Shown: in pieces, positions 1-50,651 of the stretch
Layout: each line of letters begins with the position of its first letter
How positions within the stretch are numbered: position 1 is the stretch's first letter
Source of the DNA: Candidatus Olsenella pullistercoris
Lineage (GTDB): Bacteria; Actinomycetota; Coriobacteriia; Coriobacteriales; Atopobiaceae
NCBI GenBank assembly: GCA_019116525.1
Contig: DXBM01000045.1
Span: 1-50,651, forward strand
Direction of reading: 5' to 3'
Length of the DNA: 50,651 bases
The notes under the pieces: generated by a model
The model's input: only the letters and a program-made list of their open reading frames with translations
Databases searched by the model: none
Told to the model about the DNA's origin: nothing
Made by a program: the position numbers and the translations under genes

Positions 1-1
1 C

Positions 2-199
2 CTCAACAACGACGGTGCCACGATCATCATGGTCACGCACGACTCCTTCGCCGCGAGCTACGCCCGCCGCGCCCTCTTCCTCAAGGACGGGCGCGTCTGG
101 AACGAGATCGTCCGCGGCGACAAGACGCGCAAGGCCTTCTTCGACGAGATCATGGACGTCGTGTCCTTCCTGGGAGGGGAGGGGGCAGATGTACGCTAA
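2..199 (+). CDS. ABC transporter ATP-binding protein, C-terminal fragment (BceA-like)
   Basis: Only the last 65 residues lie in the window. They include the H-switch region (IIMVTHDSFAASYARR) followed by an LKDGRVWNEI strand, the usual end of an ABC ATPase of the MacB/BceA type. The stop overlaps the start of the next gene by 11 bp, so ATPase and permease are translationally coupled. It would energise the permease encoded immediately downstream. The Walker A, signature and Walker B parts are outside the window, so the subfamily is inferred from the BceB-like partner. The 5' end is cut by the window edge. Confidence 0.85.
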   Translation, partial: LNNDGATIIMVTHDSFAASYARRALFLKDGRVWNEIVRGDKTRKAFFDEIMDVVSFLGGEGADVR

Positions 200-2300
200 G
201 ATCGCGCTCGGCAACGTCCGCAAGTCCTTCCGGGACTTCTCGGTCTTCTTCCTGACGCTGGCCTTCGGCGTCTGCGTGTTCTACGCCTTCGGATCGATCA
301 CCGACCAGGCGGCCGTCATCCAGATGCGCGAGGACCAGCACCGCATGGTGCAGGCCCTCACGGACATCCTCTCCGGCCTCTCCGTGTTCGTGGTCTTCAT
401 CCTCGGTTTTCTCGTCGTCTACGCCAACCGCTTCCTCATCCGGCGGCGCAAGCGAGAGTTTGGCATCTACCTCACGCTCGGCATGGACATCCGGCACGTC
501 TCGTGGATCGTGGTCATCGAGACGCTTGCGGTGGGCGTGGTCGCGCTGGCGGTTGGCCTGCTTCTGGGCATCGGCCTCTCGCAGGTCATGATGTACGTCA
601 CGGCCGGGCTCTTCGAGGCCACGATCAAGGGCTTCGTCTTTGCCTTCTCGCCGGGCGCGGCGCTTTCCACGGTGGCGTGCTTCGCGGGCATCTTCCTCGT
701 GACGCTCGTCTTCAACGTGACCACGGTCAGCCGCTACAAGCTCATCGACCTCATCAACGCGGACAAGGTGAGCGAGAAGGTCCGTCTGCGCAGCCTGCCG
801 CTCTCCGTGGTGCTCTTCCTCGCGTCGCTCGTGCTTATCGGCGTGGCGTACAAGACGCTGCTCGAGCACGGCATGATGGAGGAGGGCCCGTACTTTGCCA
901 TCGCCACTGGTCTCGTCACGGCGGGCACGCTGCTGTTCTTCTTCTCGATCTCCGGCTTCGCGCTCCGTGCGCTCCAGGCGAGCCCGCGCGCCTACCTCAA
1001 GGGCCTCAACATGTTCGTGATGCGCCAGCTCAACAGCCGCATCAACACCGCGTGGCTCTCCATCAGCATGGTGTGCGCGATGCTCTTCCTGGCCATCTGC
1101 GGCGTGTGCACGGGCTTCTCGGTTGCCACGGGCATGAACGAGAGCCTCAAGGTCGGCACGCGCTACGACATGTCGCTCGTGAGCTACCCCATGGGCATGG
1201 CCTCGGCGCTCGTCTCCGCGGATCCCGAGGAGGGCCCCGCCGCGGCGGACGGCTACGACGCCATCGCCCGCCTGCGCGCGGACATCCCCGACTACGACGA
1301 GCTCTTCCGTGGCGCCGTGCAGGTCAACCAGTACACCTACGACGCCGAGGGCAACCTGCTCGTGGACACCACGGTGGAGGAGCTCTTCGCCAATACCGAC
1401 TTCACGGGCAACGCGACCATGCAGACCATGATGCAGGGCAACACCGACCAGCGCCTCGTCATCGTGCCGGTCTCCGAGTACAACGCCCTGGCTCAGATGG
1501 TGGGCGAGAAGAACGTGGAGCTCGCGGACGACGAGTGCCTGCTCTGGAACGACATGTCGTCCCTCGACGAGCTCTGGGAGGCCGTGGTCGCACAGAACCC
1601 CGAGGTCGAGGTGCGGGGCCAGACGCTGCGCTTCGCCGCGGAACCGCTCGCGCGCCTGCCCTTCTCGGACTCGAGCGCCGGCGGCACGGTGTCGGGCGCG
1701 CTCGTCGTCCCCGACGACCTGGTCCCGGAGGATGCCGGCCCCACCTCGACCGTGGTAAACCTCATGTACAACGGCGAGCGCGCGGAGATCGAGCCGGCTG
1801 CCGTTGCCGCGATCGACGAGGCCTATGGTGACATCATGGGCCAGGGCTCCTCGCTCGACGCCTGGCCGGTCTGGATGCGCACAACCGCACAGAGCCTGCT
1901 CGATCAGGCGTTCGGGACCACCGTGGTCGTGATGTACCTTGCCATCTACATCGGCGTCATCCTGCTCGTGTGTTGCGCGACGGTGCTCGCCCTCCAGCAG
2001 CTCTCCGAGGCGGCGGACAACGTGGGCCGCTACCGCGTGCTCGCCGAGCTCGGCGCCGAGCGGCGCATGATCTCCCGCGCCCTGCTCGCCCAGATTGGCG
2101 TGTACTTCCTCTTCCCGCTGGTGGTTGCCGTGGCGCACGCGGCCGTGGCGCTCTCCGTGGTGAACGACATCGTCGCGCTGCTCACGGGGTACCAGATCGG
2201 AACGGCGCTCGTGGGCACGGTGATCTTTGTGGTGGCGCTCTACGGAGGGTACTTCCTCGTGACCTACCTCACGTCGCGCTCGATGATCTCCCGCGCGTAG
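189..2300 (+). CDS. FtsX/BceB-type ABC transporter permease
   Basis: A 703-residue membrane protein beginning MYAKIALGNVRKSF, a typical BceB-type N-terminus. The ATG at 189 follows a purine-rich GGGAGGGGAGGGGG site; upstream in-frame codons belong to the overlapping ATPase gene. Membrane segments cluster near residues 18-40, 55-75, 105-130, 150-185, 210-290 and 330-360. They are followed by a soluble extracytoplasmic domain of roughly 200 residues (about 375-575) and three C-terminal helices. The large extracellular domain between helices 7 and 8 is characteristic of peptide-antibiotic sensing and detoxification transporters. That role is inferred; no histidine kinase or response regulator is visible next to it, although the upstream side is not in the window. 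Confidence 0.85.
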   Translation: MYAKIALGNVRKSFRDFSVFFLTLAFGVCVFYAFGSITDQAAVIQMREDQHRMVQALTDILSGLSVFVVFILGFLVVYANRFLIRRRKREFGIYLTLGMDIRHVSWIVVIETLAVGVVALAVGLLLGIGLSQVMMYVTAGLFEATIKGFVFAFSPGAALSTVACFAGIFLVTLVFNVTTVSRYKLIDLINADKVSEKVRLRSLPLSVVLFLASLVLIGVAYKTLLEHGMMEEGPYFAIATGLVTAGTLLFFFSISGFALRALQASPRAYLKGLNMFVMRQLNSRINTAWLSISMVCAMLFLAICGVCTGFSVATGMNESLKVGTRYDMSLVSYPMGMASALVSADPEEGPAAADGYDAIARLRADIPDYDELFRGAVQVNQYTYDAEGNLLVDTTVEELFANTDFTGNATMQTMMQGNTDQRLVIVPVSEYNALAQMVGEKNVELADDECLLWNDMSSLDELWEAVVAQNPEVEVRGQTLRFAAEPLARLPFSDSSAGGTVSGALVVPDDLVPEDAGPTSTVVNLMYNGERAEIEPAAVAAIDEAYGDIMGQGSSLDAWPVWMRTTAQSLLDQAFGTTVVVMYLAIYIGVILLVCCATVLALQQLSEAADNVGRYRVLAELGAERRMISRALLAQIGVYFLFPLVVAVAHAAVALSVVNDIVALLTGYQIGTALVGTVIFVVALYGGYFLVTYLTSRSMISRA

Positions 2301-2302
2301 CG

Positions 2303-2346
2303 TGACGGGAGGACGGAGGCGCCGTCACCGCTCCGTCCTCCCGTCA
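2303..2346 (+). terminator. Hairpin terminator after the ABC permease gene
   Basis: A perfect 16-bp stem (TGACGGGAGGACGGAG with its complement) closes a 12-nt loop 3 bp after the permease stop. There is no U-tract, as is common in high-GC actinobacteria. Confidence 0.7.
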
Positions 2347-2453
2347 GACGCCTTCCGCCGCTGGTCGAATGCATTTCTTATGGCTCCCTGAAGAGCGGCT
2401 ATCATTGACGGATAGAGAGGGCACGTGCCCGCCCCTGCCAACAGGAGGAAGCT

Positions 2454-3017
2454 ATGGGACTCATTGACAAGCTCAAGAGCAAGTTCACCTCTGCCGACGG
2501 CGTCTACACCCCGCCCGAGGCGTCGTTCGCCACCCGTCCGGACACCGTGTACGCTCCCGTCTCGGGCGTGATCATCCCGCTCGAGGAGGTCAACGACGAG
2601 GTCATCTCCGCCGGTCTTATCGGCAACGGCTACGGCATCCTGCCAACCGGCCCGAGCGTGCTCTACTCTCCGGTCAACGGCCGCATTGCCGCCACCACGG
2701 TGACCAACCACTCGATCGGCATCACCACGCACGAGGGCATCGAGGTTCTCATTCACATCGGCATCGGCACCGTCAACATGAACGGCAAGGGCTTCAAGCG
2801 CTTCGTCGAGGTCAACGACGAGGTCCGCGCCGGCCAGGTGCTCATGACCTTCGATCCCGAGGCCATCAAGGTGGCAGGCTATGACGACGTCGTCGCCTGC
2901 GTCGTCTCCAACCCCGACTCCTTCAGGAAGGTCCGCCACGTGGGCGCCTCCGGCACCCTGATCGGCGAGCGCCCGCTCGTCAAGATTGGCGACCCGCTGC
3001 TCGTGGTCAAGAAGTAG
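2454..3017 (+). CDS. crr: PTS glucose-type EIIA protein (stand-alone)
   Basis: A 187-residue single-domain EIIA of the glucose family. It receives a phosphoryl group from HPr and passes it to an EIIB domain, and in many bacteria also acts as a carbon-status regulator. The family core is clear: VYAPVSGVIIPL near residue 32, the supporting histidine in TNHSIGI (H86) and the phosphorylated histidine in VLIHIGIGTVNMNGKGF (H101), ending in GDPLLVVKK. The ATG at 2454 follows AGGAGG at about 2443. No EIIBC gene is adjacent, so the membrane partner and sugar are unknown. The gene stands alone between two terminator-like hairpins. Confidence 0.9.
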   Translation: MGLIDKLKSKFTSADGVYTPPEASFATRPDTVYAPVSGVIIPLEEVNDEVISAGLIGNGYGILPTGPSVLYSPVNGRIAATTVTNHSIGITTHEGIEVLIHIGIGTVNMNGKGFKRFVEVNDEVRAGQVLMTFDPEAIKVAGYDDVVACVVSNPDSFRKVRHVGASGTLIGERPLVKIGDPLLVVKK

Positions 3018-3038
3018 GCGCTCCGCGCGAGCGCGTTT

Positions 3039-3084
3039 TGTGACGGGGGACGGGGGCGCTGACGAGCCTTCGCCCCCCGTTACA
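3039..3084 (+). terminator. Hairpin after the EIIA gene
   Basis: TGTGACGGGGG pairs with CCCCCGTTACA across a 24-nt loop, with one mismatch, starting about 20 bp after the stop. Probable terminator of the EIIA transcript. Confidence 0.5.
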
Positions 3085-3090
3085 TGAATC

Positions 3091-3120
3091 GGGGCCGGAT
3101 CCCAGGTGGGAGCCGGCCCC
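3091..3120. terminator. Strong hairpin between convergent genes
   Basis: GGGGCCGG pairs with CCGGCCCC and an inner TCCCA pairs with TGGGA around a GG loop; single unpaired bases separate the two stems. It lies between the 3' ends of the EIIA gene and the minus-strand gene at 3146, so it could terminate both. Confidence 0.55.
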
Positions 3121-3145
3121 TCTGCACGTGCGCGGGATGCGCGGA

Positions 3146-3454
3146 CTAGGCGTCCTTCTCGCCGGAGAGGGACGCGTAGAACGTGGCGTGGTCGAAGACG
3201 TCCTTGATGGTCTTTCCGCCAACGAAGGGGAGCGCGAGGAACTCGTCAACGGTGGGAACGAGCTCGGAGCAGTCGACGAAGTGGTTCTTCTCGTTGCGAC
3301 GGCTCGTGTCCTGGGCGCGCCAGGACTCGTAGTTGCAGTCGGTGAGGTAGTACACGGACGAGCCGAACTTCATGTACACGGAGTGGTTGCAGTGCAGGTA
3401 CTCAACCAGTCCCTCGTAGTCGATGTCGAGTGCCTCGGCTGCCTTCTTTCCCAT
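3146..3454 (-). CDS. Hypothetical protein, 102 aa
   Basis: Not recognised. The 102-residue product is soluble, with no signal peptide or membrane segment. It is rich in aromatic residues (YLHCNHSVYMKFGSSVYYL) and ends GEKDA. It contains three cysteines. The ATG at 3454 has a good AAAGGAG site 6 bp upstream, and the coding sequence shows the high third-position GC of its neighbours, so it is a real gene. The pattern of short beta strands and aromatic residues hints at a small alpha/beta fold, but no function is proposed. It is read alone, convergent with the EIIA gene and separated from the next minus-strand gene by about 100 bp. Confidence 0.75.
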   Translation of the reverse strand: MGKKAAEALDIDYEGLVEYLHCNHSVYMKFGSSVYYLTDCNYESWRAQDTSRRNEKNHFVDCSELVPTVDEFLALPFVGGKTIKDVFDHATFYASLSGEKDA

Positions 3455-3552
3455 GGTGGCTCCTTTCGCCGGCCTACCAAACGGACGTTACGAGAACTAT
3501 AACCCGCCCGACGCTTCGTTATGCGGATGTTCGCGAAATGTTAGGCGGGCGG

Positions 3553-4221
3553 TCAGAGGTTCACGCCGAGAAGAACGCGCCCCAGCTCGTCGGGCGTGTC
3601 CACAATCGTCTTGGCGCCGAGCTCCTCGAGCTGCTCGCGGCTGCGGAACCCCCATGAGCAGATGACGCAGGGGCAGCCGACGGCCTCGGCCGTCTCGAGG
3701 TCGACCTCGGAGTCGCCGATGTAGACGAGGCCCTCTCGTGTTGCGCCGAGCCGCTCGAGCGCCGCCTCGACCATGTCGGGCGCGGGCTTCTTGCGGATGC
3801 CGCGCTCCTCGCACTCTCCGAGGACGGCGTCAAAGGCCCCGGGGAACTGGCGCGCGATGAGCTCCTGGACCGCGAAGTCCCCCTTGTTTGAGACCACGGC
3901 GAGGCGCATGCCCTCCGCGCGCAGGCGCTCGAGCAGCTCAGGGATGCCGTCGTAGGGCCCGGTGTGGTCCTCGCAGTGCGCGGCGTAGTGCTCCTTGAAG
4001 GCGCTGGCGACCGCCTCCTCGAGCTCGGCGGGAGAGCCCTCGGGCACCGAGAGGTGCACGAGCACCCGCATGCCGTTGCCGAGGTAGCTGCGGATCTCGT
4101 CTCTGGAGCGCGGCGGGCAGTCGTTTGCCCTGAGCGCGTGGTCCATGGATATGCAGAGGTCGTCGAGGGTGTTGAGCAGGGTTCCGTCAAGGTCGAAGAC
4201 GGCGGTCTGGCAGGCGGGCAT
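3553..4221 (-). CDS. HAD-superfamily phosphatase, phosphoglycolate-phosphatase-like
   Basis: A 222-residue HAD subfamily IA hydrolase. Motif I is FDLDGTLLNT (nucleophile D10, acid D12), motif II is the serine/threonine region AVVSNKG, motif III is the lysine in RKKPAPD, and motif IV is YIGDSEVDLETA. The helical cap (about residues 17-85) is of the Gph/PGP type. Such enzymes hydrolyse small phosphate esters, with 2-phosphoglycolate the best known, but substrate cannot be read from sequence. The ATG at 4221 follows AAAGGAG. A hairpin at 4263-4290 separates it from the regulator gene upstream, so it may have its own promoter. Confidence 0.88.
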   Translation of the reverse strand: MPACQTAVFDLDGTLLNTLDDLCISMDHALRANDCPPRSRDEIRSYLGNGMRVLVHLSVPEGSPAELEEAVASAFKEHYAAHCEDHTGPYDGIPELLERLRAEGMRLAVVSNKGDFAVQELIARQFPGAFDAVLGECEERGIRKKPAPDMVEAALERLGATREGLVYIGDSEVDLETAEAVGCPCVICSWGFRSREQLEELGAKTIVDTPDELGRVLLGVNL

Positions 4222-4262
4222 GTTCGCTCCTTTGGTCGGTCGGGGCTAGGGTAGCACGAGCC

Positions 4263-4290
4263 GGCCCGCGGGCGCAGCGCCGTGCGGGCC
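4263..4290 (-). terminator. Hairpin between XRE gene 1 and the HAD gene
   Basis: GGCCCGC pairs with GCGGGCC across a 14-nt loop just after the stop of the XRE gene read on the minus strand. Likely its terminator; no T-run follows. Confidence 0.45.
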
Positions 4291-4295
4291 CTCTC

Positions 4296-4625
4296 TTAGT
4301 GCCCGCGCCTCCCGCGGGCGCCCGACGCTCCTGGCTCTTCGTCGGCCGCCTCGGGTCGGTTGTACGAGAGGGCGAGCTTGCTCGGAGGGAGCTCGCCGAG
4401 CTCGGAGAAGAGCTCGGCCAGGGGCACGTCGAGGCCGTCGGCTATCTTGACGAGCATGTCCAGGGTGAAGTTGTGCTTGCCGTTGATGAGCTGGTTCAGG
4501 TGCGACCGGTCAACGGAGATCATCGCCGCAAACCCTGACTGGCTGATGCCCCTCTCCGAGCACAGCCTGTCGACGGTCCTGCCGACCGCCCTCCGAACGT
4601 ATGTGCAGGGCGCCGTGTTCTCCAT
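4296..4625 (-). CDS. XRE-family helix-turn-helix regulator (copy 1)
   Basis: A 109-residue regulator. Residues 12-70 form the XRE/Cro-like fold: VDRLCSERGISQSGFAAMI, then SVDRSHLNQLINGKHNF as recognition helix, then TLDMLVKIADGLDVPLAELF. A short, basic C-terminal tail follows (GASGARGRRGH). It is a paralog of the regulator at 4984, sharing the N-terminal PCTYVR motif before the HTH. No clear ribosome site precedes the ATG at 4625. An ATAGCAT sequence ends only 6 nt before the start, which would suit a leaderless transcript if it is the -10 element. The target genes are unknown; autoregulation is the usual case for the family. Confidence 0.85.
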   Translation of the reverse strand: MENTAPCTYVRRAVGRTVDRLCSERGISQSGFAAMISVDRSHLNQLINGKHNFTLDMLVKIADGLDVPLAELFSELGELPPSKLALSYNRPEAADEEPGASGARGRRGH

Positions 4626-4983
4626 GTACTGATGCTATGCGCGGAGTCGATATGACCTGTTGGACAGAGCAATCAAAAATGCCACCGGGGTCCAATTTTT
4701 TTCAGCCGCCTGATTTGTCGCGTCCGCCGAGACGGCCGGTTGTGAGCAACAGATTTGATGGAAGCGCCGCTGTGGGGCCCGTCGTGAGCCCTGCCGAGAA
4801 GAGAAACCAGCGGAAACGCTGCCCGTCGCCTCACGAGGCGTGTCCCCTGGATAAGAAATGTTGCTCACAACCGCCATGTGCCCCCTCGTTTCGGTACCCC
4901 TCGCCGCGCACAGGGGGTCGGCGGTGCAAAACCGCCTCTTGCGTGCCGCGCCCGGCGCCGTCGAGCGGTCCCGGCCTTGGCCC
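4626..4983. other. Intergenic stretch between two XRE regulators
   Basis: A 358-bp stretch with no convincing gene. It holds the promoter of XRE copy 1 (right after 4625), a T-rich tract at about 4696-4702 and the inverted-repeat element at 4737-4873. Short reading frames here lack ribosome sites and codon bias. Confidence 0.6.
4737..4873. repeat. 137-bp element with perfect 15-bp terminal inverted repeats (MITE-like)
   Basis: CGGTTGTGAGCAACA at 4737-4751 is repeated perfectly inverted at 4859-4873. The interior has no reading frame of note. The size and termini resemble a miniature inverted-repeat element. The short element at 7388-7492 starts with a similar CGGTTATG. No target duplication is obvious. 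Confidence 0.5.
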
Positions 4984-5277
4984 CTAGCGCGCCTCGGGAC
5001 GACCCTCGCCTTTGCGGGGGACCCTCAGGTTGCGAGGCGCGTCGTACTCGATCCCTGCAAACAGCCCCGTTATCGGGACCTCCAGGGCGTCGGCGATCTT
5101 GACGAGCTTGTCAAGGGAGGGGTTCGCCTTGCCCGCCACGAGCTCGTTGAGGTAGGAGCGGTTCATGCCGACCATCTGGGCCAGCGTCTTCTGGGTGAGC
5201 CTGCTGCTCTCGCAGAGGGACGCGATGTTCGCGCCCACCACCGTTCTGACGTATGTGCACGGCTCTCCGGTATCCAT
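4984..5277 (-). CDS. XRE-family helix-turn-helix regulator (copy 2)
   Basis: A 97-residue paralog of the regulator at 4296. After the shared PCTYVR motif come VGANIASLCESSRLTQKTLA, the recognition helix MVGMNRSYLNELVAGKAN, and PSLDKLVKIADALEVPITGL. The tail is basic. The ATG at 5277 was chosen because MDTGEPCTYVR aligns with MENTAPCTYVR of copy 1; longer in-frame starts would run into low-complexity sequence and the upstream region. As in copy 1, ATAGCAT lies just before the start (7 nt), and GGTTATATC further upstream matches GGTCATATC of copy 1. It is transcribed divergently from aspS. Its targets are not evident from the window. Confidence 0.83.
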   Translation of the reverse strand: MDTGEPCTYVRTVVGANIASLCESSRLTQKTLAQMVGMNRSYLNELVAGKANPSLDKLVKIADALEVPITGLFAGIEYDAPRNLRVPRKGEGRPEAR

Positions 5278-5381
5278 GCAGCCCATGCTATTGGGCGCCC
5301 GAGCGGGCGAGTTGGATATAACCGTCTCCGACCAGCTGCGCCTCCGCCTCGGCGCGATTATTGTGTTCCGGTTACGCCTGC

Positions 5382-5409
5382 GCGCCGCGCCTCCCACCCG
5401 TAGTACAAT
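5382..5409 (+). promoter_or_regulatory. Probable aspS promoter
   Basis: TTACGC (5382-5387) and TACAAT (5404-5409) are spaced by 16 bp. The -10 is a strong match to the main sigma-factor consensus. It would give a leader of about 90 nt before aspS. Confidence 0.5.
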
Positions 5410-5503
5410 CGGCCCCGCCGCAGCGCCCGCCGTCTACGCGCGCCGCGGCCATCCGGCAGGCGCCGCCCGTACGGCACGGGGCGGCAGGACGAGAAAGGCA
5501 CCT

Positions 5504-7273
<1,770 letters not shown>

Positions 7274-7285
7274 AAAGGGGACGTG

Positions 7286-7306
7286 CTTTTTCTCTCAGAG
7301 AAAAAG
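7286..7306. repeat. Small palindrome after aspS
   Basis: CTTTTTCTCT pairs with AGAGAAAAAG around a single C. It is flanked by the related words AAAAAGGGGAC and AAAAAGGGAC, which look like a degraded copy of an AAAAAGGGGACAGG-type intergenic repeat. Confidence 0.45.
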
Positions 7307-7329
7307 GGACAGGTCTCAACTGAGCTTTC

Positions 7330-7360
7330 GGCCCGTCTCCGCTGCGTGCGGAGGCGGGCC
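7330..7360 (+). terminator. aspS terminator hairpin
   Basis: GGCCCGTCTCCGC pairs with GCGGAGGCGGGCC around a 5-nt loop, with one mismatch, followed by CTTCTCGTT. It lies about 57 bp after the aspS stop. Confidence 0.7.
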
Positions 7361-7387
7361 CTTCTCGTTATGCGGTGCGGTTCTGAA

Positions 7388-7492
7388 CGGTTATGTACAC
7401 CGCCCCGTGGCGCGCTGTGAGGAAGCCCCCGGATAATCGCAGCTCATGGGCTTGTCCAGAAAGCCTCACTTTGACAGGGGTGTACATAACCG
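7388..7492. repeat. 105-bp element with perfect 14-bp terminal inverted repeats
   Basis: CGGTTATGTACACC at 7388-7401 is repeated exactly inverted at 7479-7492. It sits between aspS and the aquaporin gene. Its end resembles that of the 137-bp element at 4737 (CGGTTRTG), and both contain a CCCCYGGATAA word. It contains no gene. Confidence 0.5.
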
Positions 7493-7553
7493 AAAAAACG
7501 GCGCCCGCCGAGAGTGGCGGGCGCCGCAAAGACGGGGCATGTGTCGAGAAAGA

Positions 7554-8267
7554 CTACTTCTCGGAGCCGTAGAACCCCTTGAAGCCCCTGAAGATGACCG
7601 CGGCGAGCGCAGCGCCGACGAGCGGGGCGAAGATGAAGACCCACACCTGCTCGAGCGCGAGCGTGCTGCCCTGCGTGGCCATCGCGAGGGCGGGGCCAAA
7701 GCTGCGGGCGGGGTTGACGGAGGTGCCCGTCAGGGGAATGCCCATGATGTGCACGAAGGTGAGCGTGAGGCCGATGACGATGCCGGCGAAGCGGCTGGTC
7801 CCGCCGTCTGCGGTCACGCCCAGGATCGTGAGGACGAAGGCGCAGGTGAGAATGACCTCGACGACGAAGGAGCCAACCATGGAGAGGCCCGTCGTCGAGG
7901 CGTCGCCAAAGCCGTTGCAGCCTAGGCCGGTCGCGGCCACGCCGCCGAGCGCGTCGCACTGGATCACGACGAACAGCAGCACGAACGCCGCGGCGATGGC
8001 GCCGACGAACTGGGCGACCCAGTAGCCGCAGAGGTCCCTGAGGGAGATGCGGCCGTCAACGTAGCAGCCGAACGTGACCGCCGGGTTGATGTGGCAGCCT
8101 GAGACGTTGCCGATGACGAACGCCATGCAAACGATGGAGAGGCCAAACGCGAGCGCGATGCCAACGGTGCCGAGCGTGGCGCCGGCGATGGCGGCGCTGC
8201 CGCAGCCAAAGAGCGTGAGGGTGAACGTGCCGAGCGCCTCGGCGGCGTACTTCTTGGTGGAATCCAA
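7554..8267 (-). CDS. aqpZ: Aquaporin, AqpZ-type water channel
   Basis: A 237-residue MIP-family channel with six membrane helices. The first pore loop is HINPAVTFG and the second is TSVNPARSFGPAL. The stretch FVHIMGIPLTGTSVNPARS, with His on helix 5 and the Arg after NPA, fits the narrow selectivity filter of water-specific AqpZ rather than a glycerol facilitator. The TTG at 8267 is chosen as start because GAAGGAGGA precedes it at the right distance and the protein then begins LDSTKKYAAEALGTF, as in family members. The in-frame extension upstream is basic and unlikely to be translated. It is divergent from the binding-protein gene at 8487. Confidence 0.93.
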   Translation of the reverse strand: MDSTKKYAAEALGTFTLTLFGCGSAAIAGATLGTVGIALAFGLSIVCMAFVIGNVSGCHINPAVTFGCYVDGRISLRDLCGYWVAQFVGAIAAAFVLLFVVIQCDALGGVAATGLGCNGFGDASTTGLSMVGSFVVEVILTCAFVLTILGVTADGGTSRFAGIVIGLTLTFVHIMGIPLTGTSVNPARSFGPALAMATQGSTLALEQVWVFIFAPLVGAALAAVIFRGFKGFYGSEK

Positions 8268-8486
8268 ACTGTCCTCCTTCGTTGGGCGCCCCGGGCGCCT
8301 TTGCCTGGCCGCCCGCTTGGGCGGCAAAACCACGCCATTTTGTCGAAGGCGCCCGCGCCGCTCAAGGACGACGGCTCCCTCTCACCCGTTGGTTGAGGTG
8401 CGGCGCACAGGCGCCTCGCAAAGGCCCTGAGCTGCGATAATTGCACGTCGCACAAACAGTCTCGGCGTTTCGAGAAGGAGCATGAG
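8268..8486. promoter_or_regulatory. Divergent control region with a hairpin in the aquaporin leader
   Basis: This 219-bp region carries promoters for the aquaporin (minus) and the binding protein (plus). GCCGCCC and GGGCGGC at 8308-8325 form a tight 7-bp hairpin with a 4-nt loop; on the minus strand it lies in the aquaporin leader. No known riboswitch pattern is recognised. Confidence 0.4.
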
Positions 8487-9305
8487 TTGAACCTAACGAG
8501 AAGGTCCTTTACTGGGCTGGCGCTCTCAGTGGCCGCCGGGTGCGCGGGAGCGCTCCTGTCGGGCTGCGAGGGTGCCACGGGCGGGGGCACGCTGCGCGCC
8601 GGCGTGAGGTCGGACGTCACGGGCTTCGGCTACCTCAACGAGAGGACGGGCAACTACTACGGGCTCGAGATCGACCTCGTGGTCGAGCTGGCCGAGCGCC
8701 TGGGCCGCACGAGCGTCGAGTTTGTCACCGTGACGCCCGACGACCGCAAGGAGATGCTCCTGGGCGGCGAGATCGACCTCATCTGCGCCTGCTACTCGAT
8801 CGCCGACTCGCGCCTCGAGAACTTCGACTTCTCGCCGGCCTACTACGAGGACGAGGTCGTCGCCGTCGTGCAGAACTCCTCGATGATCGAGTCGCTCGAC
8901 GACATGCGCGGCCTCACCTTCGGCACCATGTCGGGCGCCAACGCCGCCCCGCTGCTCTCCGTCAAGCTCTACGAGGAGGGGTTCTCCGACGGTGAGGTCC
9001 GCTCGGCCAACGAGGACAACTCCGACGTTCGCTTTGACACCTGGCACCTCCTTCAGTTCCCCAGCTACCAGGAGCTCTCTGACGCCCTGGAGACCGGCGA
9101 GGTGGACGCGATGGTCCTCGACGGCGCCATCGCCCGCACCTACATGGACGACAAGCGCAGCGTGCTCGACGGCTTTGTCGTGGCGGAGCAGTCCTACGGC
9201 ATTGCCACCCAGAAGGACTCCGAGCTCTCCGCGCCGGTCGCCGAGGCCGTCCAGGCGATGCTGGACGACGGCACCGTGGCGGCGCTCCAGGACAAGTGGG
9301 ACTAG
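8487..9305 (+). CDS. Solute-binding lipoprotein, family 3 (amino-acid type)
   Basis: A 272-residue extracytoplasmic binding protein. A signal sequence with RR followed by a hydrophobic core ends at the lipobox LLSGC (Cys27). The rest is a family 3 binding fold: YYGLEIDLVVELAERLG, then LGGEIDLICACYSIADSR, where the family usually has a T-x-R ligand region, then a C-terminal EGxVAALQDKW-like end. Translation starts at TTG 8487, with AAGGAG 6 nt upstream; an ATG at 8482 opens only two codons. No permease or ATPase gene follows. Instead it is 13 bp from the Cache/MscS gene, so it may present a ligand to that sensor, or serve a transporter elsewhere. Confidence 0.85.
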   Translation: MNLTRRSFTGLALSVAAGCAGALLSGCEGATGGGTLRAGVRSDVTGFGYLNERTGNYYGLEIDLVVELAERLGRTSVEFVTVTPDDRKEMLLGGEIDLICACYSIADSRLENFDFSPAYYEDEVVAVVQNSSMIESLDDMRGLTFGTMSGANAAPLLSVKLYEEGFSDGEVRSANEDNSDVRFDTWHLLQFPSYQELSDALETGEVDAMVLDGAIARTYMDDKRSVLDGFVVAEQSYGIATQKDSELSAPVAEAVQAMLDDGTVAALQDKWD

Positions 9306-9318
9306 GGAGGGCACGCAC

Positions 9319-12300
9319 ATGAAGATGTCACGCGGCCTCAGGGCCAAGATTGCCGCCATCGTCGCCGCCGCCCTCGCGAGCGTCGTCGTCATGGGGGCGC
9401 TGCTGTTCGGCATGCAGGGCGAGCTCACGCGCGCCAGCTACGACTCGGAGATGGAGGCGGAGGCCGAGCAGCTCCAGGCCCTGCTCGCCGACGCAGAGGA
9501 GGAGAACGCGCAGAACAAGGAGACCTTCGACGCCGTCTACCAGTCCAAGGCGCAGAGCGTCTCCTTCATGGCGGCGAACGAAGCGGGCTTCGAGGCCACC
9601 GACGCCAAGATGCGCGAGTACCAGGAACTCCTGGGCGTTGACAACGTGCTCGTGGTGAGGGAGGACGGCACCGTGGTGGCCAAGGCCGCCGACACCCGCG
9701 CCGACTTTGGCTCCTCGCGCTTCAACTACCTGCGCGAGTCGCTCGTCACCGGCGAGCCCTCCCGCGCCGTCGAGGTCGAGCTGCCCGACGAGGACTGGCT
9801 CACGCGCTACTACGCGGCACGCATCGACGACGAGACGATGGTCGTCATCGAGCAGAGCCCTGCCGAGCTGCGAGAGCTCGTGGAGTCCACCGGGTCTGTC
9901 GCCAGCGTCCTGTCCGGCGTGCGAATCGGCCAGGACGGCTACGTGTTCGCCCTCTCCGCGCAGACCTACGTGATCGAGTACCACCCCGACGAGGCCCTCG
10001 TGGGCGCTGACGCCCTCGACGCCGGCATCGACGTCACGGGCCTCGAGGACGGCCACGTGGGATGGATGACGCTCGACGGCGAGCGCATCTACGCCCGCGT
10101 CTGCCTCATCGGGGACACCTACTACGTTGAGGCGGTCCCTGCCGCCGACATGAACGCCACGGGCGACGTCACCGTGGGGGTCATCCTGTTCGCGTTCGCG
10201 GTTGTGGTGGCCTCGGTCGCGCTCTATGGCATCTTCGTGCTGCGTGACGACGAGCGCCGCGGCAGCCAGGGCGAGGACGGCCGGGATGACGCCGAGCGCG
10301 TCGGCGGCCTGAGCCTGAACCGCCGCATCGCTCCCCGCGCCGCGGTGCTCTGCGTGGTGGGCTTTGCCGCCGTGGTTGTTGTGTCCCTCTACATGCAGAC
10401 GCTCTTCGCCCTCTCCTCGCAGTCCCTCGTGCTCGGCGAGAGCGTTGACCAGGCGGCGTCCACGATCGAGCGCAGCCAGGACCGGGCGGCCGAGCTCGAG
10501 GAGCAGTACAACGAGCGCTACCTCTCCAAGGCGGAGGTCGCTGCCTACATCCTCGACCAGAACCCCGACCTTGCCACGCGCGAGAAGCTCCAGGAGCTCG
10601 CCGACGTCCTCGAGGTCCAGTACCTCTTCACGTTCGACCTGAGCGGCGACATGACGGCGACGAACTCCAGCTTCACGAACTTCTCGCTGTCAGAGGACCC
10701 GGAGGACCAGTCCTACGAGTTCCGCAAGCTCCTCCAGGGCGTGGACCACGTGGTGCAGCCCGCGGGCCCCGACGAGGTGTCCGGCGAGCTTCGCCAGTAC
10801 ATCGGCGTGACCACGCATGACGAGGCGGGCATGGTGAACGGCTTCGTGCAGCTCGGCATTCGCCCGACGCGCCTCGGCGACCTGCTGGAGAGCGTGCAGA
10901 TCGAGAGCGTGCTCGACGGCATCCACGTGGGCGCGAACGGATTTGCCTTCGCGGTGAGCAAGGCGGACGGGACCTTTGCCTACTACCCCAACGAGAACAT
11001 GCTCGGCAGGTCGGCCGTTGACTGCGGCATGACCGAGGCCCAGCTCAAGGACGGCTACAGCGACTACGTGACCATCAACGGGGAGAGCCTCTACGCTGCC
11101 TCCGCCGAGACCTCGGACTACTACGTCTTTGCCGTGACGCCCGACGGCGCGCTCATGGGTGAGCGCGGCCCGCTCACCGCGGCGACCGGGGGCGTTGCCC
11201 TCGCCTGCCTGGGGGTCATCTTCTGCCTCATTGCCATCGAGCCCGCGCCTGGCCCTGCGGCCAAGGTCGCCGCGGCGGGCGGCGACGCCGAGCGGGGGGC
11301 CGAGGAGGGCTCCCAGCGCATGGTCAGCGTCACCGTGGGCGGGCGCTCCATGAAGACCGTGGCCGCCGCGAGCCGCTGGTTCCGTCGCTCGTTCAACTGG
11401 AACGAGCTGTCGCCGGAGCAAAAGCTCGCCCGCGTCCTGCGCTGGTTCATGACGGTGGCCGTCATCGTGGTGTGCGTGGCCGTGGTCTTCAAGGACCAGA
11501 TCTTCGACCGCGGCTCCATCTTCGCCTACATCCTCGGAGGCGGCTGGGAGCGGGGCCTCAACATCTTCGCTGTCACGGCGTCCATCATGGTCGCGTGCGT
11601 GGTGGCAACGGCGTCCGAGGTCCTGCAGAAGCTCCTGCAGCTCGTCTCGCGCGTGGTGGAGGCCCGCGGCGTGACCATGTGCCGCCTCGCCGCGAGCGTC
11701 GTCAAGTACGTCACCATCGTGGGCATGCTCTACTGGTGCCTGGCCATGCTGGGCGTCGACACCGCTACGCTGCTCGCCTCCGCCGGCCTCCTGACGCTGG
11801 CCATCTCCCTCGGCGCCAAGGACCTCGTGACCGACATCATCGCCGGGCTCTTCATCATCTTCGAGGGCGAGTTCCGCGTCGGCGACATCATCCAGGTCGG
11901 CGGCAGCAAGGGCACCGTCATGGAGATCGGCGTGCGCACGACCAAGATCAACGACGGCGCCGGCAACATCCTCGTGATGCGCAACTCGAGCATCTCCAAC
12001 GTGGTCAACATGACCAAGGAGACGTCGTTCGCCTCCGTGGAGGTGGGCATCGAGTACGGCGAGAGCCTCGAGCGCGTGGAGAACATCCTCGCCAAGGAGC
12101 TCCCCAACATCAAGAGGCGCCTCCCCGCCATCATCGACGGCCCGTTCTACAAGGGCGTCACGATGCTCGCGGACAACTCGGTCAACATCAAGATCGTCGC
12201 CGAGTGCTCCGAGCGCGACCGCTCCGGCCTCACCAACGACCTGAACCGAGAGATGAAGCTCCTCTTCGACAAGTACGACATCTCGATTCCGTTCCCGCAG

Positions 12301-12453
12301 GTCGTGGTCAACAAGCCCGTCACGTTCAAGAAGGCCACCGCCGCTGAGCGCGTGGCGGCCGACAAGTTCAACGCGGAGCAGAAGGAGGCCATCAAGAACC
12401 TGACGGACGAGGACGAGGACTTCGACGAGTTCAACGACTCCGAGCGTCGCTAG
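9319..12453 (+). CDS. Dual Cache-like sensor fused to MscS mechanosensitive channel
   Basis: A 1044-residue chimera. TM1 at about 12-34 and TM2 at 284-310 enclose an extracytoplasmic domain; TM3 at 341-363 and TM4 at 619-641 enclose a second. Both have Cache-like signatures (GQDGYVFALSAQTYVIEYHP and GANGFAFAVSKADGTFAYYP). Then come helices at about 705-728 and 746-770 and an MscS core at 797-1000. The core has the pore helix LASAGLLTLAISLGAKDLV, the beta domain FEGEFRVGDIIQVGG and the vestibule. The C-terminal tail is acidic. The ATG at 9319 follows AGGGAGGG. MscS channels relieve osmotic tension; the Cache modules suggest ligand control of gating, which is inference. Coding is continuous through both junctions, so this is not an assembly of two genes. 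Confidence 0.88.
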   Translation: MKMSRGLRAKIAAIVAAALASVVVMGALLFGMQGELTRASYDSEMEAEAEQLQALLADAEEENAQNKETFDAVYQSKAQSVSFMAANEAGFEATDAKMREYQELLGVDNVLVVREDGTVVAKAADTRADFGSSRFNYLRESLVTGEPSRAVEVELPDEDWLTRYYAARIDDETMVVIEQSPAELRELVESTGSVASVLSGVRIGQDGYVFALSAQTYVIEYHPDEALVGADALDAGIDVTGLEDGHVGWMTLDGERIYARVCLIGDTYYVEAVPAADMNATGDVTVGVILFAFAVVVASVALYGIFVLRDDERRGSQGEDGRDDAERVGGLSLNRRIAPRAAVLCVVGFAAVVVVSLYMQTLFALSSQSLVLGESVDQAASTIERSQDRAAELEEQYNERYLSKAEVAAYILDQNPDLATREKLQELADVLEVQYLFTFDLSGDMTATNSSFTNFSLSEDPEDQSYEFRKLLQGVDHVVQPAGPDEVSGELRQYIGVTTHDEAGMVNGFVQLGIRPTRLGDLLESVQIESVLDGIHVGANGFAFAVSKADGTFAYYPNENMLGRSAVDCGMTEAQLKDGYSDYVTINGESLYAASAETSDYYVFAVTPDGALMGERGPLTAATGGVALACLGVIFCLIAIEPAPGPAAKVAAAGGDAERGAEEGSQRMVSVTVGGRSMKTVAAASRWFRRSFNWNELSPEQKLARVLRWFMTVAVIVVCVAVVFKDQIFDRGSIFAYILGGGWERGLNIFAVTASIMVACVVATASEVLQKLLQLVSRVVEARGVTMCRLAASVVKYVTIVGMLYWCLAMLGVDTATLLASAGLLTLAISLGAKDLVTDIIAGLFIIFEGEFRVGDIIQVGGSKGTVMEIGVRTTKINDGAGNILVMRNSSISNVVNMTKETSFASVEVGIEYGESLERVENILAKELPNIKRRLPAIIDGPFYKGVTMLADNSVNIKIVAECSERDRSGLTNDLNREMKLLFDKYDISIPFPQVVVNKPVTFKKATAAERVAADKFNAEQKEAIKNLTDEDEDFDEFNDSERR

Positions 12454-12472
12454 CGTCCGTCCTGCGTCTCAG

Positions 12473-12510
12473 AGCGAGCCTGCCCCACGCACGGGGCGGG
12501 CCCGCTCGCT
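12473..12510 (+). terminator. Hairpin after the Cache/MscS gene
   Basis: AGCGAGC pairs with GCTCGCT, with an inner CCCC/GGGG stem. It lies 20 bp after the stop. Confidence 0.55.
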
Positions 12511-12592
12511 TGTTGGGGCCCTTCTCCCGCGCCCGGCGCGCCTCATGCCGCGACTGCGCTATAAAGGTAGTGGACAGCTGAGGGGAGAGACG

Positions 12593-14332
12593 GTGGACGG
12601 CGTTCGGCTCATAGCGCGCTACCTGGGACCGTACCGGCGGGACTTCCTGCTCGCCGTGGCGTGCGTGGCCGCCGAGACCGCCCTCGAGCTCTTCATCCCG
12701 ATGCTCATGGCACAAGTCGTCGACGTGGGCATCATGGCCGGCGACCTCAGCGTGGTGCTTGCCAACGGCGCCCTCATGCTCGTCTGCGCCGGCCTCGCGC
12801 TCGCCCTCGGCCTGGGCTACGCGCGCTGCTCGGCCCGGGCCTCCATGGGCCTGGGCGCGCGCCTGCGCGAGGCGGAGTACGCGCACCTGCAGTCCTTCTC
12901 GTTTGCAAACCTCGACGCCTTTGAGACCTCCTCGCTCGTGACGCGCCTCACGACCGATGTCACCGTGGTCCAGAACGCGCTCGTCATGGGCACGCGCCCG
13001 CTCGTGCGCGGCCCCTCGGCGCTCGTTGCCGGGATGGTCTACGCCTTTGTCATGTCGCCGGAGCTGGCGGTGGTCTTCTGCGTGGTCGTGCCGGCCCTCG
13101 CCTGCGCCATGGGATGCGTGGTCGCGCGCGTCGCCCCCCGCTACCGCGTGCTCCAGCGCGCGATGGACCAGCTCAACGACGCCCTCCAGGAGGACCTCGC
13201 CGGCATTCGCGCGATCAAGGCCTACGTGCGCGAGGGCCATGCGGCCGAGCGCTTTGACGCCGTGAACGAGCACCTTGCCGACATCTCCACGCGCACCTTC
13301 CGGACCGCGGTGCTCAACGTCCCCATCCTGCAGGGGGCGATGTACGCCACCAGCGTGGCCATCCTTCTCTTTGGCGGTCAGATGATCCTTGCGGGCACGC
13401 TCACGGTGGGTGCCTTCACCGGCTTCATGAGTTACGTCCTGCAGATCGTGAACTCGCTCATGATGATCTCCAACGTCTTTCTCATGCTCGCGCGCGCCGT
13501 CACGAGCGTGGAGCGCGTGCGCGAGGTGCTCAATGCGGTGCCCACGGTGCGCTCCCCGGAAGACGGCCTCACTGAGGTCCCGGACGGCTCGGTCCGCTTT
13601 GACCACGTCTTCTTCAAGTACGCGCCCGACGCCGAGAAGAACGTCCTCGAGGACGTCTGCCTCCAGATTGAGGCGGGCTCGACCGTGGGCGTGCTCGGCG
13701 GCACGGGCTCGGGCAAGACCACGCTCGTGCAGCTCCTCGCGCGCCTCTACGACGTGAGCGCGGGGTCGGTCTGCGTGGGCGGCAACGACGTGCGCGCCTA
13801 TGACCTCGCCGCCCTGCGCGACGCCGTTGCCGTGGTGCTGCAGAAGAACGTGCTCTTCTCGGGCACCGTCCGCGAGAACCTCGCGTGGGGCAGCGCCGAG
13901 GCCACCGACGAGCAGATGCTCGACGCCTGCCGCCTCGCGCGGGCGGACGAGTTCCTGGAGCGCATCGGCGGGCTCGACGGCGACCTCGGTCAGGGCGGCG
14001 CTGGCGTCTCCGGCGGTCAGCGCCAGCGGCTCTGCATCGCGCGGGCCCTGCTCAAGCGCCCGCGCGTCCTCATCCTTGACGACTCGACGAGCGCCGTTGA
14101 CATGGCGACCGACGCCGCGATCAGGGAGAACCTCGCGCGCCTCGCCGGCGTGACCAAGATCGTGATCGCGCAGCGCGTGGCCTCGGTCATGGACGCCGAC
14201 AAGATCGTGGTGCTCGACGACGGGCGCGTCCACGCGTGCGGGACGCATGGGGAGCTCCTAGCGACGGACCCCATCTACCAGGAGATCTACGCGTCACAGG
14301 TAGGCTCCGGGATCAGCGGGGAGGTGTCGTAG
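12593..14332 (+). CDS. ABC exporter half-transporter, degenerate ATPase site
   Basis: A 579-residue MsbA/MdlB-type protein: six-helix exporter membrane domain (about 1-310) and an ATPase domain (about 330-575). Walker A is GGTGSGKTT and the signature is VSGGQRQR. Walker B is LILDDSTSAVD, with Asp where the catalytic Glu normally sits, and the H-switch reads VIAQRVAS with Gln replacing His. These are the hallmarks of the non-catalytic half of heterodimeric exporters. The GTG at 12593 is preferred over the ATG at 12545 because GAGGGGAG precedes it. Its stop directly abuts the partner gene. The cargo is unknown; peptides, lipids or drugs are typical. Confidence 0.92.
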   Translation: MDGVRLIARYLGPYRRDFLLAVACVAAETALELFIPMLMAQVVDVGIMAGDLSVVLANGALMLVCAGLALALGLGYARCSARASMGLGARLREAEYAHLQSFSFANLDAFETSSLVTRLTTDVTVVQNALVMGTRPLVRGPSALVAGMVYAFVMSPELAVVFCVVVPALACAMGCVVARVAPRYRVLQRAMDQLNDALQEDLAGIRAIKAYVREGHAAERFDAVNEHLADISTRTFRTAVLNVPILQGAMYATSVAILLFGGQMILAGTLTVGAFTGFMSYVLQIVNSLMMISNVFLMLARAVTSVERVREVLNAVPTVRSPEDGLTEVPDGSVRFDHVFFKYAPDAEKNVLEDVCLQIEAGSTVGVLGGTGSGKTTLVQLLARLYDVSAGSVCVGGNDVRAYDLAALRDAVAVVLQKNVLFSGTVRENLAWGSAEATDEQMLDACRLARADEFLERIGGLDGDLGQGGAGVSGGQRQRLCIARALLKRPRVLILDDSTSAVDMATDAAIRENLARLAGVTKIVIAQRVASVMDADKIVVLDDGRVHACGTHGELLATDPIYQEIYASQVGSGISGEVS

Positions 14333-16171
14333 GTGCCCGCTCGCGGAAACGCGGCCCCCTCGCGGCCGCACGACCTTCTCGCCACGCTGAGGCGGCTTCT
14401 GGCCTACATGAGCCACGCCCGCTGGCTCATGCTCGCCGTGGCCGTGCTCGTGACGGTCGCGGGGCTCGCGAGCCTGCTCGGCACCTACATGATCAAGCCC
14501 ATCGTGAACGCTGTGGGCGCGGGCGACGCGGGCGCGCTCGTGCGGGGCGTGGCGCTCACTGCCGTCATCTACGCGGTGGGCGTGGCGTCTGCGGCGGGCT
14601 ACACGCAGACGATGGTGCGCGCGGCCCAGCGCGTGGTCCTCGACATCCGGCGCGACCTCTTCGCCCACATCGAGCGGCTGCCGCTCTCCTTCTTCGACCG
14701 CGCCCGCGCGGGCGACGTGATGAGCTACTTCACCAACGACGTGGACACGGTCTCCGAGGCGCTCAACAACAGCTTTGCCAACCTCGTCCAGGCGGCGGTG
14801 CAGATCGTGGGCACGCTCGTGCTGCTCCTGGTGCTCGACTGGCGCCTCACGCTCGTGACCGTTGCCTGCGACGCGGCGATCGCGCTCTACGTGCGCTTCT
14901 CGGGGAGCCGCAGCGCGAGGTTCTTCTCGCGGCAGCAGGCCGAGCTCGGCGGGCTCGACGGCTACGTGGAGGAGATGATCTCGGGCCAGAAGGTCGTGAA
15001 GGTCTTCAACCACGAGGAGGCCAACCTCGAGCGCTTCCGCGACCTCAACGATCGGCTGCGCGCGGCGGGCACCTCCGCCCAGGCCTACGCGTCCACGATG
15101 GTGCCCGTCACCGTGTGCGTGGGCTACGTGAACTACGCGATCGTGTGCGTGCTGGGAGCCCTTCTCGCCGTTCAGGGCCTCACGGACGTGGGGTCGCTCG
15201 CAAGCTACCTCGTCTTTGTGCGCCAGGCAGCAGCTCCGCTCAACCAGTTCACGCAGCAGGGCAACTTCCTGCTCACGGCGCTCGCGGGGGCCGAGCGGAT
15301 CTTCTCGGTGATGGGGGAGGAGCCCGAGGTTGACGAGGGCGAGGTGCGCCTTGTGCGCGCCGATGACGTTGAGGCGGCGAGAAGCGCCGCGGGGGCCGCC
15401 GGCTGGGCGTGGGTGATCTGCGGGGAGCACGTGCCGCTCCAGGGCGACGTTCGCTTCTATGACGTTGACTTTGGCTACGAGGAGGGGCAGACGGTCCTGG
15501 AGGGCCTCTCGCTCTACGCCAAGCCGGGGCAGAAGATCGCCTTCGTGGGGTCCACCGGCGCTGGAAAGACCACCATCACCAACCTCATCAACCGCTTCTA
15601 CGAGGTGCGCTCCGGCGTGATCACCTACGACGGGATAGACGTGCGCGACATCGAGAAGGCGAGCCTGCGCCGCTCGCTTGGCATCGTGCTGCAGGACACC
15701 CACCTCTTTGCCGGCACGATCGCGGACAACATCCGCTTCGGCAAGCTCGACGCCACCGACGACGAGGTGCGCGCGGCGGCGCGCGTGGCCAACGCCGACG
15801 GCTTCATCAGCCGCCTGCCGCGCGGCTACGACACGCCCGTGGTGGCGGATGGCGCGAACCTCTCGCAGGGGCAGCGGCAGCTGCTCGCCATCGCCCGGGC
15901 CGCGGTGGCCGACCCGCCGGTCCTCATCCTCGACGAGGCGACCTCCTCGATCGACACGCGCACCGAGGCGCTCATCCAGCGCGGCATGGACGCGCTCATG
16001 GCGGGCCGCACGGTGTTCGTCATCGCCCACCGGCTGAGCACGGTGCGCAACGCCGACGCGATCATGGTGCTCGAGTGCGGGCGGATCGTGGAGCGCGGCA
16101 CGCACGAGGAGCTTCTCGCCCAGCGCGGAGAGTACTGGCAGCTCTGGACGGGCGCCAAGGAGCTTGACTAG
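14333..16171 (+). CDS. ABC exporter half-transporter, catalytic partner
   Basis: A 612-residue exporter of the same family. The membrane domain spans about residues 15-330, and the ATPase domain has Walker A GSTGAGKTT, Walker B LILDEATSSID with the catalytic Glu, and the H-switch VIAHRLS. The signature is LSQGQRQ rather than LSGGQ. It begins with GTG immediately after the stop of the upstream half, with AGGTG within the end of that gene, so the two are coupled. Together they should form a heterodimer with one active and one degenerate nucleotide site, as in TM287/288-like exporters. An insert of about 25 residues (DDVEAARSAAGAAGW) joins the two domains. The perfect palindrome at 16180 follows. 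Confidence 0.93.
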   Translation: MPARGNAAPSRPHDLLATLRRLLAYMSHARWLMLAVAVLVTVAGLASLLGTYMIKPIVNAVGAGDAGALVRGVALTAVIYAVGVASAAGYTQTMVRAAQRVVLDIRRDLFAHIERLPLSFFDRARAGDVMSYFTNDVDTVSEALNNSFANLVQAAVQIVGTLVLLLVLDWRLTLVTVACDAAIALYVRFSGSRSARFFSRQQAELGGLDGYVEEMISGQKVVKVFNHEEANLERFRDLNDRLRAAGTSAQAYASTMVPVTVCVGYVNYAIVCVLGALLAVQGLTDVGSLASYLVFVRQAAAPLNQFTQQGNFLLTALAGAERIFSVMGEEPEVDEGEVRLVRADDVEAARSAAGAAGWAWVICGEHVPLQGDVRFYDVDFGYEEGQTVLEGLSLYAKPGQKIAFVGSTGAGKTTITNLINRFYEVRSGVITYDGIDVRDIEKASLRRSLGIVLQDTHLFAGTIADNIRFGKLDATDDEVRAAARVANADGFISRLPRGYDTPVVADGANLSQGQRQLLAIARAAVADPPVLILDEATSSIDTRTEALIQRGMDALMAGRTVFVIAHRLSTVRNADAIMVLECGRIVERGTHEELLAQRGEYWQLWTGAKELD

Positions 16172-16179
16172 GCTCACCG

Positions 16180-16243
16180 GCCTGACAGGTCCCCCCGTCC
16201 CCTCTGTCAAGCTTGACAGAGGGGACGGGGGGACCTGTCAGGC
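16180..16243. repeat. Perfect 64-bp palindrome
   Basis: Each 32-nt arm is an exact reverse complement of the other with no spacer. The centre is TCAAGCTTGA and the arms include GACAGGTCCCCCCGTCCCC. It starts 9 bp after the stop of the ABC exporter operon and could terminate it. Its GACAGGTCCCC word resembles the degraded repeat after aspS. Confidence 0.85.
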
Positions 16244-16304
16244 ACGCGCCTCCGAGCGTGTGGTATCGTCACGGCAACGCACGTCGCGCGAACGAGGAGG
16301 GGCC

Positions 16305-16910
16305 ATGGCCGAGAAGAGCGCGGAGCCCACGACGCTGATCGTCTACTGCCACCCGTGGGAGGGGAGCTTCAACCACGCGGTGCTCGAGGCCGTGTGCGCT
16401 GGGCTCGCGCGTGCCGGGCGCGCCTTCGAGGTCTGCGACCTCTACGCGGACGGCTTCGAGCCCGCCATGACGCGCGAAGAGCTTGCGCGCTACAGCGAGG
16501 GCGTTGCGCTCGACCCGCTCGTGACGCGCTACCAGGAGCAGCTCTCCCGTGCCGACCGCCTGGTGATCGTCTCGCCGGTGTGGTGGAACGACCTGCCCGC
16601 CATGGTGCGCGGCTGGCTCGACAAGGTCATGCTGCCGGGGTTCTCCTGGGACGCCACGGGCGCGGGGCTCGCCGGCAAGCTGCAGCACATCGAGCGCGTG
16701 GACGTCTACACCACCTCGTCCAACCCCACCGACTACATGCGCGAGCGCCTGGGCAACGGCATCCAGGGCACGGTCATCGACGCGACGTTCTGGCAGCTCG
16801 GCTGCGGTGGGGGAGCGTGGCACAACTTCGGCGGCATCGACGCGAGCACGCCCGAGCAGCGCGCGGCGTGGCTCGCCCAGGTCGAGGGGGAGCTGACCGA
16901 GGAGCGCTGA
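16305..16910 (+). CDS. Flavodoxin-fold NAD(P)H oxidoreductase (quinone reductase family)
   Basis: A 201-residue protein of the Flavodoxin_2 family (MdaB/YwrO/NQO1-like). IVYCHPWEGSFNHAVLEA near residue 12 is the flavin phosphate-binding start. RLVIVSPVWWNDLPAMVRGWLDKV near residue 85 is the conserved flavin-contacting segment, and the C-terminal part carries DVYTTSSNP. Members transfer hydride from NAD(P)H to quinones or other acceptors with two electrons at a time, in the cytoplasm. The ATG at 16305 follows GAGGAGGGG; the longer frame would read through the 64-bp palindrome and is rejected. It is transcribed alone. The physiological acceptor is unknown. Confidence 0.88.
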   Translation: MAEKSAEPTTLIVYCHPWEGSFNHAVLEAVCAGLARAGRAFEVCDLYADGFEPAMTREELARYSEGVALDPLVTRYQEQLSRADRLVIVSPVWWNDLPAMVRGWLDKVMLPGFSWDATGAGLAGKLQHIERVDVYTTSSNPTDYMRERLGNGIQGTVIDATFWQLGCGGGAWHNFGGIDASTPEQRAAWLAQVEGELTEER

Positions 16911-17285
16911 GCGGGGCGTGCTTCTCGGCGCTGCCTGTGCCCCCCTCCGAGCCGCTTAGGATTTGCGACTGAATGCAGGATTGTGGCGGCTTGGTGCTTA
17001 GGAATGCTCACGTGTTGCGCCTTTGGCGCACGGGCGGGCTGATTGTTTGAGAATGCATGAGACTCGGAGCAGGGGATATACTTTTCGCAATTGCTTGAAC
17101 GGGGCCGAGGGCGGTTGCTCAGATGCAATTGGGGGAGTTTCCAAAGCACATGGCGCTGCGCGCATGCAATTGGCGCCAATTCTTAACCAGATGGCGAGAA
17201 GAGCGGCACGGCGGGCGAGAATAACGTGCGTTCGGGAGCCACTGCGGCCCCGGTCCCGTGCCGCTGCGGCCCTGGAGCCCGCTGC
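16911..17285. other. 375-bp intergenic stretch with periodic motifs
   Basis: No gene is supported. The stretch lies between the 3' ends of two convergent genes. Its composition is less GC-rich than the genes. It contains the facing 42-bp-spaced motifs at 16954-17188, a small hairpin TGCGCCTTTGGCGCA and GCAATTG words. Confidence 0.6.
16954..17188. repeat. Locus A of a 42-bp-periodic facing repeat
   Basis: GCTTAG at 16954 and 16996 (42 bp apart) is each followed, 12 nt later, by AATGCA or GTTGCG. On the other strand, GCTTTG at 17147 and GGTTAA at 17188 are each followed 12 nt later by ATTGCA. The forward and reverse units face each other. The same layout recurs at 40034-40258. Confidence 0.55.
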
Positions 17286-18761
17286 CTAGAGCGCGCGGCT
17301 CGCCTTCCGACGGATCGAGAGGTACTCCATCACGAGCAGCGTGAGCAGGATCGCCATGGAGACGAGCGAGCCCACCACCGCGCCGGCGAGCCCGGAGAAG
17401 CTCACCAGAAGCATCGCCACCGGCACGGAGAAGGCGAACGCGATGAGGTAGAGCTTGGAGACCTCGCCCTGCGCGCGCAGGACCGTGACGATCTGGTAGA
17501 GGAAGTCGATGCAGGCGCAGACGCCGCCGGTCGCCACCATCACGAGGCACAGCCCTCGGAACTGCTCGAAGTCGAGGCCGTACATGAGGCTCATGAGCGG
17601 GATGCCGAGCGTGGCCATGAACAGCGCCATCGCACCCGTGACCAGCGCGATCACACCGATCATCGCGAGCACGAGCAGATCGAAGCGCCGGTGCTTCTCG
17701 GGGTCGTCCCAGATTCTCGCCAGGCGCACGAGCTGCGGCTTGTAGATGAAGCCCGCGACCATGAGGATCGAGTGGGCGGGGAAGTACATGGCGTTGTAGT
17801 AGAGCTGGTTGTCGTAGGAGAGCGCGCCCTCCATCGCGAACTTGGGCACCGAGTCGATGAGGTTGTAGAGGAAGAGCGCCAGGAAGAGCGGGAAGCACTC
17901 CACGAAGAGCTCCCGCACGCCGCGCAGCGTGGCGGGCATGCTGCGGTCGGTCTCGAAGAAGGCGAGCGGCGCGGTGAGCAGGAGCAGCGAGGCCACGGCG
18001 CCCACGGCCATCGCCCAGCTCGCCACGGGGAGGCTGTGCGTGACGAGCAGCGCCAGCGAGAAGGCAACGAGCGCGAGCACGCAGCGCGCCGCCTGCGAGA
18101 GCCCGGCGAGGTAGAGCTTGTCCTTCTGCTGGAGGCGTCCCTCGTAGACGTCGGCGAGGCCGTCCACCGCGCGGAACACCAGCACGCCCATGCAGATGGA
18201 GAACATCTCGGCGTCGTAGCCGCGAATCTGGCACCAGAGCCAGCCCACCGCGAGCATGACCGCGCAGGTGGCAAAGCGGTTGATCTGGTAGTCGAGGAAG
18301 GAGCGCATCTCGTCGAGGTCGGAGACCTGATAGGTGCGCACGCCGTAGTTGGCGAGGAACAGAAGGAGCGTCCCCACCGTGAACGCCATCGAGAACAGGC
18401 CCGCCTGCTCGGCGCCCACGAGCCACGTGGCGACCATCGTGAGCAGCGGGAAGAGGGAGCCCCATGCCGCTTGGCCGAGGGTGTTGCAGACGTAGTCGCG
18501 CTTGGTCTGGTGCGCGAGGTACTGCTCGGTCTGCTCTGAGAACTTGCCGCCAAAGACCGCGGAGATGAGGCGGTCCCACCAGTCGTTGACCACGCGGGCG
18601 AGAAACGCCTCGCGCCCGCGGTCGCGCTGCCGGCGCACTCGGCGGTGCCGCGTCTCCACGCGCACGCCATAGCGCGGGGTGCGTGCGGGCGCGGCGGGGG
18701 CGCCCTCTCCGGCGCTCTGCCGGCGCGCGCCCACGAGGCGCTTGAGCGGGTTCCTGGGCAT
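17286..18761 (-). CDS. Polysaccharide/lipid flippase-like membrane protein (MOP superfamily)
   Basis: A 491-residue protein with a basic cytoplasmic head of about 80 residues and roughly 12-14 membrane helices. Overall layout matches Wzx/MurJ-like flippases of the MOP superfamily: paired bundles, with QTKRDYVCNTLGQAAWG before the first helices and charged intracellular loops. Such proteins move lipid-linked sugars across the membrane. No glycosyltransferase or polysaccharide gene is nearby, so the substrate is unknown. The ATG at 18761 follows AAAGGAG. It is divergent from ppc and convergent with the flavodoxin-fold gene. The long Arg-rich N-terminal extension (RRVRRQRDRGREAFLARV) is unusual and may bind acidic lipids or a partner. 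Confidence 0.75.
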   Translation of the reverse strand: MPRNPLKRLVGARRQSAGEGAPAAPARTPRYGVRVETRHRRVRRQRDRGREAFLARVVNDWWDRLISAVFGGKFSEQTEQYLAHQTKRDYVCNTLGQAAWGSLFPLLTMVATWLVGAEQAGLFSMAFTVGTLLLFLANYGVRTYQVSDLDEMRSFLDYQINRFATCAVMLAVGWLWCQIRGYDAEMFSICMGVLVFRAVDGLADVYEGRLQQKDKLYLAGLSQAARCVLALVAFSLALLVTHSLPVASWAMAVGAVASLLLLTAPLAFFETDRSMPATLRGVRELFVECFPLFLALFLYNLIDSVPKFAMEGALSYDNQLYYNAMYFPAHSILMVAGFIYKPQLVRLARIWDDPEKHRRFDLLVLAMIGVIALVTGAMALFMATLGIPLMSLMYGLDFEQFRGLCLVMVATGGVCACIDFLYQIVTVLRAQGEVSKLYLIAFAFSVPVAMLLVSFSGLAGAVVGSLVSMAILLTLLVMEYLSIRRKASRAL

Positions 18762-18976
18762 GTGCGGGCGACTCCTTTCGCTGGCTCTCTCGGCACACGA
18801 TTGTAGCGGCAGGGCGTGACGGGAATGTTAAGGGCCCGCTTGCTCACGTGGCACCGTCCCTCGCCTCGCGTGAACAACGCGTTTCTCGCCAGGGTCTTTT
18901 GTGAGGGGTCTTCCGCATGGGCGCCCGGGCGCGGTATTGTCTTAGGCGGAACCGTACGACCGGCAAAGGAGCAGCG

Positions 18977-21679
18977 TTGGCCGAGAAGAACGCGCATGCA
19001 GCGGGCTCTCCCGATACCATGCCCACCCTCAACGTTCCCGAGAGCATAGCCGAGAACATGGACCTGTTCCTGCGCCTGGTGCGCAAGGTGCTCGACGAGT
19101 TTGACCCCGGGCTGCTCGAGACCTTTGACGTCCTGCTCTCCGACGCCTTCCGGGCCAACGCCGACGAGGCGGCCGAGACGCAGGACGAGCTCGCCGCCTT
19201 CGCCGAGCTCGAGCGCACGCTCGACGCGCTCGACGAGCGCCGCGCCACGCTCCTCATGCGCGCCTTCGTGGCCTACTTCCACCTCGCCAACATCTGCGAG
19301 GAGCGCTACCGCGTGGACTCGCTGCGCGAGCGCGAGGCGGCCGTGGACCCGTCCGCCGAGGCCGACCCGGTGAACGACCTCACCGTGGCCTACCGGCGCC
19401 TGGTCGAGGAGTGCGGCCGCGGCCGCGCGATTGCCCTGCTCCAGCGCCTCGAGTTCCGCCCGGTCTTCACCGCGCACCCCACGGAGGCCCGTCGCAAGGC
19501 GGTCGAGGGCAAGATCCGCCGCATCTCGGAGCTGCTCGAGGAGCGTCCGCGCCTGGGCGGTGCGGCCCTCGCCGAGAACGAGCGGCGCCTGCTCCAGGAG
19601 ATCGACGCGCTCCTGCGCACCTCGCCGATCGCGCACAAGAAGCCCACCCCGGTCGAGGAGGCCGACACCATCGTCGACATCTTCGACAACACCCTCTTTG
19701 ACATGGTGCCCGACGTCTACCGCCGCTTTGACGACTGGGAGCTCGGCGAGCGCGCGGGCACCGTCCCGCCCGTCTGCCCGGCGTTCTTCCACCCCGGCAG
19801 CTGGATCGGCTCGGACCGCGACGGCAACCCCAACGTCACCGCGCGCGTGAGCCGGCAGGTGGCCGAGAAGTTCCGCACCCACGTGCTCGGGCGCCTGGCC
19901 GACGCCACGCAGGCGTGCGGCCGCAACCTCACGCTCGACGCGATCTCGACGCCCCCCTCGGACCAGCTCGTGAACCTCTGGAGCCACCAGGTCGAGATGA
20001 GCGAGGAGCTCACGGCCCGCGCCCTCGGCATCTCTGCGAGCGAGCTTCATCGCGCCGCCATGCTCGTCATCGCCGAGCGCCTGCGCGCCACGATCGGGCG
20101 CGTCTCCGACGTCATGTACGCGAGCGCCGAGGACTACATCGCCGACCTGCGCGTCGTGCAGTCGTCGCTCGCGCGCGCCGGAGCGGTCCGCGCGGCGTAC
20201 GGCCCGGTCCAGCGCCTCATCTGGCAGGCGCAGACCTTTGGCTTCCACCTCGTCGAGATGGAGTTCCGTCAGCACTCGCTCGTGCACGCGCGCGCCCTCG
20301 AGGACATCCGCGAGCACGGCCGCTGGGGCGAGCGCGGGGAGCTCGAGCCCATGACGCGCGAGGTGCTCGACACGTTCCGCGCCATCTCGCAGATCCAGCG
20401 CCGCAACGGCATCGACGCCGCGCGCCGCTACATCATCTCCTTCACGCGCTCTGCCCAGGACGTGGCCAACGTCTACGAGCTCGCCCACCTTGCCTTCGCG
20501 CACGAGGCCGACGTGCCCACGCTGGACGTCATCCCGCTCTTCGAGCAGGCGGACGACCTCGAGCACGCTGTTGACACCCTCTCCGAGGTGATTCGCCTTC
20601 CCGAGGTCCAGCGCCGTCTGGCCGAGACGGGCCGTCGCCTCGAGGTCATGCTCGGCTACTCCGACTCCTCCAAGGACGCCGGGCCCACCTCGGCCACGCT
20701 CGTGCTGCATGCCACGCAGGGCGCGATCGCGCGCTGGGCAGAGGAGAACGACATCGACCTGGTGCTCATGCACGGTCGCGGTGGCGCCGTCGGCCGCGGC
20801 GGCGGGCCCGCCAACCGCGCGGTCCTCTCCCAGCCGGCGGGCTCCGTGAACGGCTGCTTTAAGCTTACCGAGCAGGGCGAGGTCATCTTCGCGCGCTACG
20901 GCAACCCCACGCTCGCCCGGCGCCACGTGGAGTCGGTCGCCGGGGCCACGCTCCTCTCGTCCGCGCCCTCGATTGAGCTTCTCAACACCGAGGCGACCGA
21001 GCGCTACGACGCGCTCGCCGCCGAGCTGGATATCGCCTCGCGCGAGCGCTACCTCGACCTGCTCCACACTGAGGGCTTCGCCGAGTGGTTCTCGACGGTG
21101 ACGCCGCTCGCTGAGGTCGGCCTCATGCCGATCGGCTCCCGCCCGGCCAAGCGCGGCCTCGGCGCGAAGTCCCTCGACGACCTGCGCGCCATCCCGTGGA
21201 TCTTCTCGTGGTCCCAGGCGCGCGTGAACCTGGCTGCCTGGTACGGGCTGGGCTCCGCCTGCGAGCGCATCGGGGACCTCGACCGCCTGCGCGCCGCCTA
21301 CGCCGAGTGGCCGCTCTTCACGACGTTCATTGACAACGTGGAGATGTCGCTCTCCAAGGTGGACGAGCGCATCGCGCGGCTCTACCTCGCGCTGGGCGAC
21401 CGCGACGACCTCGCGGGGAAGGTCATCGAGGAGATGGAGCTCACGCGCCGCTGGGTGCTCGCCATCGCTGGCGACGAGTGGCCGCTGCAGCACCGGCGCG
21501 TGCTTGGGCCCGTCATTCGCATGCGCCTGCCGTTCGTGAACGTGCTCTCCGTCACGCAGGCCCTCGCGCTGCGCCGCCTGCGCGCGGGCGACCTCACCCC
21601 GCAGGAGCACGACAGCCTCACCTATCTCATCCTCTGCACCGTCTCGGGCGTTGCCGCCGGCCTCCAGAACACGGGGTGA
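18977..21679 (+). CDS. ppc: Phosphoenolpyruvate carboxylase
   Basis: A 900-residue cytoplasmic enzyme converting PEP and bicarbonate to oxaloacetate, refilling the TCA-type acids used in fermentation and biosynthesis. Catalytic landmarks are complete: the essential His in VFTAHPTEARR, the GYSDSSKDAG segment, the mobile loop HGRGGAVGRGGGPAN, and the C-terminal QNTG. Length matches bacterial Ppc. The start is the TTG at 18977, with AAAGGAG 6 nt before it; upstream in-frame codons have no support. A hairpin at 21707-21733 ends the gene. There is no visible allosteric signature that would tell whether acetyl-CoA or aspartate control it. Confidence 0.97.
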   Translation: MAEKNAHAAGSPDTMPTLNVPESIAENMDLFLRLVRKVLDEFDPGLLETFDVLLSDAFRANADEAAETQDELAAFAELERTLDALDERRATLLMRAFVAYFHLANICEERYRVDSLREREAAVDPSAEADPVNDLTVAYRRLVEECGRGRAIALLQRLEFRPVFTAHPTEARRKAVEGKIRRISELLEERPRLGGAALAENERRLLQEIDALLRTSPIAHKKPTPVEEADTIVDIFDNTLFDMVPDVYRRFDDWELGERAGTVPPVCPAFFHPGSWIGSDRDGNPNVTARVSRQVAEKFRTHVLGRLADATQACGRNLTLDAISTPPSDQLVNLWSHQVEMSEELTARALGISASELHRAAMLVIAERLRATIGRVSDVMYASAEDYIADLRVVQSSLARAGAVRAAYGPVQRLIWQAQTFGFHLVEMEFRQHSLVHARALEDIREHGRWGERGELEPMTREVLDTFRAISQIQRRNGIDAARRYIISFTRSAQDVANVYELAHLAFAHEADVPTLDVIPLFEQADDLEHAVDTLSEVIRLPEVQRRLAETGRRLEVMLGYSDSSKDAGPTSATLVLHATQGAIARWAEENDIDLVLMHGRGGAVGRGGGPANRAVLSQPAGSVNGCFKLTEQGEVIFARYGNPTLARRHVESVAGATLLSSAPSIELLNTEATERYDALAAELDIASRERYLDLLHTEGFAEWFSTVTPLAEVGLMPIGSRPAKRGLGAKSLDDLRAIPWIFSWSQARVNLAAWYGLGSACERIGDLDRLRAAYAEWPLFTTFIDNVEMSLSKVDERIARLYLALGDRDDLAGKVIEEMELTRRWVLAIAGDEWPLQHRRVLGPVIRMRLPFVNVLSVTQALALRRLRAGDLTPQEHDSLTYLILCTVSGVAAGLQNTG

Positions 21680-21706
21680 CGTCGCTGCGCCGACGGGCGG
21701 TGAGCG

Positions 21707-21733
21707 GCGGAGGCCCCGCGAAGCTGCCTCCGC
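21707..21733 (+). terminator. ppc terminator hairpin
   Basis: GCGGAGGC pairs with GCCTCCGC across an 11-nt loop, 28 bp after the ppc stop. Confidence 0.6.
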
Positions 21734-22208
21734 GGCGCCTGCTGGAGATAATCGCACGATGTAAGGGGATACTCGCGCGGGCCCTCTGCAACGCAGGTGG
21801 CCCGCGCACTGCCACCGAGCGTGCTTCTCGGGATTGCCCTGACCGTCGTGCTGATTGCTGTGCACGATGTGGTGGGGCGGCTGAGGGCGCACGGCCCTTC
21901 CGACCGGTGTCGCGTCGCGGTGGAGAGCGGCGCTCGCGGGGGAGGGGCGCCTGAAAGGGCTTCCTATGGCTGAAATGGGCCGAAGTGTGGGACTGAGTGT
22001 TCGATCGGCTTGCCAGGGGGCTTCAGGGGCTTGCGTTTCCCCAGATAATCAGTGCGAAGTGGATGGGGAAGCCTAGTTGTCACGCGCTCGGGCCCGCACT
22101 TCGCGCCTTCCGAGCCAGTGCGAGCCAGATTAAGTGCCCCTTGCGGTATTTGCGCCCCGTGGCCATCCAAAGAAGTTTACATTGTGTAACTCAATCGGCG
22201 AACGGCGC

Positions 22209-22239
22209 TTGCGCCCCCTTGAGTAAGCCTTATATTACT
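22209..22239 (+). promoter_or_regulatory. Probable feoA promoter with overlapping inverted repeat
   Basis: TTGCGC (22209) and TATATT (22231-22236) are 16 bp apart, giving a leader of about 38 nt. The -10 is covered by AGTAA, 8 nt, TTACT (22222-22239), a possible operator. It is not an obvious IdeR/DtxR site. Confidence 0.45.
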
Positions 22240-22280
22240 TGTGTTGAGTTCGAGGAGGATAACTTCAAGGGAGGCGAGAG

Positions 22281-22514
22281 ATGGCATCTGAGGCCCAGCT
22301 GCCGCTCGCGATGGTGGGCCCCAACGAGACGGCCCGCGTCGCTCGGGTGCGCGGCGACGCCGACCTGCGACAGCACCTCGCAGAGCTCGGCTTTGTGGAG
22401 GGTTCGTCGGTCAAGGTCGTCTCGAGGGCCGCGGGCGACGTCATCGTGAGCGTCAAGGGCGCCCGCCTGGCACTCAACCGCTCGATGGCGAGCCGCATCA
22501 CGGTGGTTCTCTAG
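22281..22514 (+). CDS. feoA: FeoA-domain protein 1
   Basis: A 77-residue SH3-like FeoA protein: VARVRGDADLRQHLAELGFVEGSSVKVVSR, then GDVIVSVKGARLALNRSMASRI. FeoA is a small cytoplasmic accessory of the FeoB ferrous iron permease. The ATG at 22281 follows AAGGGAGG. It is first in a run of two feoA genes and feoB. It is more divergent than the second copy, with a longer N-terminus (MASEAQLPLAMVGPNE). Confidence 0.93.
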   Translation: MASEAQLPLAMVGPNETARVARVRGDADLRQHLAELGFVEGSSVKVVSRAAGDVIVSVKGARLALNRSMASRITVVL

Positions 22515-22556
22515 TTTATTGGCGCCGGCTCGGCCGGCAGGAGAGAAAGGCAATGC

Positions 22557-22799
22557 ATGACAACTCTCAAGGACGTGAGGGTGGGGGAGAGCGCCACCGT
22601 GTCCAAGCTCACAGGCTCTGGGGCCCTCAAGCGGCGCATCATGGACATGGGCCTCACCAAGGGCACTCGTGTCTACGTGCGCAAGGTGGCCCCGCTCGGC
22701 GACCCCGTGGAGCTCACGGTGCGAGGCTACGAGCTCTCGATCAGGAAGGACGAGGCGGCGAGCGTCGAGGTCAGCGACGTCGCGCAGGGAGAGCGCTAG
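22557..22799 (+). CDS. feoA: FeoA-domain protein 2
   Basis: An 80-residue FeoA protein with canonical pattern LTGSGALKRRIMDMGLTKGTRVYVRKVAPLGDP followed by VRGYELSIRKDEA. It lies 42 bp after the first feoA and 124 bp before feoB. Two adjacent FeoA domains next to one FeoB may form a heteromeric cytoplasmic cap. The start ATG at 22557 follows GAGAAAGG. Confidence 0.94.
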   Translation: MTTLKDVRVGESATVSKLTGSGALKRRIMDMGLTKGTRVYVRKVAPLGDPVELTVRGYELSIRKDEAASVEVSDVAQGER

Positions 22800-22860
22800 G
22801 CGCCGAGAGAGCGACATGGCAGGCAGCGGCCCGGAGAGGCCGTTTTTCTCGCCCCACAAG

Positions 22861-22879
22861 TAAGCTTAGGCTAACAAAT
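22861..22879 (+). promoter_or_regulatory. IdeR/DtxR-like operator before feoB
   Basis: TAAGCTTAGGCTAACAAAT matches the known actinobacterial iron box TTAGGTTAGGCTAACCTAA at 14 of 19 positions. A second partial half-site, TTGGCTAAC, lies at 22900-22908. It suggests an iron-repressed internal promoter for feoB. No DtxR-family gene is in the window. Confidence 0.55.
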
Positions 22880-22923
22880 GGCACCGCGCAAGTAGCAATT
22901 GGCTAACTTGAGAAAGGCAAGGT

Positions 22924-25599
22924 ATGGCAGAAACCGTAATCGGTCTCGCAGGAAACCCAAACTGCGGCAAGACCACGCTGTTCAACGAGCTCACGGGCTC
23001 CAACGGCTACGTTGGCAACTGGCCCGGCGTCACCGTGGAGAAGAAGCAGGCAACCTGGCGTGCCAACAGGGAGGTCACCTTCGTTGACCTCCCGGGCATC
23101 TACTCGCTCTCCCCGTACACGCCCGAGGAGGTCGTCTCGCGCGACTACCTCGTGACCGAGCGGCCTGACGCCGTGATCAACCTCGTTGACGTCACCAACC
23201 TCGAGCGCAACCTCTACCTCACCACGCAGCTCCTCGAGACGGGGCGCCCCGTGGTCGTGGGCCTCAACATGTGCGACCTGCTCAAGGAGCGCGGTGACGT
23301 CATTGACACGGCGGCCCTCTCCGAGCGCCTGGGCGTGCCTGTGGTCGAGGTGTCGGCGCTGCGCGCGACCAACCTGGACGAGCTGGTCACAAAGGCAGTG
23401 GCAGCCGGACAGGCGGGCAAGGCCCAGGCGGGCGCGCGGTGCTTCTCGCCCGAGGTCGAGGAGGCGCTCGGGAAGATCTCCCAGATCGTCTCCGACTCCT
23501 GCGACGCCAGCCTCGCGCGCTGGTACTCGGTCAAGGTCTTTGAGCGCGACGCCGATGCCATCAAGGAGCTGAGCCTGAGCTCTGCGCAGCTCAACCAGGC
23601 CGAGAAGGTCATCAAGGCCGTCGAGCGCTCCCGTGACGACGACGCCGAGTCCATCATCACCTCGGACCGCTACGACTGGATCTCGGGCGTGATGGACGCC
23701 TGCGTGCGCAAGGCGCCCAAGAAGCTCAGCCTCTCCGAGAAGATCGACCGCGTAGTGACCAACCGCGTCCTCGGCCTGCCCATCTTCGTGGCAGTGATGT
23801 TCGCCGTGTACTTCGTGGCCGTCTCGACGGTGGGCACTTGGGGGACCGTCTGGGCAAACGATGGCGTGTTCGGTGACGGCTGGCTGTGGAACCCCTCCGA
23901 CCAGTCCGCCTACGAAACGGCCGTCGAGGAGTACGACGCCGGCTACTACAGCGACAAGATCGACGGCTTCATAGCCGCGGCCGAGGCCGACGGCATGAGC
24001 ACGGACGGCGTCGCCGACGCGGTGGTCGCGCTCGCCGAGGACCCCTCCGACGCTGACGCGCAGGCCGTCGTGAGCGCCTTTGTCGCCGAGGCGACCGCCG
24101 CAGACGTGGTTGCCACCGACGTGCCCATGCACGACGGGGACGGCAACTTCCTCGACGCGAACGAGGAGGTCGTGACCCGCATAGACGCCGAGGGAGAGCC
24201 GGTGCTCGCCGACGGCCAAGAGCTCGCGGTCATCGACGCCGTCACGGTGTCGGACTTCGAGGAGGCCGTCGCCGCGCAGGAGGGCGCGCCGTCGCTCGAG
24301 GACTACGGCAGCTTCGTGCCGTCCGTGCCCTCGGTGATCGAGGGCTGGCTCGCCGCGGCTGGTGCGTCTGAGTTCGTGACCGCACTCGTGCTCGACGGCA
24401 TCGTCGCCGGCGTGGGCGCGGTGCTCGGCTTCATCCCGCAGATGCTCGTCCTCTTCGTCATGCTCTGCTTCCTCGAGGACTGCGGGTACATGAGCCGCGT
24501 CGCCTTTGTCATGGACCGCGTGTTCCGTCGCTTCGGCCTCTCCGGCAAGTCCTTCATCCCGATGCTCATCTCCTCCGGCTGTGGCGTGCCCGGCGTCATG
24601 GCAACCAAGACCATCGAGAACGAGAAGGACCGTCGCATGACGGCCATGCTCACGACGATGATTCCGTGCGGCGCCAAGACCCCGATCATCGCGCTCGTGA
24701 TGGGCGTGCTCATCGGCGGCTCCGACGCGTGGTGGGTCGCCCCGATGTTCTACTTCCTCGGCCTTGCCGCCATCATCGTCTCGGCCCTCATGCTCAAGAA
24801 GACCAAGATGTTCGCCGGCGAGCCCGCCCCGTTCGTGATGGAGCTCCCCAACTATCACTTCCCGACGCTCAAGAGCTGGTGGCTGCACGTCTGGGAGCGC
24901 ATCTCCGCGTACCTCAAGAAGGCGACGACGATCATCTTCGCTGCGTCCGTGGTCGTGTGGTTCCTGCTCGAGTTCGGCTTTGCCGGATGGGAGGGCGGCA
25001 ACGGCGCCTTTGGGTTCCTCTCCCTCATGGAGGGCGTCCCCGAGTACTACACCGACTACTCGCTGCTCGCTATCGTGGGCAACGCCGTGGCGTGGATTTT
25101 CGCCCCGCTCGGCGCCGACACCTGGCAGGCAGCCGCCGCCTCCATCAACGCCCTCATCGCCAAGGAGAACCTCGTCTCCACCTTTGGCGTGATCTACGGC
25201 ATCGGCGACGCGACCGAGAACTCCGTGACCATGTGGAGCGGCTTCGCCGGCATGTTCACCGACGCGTCCGGCATCCTGCACGTTGGCGCCATGTGCGCGT
25301 TCGTGGCCTTCAACATGCTTGACGCCCCGTGCTTCGCTGCAATCGGCACGATCCGCCGGCAGATGGATAGTCCCAAGTGGTTCTGGTTCGCGATCGGCTA
25401 CCAGTGCGTGTTCGCCTGGGTCGTCGGCCTCATCATCAACCAGCTCTGGGAGCTCTTCGTGCTGGGGAACTTTGGAGTGTGGACCGTGGTGGCGTTCGTG
25501 GCTCTCGCGGCGATGATCTTCCAGATCGCGCGCCCGATGCCCAAGCAGGGCGACTCTGAGGAGAAGATCCTCTCCGACCTGTCCGAGTCCGCCGCATAG
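22924..25599 (+). CDS. feoB: Ferrous iron transport protein B with extended extracytoplasmic insert
   Basis: An 891-residue Fe2+ permease. The N-terminal GTPase has G1 GNPNCGKTT, G3 DLPGIYSLSPYT and G4 NMCD, followed by the helical GDI-like domain to about 275. The membrane domain has both Gate-type halves, including YMSRVAFVMDRVFRRFGLSG, SFIPMLISSGCGVPGVMA and PCGAKTPI. Between the first helix (about 283-303) and the next conserved segment (about 470) lies an acidic, Ala/Asp-rich stretch of some 155 residues, where most FeoB proteins have about 35-40. That insert should face outside. The ATG at 22924 follows GAGAAAGG. An iron-box-like site lies just upstream. Confidence 0.96.
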   Translation: MAETVIGLAGNPNCGKTTLFNELTGSNGYVGNWPGVTVEKKQATWRANREVTFVDLPGIYSLSPYTPEEVVSRDYLVTERPDAVINLVDVTNLERNLYLTTQLLETGRPVVVGLNMCDLLKERGDVIDTAALSERLGVPVVEVSALRATNLDELVTKAVAAGQAGKAQAGARCFSPEVEEALGKISQIVSDSCDASLARWYSVKVFERDADAIKELSLSSAQLNQAEKVIKAVERSRDDDAESIITSDRYDWISGVMDACVRKAPKKLSLSEKIDRVVTNRVLGLPIFVAVMFAVYFVAVSTVGTWGTVWANDGVFGDGWLWNPSDQSAYETAVEEYDAGYYSDKIDGFIAAAEADGMSTDGVADAVVALAEDPSDADAQAVVSAFVAEATAADVVATDVPMHDGDGNFLDANEEVVTRIDAEGEPVLADGQELAVIDAVTVSDFEEAVAAQEGAPSLEDYGSFVPSVPSVIEGWLAAAGASEFVTALVLDGIVAGVGAVLGFIPQMLVLFVMLCFLEDCGYMSRVAFVMDRVFRRFGLSGKSFIPMLISSGCGVPGVMATKTIENEKDRRMTAMLTTMIPCGAKTPIIALVMGVLIGGSDAWWVAPMFYFLGLAAIIVSALMLKKTKMFAGEPAPFVMELPNYHFPTLKSWWLHVWERISAYLKKATTIIFAASVVVWFLLEFGFAGWEGGNGAFGFLSLMEGVPEYYTDYSLLAIVGNAVAWIFAPLGADTWQAAAASINALIAKENLVSTFGVIYGIGDATENSVTMWSGFAGMFTDASGILHVGAMCAFVAFNMLDAPCFAAIGTIRRQMDSPKWFWFAIGYQCVFAWVVGLIINQLWELFVLGNFGVWTVVAFVALAAMIFQIARPMPKQGDSEEKILSDLSESAA

Positions 25600-25680
25600 G
25601 CAACGTTCAGCCAGGGTTGTGGGCGCGTCGTCGGTCGAGCTTGCCGGCGGCGCGCCCTTCTCGCCAGAAGGGGGCGCTCA

Positions 25681-26045
25681 TGATCAACGTGGTCATCATC
25701 CTAGCGGTGGCTGCTGTGGTTATTGTTGCGGTGAGCCGTTACGTGCGGACGCTGCGTCGTGGTGGCTGCGGGTGCGGCTGCTCGGGCGGGGGAGGTGAGC
25801 ACGTCTCCCGTCCGCGGGTGGCAGACACCAACGAGGCTCACTACCCCTACGTCGTGGAGCTTACGGTGGAGGGGATGCACTGCGAGCGGTGCCTGGCCGC
25901 CGTGGAGGCCGCGCTCAACGGTATCGGCGGCGTGTGGGCCCGCGCCAGCCTGCCCGACAAGGTGCGCGTCCTCTCCAAGGGCCCGATTGACGCCGCGGCG
26001 CTCGCGGCTGCCGTGCGTAAGGCGGGCTACCGGGTGGCAGGATAG
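25681..26045 (+). CDS. FeoB-associated Cys-rich membrane protein fused to an HMA metal-binding domain
   Basis: A 121-residue fusion. Residues 1-21 form one membrane helix, followed by a basic turn and the cluster GGCGCGCSGGGG, as in FeoB-associated Cys-rich proteins. Residues 56-120 are a heavy-metal-associated domain: VVELTVEGMHCERCLAAVEAAL, with the CxxC at C68 and C71, and GYRVAG at the end. HMA domains carry Cu+ or other soft metals in chaperones and P-type ATPases. The gene is 81 bp after feoB, so it may bind or hand on iron or copper at the membrane; that is inference. The ATG at 25681 follows an AGAAGGGGG site. Confidence 0.85.
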
Positions 26046-26078
26046 CCATGGCACGCCCTGACGACCGTTCGGCGTCCG

Positions 26079-26447
26079 TTATACGACGCGACCAAATAGG
26101 CCCTGCAGCTTTTTGTCAAACGTGAGAACCGAGCGCCCGCCCTCGGCCACCTCGGCCGCCAGCACGCAGTCAACAAAGTCGAAGGAGCTCCCGCTGTACA
26201 ACCCCAAAGCCGTTGCGGCAACGCGCTTGCGACGACACACCACCTCATCGAGCAGAATGCCGAGGCTTTCGGCAATATCCGAGCGACTGGCGTGATACAC
26301 GCCCGAGAGCACGTACACGCACTCGGCCAACACCTCGACCGTGACCTCGGCACCCGACGCTATGTTCTCTGCGACAAGATCTGCTTGCTCCTGGACATCC
26401 TCCAGCAGGTAGCTGAGCACCGCGTTGGCATCAAGCAGTCTTTCCAT
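26079..26447 (-). CDS. PIN-domain toxin (VapC-like)
   Basis: A 122-residue PIN ribonuclease. The acidic active-site residues are present in order: LLDANAVLSYL (D6), the Glu of EVLAECVYVL, the Asp in FDFVDCVLAAEV and TFDKKL near the end. PIN toxins cut RNA, often tRNA or rRNA, when the antitoxin is lost. The ATG at 26447 lies inside the end of the antitoxin gene (17-bp overlap), the usual antitoxin-first order. The sequence is close to the PIN group that pairs with Phd/YefM-type partners. It could serve as a stability module or in stress response. Confidence 0.88.
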   Translation of the reverse strand: MERLLDANAVLSYLLEDVQEQADLVAENIASGAEVTVEVLAECVYVLSGVYHASRSDIAESLGILLDEVVCRRKRVAATALGLYSGSSFDFVDCVLAAEVAEGGRSVLTFDKKLQGLFGRVV

Positions 26448-26718
26448 GCTTCACCGCCATCGCCCGCTCGAACGCACCCTTCTCACGAGCGCGCTTGTCG
26501 TCATTCGCGTAGGGGGCCAGCAGGCCCTTAGCGCGCTGTGTCGGAGCCGCGCGTTCTTCCGGAACCGGGGTGATGCACGCCGTAGGTCGCCCGTATCGCA
26601 TGATTATGCAGGCCTCGCCGGTTCGCTCGACCGTTGCGACCAGATCGCTCAAGTGCGCCTTGGCATCCGCCAAGCCGTACCTCTCTGCTCGCTCCACATC
26701 TATCGTGACCGAACCCAT
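26431..26718 (-). CDS. Phd/YefM-type antitoxin
   Basis: A 95-residue antitoxin. The N-terminal part ERYGLADAKAHLSDLVATVE, then GEACIIMRYGRPTACITPV, is the Phd/YefM DNA-binding fold; the charged C-terminal part (KRAREKGAFERAMAVKHGK) should wrap the toxin. The start ATG at 26718 is chosen because the Phd domain begins there; a longer frame to 26889 is hydrophobic and unlike the family. A TGACCA/TGGTCA inverted repeat lies about 50 bp upstream and may be the autoregulatory operator. Confidence 0.88.
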   Translation of the reverse strand: MGSVTIDVERAERYGLADAKAHLSDLVATVERTGEACIIMRYGRPTACITPVPEERAAPTQRAKGLLAPYANDDKRAREKGAFERAMAVKHGKTA

Positions 26719-26768
26719 CGCGCCCTCCCCGCAACCAAACCTATCTATCGCGAGTATATCAAAGATGT

Positions 26769-26786
26769 TGACCATCTTGTTGGTCA
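26769..26786. promoter_or_regulatory. Possible toxin-antitoxin operator
   Basis: TGACCA, 6 nt, TGGTCA forms a perfect 6-bp inverted repeat about 50 bp upstream of the antitoxin start. Confidence 0.4.
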
Positions 26787-26951
26787 GCTTATGCAGCAGG
26801 CAACGCGCGCAAAGATTGGGTGGTTTTGGCGCACCAGTAAAGTATCTGGGGAAATGGGCGCAGCAAAGCAGCAGGTAGACAAATGACACTATCTTTGTAG
26901 TACTTTATATGTTGCTAAAAAACTACCCAACCTTTGAAACGGTGGTCTCTC

Positions 26952-27761
26952 ATGATAGATAACCTACCTCAGGCCCTTTCCTGGGCCGCGCTCGGCTGCG
27001 GCTTCACGTGGCTCATGACCACGGCGGGCTCGGCCGTCGTGTTCTTCTTCAGAAGCGAGCGCAAGCTCATGCACCACATCTTCCTCGGCTTCGCCGCGGG
27101 CGTCATGGTCGCGGCGAGCGTGTGGTCGCTGCTCAACCCAGCCATCGAGCAGGCCGAGGGGCAGGGCGTCCCGGGCTGGCTCCCCGCGGCGGGAGGCTTT
27201 CTGCTCGGAGTGGCCTTCCTCATGGCGCTCGACACCTTCCTCCCGCACCTCCACGCGGACTCCGACGAGCCCGAGGGCGTCCCCTCGGGGTGGAAGCGCA
27301 CGACGCTTCTGGTCTCGGCGGTGACGCTGCACAACATCCCCGAGGGCATGTCGGTGGGCCTGCTCTTTGCCATGGCCGCCCAGTCCGCCGGCGCGGCGGG
27401 GGAGGCCTACCTCGGCATGGCCGTCGCACTTGCCATGGGCATTGGCCTTCAGAACTTCCCGGAGGGCGCCGCGATCTCCCTGCCGCTGGCGCGCGAGGGC
27501 ATGAGTCGGCGACGCGCGTTCGTGGTGGGCAGCCTCTCTGGCATCGTGGAGCCAATCTTCGGCGTGGCCGTGGTGCTGGCGAGCGGGTGGATCTCGCCCT
27601 TCATGCCGTGGCTGCTCGCCTTCGCAGCAGGCGCGATGGTCTACGTGGTCGTCGAGGAGCTCATCCCCGAGGCGCACCTTGGCGAGCACTCAAACGTGGG
27701 AACGCTCGGCTTCATCGCCGGCTTCGTGGTGATGATGGTGCTCGACGTGGCGCTCGGCTAG
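26952..27761 (+). CDS. ZIP-family divalent metal transporter
   Basis: A 269-residue membrane protein with about eight helices. The two metal-site helices are intact: LHNIPEGMSVGLLF and GIGLQNFPEGAAISLPL. A short acidic/His loop FLPHLHADSDEPEG sits in the cytoplasmic loop between helices 3 and 4. This is the GufA/ZupT-like branch, importing Zn2+, Fe2+ or Mn2+. The ATG at 26952 has a weak GGTGG site; TTG at 26934 is an alternative with no site. The gene is 1 kb downstream of the Feo cluster. The 3' side has two inverted repeats, at 27764 and 27828, that may control a separate transcript. Confidence 0.9.
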   Translation: MIDNLPQALSWAALGCGFTWLMTTAGSAVVFFFRSERKLMHHIFLGFAAGVMVAASVWSLLNPAIEQAEGQGVPGWLPAAGGFLLGVAFLMALDTFLPHLHADSDEPEGVPSGWKRTTLLVSAVTLHNIPEGMSVGLLFAMAAQSAGAAGEAYLGMAVALAMGIGLQNFPEGAAISLPLAREGMSRRRAFVVGSLSGIVEPIFGVAVVLASGWISPFMPWLLAFAAGAMVYVVVEELIPEAHLGEHSNVGTLGFIAGFVVMMVLDVALG

Positions 27762-27763
27762 CG

Positions 27764-27787
27764 ATAAGTAAACCAAAGCATACTTAT
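27764..27787. promoter_or_regulatory. Inverted repeat after the ZIP gene
   Basis: ATAAGTA, 10 nt, TACTTAT is a perfect 7-bp inverted repeat three bases after the ZIP stop. The spacing suits a dimeric regulator on one face of DNA. The half-sites resemble the AGTAA/TTACT repeat over the feoA -10. Confidence 0.4.
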
Positions 27788-27827
27788 GGAGAAGCTGTGA
27801 TACCCTAGCATGCCGATGGGATTTAGC

Positions 27828-27846
27828 AAAAGTTAGCTTATTCTAA
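27828..27846 (+). promoter_or_regulatory. IdeR/DtxR-like site overlapping a possible -10
   Basis: AAAAGTTAGCTTATTCTAA matches the iron-box consensus at 12 of 19 positions and contains GTTAG, 6 nt, CTAAC as a perfect inverted repeat. A TATTCT -10-like hexamer (27839-27844) lies inside it. Confidence 0.4.
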
Positions 27847-27850
27847 CGAT

Positions 27851-27978
27851 GCGCCAAGAAAAGAGCGACTCGACCGGGCGCAACGCGTTTTACCCAGCCC
27901 GAGCGGCGGACCCTCTCCCCGTCGCGAACGGCACTCCAAGCGCCACCTGCCAACCCCTCACGGCAGGTGGCGCGTTTT
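27851..27978 (+). ncRNA. Putative metal-regulated small RNA, about 130 nt
   Basis: There is no convincing reading frame between the metal-box-like site at 27828 and the strong plus-strand terminator at 27941-27978. A transcript starting just after the site would be about 130 nt and end in the T-run. It also runs antisense over the last few codons of the kinase gene. The role is a guess by analogy with iron-sparing small RNAs. Confidence 0.35.
27941..27978 (+). terminator. Rho-independent terminator, plus strand
   Basis: CGCCACCTGCC pairs with GGCAGGTGGCG across a 10-nt loop, followed by CGTTTTTG. It is oriented for plus-strand transcripts; the convergent kinase gene ends within the loop. Confidence 0.8.
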
Positions 27979-29691
27979 TGTCTCCTCAAGGGTGGGAGTT
28001 GCGGATTCGACGACCGGCGCGGGGAGCTGACGCTTGGCCTCGCGAGCGATGCCGGGCGCACAGGCGCACGCGTAGTCAACGGCGAGCGGGAGCCATGTGG
28101 CGCTGGCGCAGGCGAGCACCGCAGCGAGGGCTCCCGACAGGGAGTCCCCCATCCCCATGTGCGTCCAGAACAGGGCTGCGCTTGCAACTGACCCAGCCGC
28201 GAGCGCAACGCTCCCTCTCACGAGCCCGGCCGCGCCCGAGACGTCGCGCCACCGCGCGACCAGGGCGAGAAGTGAGGGCGCGAGCAGCAGCGCCGCCACG
28301 GGGGAGGTTCTGCCCGGGTCTCCCGCGCCGGCGAGCCAGGAGGTCGTGGCCACGACCGCCCCCATCGAGAGCAGCCCGATCGCGCGCCCGGCCGTGCGCA
28401 GAAGGCGCCAGCGCGAGAGCGGCGGGCTGATTCCCAGCCAGGTGCTTCCTGTCATGCACGGCGTGAGCGACCGCCCGTCCAGCGTGCGCCTGACGTTTCT
28501 CCCGTAGCGATCGGCGAGTCCGTCAAGCTCGTCTCGCATGAGCTCGGGCATTGGACGTCTGCACTGGTCAACGGCGAGGCAGGCCATGAGCGCGTCGGCG
28601 ATTTGCTCGTCAGCGAGCGAAAGCGCCCTCCTGAGCTCAGCGCTGTGCGGTGACAGCTCCCGCTCGAGCGCCAGTGGCGCCACGATGACGGCGGCTTCCC
28701 CCTCGCGGGCGAGCACGGCGGCGAGGTCGCTGGCGGCCGCGTGCGCCGGGACGGGACGGTCGGGGGCGCGCTCCACCTTGTGGCGGTAGGGCGAGGCGAC
28801 CCGCGTTGCGTCGGGGAAGGGAGCCTGCCCGCCGAGAAGCTCGCACAGCACGCTCCCAGCGGCGTACACGTCAATCGCGGACGAATGCCGCTGCCGCTCG
28901 ACCTCGGCCACATCGTCGCTCAGCATCTCCGGCGGCGCGTAGGCGACCGTGGCGTGGCGCAGCGCGCCGTGGGCCACCGTGAAGGACTCGCGCTCCGTGG
29001 CGGCGGGCTCTGCCGAGCCAAAGTCGATGAGGCACAGGTCGAACGAGCCCTCGGCGCGCTGCTGCTCCAGGGAGCGATGGGCGGTCCTCACCATGACGTT
29101 TGCCATCGAGACGTCGCGGTGCACGAGCCCGCCGCCCACGAGCGAGAGGCGCGCGATCAGCTCGAAGAGGTCGCGCCCCATGCGCGCGACGGTGAGCGGC
29201 GAGAGGCGGCCCTCGTCGTCAACCGCGAGCTCGTGCCGCGCCTCGACGAGGGTCAGGCCCTCGACCCACTCCATGACGATGGCGGGAACACCGTCCACGT
29301 GCCCGTATGCGTAGAGGCGCGGGAACCCGCGGAGAAGAGCGAGGCTTCTCTGGCACTCGTACTCGCGGCGGAACGCCAGGCGCAGCGAGGCTTCGTTCTC
29401 CTCAGCGCCCGTGTCCCGCCCGCCGTCGCTCTCGCTCGGGAGGATGAGCAGCTTGACCGCAAACTGCTCGCCCAGCGCGTTGGTCGCATGGAGCACGCGG
29501 CCCAGTCCGCCGCGCCTGCATCGGCTGTCGTCTGCAAAGAGCGTCGAGACGCGGCGCAGGTAGGCGTCCCGCTCCGAGTCCGCGAGGGGGAAGGGCGCCT
29601 CGACGTCCCGCAGCGTGAGCACGCGCCGCGCGCGATCGGTCTCTGGGAGCGTCGGCCCCTTGCTGGTGGTGAGCTCGCTTCGTTCGCTCAT
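27958..29691 (-). CDS. Membrane-anchored Ser/Thr protein kinase
   Basis: A 577-residue kinase. The N-terminal catalytic domain (about 60-345) has a Gly-rich loop (GGLGRVLHATN), the ATP-binding lysine K80 (FAVKLLIL), HRDVSMAN with catalytic D193, DFGSAE with D223, and YAPPEML. After a linker come four hydrophobic helices between about 435 and 560. The start ATG at 29691 overlaps the stop of the upstream gene in an ATGA, so the two are coupled; the longer frame to 29826 is unsupported. With the stalked protein upstream and the divergent FHA gene it forms a small phospho-signalling locus. No PASTA repeats are present, so it is not a PknB/Stk1-type wall sensor. Targets are unknown. Confidence 0.9.
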   Translation of the reverse strand: MSERSELTTSKGPTLPETDRARRVLTLRDVEAPFPLADSERDAYLRRVSTLFADDSRCRRGGLGRVLHATNALGEQFAVKLLILPSESDGGRDTGAEENEASLRLAFRREYECQRSLALLRGFPRLYAYGHVDGVPAIVMEWVEGLTLVEARHELAVDDEGRLSPLTVARMGRDLFELIARLSLVGGGLVHRDVSMANVMVRTAHRSLEQQRAEGSFDLCLIDFGSAEPAATERESFTVAHGALRHATVAYAPPEMLSDDVAEVERQRHSSAIDVYAAGSVLCELLGGQAPFPDATRVASPYRHKVERAPDRPVPAHAAASDLAAVLAREGEAAVIVAPLALERELSPHSAELRRALSLADEQIADALMACLAVDQCRRPMPELMRDELDGLADRYGRNVRRTLDGRSLTPCMTGSTWLGISPPLSRWRLLRTAGRAIGLLSMGAVVATTSWLAGAGDPGRTSPVAALLLAPSLLALVARWRDVSGAAGLVRGSVALAAGSVASAALFWTHMGMGDSLSGALAAVLACASATWLPLAVDYACACAPGIAREAKRQLPAPVVESATPTLEETKTRHLP

Positions 29692-30659
29692 AGCATGAGC
29701 CCGTCGTAGTACGAGTGGAACTCCGCCATGTAGCCGTCGCAGCTGGCGAGCGGCGCGGTGAACTCGCTGACATGGTCGCCCGGGGTCTCGTAGCTCACGT
29801 TGACGTCCCAGGCGTCGACGTAGCATCCCACGTAGCTCGCCAGGCAGCGGTAGGCGCCAATCAGCCGCTCCTGCTCGTCGCAGTACTGGGAGTAGTTGGA
29901 GCGCACGTAGTCGCGCACGGCGATGTACTCGGAGAAGAGCCGCTGGGAGAGCGAGGCGCAGGTTTGCCGGCTCTCGCGGCGGGCCGGGAGGCTCGCGTCC
30001 CGGCAGGTGCTCTCAAAATCAGCCGCGCACGCGTTTGCCTGGCTCATGTAGCCTGTGACCGCTGAGGCCTTCCCGGCGAGAAACGCATGGAACGCGGCCT
30101 CCTCCTCAGGGGTGGGGGAGGAGCTGAAGACGTCGTCGCCAGCGCTGTCTTCGCTGCTGACGTTCCCGCCATTGCCCTGCCCGCTGTTGCCGGCGGGAGG
30201 CGCGCTGTCGTTGCTGGAGGGAGGCTCGCTGCTGCCGTCGGCAGCGGGGGACTCGTCGCTGCCTGCGGTGGGCGCGTCCGGCTCGGCGTCCGAAGCGCTG
30301 TGGTCGGAGGGCTCTCCCTGCGCGTGCGCGCCCTCGGCAGAGGTGCCCTGCGGGTCGCCCTCCTGGGGCTGCTCGCCTCCCTTGTCCCCGGATCCCGAGG
30401 ACCCTTGGTCGGCCGCGCCCGCGCCGGAGCCGGACTGGCCCTGGTTGACGTCCCCATGGCCCTCGGACCCTGGCTCGTCCTGCTCGCCCGCCGGCGCGCT
30501 CTGCTCGGAGGCAGGCAGCAGGCTTGGGATTGATTGGACGTAGACGACGCCGCTGAGGACGAACAGCGAGAACGCAAGCAGGACAAGGGCGCTCGCCCTG
30601 GGAGGAAGGCCGTGACGCCTGCGGGCGCGCGCGGAGCCGTTGGTCGGTTCATCTGGCAT
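29688..30659 (-). CDS. Stalked single-pass membrane protein next to the kinase
   Basis: A 323-residue protein not recognised by family. A short basic head is followed by one membrane helix (about 21-45, ALVLLAFSLFVLSGVVYV). Then comes a low-complexity, acidic Gly/Ser/Pro/Gln stalk to about 185. The C-terminal domain of about 140 residues has several cysteines (NACAADFESTC, QTCASLSQ, YCDEQERL, RCLASYVGCY) that could form disulfides outside the cell. The ATG at 30659 follows GGGAGGG. It is the first gene of the kinase operon and overlaps it by 4 bp. A role as extracellular sensor or scaffold for the kinase is inferred from position only. Confidence 0.75.
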   Translation of the reverse strand: MPDEPTNGSARARRRHGLPPRASALVLLAFSLFVLSGVVYVQSIPSLLPASEQSAPAGEQDEPGSEGHGDVNQGQSGSGAGAADQGSSGSGDKGGEQPQEGDPQGTSAEGAHAQGEPSDHSASDAEPDAPTAGSDESPAADGSSEPPSSNDSAPPAGNSGQGNGGNVSSEDSAGDDVFSSSPTPEEEAAFHAFLAGKASAVTGYMSQANACAADFESTCRDASLPARRESRQTCASLSQRLFSEYIAVRDYVRSNYSQYCDEQERLIGAYRCLASYVGCYVDAWDVNVSYETPGDHVSEFTAPLASCDGYMAEFHSYYDGLML

Positions 30660-30804
30660 GGGCCCTCCCGGTTCGGACGTCCCCCACATGATAGCGCGCG
30701 GTCAGCGGCGTCCGCTGGGCGGCATCCCGAGTGGCGCAGGGGACGTCTGTCGTAAAATGGCTGGGCAACGGAAGCGGGCGCTTTGCGCGGAGAGGTTCCA
30801 GGGA
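30660..30804. promoter_or_regulatory. Divergent promoter region of kinase operon and FHA gene
   Basis: TAAAAT at 30753-30758 is a good -10 for the plus-strand FHA gene. The minus-strand promoter is not clear. Confidence 0.35.
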
Positions 30805-31755
30805 ATGCTGAACGGTCACGACCAGACGCCCTGCGGGGTGCTCTTCTCGCTGCTCAAGACGCACGGGGGCATCTCGCACCGCGAGCTCGCCGACCTCATG
30901 CTCTCCGAGCGGCCCCTGCCCAACGGACGTACCCCACGAGACCTTGCCCGCGATCGGTCCTGGCTGTCCCGCAACGTGGTGCACGCCCCGGTGGGCACGC
31001 TGCAGCAGCGCTACTTCTGTGACTACGGAAGCTCGGCGGCACGCGTGATGAGCCGCCTGCGATCGAGGCGGGGCCGCGCGATGTCCGCGGAAGACATCGT
31101 TGCGGTGCTGATGGGCGAGCCGGGCCGGGCTATGGACGTTGCGCTCGAGCGGTGCCACGAGGACGCGAAGCTCTATCGCAACGCGCTCGGGCGCTTGGCG
31201 GGCGGCGAGGGCCTGACCCCGGGCGAGCGCGCGGAGTCGGCGCTGGTGCTCTTCGTGACGACGGGCTGCACGGCCGACGTGCGCTCCTCGGTTGCCTACG
31301 CGATGGACTACGTGCGCACGACGCTCGGCCGCAGGGCGGGCACACCGACGGTGGGCACGGTCGCGCCGGCCGACGAGAGGGCATGCGCCTCGCGCCCAGG
31401 TCTGAAGACCAGGCTCGGGCTGATTCGCGTGGAGGGTGGCTATGTGGCGGGCGACCCGCACTGGCTCTCCGATTCTCCCGAGGGCGTTACGATTGGCTCA
31501 TTGGCCATGGGCGAGAAGGACATCACGGACGTGGGCCCCGGCGTGTCCGGCCGCCACGCGATCGTCCGACGCGACGAGAGGGGCGTCTGGCTCGTTGAGG
31601 ACCTGGGCTCCAAGAACGGGACGGCGCTGGTGAGCGGCGCCACGCACGAGAGCGCCAGGCTTGAGGCGGGCTCGCCGGCGGCCCTGCGCCCCGGAGACGA
31701 GCTCGTGCTCGCCGGCGCCACGACCTTCGTGGCGATCGAGGGCGTGGCGCAGTAG
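30805..31755 (+). CDS. FHA-domain protein divergent from the kinase
   Basis: A 316-residue cytoplasmic protein. The C-terminal FHA domain (about 225-310) has VTIGSLAMG, VSGRHAIVRR with S248, R250 and H251, and the LEDLGSKNGTALV-like end. FHA domains bind phosphothreonine peptides, so the product is a likely reader of the adjacent kinase. The N-terminal 200 residues are helical and not recognised (LLKTHGGISHRELADLML; LFVTTGCTADVRSSVAYAM). The start is uncertain: ATG 30805 has GGAGAGG 8 nt upstream, whereas ATG 30757 lies in the presumed -10. There is no membrane segment. Confidence 0.85.
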   Translation: MLNGHDQTPCGVLFSLLKTHGGISHRELADLMLSERPLPNGRTPRDLARDRSWLSRNVVHAPVGTLQQRYFCDYGSSAARVMSRLRSRRGRAMSAEDIVAVLMGEPGRAMDVALERCHEDAKLYRNALGRLAGGEGLTPGERAESALVLFVTTGCTADVRSSVAYAMDYVRTTLGRRAGTPTVGTVAPADERACASRPGLKTRLGLIRVEGGYVAGDPHWLSDSPEGVTIGSLAMGEKDITDVGPGVSGRHAIVRRDERGVWLVEDLGSKNGTALVSGATHESARLEAGSPAALRPGDELVLAGATTFVAIEGVAQ

Positions 31756-31824
31756 GTCGCGAACGCCGCTCCTCGGCTGCATATCTGCTGCGTGCTTGGC
31801 TAGGTTACGATGCGGCCTTCCATC

Positions 31825-31861
31825 GGTCTTGCCCCGCGAACGCCGGTCACGGGGCAAGACC
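31825..31861. terminator. Hairpin between convergent genes
   Basis: GGTCTTGCCCCG pairs perfectly with CGGGGCAAGACC across a 13-nt loop. It can serve both the FHA gene and the lipoprotein gene, which converge here. Confidence 0.7.
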
Positions 31862-31873
31862 ATCGGGAGGCGT

Positions 31874-32758
31874 CTAGTTCTCGTAGACGCTGAAGCCAGT
31901 TGCCGGGTCGAGCTCCACTTCTGAGCCGTCCAGCGTGTAGGGGAGTTCGTTCACGGCGCCGGTCGCGTCGTTGGTGCAGACGACGAATCCGTTGGTGACC
32001 ACGTAGGTCCCCGTGGTGTTTTGCCCCATGGTGGAGAGCGAGTAGTTGTTTGGGGCGAAGAACTCAATGCGGTAGGAGATGTTGTTCGTTATGAAGCCCC
32101 AGTAGTAGCCGTTGATGGCGTTCTGCACGGTTGCTGTCGTGGCCTCGTCTGCGGGCTCGCGCAGGCGCTGTGCCTCGGCGTAGCCATCGGGATCAGCCGT
32201 CTGGGCGACCTGTTCGGCGGACTCGCAGCGGGTGATGGCGTCGGTCGAGAGCAGGAGCTCTGCGAAGTCATCGACGTTGTAGTTCTCGAGCTTGATGGTC
32301 CTGCCTGCCTCCAGGTCGGCCGATGGGACTTCGAAGGTCTCTGCAACCTTGAGCTCGTCTCCCATGTAGACGTCCTCGATGAAGTCGCTGTAGTAGTAGC
32401 TGCTCATGTACTTGCAGGCACCCATGTGGCGCTCTGACGTGTAGGAGTTCTTGTCGTTGATGGTGAGCGCTGTGCTGTTGCTGGAGACCTCGAGGTTCTC
32501 CTCGGCGGGGTGCAGCGTGTAGAGGAGGTAGAGCAGCTTGATCGTGTCGTTGTCCTCGCTGACGTATCCATCGTCGACGTAGAGGCCGTCGATGGTCACG
32601 TTCTCGGCCTCGGTGACGGTGGACGGCTCCTCGGGCGCGTCCTGCACGTCAGGCACGGGCGCGTCTCCCTCGCTTGCGCATCCCGTCAGGCCAAGCGCGC
32701 CGACGATTCCAAAAGAGCCCGCAGCCAGAAAGGTCCTTCGCGTCATCTGTTGGTTCAT
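31874..32758 (-). CDS. Hypothetical lipoprotein, 294 aa
   Basis: Not recognised beyond its export signal. MTRRTFLAAGSFGIVGALGLTGC is a Tat-like signal with a lipobox (Cys26), so it should be lipid-anchored outside the membrane. The mature part begins with an acidic linker (EGDAPVPDVQDAPEEPS). The rest holds Tyr/Asn-rich beta-like segments and the phrase YLLYTLHPAEENLEVSSNS. The end (TGTYVVTNGFVVCTNDA) looks like a small beta domain. The ATG at 32758 follows AAGGAG. Third-position GC is lower than in the neighbours, which may reflect recent acquisition or relaxed selection. It is transcribed alone. Confidence 0.8.
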   Translation of the reverse strand: MNQQMTRRTFLAAGSFGIVGALGLTGCASEGDAPVPDVQDAPEEPSTVTEAENVTIDGLYVDDGYVSEDNDTIKLLYLLYTLHPAEENLEVSSNSTALTINDKNSYTSERHMGACKYMSSYYYSDFIEDVYMGDELKVAETFEVPSADLEAGRTIKLENYNVDDFAELLLSTDAITRCESAEQVAQTADPDGYAEAQRLREPADEATTATVQNAINGYYWGFITNNISYRIEFFAPNNYSLSTMGQNTTGTYVVTNGFVVCTNDATGAVNELPYTLDGSEVELDPATGFSVYEN

Positions 32759-32887
32759 GACTGCTCCTTCTCGCGAGAACAACAAGTTATTTTCATTGTG
32801 CGAGCGAGAAGAGCGGATTAGTTGATACAACATTTGGCGCGCTTCTGAGTCGTCTTCCTGTTGGCGACCTGCGGCAGAAACGCGAGA

Positions 32888-32947
32888 GCCCCCGGGCTTC
32901 CGAAGAGAAGTTCCGCTCAGCGCACTTCTCGAAGGAAGCCCGGGGGC
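32888..32947 (+). repeat. Structured hairpin family, copy 3 (TCCGC-KMA-GCGC)
   Basis: Outer arms GCCCCCGGGCTTCC / GGAAGCCCGGGGGC, then GAA/GAA internal loop, inner arms GAGAAGT / ACTTCTC, and apical TCCGCTCAGCGC. The same plan with different stems recurs at 38961 and 39037. It lies 29 bp past the 3' end of gpmA. Confidence 0.75.
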
Positions 32948-32976
32948 CTCAGTCTCGCGTTACGAACGAACGCAAC

Positions 32977-33741
32977 CTACTTCTTGGCCTTGCCCTGGTT
33001 GGCGACGGCGTTGATCTTGGCCTCGATGGTGGCCGGGTCGCCGATGTAGTGCTTGTCGAGGATGTTCCAGTCCTTGTCGAAGGTGTAGGCGCACGGCACG
33101 CCGGTCGGGATGTTGACCTCGAGGATCTCCTCGGGGGTCAGCTTCTCGAACTGCATGACGAGGGCGCGCAGGGAGTTGCCGTGCGCAGCGATGAGCACGC
33201 GCTTGCCGGCCTCCATCTGCGGCTTGATCTCGGACTCGAAGTACGGCCAGGCACGGGCGATGGTGTCCTTGAGGCACTCGGTGTAGGGGAGGTCCTCAGC
33301 GGGCACGTCGCGGAACATCTCGAGGGTGTGCGGGTCGCGCTCGTCGCCGGGCTCGAGGGCGGGCGGCTGGACGTCAAAGGAGCGACGCCAGATCTTGACC
33401 TGCTCCTCGCCGTGCTCGGCGGCGGCGTCGGCCTTGTTCAGGCCCTGGAGGGCGCCGTAGTGGCGCTCGTTGAGCTGCCACGCCTTGTGGACGGGCAGCC
33501 AGTTGCGGTCGAGCTCGTCGAGCACGCAGTTGAGCGTGTGGATGGCGCGCTTGAGCAGCGACGTGTAGCAGACGTCGAAGTCAAAGCCGGCCTCCTTGAG
33601 GGCCTTGCCGCCGGCGTGGGCCTCCTCGCGGCCGGTGTCGGTGAGGTCGACGTCGGTCCAACCAGTGAAGAGGTTGAGCTTGTTCCACTCGGACTCGCCG
33701 TGACGGACGATGACGAGCTGCATGGTCTGATCGTCGTTCAT
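32977..33741 (-). CDS. gpmA: 2,3-bisphosphoglycerate-dependent phosphoglycerate mutase
   Basis: A 254-residue dPGM interconverting 3- and 2-phosphoglycerate in glycolysis. The phosphohistidine motif is VIVRHGESEWNKLNLFTGW; substrate contacts follow in NERHYGALQGLNKAD and the second histidine in AAHGNSLRALV. The C-terminal NIPTGVPCAYTFD segment is typical. Start choice: GTG 33750, ATG 33741 and ATG 33723 are all in frame; AGAAGGG lies close to 33750 and 11 nt from 33741. The ATG at 33741 is taken, with moderate certainty. The gene is alone and followed by structured hairpin copy 3. Confidence 0.95.
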   Translation of the reverse strand: MNDDQTMQLVIVRHGESEWNKLNLFTGWTDVDLTDTGREEAHAGGKALKEAGFDFDVCYTSLLKRAIHTLNCVLDELDRNWLPVHKAWQLNERHYGALQGLNKADAAAEHGEEQVKIWRRSFDVQPPALEPGDERDPHTLEMFRDVPAEDLPYTECLKDTIARAWPYFESEIKPQMEAGKRVLIAAHGNSLRALVMQFEKLTPEEILEVNIPTGVPCAYTFDKDWNILDKHYIGDPATIEAKINAVANQGKAKK

Positions 33742-33816
33742 TGGAGACACGTCCCTTCTCGATGCTGAGTTTGTGCGGCGCCCTGCCGCCCAACATGTAT
33801 AGTATGACGCAACGGG

Positions 33817-33845
33817 TATAGTTGCCTTAGGTTAACACCAAACTT
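33817..33845 (+). promoter_or_regulatory. Promoter with overlapping iron-box half-site
   Basis: TATAGT (33817-33822) is a good -10. Directly after it, TTAGGTTAACACCAAAC (from 33827) begins with a perfect TTAGGTTA half-site of the IdeR/DtxR consensus. A bound repressor would cover the transcription start. Confidence 0.5.
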
Positions 33846-33868
33846 TTCGCGCCTGCCGGAGGTGGGTC

Positions 33869-34066
33869 ATGGGTCCTGCGGATTTTGTCGTCCTCGCAAT
33901 CGTCGCGGTGCTGCTCGCGCTCAGCGTCCGCTCAGCCCTGCGCTCGCGCAAGCGGGGCTGCTCGGGGTGCGGCAGCGCCTCGGGGTGCTCCGCCCACCTG
34001 ACGGGCGGGGCGTGCCCCGCCGCGGGTGACATGCTCCGCCGCGCCGAGGAGCGTCTCGGGCGCTGA
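33869..34066 (+). CDS. FeoB-associated Cys-rich membrane protein (orphan)
   Basis: A 65-residue protein. One membrane helix (about 3-21, ADFVVLAIVAVLLALSV) is followed by RKRGCSGCGSASGCSAHL, then GGACPAAG, the pattern of FeoB-associated Cys-rich proteins. It is 8 kb from feoB and has its own promoter with an iron-box half-site, which supports an iron-linked role. The ATG at 33869 follows GGAGGTGG. It is read toward the glutamine-synthetase-like gene but has no evident role in nitrogen metabolism. Confidence 0.8.
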   Translation: MGPADFVVLAIVAVLLALSVRSALRSRKRGCSGCGSASGCSAHLTGGACPAAGDMLRRAEERLGR

Positions 34067-34166
34067 CGCCCGCGCTCGCCCCTCTTCGGCGGGAAACAGC
34101 GGCGAAACACTCGTGTGAGAAGCTATGCCGGACTGTGAGGCCGCGTCCACCGACCGGAGGGTTTCC

Positions 34167-35507
34167 ATGAGCAGCGAGAAGGACATCGACTTCGTTCTGC
34201 GCACCGTCGAGAAGCGCGACATCCGCTTCGTGCAGCTGTGGTTCACCGACGTTCTCGGCAACCTCAAGTGCTTCGCCATCTCCCCGGAGGAGCTCGAGGA
34301 GGCCTTTGAGGAGGGGATCGGCTTCGACGGCTCGTCGGTCGACGGCTTTGCCTCGCTCGAGGAGTCGGACATGCTCGCCTTCCCCGATCCGGCGACCTTT
34401 GCGCTGCTGCCCTGGCGACCCAAGGAGTCCGGCGTTGCGCGCGTCTTTTGCGACGTCTTCACGCCCTCGCGCGAGCCGTTCGACGGCGATCCGCGCCGCT
34501 GCCTGCACCGGGTCTTCGAGCAAGCCGACGAGCTGGGCTTTGTGCCCAATGTTGGCCCCAAGATCGAGTACTTCTACTTTGACAACGACCTTGACCCGGT
34601 CCCGCTCGACACCGCCGGCTACTTTGACCTCACGCCGATGGACCGCGCCAACGACCTCCGTCGCATGACCACGCTCACGCTCGAGAAGATGTCCATTCCG
34701 GTGCAGTACTCCTATCACGCCGCCGGCCCGTCGCAAAACGGCGTCGAGCTGCGCTTCACCGAGGCTGTGAGCTGCGCGGACAACATCATGACCGCGCGCC
34801 TCGTCATCAAGCAGGAGGCTGCCGGCCAGGGCATGTTCGCCTCGTTCATGCCCAAGCCCATCGCGAGCGCGCCGGGCTCGGCGATGTACCTCTACCAGTC
34901 CCTTCTCGACCACGACGGCGAGAACCTCTTCTGGGGCCCCAAGGAGCACCACCCCGCGCACCTCTCCGACATCGCGCAGCACTACATCGCCGGCATCCTC
35001 AAGTACGCGCCGGAGTTCACGCTGGTCACCAACCCCACCGTCAACTCCTACAAGCGCTTCGTCTCCACCGGCGAGGTGCCCACGCATGCCACCTGGGGTC
35101 GCAAGAACCGCTCCGCGCTCGTGCGCATCCCCACGCACAAGCCCGGCAAGCACATCGCCACGCGCGTTGAGCTGCGCAGCCCCGACCCCACGACCAACCC
35201 CTACCTGGCGCTGGCCGTGACCATCGCCGCCGGCCTCAAGGGCATCGAGGAGGGCCTGCCGATGCCGGAGGAGTCCACCTGCGACACCTTTGCCGCGTCC
35301 GACCGAGAGCTCGAGGCCAAGGGCATCCGTCGCCTGCCGCGCACGCTCGGCGAGGCCATCGACCGCTTCGAGGAGTCCGACCTCATGCGCGACGTCCTCG
35401 GCGAGCACATCTTCACCTACTTCGTACGCGAGAAGCGTCGCGAGTGGGAGGAGTTCTGCACGGCCGTGACCGACTGGGAGCGCGAGCACTACTACGGCGG
35501 GGTGTAG
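34167..35507 (+). CDS. Glutamine-synthetase-like protein with missing metal ligands
   Basis: A 446-residue GS type I homolog. Fold landmarks remain: FDGSSVDGF (D50 equivalent), NPTVNSYKRF, NRSALVRIP and RVELRSPDPTTNPYLALA. But compared with the Salmonella enzyme several metal ligands are changed. The E-P-E segment reads GPKIEYF (K132, E134); HHE reads SYHAAG (A185 for E212); the E220 region reads QNGVEL (G192); and GSGMHxH reads GSAMYLY (Y241, Y243 for H269, H271). E335 (E357) is kept. It may be a regulator or use another substrate; that is inference. The ATG at 34167 follows GGAGGG. Its coding is normal, so it is not a decaying pseudogene. Confidence 0.88.
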   Translation: MSSEKDIDFVLRTVEKRDIRFVQLWFTDVLGNLKCFAISPEELEEAFEEGIGFDGSSVDGFASLEESDMLAFPDPATFALLPWRPKESGVARVFCDVFTPSREPFDGDPRRCLHRVFEQADELGFVPNVGPKIEYFYFDNDLDPVPLDTAGYFDLTPMDRANDLRRMTTLTLEKMSIPVQYSYHAAGPSQNGVELRFTEAVSCADNIMTARLVIKQEAAGQGMFASFMPKPIASAPGSAMYLYQSLLDHDGENLFWGPKEHHPAHLSDIAQHYIAGILKYAPEFTLVTNPTVNSYKRFVSTGEVPTHATWGRKNRSALVRIPTHKPGKHIATRVELRSPDPTTNPYLALAVTIAAGLKGIEEGLPMPEESTCDTFAASDRELEAKGIRRLPRTLGEAIDRFEESDLMRDVLGEHIFTYFVREKRREWEEFCTAVTDWEREHYYGGV

Positions 35508-35842
35508 GGGGCGCAACCACAAAACCCGTCGAGTGCGCGGCCCTTCTCGCCCTGCCCCACTTGCGCCCCACTTGTACCAGGTACAAGTGGGGCGACACGG
35601 TGTTGAGCCATTTGTACCTGGTACAAGTGGGGCATTTGCTGGCGATAAGAGCCCGCGGCCGCGGCGTTTGACGTGTCGTGTTTGTTACGAAACCGCCGAC
35701 TGCGGCCAGCTCACGCAATCTTGAACCAAACTGAATGCTTGGCGACGGGCGGGGCGTGCGCGCCCTGACACGGGAAGACCCGTGCCTCCGTCGGGAAAGG
35801 GCGTGACCACGCGCCAGAGCTCTTGGGGGAAGGAACCCAGAC
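35508..35842. other. Intergenic region after the GS-like gene
   Basis: A 335-bp stretch with no gene supported. It holds the double palindrome at 35565-35633, the hairpin-like ACGGGAAGACCCGT (about 35778) and the leader of the binding-protein gene. Confidence 0.55.
35565..35633 (+). repeat. 69-bp double-palindrome element, copy 1
   Basis: First palindrome: GCCCCACTTGTACC, A, and its exact complement. After a 13-nt spacer comes a second one with centre T, whose left arm is altered to CCATTTGTACC. A copy in opposite orientation sits at 47618-47686. Confidence 0.85.
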
Positions 35843-36700
35843 ATGAAGTACCTGAACAGGCGTGACTTTCTGACCGTTGCGGGCGCTGCCGCCGGCACCC
35901 TCGCCCTTGCGGCGTGCGGTGGCGAGCAGACCACCGATGAGCCTGCCGCGGACGAGACCACGGACGGCGCCACCGACGAGCCGGCCGCCTCGGGCGACCT
36001 CGGCCTCATCACGGAGGGCACGCTCACCGTTGCCGTCTCCCCGGACTTCCCCCCGTTCGAGAACCTTGACGGCGACGAGTACGTGGGCTTTGACATCGAC
36101 CTCATGAAGGCGGTCGCCGAGCAGATGGGCCTCGAGGTCGAGTTCAAGAACCTGCAGTTCGACGCCATCGTTCCCGCCATCCAGGCCGGCGGCCAGGCCG
36201 ACGTGGGCTGCTCCGGCATCACGATCGACGACGAGCGCCTTGAGCAGGTGGACTTCTCCACGTCCTACTACATTGACGACCAGTGCGTCGTTGCCATGAC
36301 CGACAACGCCGACGTTACGGCCGACACCTACGAGGACGCGCTCAACCAGGACGGCGTCGTCATCGCCGTTCAGTCCGGCACCACCGGCGAGACCTACGCC
36401 CAGGAGAACTTCCCTGCCGCCAAGGTCGTGCCCTACGGCAACGCCACCGACTGCTTTGCCGCCATGCAGGCCGGCACCGACGGCACCGTTGCCGTTGTCA
36501 CCAACCTCGCCGTGGGCGAGAAGATGGTCGCCGAGGCCTACACCGACGCCCAGATCGTGGGCAAGAGCGCCACGGGCGAGGAGTACGGCGTGGCCGTCTC
36601 CAAGGACAACCCCGCGCTGCTCGATGCCGTGAACGCCGCGCTCGCCGCGCTCGACGAGGACGGCACGATCGACGAGCTCACCACCACCTGGATGGGCTAG
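35843..36700 (+). CDS. Amino-acid ABC transporter, solute-binding lipoprotein
   Basis: A 285-residue family 3 binding protein. The signal RRDFLTVAGAAAGTLALAAC is Tat-like with a lipobox (Cys25). An acidic Asp/Glu/Thr/Ala linker to about residue 50 leads to the fold: TVAVSPDFPPFENLDGDEYVG, then FDIDLMKAVAEQMGLEVEF, then GQADVGCSGITIDDERLEQVDFS. It should deliver a polar or acidic amino acid to the permease and ATPase downstream. The ATG at 35843 follows GGGGGAAGG. A hairpin at 36751-36780 separates it from the permease gene and may lower expression of the later genes. Confidence 0.93.
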   Translation: MKYLNRRDFLTVAGAAAGTLALAACGGEQTTDEPAADETTDGATDEPAASGDLGLITEGTLTVAVSPDFPPFENLDGDEYVGFDIDLMKAVAEQMGLEVEFKNLQFDAIVPAIQAGGQADVGCSGITIDDERLEQVDFSTSYYIDDQCVVAMTDNADVTADTYEDALNQDGVVIAVQSGTTGETYAQENFPAAKVVPYGNATDCFAAMQAGTDGTVAVVTNLAVGEKMVAEAYTDAQIVGKSATGEEYGVAVSKDNPALLDAVNAALAALDEDGTIDELTTTWMG

Positions 36701-36750
36701 GAGCGATCTGAGAAGACGGCGCCCGCGCGCCCGAGCATCACAAGAGACCT

Positions 36751-36780
36751 GGCCCTTCCTCGCAAGCGCGGGGAAGGGCC
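36751..36780 (+). terminator. Hairpin between binding-protein and permease genes
   Basis: GGCCCTTCC pairs with GGAAGGGCC across a 12-nt loop. It is probably a partial terminator that favours expression of the binding protein. Confidence 0.5.
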
Positions 36781-36832
36781 CTCGCGTCACGGTGGGGCCG
36801 TTGCGCGAGAAACCCATCGAATCGAGGAACCC

Positions 36833-38146
36833 GTGACCCACGCAACCCACAAGCTGCGCCGGCGCCCCGGCGCCCTTCTCGCTGCAGCGCTTCTCGCCGC
36901 TGCCTGCGCGCTGGTCCTTGCCCCCGCGCCGGCCGCCGCCCTCACGGTGGAGAAGCTCTCCGCGCGTCCCAACGCCGACGCCGGCAGCGAGGTCCTGGCA
37001 GCGACTCCCACCCGCATCAACTGGGAGGCCCAGGCCGAGGAGGGGGAGTCCCTCGCGTCGCTCTCCCTCACGCTCCCTGAGGGCACCGCCTTCGAGCTGG
37101 ATGACGCGCGCGCCACCGTGCTCACGGGGGCCGACCTCATGGAGCGCGTGGAGGTGGACGCGTCCTTCTCAGCCGAGGGGCAGACGGTGACCGCCTCCTT
37201 TGCCGAGCCCCTTCCCGACGGCGCCTACCTGCGCATTGAGATCTTTGGCGTGGAGTTTCCCAACGCGGGCGGAGACATGCAGCTCACGGGCTCCTATGAG
37301 CTCGCGGACGGGGAGGTCAGGGACATCGAGGGCATGCCTGCCATTCCGGTGACCTCGGTCTCGCCCCTCGATGCGCTCGTTGCCGACCTCGAGCAGCAGG
37401 AGTGGGTCCAGGCGTGGAACTCCAACAAGTTCCTGCGCCTCTTCTTCAACCCGCCGGTCATCGTCTCGAGCTTCCCGATCGTGTTCAACGGCTTTCTCAT
37501 GGCGCTCGTCATCGTGCTCGTTGCCTTTCCGCTGGCGATCCCCCTTGGCTTTGCGCTCTCGCTCATGCGCACCTCGCGCCTGCGGCTCCTGCGCGCCATT
37601 GCGAGCGTCTACGTGAACATCGTGCGCGGCACGCCGGCCTTCCTGCAGATCTACATCGCCTTCTTCGGACTGCCGCTCGCCGGCATCCAGATTCCCACCT
37701 ACCCGCTCGGTGTCGTTGTGATGGCGCTCAACTCCTCTGCGTACCTCTGCGAGATCTTCCGTGCGGGCATCCAGGCCATCCCCAAGGGGCAGACGGAGGC
37801 CGCGCGCTCGCTCGGCATGAGCGGTGCGCAGACCACGGTCTACGTGATCATCCCGCAGATGTTCCGCAACGTGATCCCCACGATGACGAGCGAGTTCATC
37901 CTGCTCTACAAGGACACGTCGCTTCTGGCCGCCGTGGGCGTCATGGAGGTCGTCATGTACGCAAAGACGATCGTGGCCTCCACCGGCTCGATCACGCCCT
38001 ATATCGTTGCCGCGATCTTCTACCTCATCGTCACGCTGCCGCTCGCGCGCGTCGTTGGCATGCTCGAGGCGCGCCTGTCCGGCGAGCAGCGCAGCGGCAA
38101 GGCCCAGGCGGCGGTCACGCCGCAGGCGCACGACTCCGGAATGTAG
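36833..38146 (+). CDS. Amino-acid ABC permease with N-terminal exported domain
   Basis: A 437-residue permease of the HisM/GlnP family. It begins with a signal peptide (ALLAAALLAAACALVLAPAPAAA) and an extracytoplasmic domain of about 150 residues rich in beta strands, which ordinary HisM-type permeases lack. The permease core (about 215-415) has the EAA loop as EAARSLGMSGAQTTVYVIIP, and MFRNVIPTMTSEFILLYKDTSL. The start is GTG 36833, with GAGGA upstream. The extra domain may hold the binding protein or replace a docking surface. It is followed 9 bp later by the ATPase gene. Confidence 0.9.
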   Translation: MTHATHKLRRRPGALLAAALLAAACALVLAPAPAAALTVEKLSARPNADAGSEVLAATPTRINWEAQAEEGESLASLSLTLPEGTAFELDDARATVLTGADLMERVEVDASFSAEGQTVTASFAEPLPDGAYLRIEIFGVEFPNAGGDMQLTGSYELADGEVRDIEGMPAIPVTSVSPLDALVADLEQQEWVQAWNSNKFLRLFFNPPVIVSSFPIVFNGFLMALVIVLVAFPLAIPLGFALSLMRTSRLRLLRAIASVYVNIVRGTPAFLQIYIAFFGLPLAGIQIPTYPLGVVVMALNSSAYLCEIFRAGIQAIPKGQTEAARSLGMSGAQTTVYVIIPQMFRNVIPTMTSEFILLYKDTSLLAAVGVMEVVMYAKTIVASTGSITPYIVAAIFYLIVTLPLARVVGMLEARLSGEQRSGKAQAAVTPQAHDSGM

Positions 38147-38155
38147 GGAGGACCC

Positions 38156-38938
38156 ATGCAGACTGGCGAGAAGAACCTGGGCGCGCAGGCCGCGCCCGCC
38201 GCTGGCGCGGAACCCATCGTGAGCATCCGCGACCTGCACAAGTCCTTCGGCGACACGCAGGTCCTGCGCGGGATAGACCTCGACGTGCACCGCGGCGAGG
38301 TCGTGGTGGTGCTCGGCCCCTCGGGCTCGGGCAAGTCCACGATGCTGCGCTGCGTGAACCTGCTCGAGACCCCCACGAGCGGCCAGATCGTCTTCGAGGG
38401 GACCAACATCTGCGAGAAGGGCGTTGACCTCAACGCCGTGCGCTCGCGCCTGGGCATGGTGTTCCAGCAGTTCAATCTCTTCCCGCACCTCTCGGTGAAG
38501 AGGAACGTGATGATCGCGCAGCAGAAGGTCCTGAAGCGCAGCCGCGAGGAGGCCGAGCGTGTGGCGATTGAGCAGCTCACCCGCGTGGGGCTGGCGGAGC
38601 GCCTCGACTTCATGCCCTCGCAGCTCTCCGGTGGCCAGCAACAGCGTGTGGCCATCGCGCGCGCCCTTGCCATGGACCCGCACGTGATGCTGTTCGACGA
38701 GGCCACGAGCGCCCTCGACCCCGAGCTCGTCCGCGACGTCCTGGCCGTCATGCGCGAGCTCGCCCAGGGCGGCATGACCATGATCGTGGTCACGCACGAG
38801 ATGGGCTTCGCGCGCGACGTGGCCGACCGCGTGGTCTTCATGGAGGGCGGCGTGATCGTGGAGGAGGGCACGCCCGAGCAGGTCTTCGAGCATCCCAAGA
38901 GCCCGCGCACCGCGGAGTTTCTCGGCAGCATCGACTGA
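38156..38938 (+). CDS. Amino-acid ABC transporter ATP-binding protein
   Basis: A 260-residue GlnQ-type ATPase. Walker A is GPSGSGKST, the Q-loop is [13 protein letters not shown], the signature is LSGGQQQRV and Walker B is [13 protein letters not shown], followed by [15 protein letters not shown]. It lies 9 bp after the permease gene with GGGAGGA as ribosome site. Together with the two genes before it, it forms a complete polar amino-acid importer. Confidence 0.97.
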
Positions 38939-38960
38939 CGATTACGTACCTGCGAGGGCA

Positions 38961-39022
38961 CCCGGTAGGTGTTGCTCCAGAAGGTGCGCTGCGCGGAACC
39001 TTCTTGCGCAACACCTACCGGG
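38961..39022 (-). repeat. Structured hairpin family, copy 1
   Basis: Outer arms CCCGGTAGGTGTTGC / GCAACACCTACCGGG. Read on the minus strand, the inner arms are AGAAGGT / ACCTTCT, the internal loop is GCA/GGA and the apex is TCCGCGCAGCGC. It lies 22 bp after the importer operon. Confidence 0.8.
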
Positions 39023-39036
39023 CAACGTGGTCGTGC

Positions 39037-39096
39037 CGTTCGGGCGTTCCGCAAGGAAGTTCCGCGAAGCGCACTTCCTGGAGGAACGCCCGAACG
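39037..39096 (+). repeat. Structured hairpin family, copy 2
   Basis: Outer arms CGTTCGGGCGTTCC / GGAACGCCCGAACG, internal loop GCA/GGA, inner arms AGGAAGT / ACTTCCT, apex TCCGCGAAGCGC. It follows copy 1 by 14 bp, in the opposite orientation. Confidence 0.8.
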
Positions 39097-39240
39097 ACTC
39101 CTCGGGTTCGTGGGCGGCATTTTGATTTCGACTGTGTTTCTCGGCTGTTTTGTGGTGTTAATGACCTGCGGTTCGTTTTGCGCTCAAAAACGTTGTGCTA
39201 AACTTTGCAAACACTGTGTCAACGTTTGGAGGCGCGGAGG

Positions 39241-39915
39241 ATGCATCACAAAAACATCCTGCTCATTTCCGCCACGACTCGGCTGCACGACCGCATGCGC
39301 GAGCTGTCGCACGCGATCGACGTCTCCATCGCGCTCGCGAACGAGGAGACCTTCTCGCAGGCCGTCTCCTCGGGCCATGAGTTTGACCTCGTGATCCTGG
39401 ACGGCGAGGGCATGGGCCAGGACCTCCTCAACGCCGTGGACTCCTTCGTCGCCGAGAACGGCTACACGCCGATGCTCCTGGTCCAGGACCCCGACAAGCT
39501 CTCCACCCTGCGGATGCCCACGCAGGGCTCCAACGACTTCATCCTCTCCACCGCCTCCGTGGCCGAGTTCGAGCTGCGCTGCACGCTGCTCCTGTGGCCG
39601 GGGGAGGAGAGCGCCCCGGCGGACATCGTCACCGTTGACAACATGACGATTAACCTCGCCACCTACCAGGTCTACATCGACGAGCAGCCCGTTGACCTCA
39701 CGCTCATGGAGTACTCGCTGCTGAGCTTCCTCGCCACGCACCCGAGCCGCGCCTACTCGCGCGAGACGCTGCTTCACCGCGTCTGGGGCTTCGAGTACTG
39801 CGGCGGCACGCGCACCGTCGACGTGCACATCCGCCGTGTGCGCTCGAAGGTCGGCCCGCAGGTGGCGAGTCACATCGTGACCATTCGCGGCGTCGGCTAC
39901 CTGTTCAGGCTCTAG
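39241..39915 (+). CDS. Atypical OmpR-type response regulator (orphan)
   Basis: A 224-residue regulator with receiver (1-115) and winged-helix DNA-binding domain (about 130-224; LTLMEYSLLSFLATHPSRAYSRETLLHRVWG, then RTVDVHIRRVRSKVG). D54 (LVILDGEG) could take phosphate. But the acidic pair usually present after the first strand is replaced (NILLISATT), and the Thr/Ser and Lys of strands 4 and 5 are not in place. It may therefore act without phosphorylation, like actinobacterial GlnR. No histidine kinase is nearby. The ATG at 39241 is preferred to the longer frame because GGAGG precedes it. An extended -10 TGCTAAACT lies about 45 bp upstream. Confidence 0.85.
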   Translation: MHHKNILLISATTRLHDRMRELSHAIDVSIALANEETFSQAVSSGHEFDLVILDGEGMGQDLLNAVDSFVAENGYTPMLLVQDPDKLSTLRMPTQGSNDFILSTASVAEFELRCTLLLWPGEESAPADIVTVDNMTINLATYQVYIDEQPVDLTLMEYSLLSFLATHPSRAYSRETLLHRVWGFEYCGGTRTVDVHIRRVRSKVGPQVASHIVTIRGVGYLFRL

Positions 39916-39967
39916 CGGGCCGCGGGCCCTGCTTCTCTACCGAGCCGCTGCAGCCCGTTGCCGCACA

Positions 39968-40029
39968 GAACTCCGCCGCAGCCCGCTCCGCTTTGTTGCG
40001 CGGAACTCCGCCGCAGCCCGCTCCGCTTT
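39968..40029. repeat. 35-bp tandem repeat, two copies
   Basis: A 27-nt unit starting GAACTCCGCCGCAGCCCGCT occurs at 39968-39994 and 40003-40029. A degraded third copy (CCGCTGCAGCCCGTTGCCGC) precedes it. Confidence 0.8.
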
Positions 40030-40033
40030 CTTC

Positions 40034-40258
40034 GCTTAGAAAAATGCGGGGATTGCTGGTTTGGGGTGTCAGGCTGCTTAGGGATGTGCGGTAGTTGCAG
40101 CGGCGGCTCCGCGAGACGCTTAGGGATTCTCAGTGAATGTCGTGTTTGGTTTGTAACGGGGCCCCAAACGTTCGTAACTCTGGGATTTGCCCTGCAACTG
40201 GTGGAAGTTTCTAAGCGGCCCCAGGGGAGAAGAACGCACTTAGTGTGACTTTCTAAGC
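40034..40258. repeat. Locus B of a 42-bp-periodic facing repeat
   Basis: GCTTAG occurs at 40034, 40076 and 40118 on the plus strand, and its complement CTAAGC at 40211 and 40253, every step exactly 42 bp. In each unit an RTTGCA-like word follows 12 nt later: ATTGCT, GTTGCA, AATGTC, and on the minus strand AGTGCG, GTTGCA. The second plus unit can pair with the inner minus unit. Confidence 0.7.
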
Positions 40259-40446
40259 TTCGAGGTCGTGAGGGGTGGGGAAGGAAAGCGCCGGGCTTCT
40301 CACAAGCACTTTTCAGGAAGCGGAAAGCATCGTGCCGGAAGCGTGCTCGCCGGGGCGAGCGCTTAGCTGGCGTGCGCGAGGGGTACATTCGACCTCGAAA
40401 CCACAAGAGCGCGCCGCGGCGTGCCCACACGAGAGAGGCGATACAC

Positions 40447-41805
40447 ATGAGCGAGTACACCAACGGTCCCGTTCCCCCGATGGGAGATGATCAGCCGCCC
40501 ACGACCGAGGCGCCCGTCGCGCCCGTCGTGGTCCCGGCGGCACCGGAGCCTGAGCCGGAGCCGGAGGTCGGCCCCGAGCCCAAGGGCGGCTCGAAGCACG
40601 CCCGCCGCAGCGACAGGAGGGGCCTCAAGGCGGTCCTCCTCGGCCTGCTCGGCGGCGTCGTGGGCGCGGCCGCGCTCGTGGGCATCCTCGTTGCGACCGA
40701 CGTGATCACCCCCAGCGTCCAGGTCTCCGGGGGCCAGCAGCAGATCACGATCGACCCGAGCGACGAGGACGTCACCACCGCGAACGCCGTCGCCGCCAAG
40801 GCGCTGCCCTCCGTGGTGACGGTCTACTGCACCTTCCCCGAGGGCGAGGGCATGGGCTCGGGCGTCATCTATGACACCAACGGGAACATCCTCACCAACA
40901 ACCACGTCGTCGAGGACGCGGAGTCCATCTCCGTGAGCCTGAACGGCGAGAGCTACGACGCCGAGCTCGTGGGCACCGATGCCTCGAGCGACCTCGCGGT
41001 CCTGCACGTGGACTTCGGCGACACCCAGGTGACGCCCATGGAGATCGGCTCCTCCTCCGACCTCCAGGTTGGCGACTGGGTGATGAGCGTCGGCAGCCCG
41101 TTCGGCCTCGAGAGCTCGGTGTCGCAGGGCATCGTCTCGGCGCTCTCCCGCTCCACGCTGCTCGAGAACGCCTCGGGCAACACGCTCTACACCAACCTCA
41201 TCCAGACCGACGCCACGATCAACCCCGGCAACTCGGGCGGCGCGCTCGTGAACGCCGAGGGCCAGCTCGTGGGAATCTGCACGCTCTACTCCTCCGACAC
41301 GGAGAGCTTCGCGGGCATTGGCTACGCCATCCCGAGCGACTATGCCGTTGAGGTCGCCGACAAGATCATCGCCGGCGAGACGGTTACCCACGCCTATATC
41401 GGGCTCTCGATGCAGACCGTGAACGCCCAGAACGCGACCCAGCACGGGCTCTCGGTTGACTCGGGCGCCTACGTGGTCGAGGTCACCGAGGGCGGCCCCG
41501 CGGCGACGGCCGGCATCCAGGTGGGCGACGTCATCACCTCCATCGGTGGCGAGAGGATCTCCTCTGCGGACGCCGCGATCCTGGCGGTGCGCTCGCACTC
41601 CATCGGCGAGACCGTGCAGGTGACGGTCATGCGCGGGAGCGAGGAGCTGACCTTCGACGTGACGCTCGGCTCCGACGAGGCGCTGCAGCAACAGCAGGAG
41701 GAGCAGCAGAACCAGACCGTGAACGTAAACGGCCAGGACGTCTCGCTCGAGGATCTCATCGAGCTCTACCAGCAGTACCAGAACAACCCCTTCGGCGGCC
41801 GGTAA
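40447..41805 (+). CDS. htrA: HtrA/DegP-type membrane-anchored serine protease
   Basis: A 452-residue protein. A cytoplasmic Pro/Glu-rich head (about 1-55) is followed by one helix (about 60-85, AVLLGLLGGVVGAAALVGILV). The trypsin-like domain has the triad H153 (NNHVVED), D182 (SSDLAVL) and S263 (GNSGGAL), and a PDZ domain follows (about 345-415, VVEVTEGGPAATAGIQVGD). It ends in a Gln-rich tail. HtrA proteases degrade or refold damaged exported proteins. The ATG at 40447 follows GAGAGAGG; a longer frame from 40372 lacks support. A strong U-tract terminator ends the gene. Confidence 0.96.
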   Translation: MSEYTNGPVPPMGDDQPPTTEAPVAPVVVPAAPEPEPEPEVGPEPKGGSKHARRSDRRGLKAVLLGLLGGVVGAAALVGILVATDVITPSVQVSGGQQQITIDPSDEDVTTANAVAAKALPSVVTVYCTFPEGEGMGSGVIYDTNGNILTNNHVVEDAESISVSLNGESYDAELVGTDASSDLAVLHVDFGDTQVTPMEIGSSSDLQVGDWVMSVGSPFGLESSVSQGIVSALSRSTLLENASGNTLYTNLIQTDATINPGNSGGALVNAEGQLVGICTLYSSDTESFAGIGYAIPSDYAVEVADKIIAGETVTHAYIGLSMQTVNAQNATQHGLSVDSGAYVVEVTEGGPAATAGIQVGDVITSIGGERISSADAAILAVRSHSIGETVQVTVMRGSEELTFDVTLGSDEALQQQQEEQQNQTVNVNGQDVSLEDLIELYQQYQNNPFGGR

Positions 41806-41828
41806 CGGCAGGAAAGCAGGCGACTCGG

Positions 41829-41860
41829 GCCCCGCGGCGAACATGCCGCGGGGCTTTTTT
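41829..41860 (+). terminator. htrA terminator
   Basis: GCCCCGCGGC pairs with GCCGCGGGGC across a 6-nt loop, followed by six T residues. This is a textbook rho-independent terminator. Confidence 0.9.
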
Positions 41861-42006
41861 CGTGCGGCGGGCTTCTTTTCGCGTGAGTTTCACGCGGCGG
41901 AAGGCGAGGATACACCTCCGTGAACGCGAATGAACTTTCTCTGCCGCGCCGCATCGGAGCGGGACACTCTGGGTGTCCCGTTCGCAACGCTTGGAGAGGG
42001 GTTGTC

Positions 42007-42912
42007 ATGTACGAAGACATCATCACCGTCTCGACCGTCACGCTGAGGCCCATGTGGGGGCAGAAGGAGCGCAACCTCAATCGCATCATGGGATACATGA
42101 GAGCTGCGGCAAAGAGGGGCTCTGACCTTGTGGTCTTCCCCGAGATGGCGCTCACCGGATATGATGACGAGCCTGGCGTGCCCGTTGCAGAGAAGATGCA
42201 GCACAAGCTCGCCGAGACGGTTCCCGGCCCCGCCACGGACGCCGTTGCCTCGCTCGCTAAGGAGCTCGGGCTCTACGTTGTCATGGGCATGCCGGTGCGC
42301 GATGATGACAACTCCGAGACCGTCTACAACGGCCTCGCGGTTTTCTCGCCCGAGGGGCTGGTGGGAAGCTACCACAAGATGCACCTGCCCGCGCCGGAGC
42401 CCAACTGGGCGACGCGCGGTGACAGGCCCTTCATCATGGAGACCCCGTGGGGGCCCGTGGGGTGCGGCATCTGCTACGACACCTACTGTTTCCCGGAGCT
42501 GATGGACTACTACGTGGCCAAGGGCTGCCGGCTCTACGTCAACTCCACCGCGCTTGCGCACTGCCACGGCAGGCACCTCGGTGACTCCACGCTCCAGGCG
42601 GCAACGGTCCGAGAGGGCATCTTCATCGTCTCCTCCAACCTGGGTGGCCTCGACGTGGACAACTACTTCTGGGGCGGCTCCTCCATCTTGGGGCCCGGCG
42701 CGGACACGTGGTCGCCGCACTACTACGCGGGCATGCCCTTCACGGCGGAGGGTGCCGACGAGGAGGCTCTCTATACCGCGACCATCGACCTCGCGCTCGC
42801 CACGCGCATGCTCTATACGCACAACCCCGCCGTCGACGGGACCGACTGGCGACCCGACAAGTACGTTGGGCTGTTCGAGGACGTCCTCGCCGACGAGAGC
42901 TTTGGTCAGTAG
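42007..42912 (+). CDS. Carbon-nitrogen hydrolase (nitrilase superfamily)
   Basis: A 301-residue amidase-type enzyme. The catalytic triad is E46 (FPEMALTGY), K124 (YHKMHLP) and C156 (GICYDTYCFPE). Members hydrolyse amide or nitrile C-N bonds in small molecules such as N-carbamoyl amino acids, omega-amides or polyamine precursors. The segment STALAHCHGRHLGDSTLQA lacks the signature of known groups. The substrate is not clear. The ATG at 42007 follows GAGAGGGG; the longer frame from 41920 would start just after the htrA terminator without a ribosome site. It is convergent with the next gene, only 8 bp apart. Confidence 0.92.
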   Translation: MYEDIITVSTVTLRPMWGQKERNLNRIMGYMRAAAKRGSDLVVFPEMALTGYDDEPGVPVAEKMQHKLAETVPGPATDAVASLAKELGLYVVMGMPVRDDDNSETVYNGLAVFSPEGLVGSYHKMHLPAPEPNWATRGDRPFIMETPWGPVGCGICYDTYCFPELMDYYVAKGCRLYVNSTALAHCHGRHLGDSTLQAATVREGIFIVSSNLGGLDVDNYFWGGSSILGPGADTWSPHYYAGMPFTAEGADEEALYTATIDLALATRMLYTHNPAVDGTDWRPDKYVGLFEDVLADESFGQ

Positions 42913-42920
42913 CGGCGGGG

Positions 42921-44648
42921 CTACTCCGCCTCGTCGGGCTCGACCGACTCGGTCGGCTCTTCTGGCTGCTCAAGCTTTGCTGCGTCGGCGGCGGCCGCTC
43001 GCGCCTCGTTGAACTTCTCGCGCATCGTGGGGTTCTTGTAGGTGAGCTTTCTGATGGTGAGCTCATCGGCCTTCTTGTTGGCGAGGCGCAGCTGGTTCTC
43101 GGACGAGGTGAGGTTCTCCTTGACCTTCTGGAGGTGGGAGATGGTCTTGTCAATCTCCTCGATGGCTGCCTGGAACTTGCGGCTCGCCGTGTCGTAGTTC
43201 TTGCCGAAGCCGTCCTTGAACTTCTCGAGCGCGGTCTCGAAGTTGGTGACGTCGATGTTTTGCTGGCGCACCTCGGCGAGCTCGCGCCGGTAGGCGTGCG
43301 CGTTCTCCGCGGCGTTTCTCAGCAGCGTGATCATGGGGATGAAGAACTGCGGACGGATGACGTACATCTTCTCGTACTCATAGGACACGTCCACGATGCC
43401 AGAGTTGTAGAGCTCGCTCTCTGGCTCGAGCATTGAGACGAGCACCGCGTACTCGCAGTTCTTGTTGCGACGGTCCTGGTCGAGCTTCTTGAAGAAGTCC
43501 GCGTTCTTGTGACGGCTCGTGGCAGCCGAGGCATCGTCCTCGTTCTTCATCTCGAACATGATGGAGACGACCTCGACGCCCTCGTCGTCAACCTCGCGGA
43601 AGACGTAGTCTCCCTTCGAGCCGCCCACGACCTCGTTGTCCTTGTGGAACTCGGCGCCGCGGAACCCCAGCGAGCGCCAGCGGTTGAACTCCATCTCGCA
43701 GTGCTGCTCGAGCGTCTCTCCGATGAGCTTGGTGGAGAGGCGCGCCCGCTGGTTGCGCAGGCGCTCGATCTCGTCCTCGCGGTCGCGAATTGTCTGGTCC
43801 TTGAAGCGCTCCTGTTCTGCCATCTGTTGGCGCAGCGAGGCCTCAATCTGCTCGCGCTCGAGCTTGGCGGCGCGCAGGTCCCCCTCGAGCGCGACGAGGC
43901 GCTCACCCTGCTCGCCGGTGGCCTTGCTCACCGCAAGGGCCTTCTCCGTCACGAAGGCAGACTCGCGGGCCTTGAGCTGGGCCTCGAGCTCGGAGACCCG
44001 ACGCTGCTGCTCGAGCTTGGCGGCCCGCAGGTCTCCCTCGAGCTCGGCGATGCGCTTTTCCTGGGCATCCGTGGCCTCGCTCACCGCGAGGGCCTTCTCG
44101 GCGGAAAAGGCAGACTCACGAGCCTTGATCTGAGCCTCGAGCTCGGCGACGCGACGGTCGCGATCGGCGAGCTCCGAGGCCCCCTTCGTGGCCGCCTCGC
44201 TGAGCGCCCGCTCCTGCGCCGCCCCAGCCTCGAGCAGGGCACGCTGCTGCTCGGCGATCTTCTGGTCGCGCTCGGCGATTGCTTGCGTGAGCTCTCGCTC
44301 CACCGTTGCGCGCGCGAGCGCAACGGCGTCCGCGCCCTTCTCGACCTCGGCGCGCAGCCGAACAAGCTCCTCGTCCTTCTTGGCGGAGGCCTCACGCGCC
44401 CCGGCCAGCTCCTTGCTTAGCCTCCCCTGCAGCTCCTCGCGCTCGCGTGCGGCAAGCTCCTGCGCCTCCTGGCGCGCCTGTGCCACGGCGGCCTCGACGG
44501 CGCTCGCGCGCTCGCGCTCCGCCATCTGCTCGCGCGCCTCGAGCTCGCGCGTGAACTCCGCGTCACGCACCTGTCGCACGATCTGTGCGTACTCCGTCTC
44601 GTCTACCTGGAACACCTCGCCGCAGTGCGGGCATCTAATCTCAGCCAT
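42921..44648 (-). CDS. DUF2130 protein with long coiled coil
   Basis: A 575-residue protein. It starts with a zinc-ribbon-like CPHCGEVF. A charged coiled coil covers about residues 30-310, with an internal duplication: VAELEAQIKARESAFSAEKA and VSELEAQLKARESAFVTEKA recur about 49 residues apart. The DUF2130 domain (about 310-520) has D347 (GSKGDYVF) and the E366-x-K368 pair (FEMKN), resembling the D...ExK site of restriction-like nucleases; this is inference. DUF2130 proteins are widespread and often near defence or DNA genes, without an established function. The ATG at 44648 follows GAAGGAC. It lies between the nitrilase and dxs genes. Confidence 0.88.
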   Translation of the reverse strand: MAEIRCPHCGEVFQVDETEYAQIVRQVRDAEFTRELEAREQMAERERASAVEAAVAQARQEAQELAAREREELQGRLSKELAGAREASAKKDEELVRLRAEVEKGADAVALARATVERELTQAIAERDQKIAEQQRALLEAGAAQERALSEAATKGASELADRDRRVAELEAQIKARESAFSAEKALAVSEATDAQEKRIAELEGDLRAAKLEQQRRVSELEAQLKARESAFVTEKALAVSKATGEQGERLVALEGDLRAAKLEREQIEASLRQQMAEQERFKDQTIRDREDEIERLRNQRARLSTKLIGETLEQHCEMEFNRWRSLGFRGAEFHKDNEVVGGSKGDYVFREVDDEGVEVVSIMFEMKNEDDASAATSRHKNADFFKKLDQDRRNKNCEYAVLVSMLEPESELYNSGIVDVSYEYEKMYVIRPQFFIPMITLLRNAAENAHAYRRELAEVRQQNIDVTNFETALEKFKDGFGKNYDTASRKFQAAIEEIDKTISHLQKVKENLTSSENQLRLANKKADELTIRKLTYKNPTMREKFNEARAAAADAAKLEQPEEPTESVEPDEAE

Positions 44649-44722
44649 GGGGCTCTCCGTCCTTCTCGACTCGTGACCAGCTTACTCGCACCACCGGACA
44701 ATAATTGGCGAGAAGTGCGTGC

Positions 44723-44761
44723 GCCGCCCGCCCGGGGCTTATCGCGCTCGCGCCGGGCGGC
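44723..44761 (-). terminator. dxs terminator hairpin
   Basis: GCCGCCCG pairs with CGGGCGGC across a 23-nt loop, at and after the dxs stop on the minus strand. Confidence 0.6.
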
Positions 44762-46530
44762 TAGCGCTTGAGCGCGGCGAGGGCGTCGGCGGCGATGCCC
44801 TCGGCCGTCATGCCGCAGCTGGCGAGAAGGTCGCGGGGGTCGTAGCGGTCGACAAAGGCGCGCGGCAGCCCGTGGCAGAGCACGCGCGCGTCCCCCGCGG
44901 CGAGCGCCTGAGCGCAGCGCTCGCCGAAGCCGCCGTCGAGGATGCCGTCCTCAATCGTGACCACCACGCGGTGGTCCGCCGCGAGACGGGCGAGGGAGCC
45001 CTCGTCCGGCGCGGTGGCAAGGCGCGGGTTCACGAGGGTCGCATCAACGCCGGAGCGCCCGAGCTCGTCCACGACGGCCTCGCCGAGGGGGAAGGCGTCC
45101 CCGAGCGCGAGCACCGCGACGTCCGAGCCCTCTCGCACGACCTCCCAGCCCCGCTCGTAGCTCTCGGGGCGCGCGAAGTCCGGGCGCGACTCAACGCCGG
45201 CGACCGGCACGCGGATGGCGACGGGGCCGCCCTCGTGGCCGATGGACCAGGAGAGCATGTCGAGGTACTCCTCGATGCAGGTGGGGGCGAGGTAGGTGAG
45301 CCCCGGCATGGTCCCGAGCATCGGGATATCAAAGAATCCGAGGTGGGTGACGTCGTTGGTGCCAAAGGCGGACGCGCCGAACACGAGGATCGTGGCGCTT
45401 GCCGCGTTGAGGCACAGGTCGTGCCAGAGCTGGTCGTAGGCGCGCTGAAGGAAGGTCGAGTAGATGCCGAGCACCGGGTGCGCGCCCGCGCGGGCAAGCC
45501 CGGTAACGAAGCTCACGGCGTGCTCCTCGGCGATGCCCACGTCCACGAACTGCCTGCCCGCCTGTGCGCGCAGGCGGGGGGTGAACCCCATGATGTAGGG
45601 GGTCGCGGCGCTCACGGCGATAAGGCTCGGGTCCGTCCTCATCCAGTCGAGCAGCAGGGCCCCGGTGACGTTGGCGTAGTTCTCGTCGACGAGGCTCGTC
45701 GAGGTGGCGCCGGCCTCGGGCTCGCCGCTCGCGGGGTCGAAGGGCGCCGCGTGGTGCCAGCGCTCGGGGTTTGAGCTTGCGGGCGCGTAGCCGTGGCCCT
45801 TCTCGGTGTGGACATGGAGGACGACGGGGTGATCGGTCCCCCTGAGGTCGCGCAGGGCCGCCTCGAGGGCCGCCTCGTCGTGGCCCTCCTCGAGGTAGCG
45901 GTAGTCGAGGCCGAGCGAGCGGAAGACGTTGTGGGGGCTTGCCCCCCGCGTGGCGCGCAGCTCAGCGAGGTTGCGGTAGATGCCGCCGTGGTTGGGCGCG
46001 ATCGACCACTCGTTGTCGTTGACCACGATGATGAGGCCGCCTCCGAGCTCAGCGGCGTTGTCGAGGCCCTCGAAGGCGAGCCCGCCCGACAGCGAGCCGT
46101 CGCCGATGACCGCCACCACGTCGTAGCTCTCGCCGGCGAGCTCGCGCGCGGTGACGAGGCCGCAGGCGACGCTCAGCGAGGTGGAGGTGTGCCCCATCGA
46201 GAGGAGGTCGTGCTCTGACTCGGAGGGGCTCGAGAAGCCGGAGACCTCGTCGTAGCGGCTCGGATCGAGGAAGGCCTGCGCGCGCCCGGTGAGCATCTTG
46301 TGGGCGTAGGTCTGATGGGAGACGTCGAAGACGATCTTGTCGCGCGGGGAGTCGAACACGCGGTGAAGCGCCACGGTGAGCTCGACGACCGCGAGGTTGG
46401 ACGCGACATGGCCGCCCACGACGGCGGAGCTCTCCACGATGGCCGCACGGAGCTCGTCGCAGAGTCCCTCGATGGCCTCGGCGGGCAGGGAGCGCACGTC
46501 GGCGGGAGCGCTGATGTTCTCCAGATACAC
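44761..46530 (-). CDS. dxs: 1-deoxy-D-xylulose-5-phosphate synthase
   Basis: A 589-residue thiamine-diphosphate enzyme, the first step of the MEP isoprenoid pathway, joining pyruvate and glyceraldehyde-3-phosphate. The ThDP-binding part has GDGSLSGGLAFEGLDNAAE and VNDNEWSIA, and the transketolase middle has VDVGIAEEHAVSFVTGLA and IYSTFLQRAYDQLWHD. It is shorter than the usual 610-640 residues. The start GTG at 46530 (VYLENISAPAD, as in family members) follows GGAGGGGG; GTG 46548 is an alternative. No other MEP gene is nearby. It is divergent from the DegV gene. Confidence 0.94.
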   Translation of the reverse strand: MYLENISAPADVRSLPAEAIEGLCDELRAAIVESSAVVGGHVASNLAVVELTVALHRVFDSPRDKIVFDVSHQTYAHKMLTGRAQAFLDPSRYDEVSGFSSPSESEHDLLSMGHTSTSLSVACGLVTARELAGESYDVVAVIGDGSLSGGLAFEGLDNAAELGGGLIIVVNDNEWSIAPNHGGIYRNLAELRATRGASPHNVFRSLGLDYRYLEEGHDEAALEAALRDLRGTDHPVVLHVHTEKGHGYAPASSNPERWHHAAPFDPASGEPEAGATSTSLVDENYANVTGALLLDWMRTDPSLIAVSAATPYIMGFTPRLRAQAGRQFVDVGIAEEHAVSFVTGLARAGAHPVLGIYSTFLQRAYDQLWHDLCLNAASATILVFGASAFGTNDVTHLGFFDIPMLGTMPGLTYLAPTCIEEYLDMLSWSIGHEGGPVAIRVPVAGVESRPDFARPESYERGWEVVREGSDVAVLALGDAFPLGEAVVDELGRSGVDATLVNPRLATAPDEGSLARLAADHRVVVTIEDGILDGGFGERCAQALAAGDARVLCHGLPRAFVDRYDPRDLLASCGMTAEGIAADALAALKR

Positions 46531-46742
46531 GGCGCCCCCCTCCGACACGCACGAGCTTGCATAAACGTTGCGATTTCATAGCATCTCACATTTTCTGCCG
46601 AGAGTTGTGTCGCGTCTGCGGAAACGGCGCGCGGCAACGGTAAGCGGGCGGCGGTCGCATGGCGCTCGCGTTTGCGTAAACTGAGAGGGCGCGCTCCGCG
46701 CCTCGCCGCCCGGGCGCGGCGCCCGACCCCAAGGAGGACCCC

Positions 46743-47597
46743 ATGGGACGAATCTTCATCACGGCCGAGACGGGCTGCGACGTGCCGGCGGCCGAGGCAG
46801 AGCGGCTGGGGGTCACCCTTGTGCCCATGCACGTGAGCATCGGCGACAGGACCGTTGACGACGGCACCGTCTCGCCCGCCGAGATGCTCGAGCAGTGCCG
46901 CCAGCTCGGCGTGCTGCCGCGCACGAGCGGGTGCGTGCCGGCCGACTTCACGGCTGCCTTCGACCGTCTCCATGCAGAGGACCCCGAGGCAGAGATCCTG
47001 CACGTTGCCTACTCGGCGGTCACGACGTGCTCGCTCGAGTCGGCGATCGCTGCATCCGAGGGGCGCGACTACGTGCTCACGATGGACACCCAGCATGTGA
47101 CCGTGGGTCAGGGCCTCATTGTCCGTGAGACGGCCGCCTGGGTGCGCGAGCACCCCGAGGCAACGGCCGAGCAGGCGCGCGACTTCGCCGTGGGGCTGGC
47201 GTCGCGCGTGCGCATGGCGTTTCTCCCCGGCGACCTTGGCTACCTGCGCGCGGGCGGGCGCCTCTCCAACGTGGCGTTCCTTGGCGCCACGCTGCTCAAG
47301 ATCAAGCCCGTGGTGGAGCTCGTGGACGGCAGGCTCGTGGCAACCAAGAAGCTGCGCGGCTCCATGTCCTCTGCTGCCGTGGCGCTCATCGACTACCTGG
47401 CGCTGCGCGAGGCGTTCGAGCCGGGGCGCATCGTCTTCGTGAAGAGCCCGGGCCTGCCCGAGCAGGTGCAGCAGCTCGCGAGCGACCACGCGCGCGAGCT
47501 GGGCTTCGAGCGCGTCGAGTGGTACGACACGGGCGACGTGATCACCTCTCACTGCGGACCGGGTGCGCTCGGCGTCGCCCTTGTCGCCAAGGAGTAG
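46743..47597 (+). CDS. DegV-family fatty-acid-binding protein
   Basis: A 284-residue DegV protein. The N-terminal lobe starts IFITAETGCDVPAAEAERLG with the ligand-contact region RTSGCVPADF. The C-terminal lobe has DLGYLRAGGRLSNVAFLGATLLKIKPVVELVDGRL, the hallmark of the family, and ends CGPGALGVALVAKE. DegV/FakB proteins bind a fatty acid and hand it to FakA kinase. The usual TTSQP-like word is replaced by RTSGC, so substrate preference may differ. The ATG at 46743 follows AAGGAGGA. No fakA is nearby. Confidence 0.93.
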   Translation: MGRIFITAETGCDVPAAEAERLGVTLVPMHVSIGDRTVDDGTVSPAEMLEQCRQLGVLPRTSGCVPADFTAAFDRLHAEDPEAEILHVAYSAVTTCSLESAIAASEGRDYVLTMDTQHVTVGQGLIVRETAAWVREHPEATAEQARDFAVGLASRVRMAFLPGDLGYLRAGGRLSNVAFLGATLLKIKPVVELVDGRLVATKKLRGSMSSAAVALIDYLALREAFEPGRIVFVKSPGLPEQVQQLASDHARELGFERVEWYDTGDVITSHCGPGALGVALVAKE

Positions 47598-47617
47598 CCC
47601 CGCTCGCACCTGACAGT

Positions 47618-47686
47618 GCCCCACTTGTACCAGGTACAAATGGGTCAACACACTGTCGCCCCACTTGTACCTGGTACAAGTGGGGC
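47618..47686 (-). repeat. 69-bp double-palindrome element, copy 2
   Basis: The same element as at 35565-35633 in opposite orientation: an altered palindrome (ending AAATGGGTC) then the exact one with centre T. Reverse-complemented, it differs from copy 1 at about five of 69 positions. It lies between two convergent gene ends. Confidence 0.85.
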
Positions 47687-47696
47687 ACCCTGGGGT

Positions 47697-48632
47697 CTAG
47701 AGCGCGACGAGGTTTCTCGGCGTCTCGCCCTGCGCGTGCCGCCGGAGGTTCTCGGCCGCTATCCCCACGATGTTGTCGAGCGTGACGCTCAGGTGGTACC
47801 AGCCGGACACATGCGGCGTCACGAGCGCGCCCGGCGCGTCCCAGAGCGGGTGGTCTGCGGGCAGCGGCTCCGGGTCGGTCACGTCGAGGGCGGCACCGGC
47901 GAGCCTTCCGGACTCGAGGGCCGCCACGAGGTCCTCCGTCACCACGAGGTCCCCGCGCCCGCCGTTGGCAAAGTAGGCGCCCGGCTTCATGGCCGAGAAG
48001 AACCGCGCGTCGGCGAGCCCGCGCGTCCCGGGCGCGCTCGGCAGGAAGGACGCGACCACGTCGGCCTCGCCGAGCGCCGGTAGGAGGTCCTCCATCGAGA
48101 TGATCTCCTCGAACGGCGGCTGCGCCTCACGGGCTGACCGCCGCACGCCGCGCACCCGCGCGCCCAGCGCGCAGGCGAGCTCGGCGAAGTGCGTCCCGAT
48201 GTCCCCGGCGCCGAGCACGAGTACGCGCGCCCCGCGCAGCGTCGTGACCGTGCCCTCGTCCTCCCACCGGTGGGCGCGCTGGTTGTCCCGGTAGGCGGGC
48301 AGGCGCTTCATCATCGAGAGGACCATGGCGAGCATGTGCTCAGAGACCGCCTGGCCGTAGGCGCCCGAGGCGCAGGCGAGCTGCGCGCCCGCGGGCATCG
48401 TGCCGGCGGCGGCGTACTTGTCGTAGCCAGCCGAGTTGAGCTGCAGGAGCCTCAGGCGCCGCGCGAGCCGCAGGCGCTCGGGCTCCAGGTTGCCGATGAT
48501 GACCTCGGCCTCGCCGACCTGCTCGTCGGTGACGTCCTCGGGGCTTGCGTAGACGATGCGCGCCCCGGGCGCCGCCTCCTCGAGCAGGGCGCGGTGGCGG
48601 GGCTGGACGGGCAGCAGCACGAGCACGTTCAT
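47697..48632 (-). CDS. D-2-hydroxyacid dehydrogenase, NAD-dependent
   Basis: A 311-residue dehydrogenase of the D-isomer family. The NAD site is VLVLGAGDIGTHFAELACAL. The catalytic Arg is in ANGGRGDLV, the Glu in DVTDPEPLP and the His in VTPHVSGW. Substrates in this family include 2-oxoacids and phosphorylated sugar acids; the sequence does not decide. The ATG at 48632 follows GGAGG. It is divergent from the FeoA-FeoB fusion gene. The 3' end is 10 bp from the double-palindrome element. Confidence 0.93.
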   Translation of the reverse strand: MNVLVLLPVQPRHRALLEEAAPGARIVYASPEDVTDEQVGEAEVIIGNLEPERLRLARRLRLLQLNSAGYDKYAAAGTMPAGAQLACASGAYGQAVSEHMLAMVLSMMKRLPAYRDNQRAHRWEDEGTVTTLRGARVLVLGAGDIGTHFAELACALGARVRGVRRSAREAQPPFEEIISMEDLLPALGEADVVASFLPSAPGTRGLADARFFSAMKPGAYFANGGRGDLVVTEDLVAALESGRLAGAALDVTDPEPLPADHPLWDAPGALVTPHVSGWYHLSVTLDNIVGIAAENLRRHAQGETPRNLVAL

Positions 48633-48687
48633 GAGGCCTCCTCTGTCGACTGCCCCCATTCTAGCGCCCGCTCGGGCCCGCCCGTCC

Positions 48688-48718
48688 TTGTCGCCCCGTG
48701 CCCGCGAGGGGCTACAAT
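48688..48718 (+). promoter_or_regulatory. Probable promoter of the FeoA-FeoB fusion gene
   Basis: TACAAT (48713-48718) is a good -10; the best -35 is TTGTCG, with a long 19-bp spacer. No iron-box-like site was found nearby, unlike at the other feoB. Confidence 0.4.
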
Positions 48719-48751
48719 TGCCTCCGGACAGAAGCGCGAGGGAGGGTCTGC

Positions 48752-50651
48752 ATGAACCTGGACGAGCTCGAGATTGGCAAGGACGCCGTCGTCGCGTCGG
48801 TTGACTGCGACGAGCCGTCGCTGCGCCAGCACATCCTCGACATGGGCCTCACGCCGGGGGTGGAGGTCACGCTCATGAAGCGCGCCCCCATGGGGGACCC
48901 GCTCGAGGTTCGCGTGCGAGGCTACGAGCTCACGCTGCGCCGCGCGGACGCTGCCCACATCGCGCTCACCCAGGTGCATGACATGCACGACCTCCCGCAG
49001 GGCCGCGAGCGCCTCGAGGCCTCGCCGCACCCTGCCATCGGCGAGAAGTACGCGCCGCGCGCCGCCGGCAAGGCGATTCCCGAGGGCCGCCCGCTGAGCC
49101 TCGCCCTGGCCGGCAACCAAAACTGCGGCAAGACCACGCTCTTCAACGCGCTCACGGGCTCCAACCAGCATGTGGGCAACTTCCCCGGGGTGACCGTCGA
49201 CCGCAAGGACGGCCAGGTCAAGGGCCATCCCGAGGTCACGGTGACAGACCTTCCGGGCATCTACTCGCTCTCTCCGTACACGAGCGAGGAGGTGGTCTCC
49301 CGTCGCTTTATCCTCGAGGACGACCCGGATGCGATTATCGACATCGTGGACGCCACCAACATCGAGCGCAACCTCTACCTGACGCTCCAGCTCATGGAGC
49401 TGGACCGTCCGATGGTTCTCGCGCTCAACATGATGGACGAGCTCACGGCCAACGGCGGCACGGTGAGCGTGAACCGGCTCGAGGCGGCGCTCGGGATCCC
49501 CGTGGTGCCGATCTCTGCGGCGCGCGAGGAGGGCATCTCCGAGCTCGTGGAGCACGTGCTGCACGTGGCGCGCTTCCGCGAGCATCCCGGCCGCGTGGAC
49601 TTCTGCGCCGCCGACGGGCCGGACGGCGGCGCCCTGCACCGCTGCATCCACGGCATCTGCCACATCATCGAGGATCACGCTGCCGCGGCGGGCCTACCCG
49701 TGCGCTTTGCGGCGACCAAGCTCATTGAGGGCGACCGGCTCGTCATGGACGCCCTCGCCCTCCAGGACAACGAGCTCGACGCCGTGGAGCACATCATCAG
49801 CCAGATGGAGGAGGAGTCCGGGCGCGACCGCATGGCTGCCCTGGCTGACATGCGTTTCTCGTTCATCGAGGGCGTCTGCGCGGAGTGCGTGGTCAAGCCG
49901 CGCGAGAATCGCGAGCACGCCCGCTCGGTGGCCGCCGATCGAGTCCTCACCGGAAAGTACACGGCCATCCCCGTCTTTGTCGGCATCATGGCGCTCGTCT
50001 TCTGGCTCACCTTCGACGTCATTGGCCAGCGGCTCTCCGACCTTCTCGACCTGGGCATCCAGTGGGTGACGGCCCAGGTGGACGCCGCGCTCACCGCCTT
50101 CGGGCTCAACCCGGTGGTGCACAGCCTCGTGATCGACGGCGTCTTTGCCGGGGTGGGCAGCGTCCTCAGCTTCCTTCCGATCATCGTGGTGCTCTTCATC
50201 CTGCTCTCCATCCTCGAGGACTCCGGCTACATGGCGCGCGTGGCCTTTGTGATGGACAAGCTGCTGCGGCGCCTCGGCCTCTCCGGGCGGAGCTTCGTGC
50301 CGATGCTCATCGGCTTCGGCTGCTCGGTGCCGGCCATCATGGCCACGCGCACCCTGCCCTCCGAGCACGACCGCAAGATGACGGTCATGCTGACGCCGTT
50401 TATGAGCTGTTCTGCCAAGCTGCCGGTCTACGCCCTCTTCGCGGGGGCGTTCTTCCCCGAGGCGGCGCCCGCCGTCATGCTCGCGATGTATGTCATGGGC
50501 ATGGTCGTGGGCGTGGCGGTGGCGCTCATCCTCAAGGGGACGGCCTTCCGCGGCGATCCGGTCCCCTTTGTGATGGAGCTCCCCAACTACCGCCTGCCCT
50601 CGGCGGTGACGACGCTCCGTTTGGCGTGGGATAAGGCCAAGGGTTTCGCCA
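48752..50651 (+). CDS. feoB: FeoA-FeoB fusion, ferrous iron transporter (3' end cut by window)
   Basis: An open frame of 633 codons with no stop before the window end. Residues 1-75 are a FeoA domain (LRQHILDMGLTPGVEVTLMKR, then VRGYELTLRRADA). After a linker, the FeoB GTPase starts at about residue 112: GNQNCGKTT as G1, DLPGIYSLSPYT as G3 and LNMMDE as G4. The membrane part follows (YMARVAFVMDKLLRRLGLSG, FVPMLIGFGCSVPAIMA). It lacks the long insert of the FeoB at 22924 and differs widely from it, so the two are separate systems. The ATG at 48752 follows GAGGGAGGG. The second Gate domain is not visible. Confidence 0.95.
   Translation, partial: MNLDELEIGKDAVVASVDCDEPSLRQHILDMGLTPGVEVTLMKRAPMGDPLEVRVRGYELTLRRADAAHIALTQVHDMHDLPQGRERLEASPHPAIGEKYAPRAAGKAIPEGRPLSLALAGNQNCGKTTLFNALTGSNQHVGNFPGVTVDRKDGQVKGHPEVTVTDLPGIYSLSPYTSEEVVSRRFILEDDPDAIIDIVDATNIERNLYLTLQLMELDRPMVLALNMMDELTANGGTVSVNRLEAALGIPVVPISAAREEGISELVEHVLHVARFREHPGRVDFCAADGPDGGALHRCIHGICHIIEDHAAAAGLPVRFAATKLIEGDRLVMDALALQDNELDAVEHIISQMEEESGRDRMAALADMRFSFIEGVCAECVVKPRENREHARSVAADRVLTGKYTAIPVFVGIMALVFWLTFDVIGQRLSDLLDLGIQWVTAQVDAALTAFGLNPVVHSLVIDGVFAGVGSVLSFLPIIVVLFILLSILEDSGYMARVAFVMDKLLRRLGLSGRSFVPMLIGFGCSVPAIMATRTLPSEHDRKMTVMLTPFMSCSAKLPVYALFAGAFFPEAAPAVMLAMYVMGMVVGVAVALILKGTAFRGDPVPFVMELPNYRLPSAVTTLRLAWDKAKGFA

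Follow-up and report, generated by a model that had tools for sequence, protein, structure and literature searches.

The window, a stretch of 50,651 nucleotides from Candidatus Olsenella pullistercoris (contig DXBM01000045.1), contains three members of a hairpin family. The family is real, is undescribed within the literature searched, and resembles the REP/BIME elements in its location and its inverted pairs; by tag, stem sharing, and RAYT linkage it is not a REP/BIME member. From the pattern of change, it seems that the hairpin is maintained as DNA structure, beyond the RNA terminator that it resembles. The reading we prefer, at a probability of roughly 0.45, is that these are lineage-specific extragenic palindromes, mounted in each genome on the terminators of some dozen chromosomal genes and also kept as DNA structure.

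Three hairpins in the window

The preliminary description had reported three hairpins with their stems, loops, and an apex conserved at 10 of 12 positions. All three are present as claimed and are far beyond chance. Their parts and the flanking genes are the following.

39022-39008 and 38975-38961, minus strand: copy 1 (whole hairpin 38961-39022), outer arms, 15 perfect base pairs
39007-39005 facing 38978-38976, minus strand: copy 1, 3x3 internal loop, GCA facing GGA
39004-38998 and 38985-38979, minus strand: copy 1, inner arms, 7 perfect base pairs; apex at 38997-38986
39037-39050 and 39083-39096, plus strand: copy 2 (whole hairpin 39037-39096), outer arms, 14 perfect base pairs
39051-39053 facing 39080-39082, plus strand: copy 2, 3x3 internal loop, GCA facing GGA
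39054-39060 and 39073-39079, plus strand: copy 2, inner arms, 7 perfect base pairs; apex at 39061-39072
32888-32901 and 32934-32947, plus strand: copy 3 (whole hairpin 32888-32947), outer arms, 14 perfect base pairs
32902-32904 facing 32931-32933, plus strand: copy 3, 3x3 internal loop, GAA facing GAA
32905-32911 and 32924-32930, plus strand: copy 3, inner arms, 7 perfect base pairs; apex at 32912-32923
38156..38938, plus strand: ORF upstream of copies 1 and 2, GlnQ-like ATP-binding component of an ABC importer for amino acids
39241..39915, plus strand: next gene after copies 1 and 2, whose start comes after glnQ at many of the orthologous loci as well
32977..33750, minus strand: ORF, gpmA, 2,3-bisphosphoglycerate-dependent phosphoglycerate mutase, upstream of copy 3

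The glnQ-like gene was scanned not in the window itself but through L095, a member of the same gene group, whose best match is the GlnQ model, below its cut-off. The gpmA ortholog L116 matches NF010713 over its cut-off, and near-full-length gpmA matches were found in 30 of the 31 genus genomes, with a fragment in the remaining one.

The apices of copies 1, 2, and 3 are TCCGCGCAGCGC, TCCGCGAAGCGC, and TCCGCTCAGCGC, with 10 of 12 positions fixed. The statement that the copies share no stem sequence was too strong. On the motif strand all inner stems are purine-rich (AGAAGGT, AGGAAGT, GAGAAGT), and the outer stems are alike where they adjoin the internal loop (TTGC, TTCC, TTCC); only the outermost 10 or so base pairs are unrelated. 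The apex 14-mer TTCCGCNNAGCGCA occurs exactly three times in the window, each time in one of the three copies; with up to two mismatches it occurs 10 times, which is the chance level (shuffle mean 10.95).

All three copies fold far better than shuffled sequence, as RNA and as DNA and on both strands. As RNA, the motif strands of copies 1, 2, and 3 reach -46.0, -42.7, and -48.2 kcal/mol (z -7.0 to -7.4), and 0 of 200 shuffles of each copy fold as well. The other strands reach -45.5, -43.3, and -48.6 kcal/mol as RNA; the DNA energies are -28.0 versus -26.9, -27.9 versus -26.8, and -27.4 versus -27.2 kcal/mol for the motif strand and the other strand, respectively. Nearest-neighbour energies thus barely distinguish the two strands, which counts against a DNA reading.

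Copy 1 is the first hairpin past the glnQ-like gene, with 46 nt between stop codon and apex motif and with '-' polarity (the orientation of the motif strand relative to the upstream gene). Copy 2 is the second member of a back-to-back (-,+) pair and lies 121 nt past the same stop codon. Copy 3 is the first hairpin past gpmA, at 52 nt, and has '-' polarity relative to that gene. Among the three, only the copy at 39037-39096 would carry the G-N-A motifs in read-through RNA of the upstream gene. Other long palindromes, of different sequence, are present in the window at 16180-16243, 35565-35633, and 47616-47688.

Distribution of the family

The assembly to which the window belongs is 81.5% complete and comprises 1.88 Mb. 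The exact apex occurs in it 11 times, against 2 for the reversed control, and all 11 occurrences are in long hairpins of the same type. A covariance model (R1), built on six of the genome's own hairpins, adds four more (L020, L023, L018, and L024), which brings the family in this genome to 15; the proposal that the three copies belong to a hairpin family is borne out here and by further copies in relatives. The apex of L018 reads CGC-AGG-GCG. L024 (G000:C54:9520-9597) has a lengthened small apical stem, TC-CTGAGCGCC...GGCGCGAAG-C, with the TC/C loop and the inner stem preserved.

The exact apex was found in 23 of the 25 genus genomes searched (the own genome included) and is absent from G008 and G021. 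R1, the kind of search that the preliminary description had suggested, matches 44 of 247 genomes of the order at E<=1e-5. Sixteen of these are of the window's genus, with 1-18 matches each (13 in the own genome; 6 or fewer in 5 of the other 15), counts that may include both strands of one hairpin, as one of the own genome's 13 does. One other genus of the same family accounts for 6 genomes with 1-3 matches each, and a second family of the order for 22, again with 1-3 each, except G185 with 17. Across a phylum sample R1 matches 4 of 198 genomes, three of them of the window's genus and one of the second family. The family is one of the Olsenella/Thermophilibacter group; it is rarer in other genomes of the order and is not found elsewhere in the phylum sample.

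A scan with an 18-base core, AAGTTCCGCNNAGCGCACTT, reported 87 stretches; the counts given here cover the 80 loci listed (L088-L167). Seventy-six of these are labelled Olsenella, Thermophilibacter, Tractidigestivibacter, Atopobium, or other Atopobiaceae. L091, L092, L151, and L159, from other phyla, are chance matches that have the 18-base pattern without a long hairpin. Among the 98 matches listed, 4 are off-phylum and at least 5 within the group (L100, L142 twice, L152, and L157) lack the full hairpin fold. Viral contigs yielded 39 matches at 39 distinct loci (two patterns), of which only 5 passed the fold threshold; the best of these folds has 9 Watson-Crick stem pairs, against mostly more than 20 in the family, and a phage origin was rejected.

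At several loci of the second family the stem has about 26-37 bp and no internal loops, and the apex T-TC-(C)GC-GNA-GC-C-A is retained. L142 (6177-6352) carries three direct repeats of the apex at a spacing of 78 nt; one is a full hairpin of about 30 bp without an internal loop, and each of the other two lacks an arm. In L289 (G130) and L290 (G122) there are clusters of 3 and 4 copies, mostly with perfect stems of about 30-37 bp, which surround a transporter-like gene and a gene resembling phosphoketolase (by eye). In L289 the flanking sequence is repeated as well.

Anatomy of the module and compensatory change

The shared module spans about 40 nt and reads, on the motif strand, TTCC-GNA-(7 nt, purine-rich, ending in T)-TC-CGC-GNA-GCG-C-(A plus the complementary 7 nt)-GNA-GGAA. 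It has two forms: in type A the inner stem has 7 bp and the loop is GNA/GNA; in type B the inner stem has 8 bp and the loop is TAA/GT. The outer stem adds about 10-13 base pairs that are mostly unrelated between genes and almost perfectly Watson-Crick.

We parsed 110 copies that passed a fold threshold, a set in which a handful of stems are still poor (the lowest with 5 Watson-Crick pairs). Seventy-eight have the 7-bp/3x3 form, 19 the 8-bp/3x2 form, and 13 other forms; the stem is perfectly Watson-Crick in 65 of the 110. In the 3x3 loops, the 5' strand reads GNA in all 78 cases and the 3' strand in 74 of them. A GNA triloop (CGC-GNA-GCG) is present in 102 of 110 copies, although the search patterns largely set its closing pair and third base; its first base was left free and is G in 103 of 110. 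Since AAGTTCCGCNNAGCGCACTT prescribes four pairs of the inner stem as well as the last base of the triloop, counts for the inner stem and the triloop are biased, whereas those for the outer stem, the internal loop, and polarity are free of this bias.

Covariation was assessed in a hand-chosen alignment of 60 well-formed type-A copies. Of its 1620 cells, 98.0% are paired, a value that is reached by 0 of 500 shuffles and by no slide of the alignment, and 17 of 17 outer-stem pairs have changed on both sides. Compensation, which the preliminary description had seen in three copies, is therefore massive, and the other copies compensate too. Columns 14-17 (TTCC/GGAA) are nearly fixed, and the extent of the module was set at about 40 nt on this basis. 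G.U pairs fill 16 of 1020 outer-stem cells, against 30 unpaired cells.

Strong covariation is what an element kept as RNA would display; the scarcity of G.U in the outer stem speaks against such an element. Compensated changes with few wobble intermediates are also the expected trace of palindrome correction. The palindromes could thus be a by-product, remade by template switching during replication, with the module as a relic or as a promoter of the switching and no function for the cell. Correction of this kind, however, should tend to erase the 3x3 loops, which are among the most conserved parts, and both polarity and location at gene ends are constrained; we regard a by-product as decidedly improbable.

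Location and polarity at gene 3' ends

The 110 folded hairpins lie between tandem genes in 74 cases, between convergent genes in 26, at a contig edge in 9, inside a called gene in 1 (L124), and between divergent genes in none, counts that depend on a gene caller seeded with three window ORFs. With 0 divergent contexts among the 100 copies that have called genes on both sides, the placement of the family at gene 3' ends, first proposed from the three window copies, stands.

Polarity is nearly fixed. Of the 109 hairpins with a gene 3' end assigned, those no more than 75 nt from the nearest stop codon comprise 79 '-' and 3 '+', and those beyond 75 nt 20 '+' and 7 '-'. Sorted by orthologous gene group, 28 groups are '-' only and 3 are '+' only; two of the latter (L006 and L155) sit between convergent genes and are hence ambiguous. 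Exceptions are the '+' gpmA hairpin of G024 (L054) and a near '+' copy, L152. Most copies in other genera follow the rule, which G222 breaks. A broad set of 207 hairpins, which includes chance folds and serves as a check only, has 108 '-' and 10 '+' near the stop codon. The 5' foot of the first hairpin past a gene lies 19-28 nt from the stop codon in 52 of 79 such first copies and 10-32 nt in 73 of 79.

Opposite-strand neighbours less than 200 nt apart are in (-,+) order in 15 of 15 cases, as at 38961-39096 in the window. Their spacing is 51-175 nt, and 69-91 nt in 11 of the 15. The pairs stem from 8 gene groups, and 7 of the 15 are the glnQ locus in different species; in the comparison of glnQ 3' ends, L058 and L059 are left out or represented by the end only. 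Past glnQ in G005 (L062) there is a single hairpin whose 5' half is similar to the first and whose 3' half is similar to the second hairpin of the usual pair, as though the middle of the pair had been deleted.

The genes upstream are ordinary chromosomal ones, among them those for phosphoglycerate mutase, GroEL, LeuRS, PNPase, ribosomal proteins L24 and S10, pyruvate kinase, glutamate dehydrogenase, IMP dehydrogenase, TruB, rubrerythrin, and an ABC exporter. No common pathway was evident in the 30 of 34 gene groups scanned. Replication strand was considered as a cause of the polarity; by eye, hairpins on the two strands are intermingled along the chromosome of G185.

These results bear on the possibility that the family is an RNA element, a 3'-UTR or terminator RNA with a tip that serves as a protein-binding site or shields certain mRNAs at their 3' ends. 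In the mRNA this tip would read G-CGC-UNN-GCG-GA between the 7-bp arms, with UNC/UNC below. The narrow distance from the stop codon and the missing divergent contexts are in its favour. Its best argument is the near-fixed polarity relative to the upstream gene: a fixed polarity with respect to transcription would be the behaviour of an RNA element, and a cruciform would have no obvious need for it.

Relation to intrinsic terminators

Downstream of the 79 first copies, in the mRNA sense, T has a frequency of 0.56 at position 1 and A a frequency of 0.03-0.15 over positions 1-8. A GC-rich hairpin is present and the T tract is enriched but degenerate, which again fits an RNA element. No such T enrichment follows the 20 second copies.

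Orthologous gene ends were classed as loaded (with module) or plain by eye from the sequences, not by the loose pattern. At 30 gpmA 3' ends the module is present in 20, and 2 have variants (L037 and L054). Plain hairpins occupy L032, L034, L039, and L052, and, farther out, L057; L029 and L048 have other hairpins, and L055 runs off its contig. The stem GGCCCCCGG is common to plain gpmA terminators (L034, L032, L052) and loaded ones (L036, L047). Among 26 orthologous ABC-exporter 3' ends (L236-L261), 16 have the module, 2 have it in decayed form (L237 and L238), and 7 have plain hairpins (L244, L248, L253, L256, L258, L259, and L261). At L246, a 44-bp palindrome of other sequence stands in for the terminator. 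At the ABC locus, G005 and G023 are plain and G012 is loaded, judged by sequence. The ABC-exporter end of the own genome (L258) is without the module; together with L256 (G002) it resembles, by eye, the loaded form minus its tip.

Polarity near the stop codon, the T tract, and plain terminators at orthologous ends together make it likely that the hairpins are, or sit on, intrinsic terminators. Plain states adjoin loaded sisters on the gene tree, so copies have been lost or swapped repeatedly, and since plain terminators occur beside module-bearing sister species, no single copy is indispensable. The median stem is 24 bp in the family (broad 207-hairpin set) versus 13 bp in plain terminators.

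Mis-pairs and the strand of the loops

If pairing in the mRNA were what keeps the stem, surviving mis-pairs should be G.U rather than A.C on the mRNA strand. In a strand-symmetric scan, 78 plain terminators, a control drawn from a wider set of loci and almost all from the window's genus, have 45 G.U and 15 A.C. The 79 first hairpins have 23 G.U and 26 A.C (Fisher p 0.0031, an optimistic value, as are all p-values here, because orthologs are not independent). With the four foot-nearest pairs left out, the ratios are 16:24 in first hairpins and 45:13 in plain terminators (p 0.00026). Counting only U-G against C-A, which is free of the effect of the T tract, gives 26:8 for plain terminators and 8:10 for first hairpins. 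An earlier, smaller set of 40 plain terminators had 20 G.U and 10 A.C, and the broad set of 207 hairpins, chance folds included, has 37 G.U and 48 A.C. The 20 second copies have 8 G.U and 2 A.C on the mRNA strand of the upstream gene; these cases, too small in number to carry weight, lean the opposite way to a DNA reading.

In first copies the G-N-A motifs lie on the template strand, and the transcript accordingly reads U-N-C in its loops. The claim that the changes reflect selection on RNA structure is therefore not well supported: the mRNA has U-N-C loops, and G.U is not in excess among the mis-pairs. An RNA element has to account for first copies that, unlike plain terminators, have no G.U preference on the mRNA strand, for G-N-A motifs that lie on the other strand, for second copies whose read-through RNA has the opposite strand, and for the perfect stems of certain relatives, which at about 26-37 bp surpass the needs of a terminator. 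Yet a 24-bp RNA stem tolerates single mismatches, and the missing G.U preference may in part reflect weak selection on the RNA. Taking both sides together, we consider a pure RNA element somewhat unlikely.

The missing G.U preference and the G-N-A elements on the template strand lead us to prefer a DNA-level role on top of the terminator. As DNA, C-GNA-G and GNA/GNA motifs stand out for their stability. In a study of phage N4 promoters, the C:G closing pair and the 5' G and 3' A of the three-base loop are required for supercoil-driven extrusion of the hairpin, and the loop on the template strand is the resistant one (PMC4496689). Streptomyces telomere hairpins are capped by GNA loops with sheared pairing (PMC7205883).

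A more specific version of the DNA-level role would be a chromosomal, strand-oriented DNA-hairpin signal at the ends of selected genes throughout the order. The palindrome would form a cruciform whose template strand has three G-N-A elements in sheared pairing; recognised as folded DNA by a dedicated protein, it would couple termination to topology. In this full form we hold it to be unlikely.

Dispersal and relation to mobile elements

Orthologous copies of the module have an identity of 0.846, copies at different genes of one genome 0.771, and copies at different genes across genomes 0.775; the corresponding values for the outer arms are 0.626, 0.455, and 0.452. Since the module is no more alike within than between genomes and orthologs are closer, there has been no recent dispersal in the window's group. 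Judged from these sequence comparisons, the copies in this group are probably old, inherited with the gene, and held to a common form, not freshly spread.

G185 differs in having a mosaic dispersed repeat (L292-L305) of roughly 200 bp with a type-B hairpin in its middle. There were 27 model matches in this genome, and the 21 listed are near-identical type-B copies within the larger mosaic repeat; the module can therefore spread. Half copies lacking the rest (CTATGCCACC...) were seen near the mosaic repeat.

Y1_Tnp proteins are encoded in 28 of 31 genus genomes. The module was found in 0 of 32 RAYT loci (2.5-7.5 kb, two genes counted twice), with both a strict and a loose pattern. GTAG is present at the 5' foot in 3 of 110 hairpins (0.027; 0.014 in control windows) and at the 3' foot in 0 of 110. 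CGTC is present at the 5' and 3' feet in 9 and 11 of 110 (0.082 and 0.100; control 0.078), and GACG in 15 and 2 of 110 (0.136 and 0.018; control 0.088). With no GTAG/CGTC tag above background and the module in none of the 32 loci, a RAYT-mobilised REP was rejected. At least three RAYT loci (L187, L189, and L204) have other long palindromes nearby; in L187, a palindrome resembling the one at 16180-16243 of the window adjoins the Y1-transposase (RAYT) gene.

More generally, the module could be a REP-like or miniature mobile element that a transposase inserts into terminator tips or gene ends, with polarity as an insertion preference. The module is common to unrelated genes, inverted pairs are BIME-like, G185 has had its burst of near-identical copies, and orthologous sites alternate between loaded and plain terminators, all as such an element would have it. 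Against it stand the module identities within and between genomes, the RAYT loci, the plain forms that adjoin loaded sister species, and L258 and L256, whose tip-deleted appearance (by eye) points to losses. A mobile element is improbable as the explanation of the family.

Comparison with known systems

According to Di Nocera et al. 2013 (PMC3733652), REP/BIME elements of the GTAG and CGTC superfamilies are extragenic, lie mostly between tandem or convergent genes and near 3' ends, and occur singly or as inverted dimers, as does the family. The family differs from them in the tag and in RAYT linkage, and in outer stems that are unrelated between copies (identity 0.455 between genes of one genome). 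It also differs in copy number, with 5-18 R1 matches in 15 of the 16 listed genus genomes, where REP usually exceed 100 copies (PMC2817692). A term search of PMC3733652 finds no Olsenella, Atopobium, Coriobacter, or Eggerthella.

Intrinsic terminators share with the family the GC-rich stem just past the stop codon and, as far as first copies go, a degenerate T tract, and plain ones occupy the same place in other species; the longer stem (median 24 versus 13 bp), the conserved and oriented tip, and the lack of a G.U preference set the family apart. The promoter hairpins of the phage N4 virion RNA polymerase also have a C-GNA-G triloop on the template strand, the determinant of extrusion under supercoiling (PMC4496689), but the family has a long stem, further internal loops, and a place at chromosomal gene 3' ends, and nothing suggests a promoter role. 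Streptomyces telomere hairpins are likewise different palindromes with GNA-loop caps and sheared purine pairing (PMC7205883), whereas the family is internal to the chromosome, has additional GNA/GNA and TC/C loops, and has no telomere context.

No Rfam 15 family matches the window above its gathering threshold, in agreement with the earlier remark that the hairpins were not recognised as a described RNA family. At a permissive threshold, 38940-39120 gives 20 matches, all to miRNA-precursor models far below their gathering scores. No prior description was found in a search that left most subscription journals and the 250 palindromic candidates in the supplement of PMC8040213 outside its range. 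As for an already described DNA repeat, no fitting family was found, although REP/BIME elements behave much alike.

A working model and its meaning

If the terminator-mounted palindromes are also kept as DNA, they would work at two levels. In the RNA, the hairpin would act as the terminator of the upstream gene, a task for the outer stem and the T tract. In the DNA, it would be maintained as a single-strand hairpin or as a cruciform extruded by supercoiling, with the C-GNA-G triloop and the GNA/GNA loop forming sheared G.A pairs on the template strand. The putative reader of the folded DNA may be a factor or the topological state itself. Such a mode of working would be like that of REP/BIME, which are palindromes at 3' ends with links to termination, to mRNA ends, and to DNA topology, although the family is not one of them.

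Compensatory change taken as proof of RNA structure is readily confused with palindromes maintained as DNA, and the analysis tells the two apart. Other 'covarying' hairpin families can be put to the same simple test, a strand-symmetric count of mis-pairs in which plain terminators are the control. If the DNA reading is true, these bacteria have an oriented, structure-read DNA signal at gene ends, and the purpose of REP-like elements would become testable in a system with few, individually recognisable copies.
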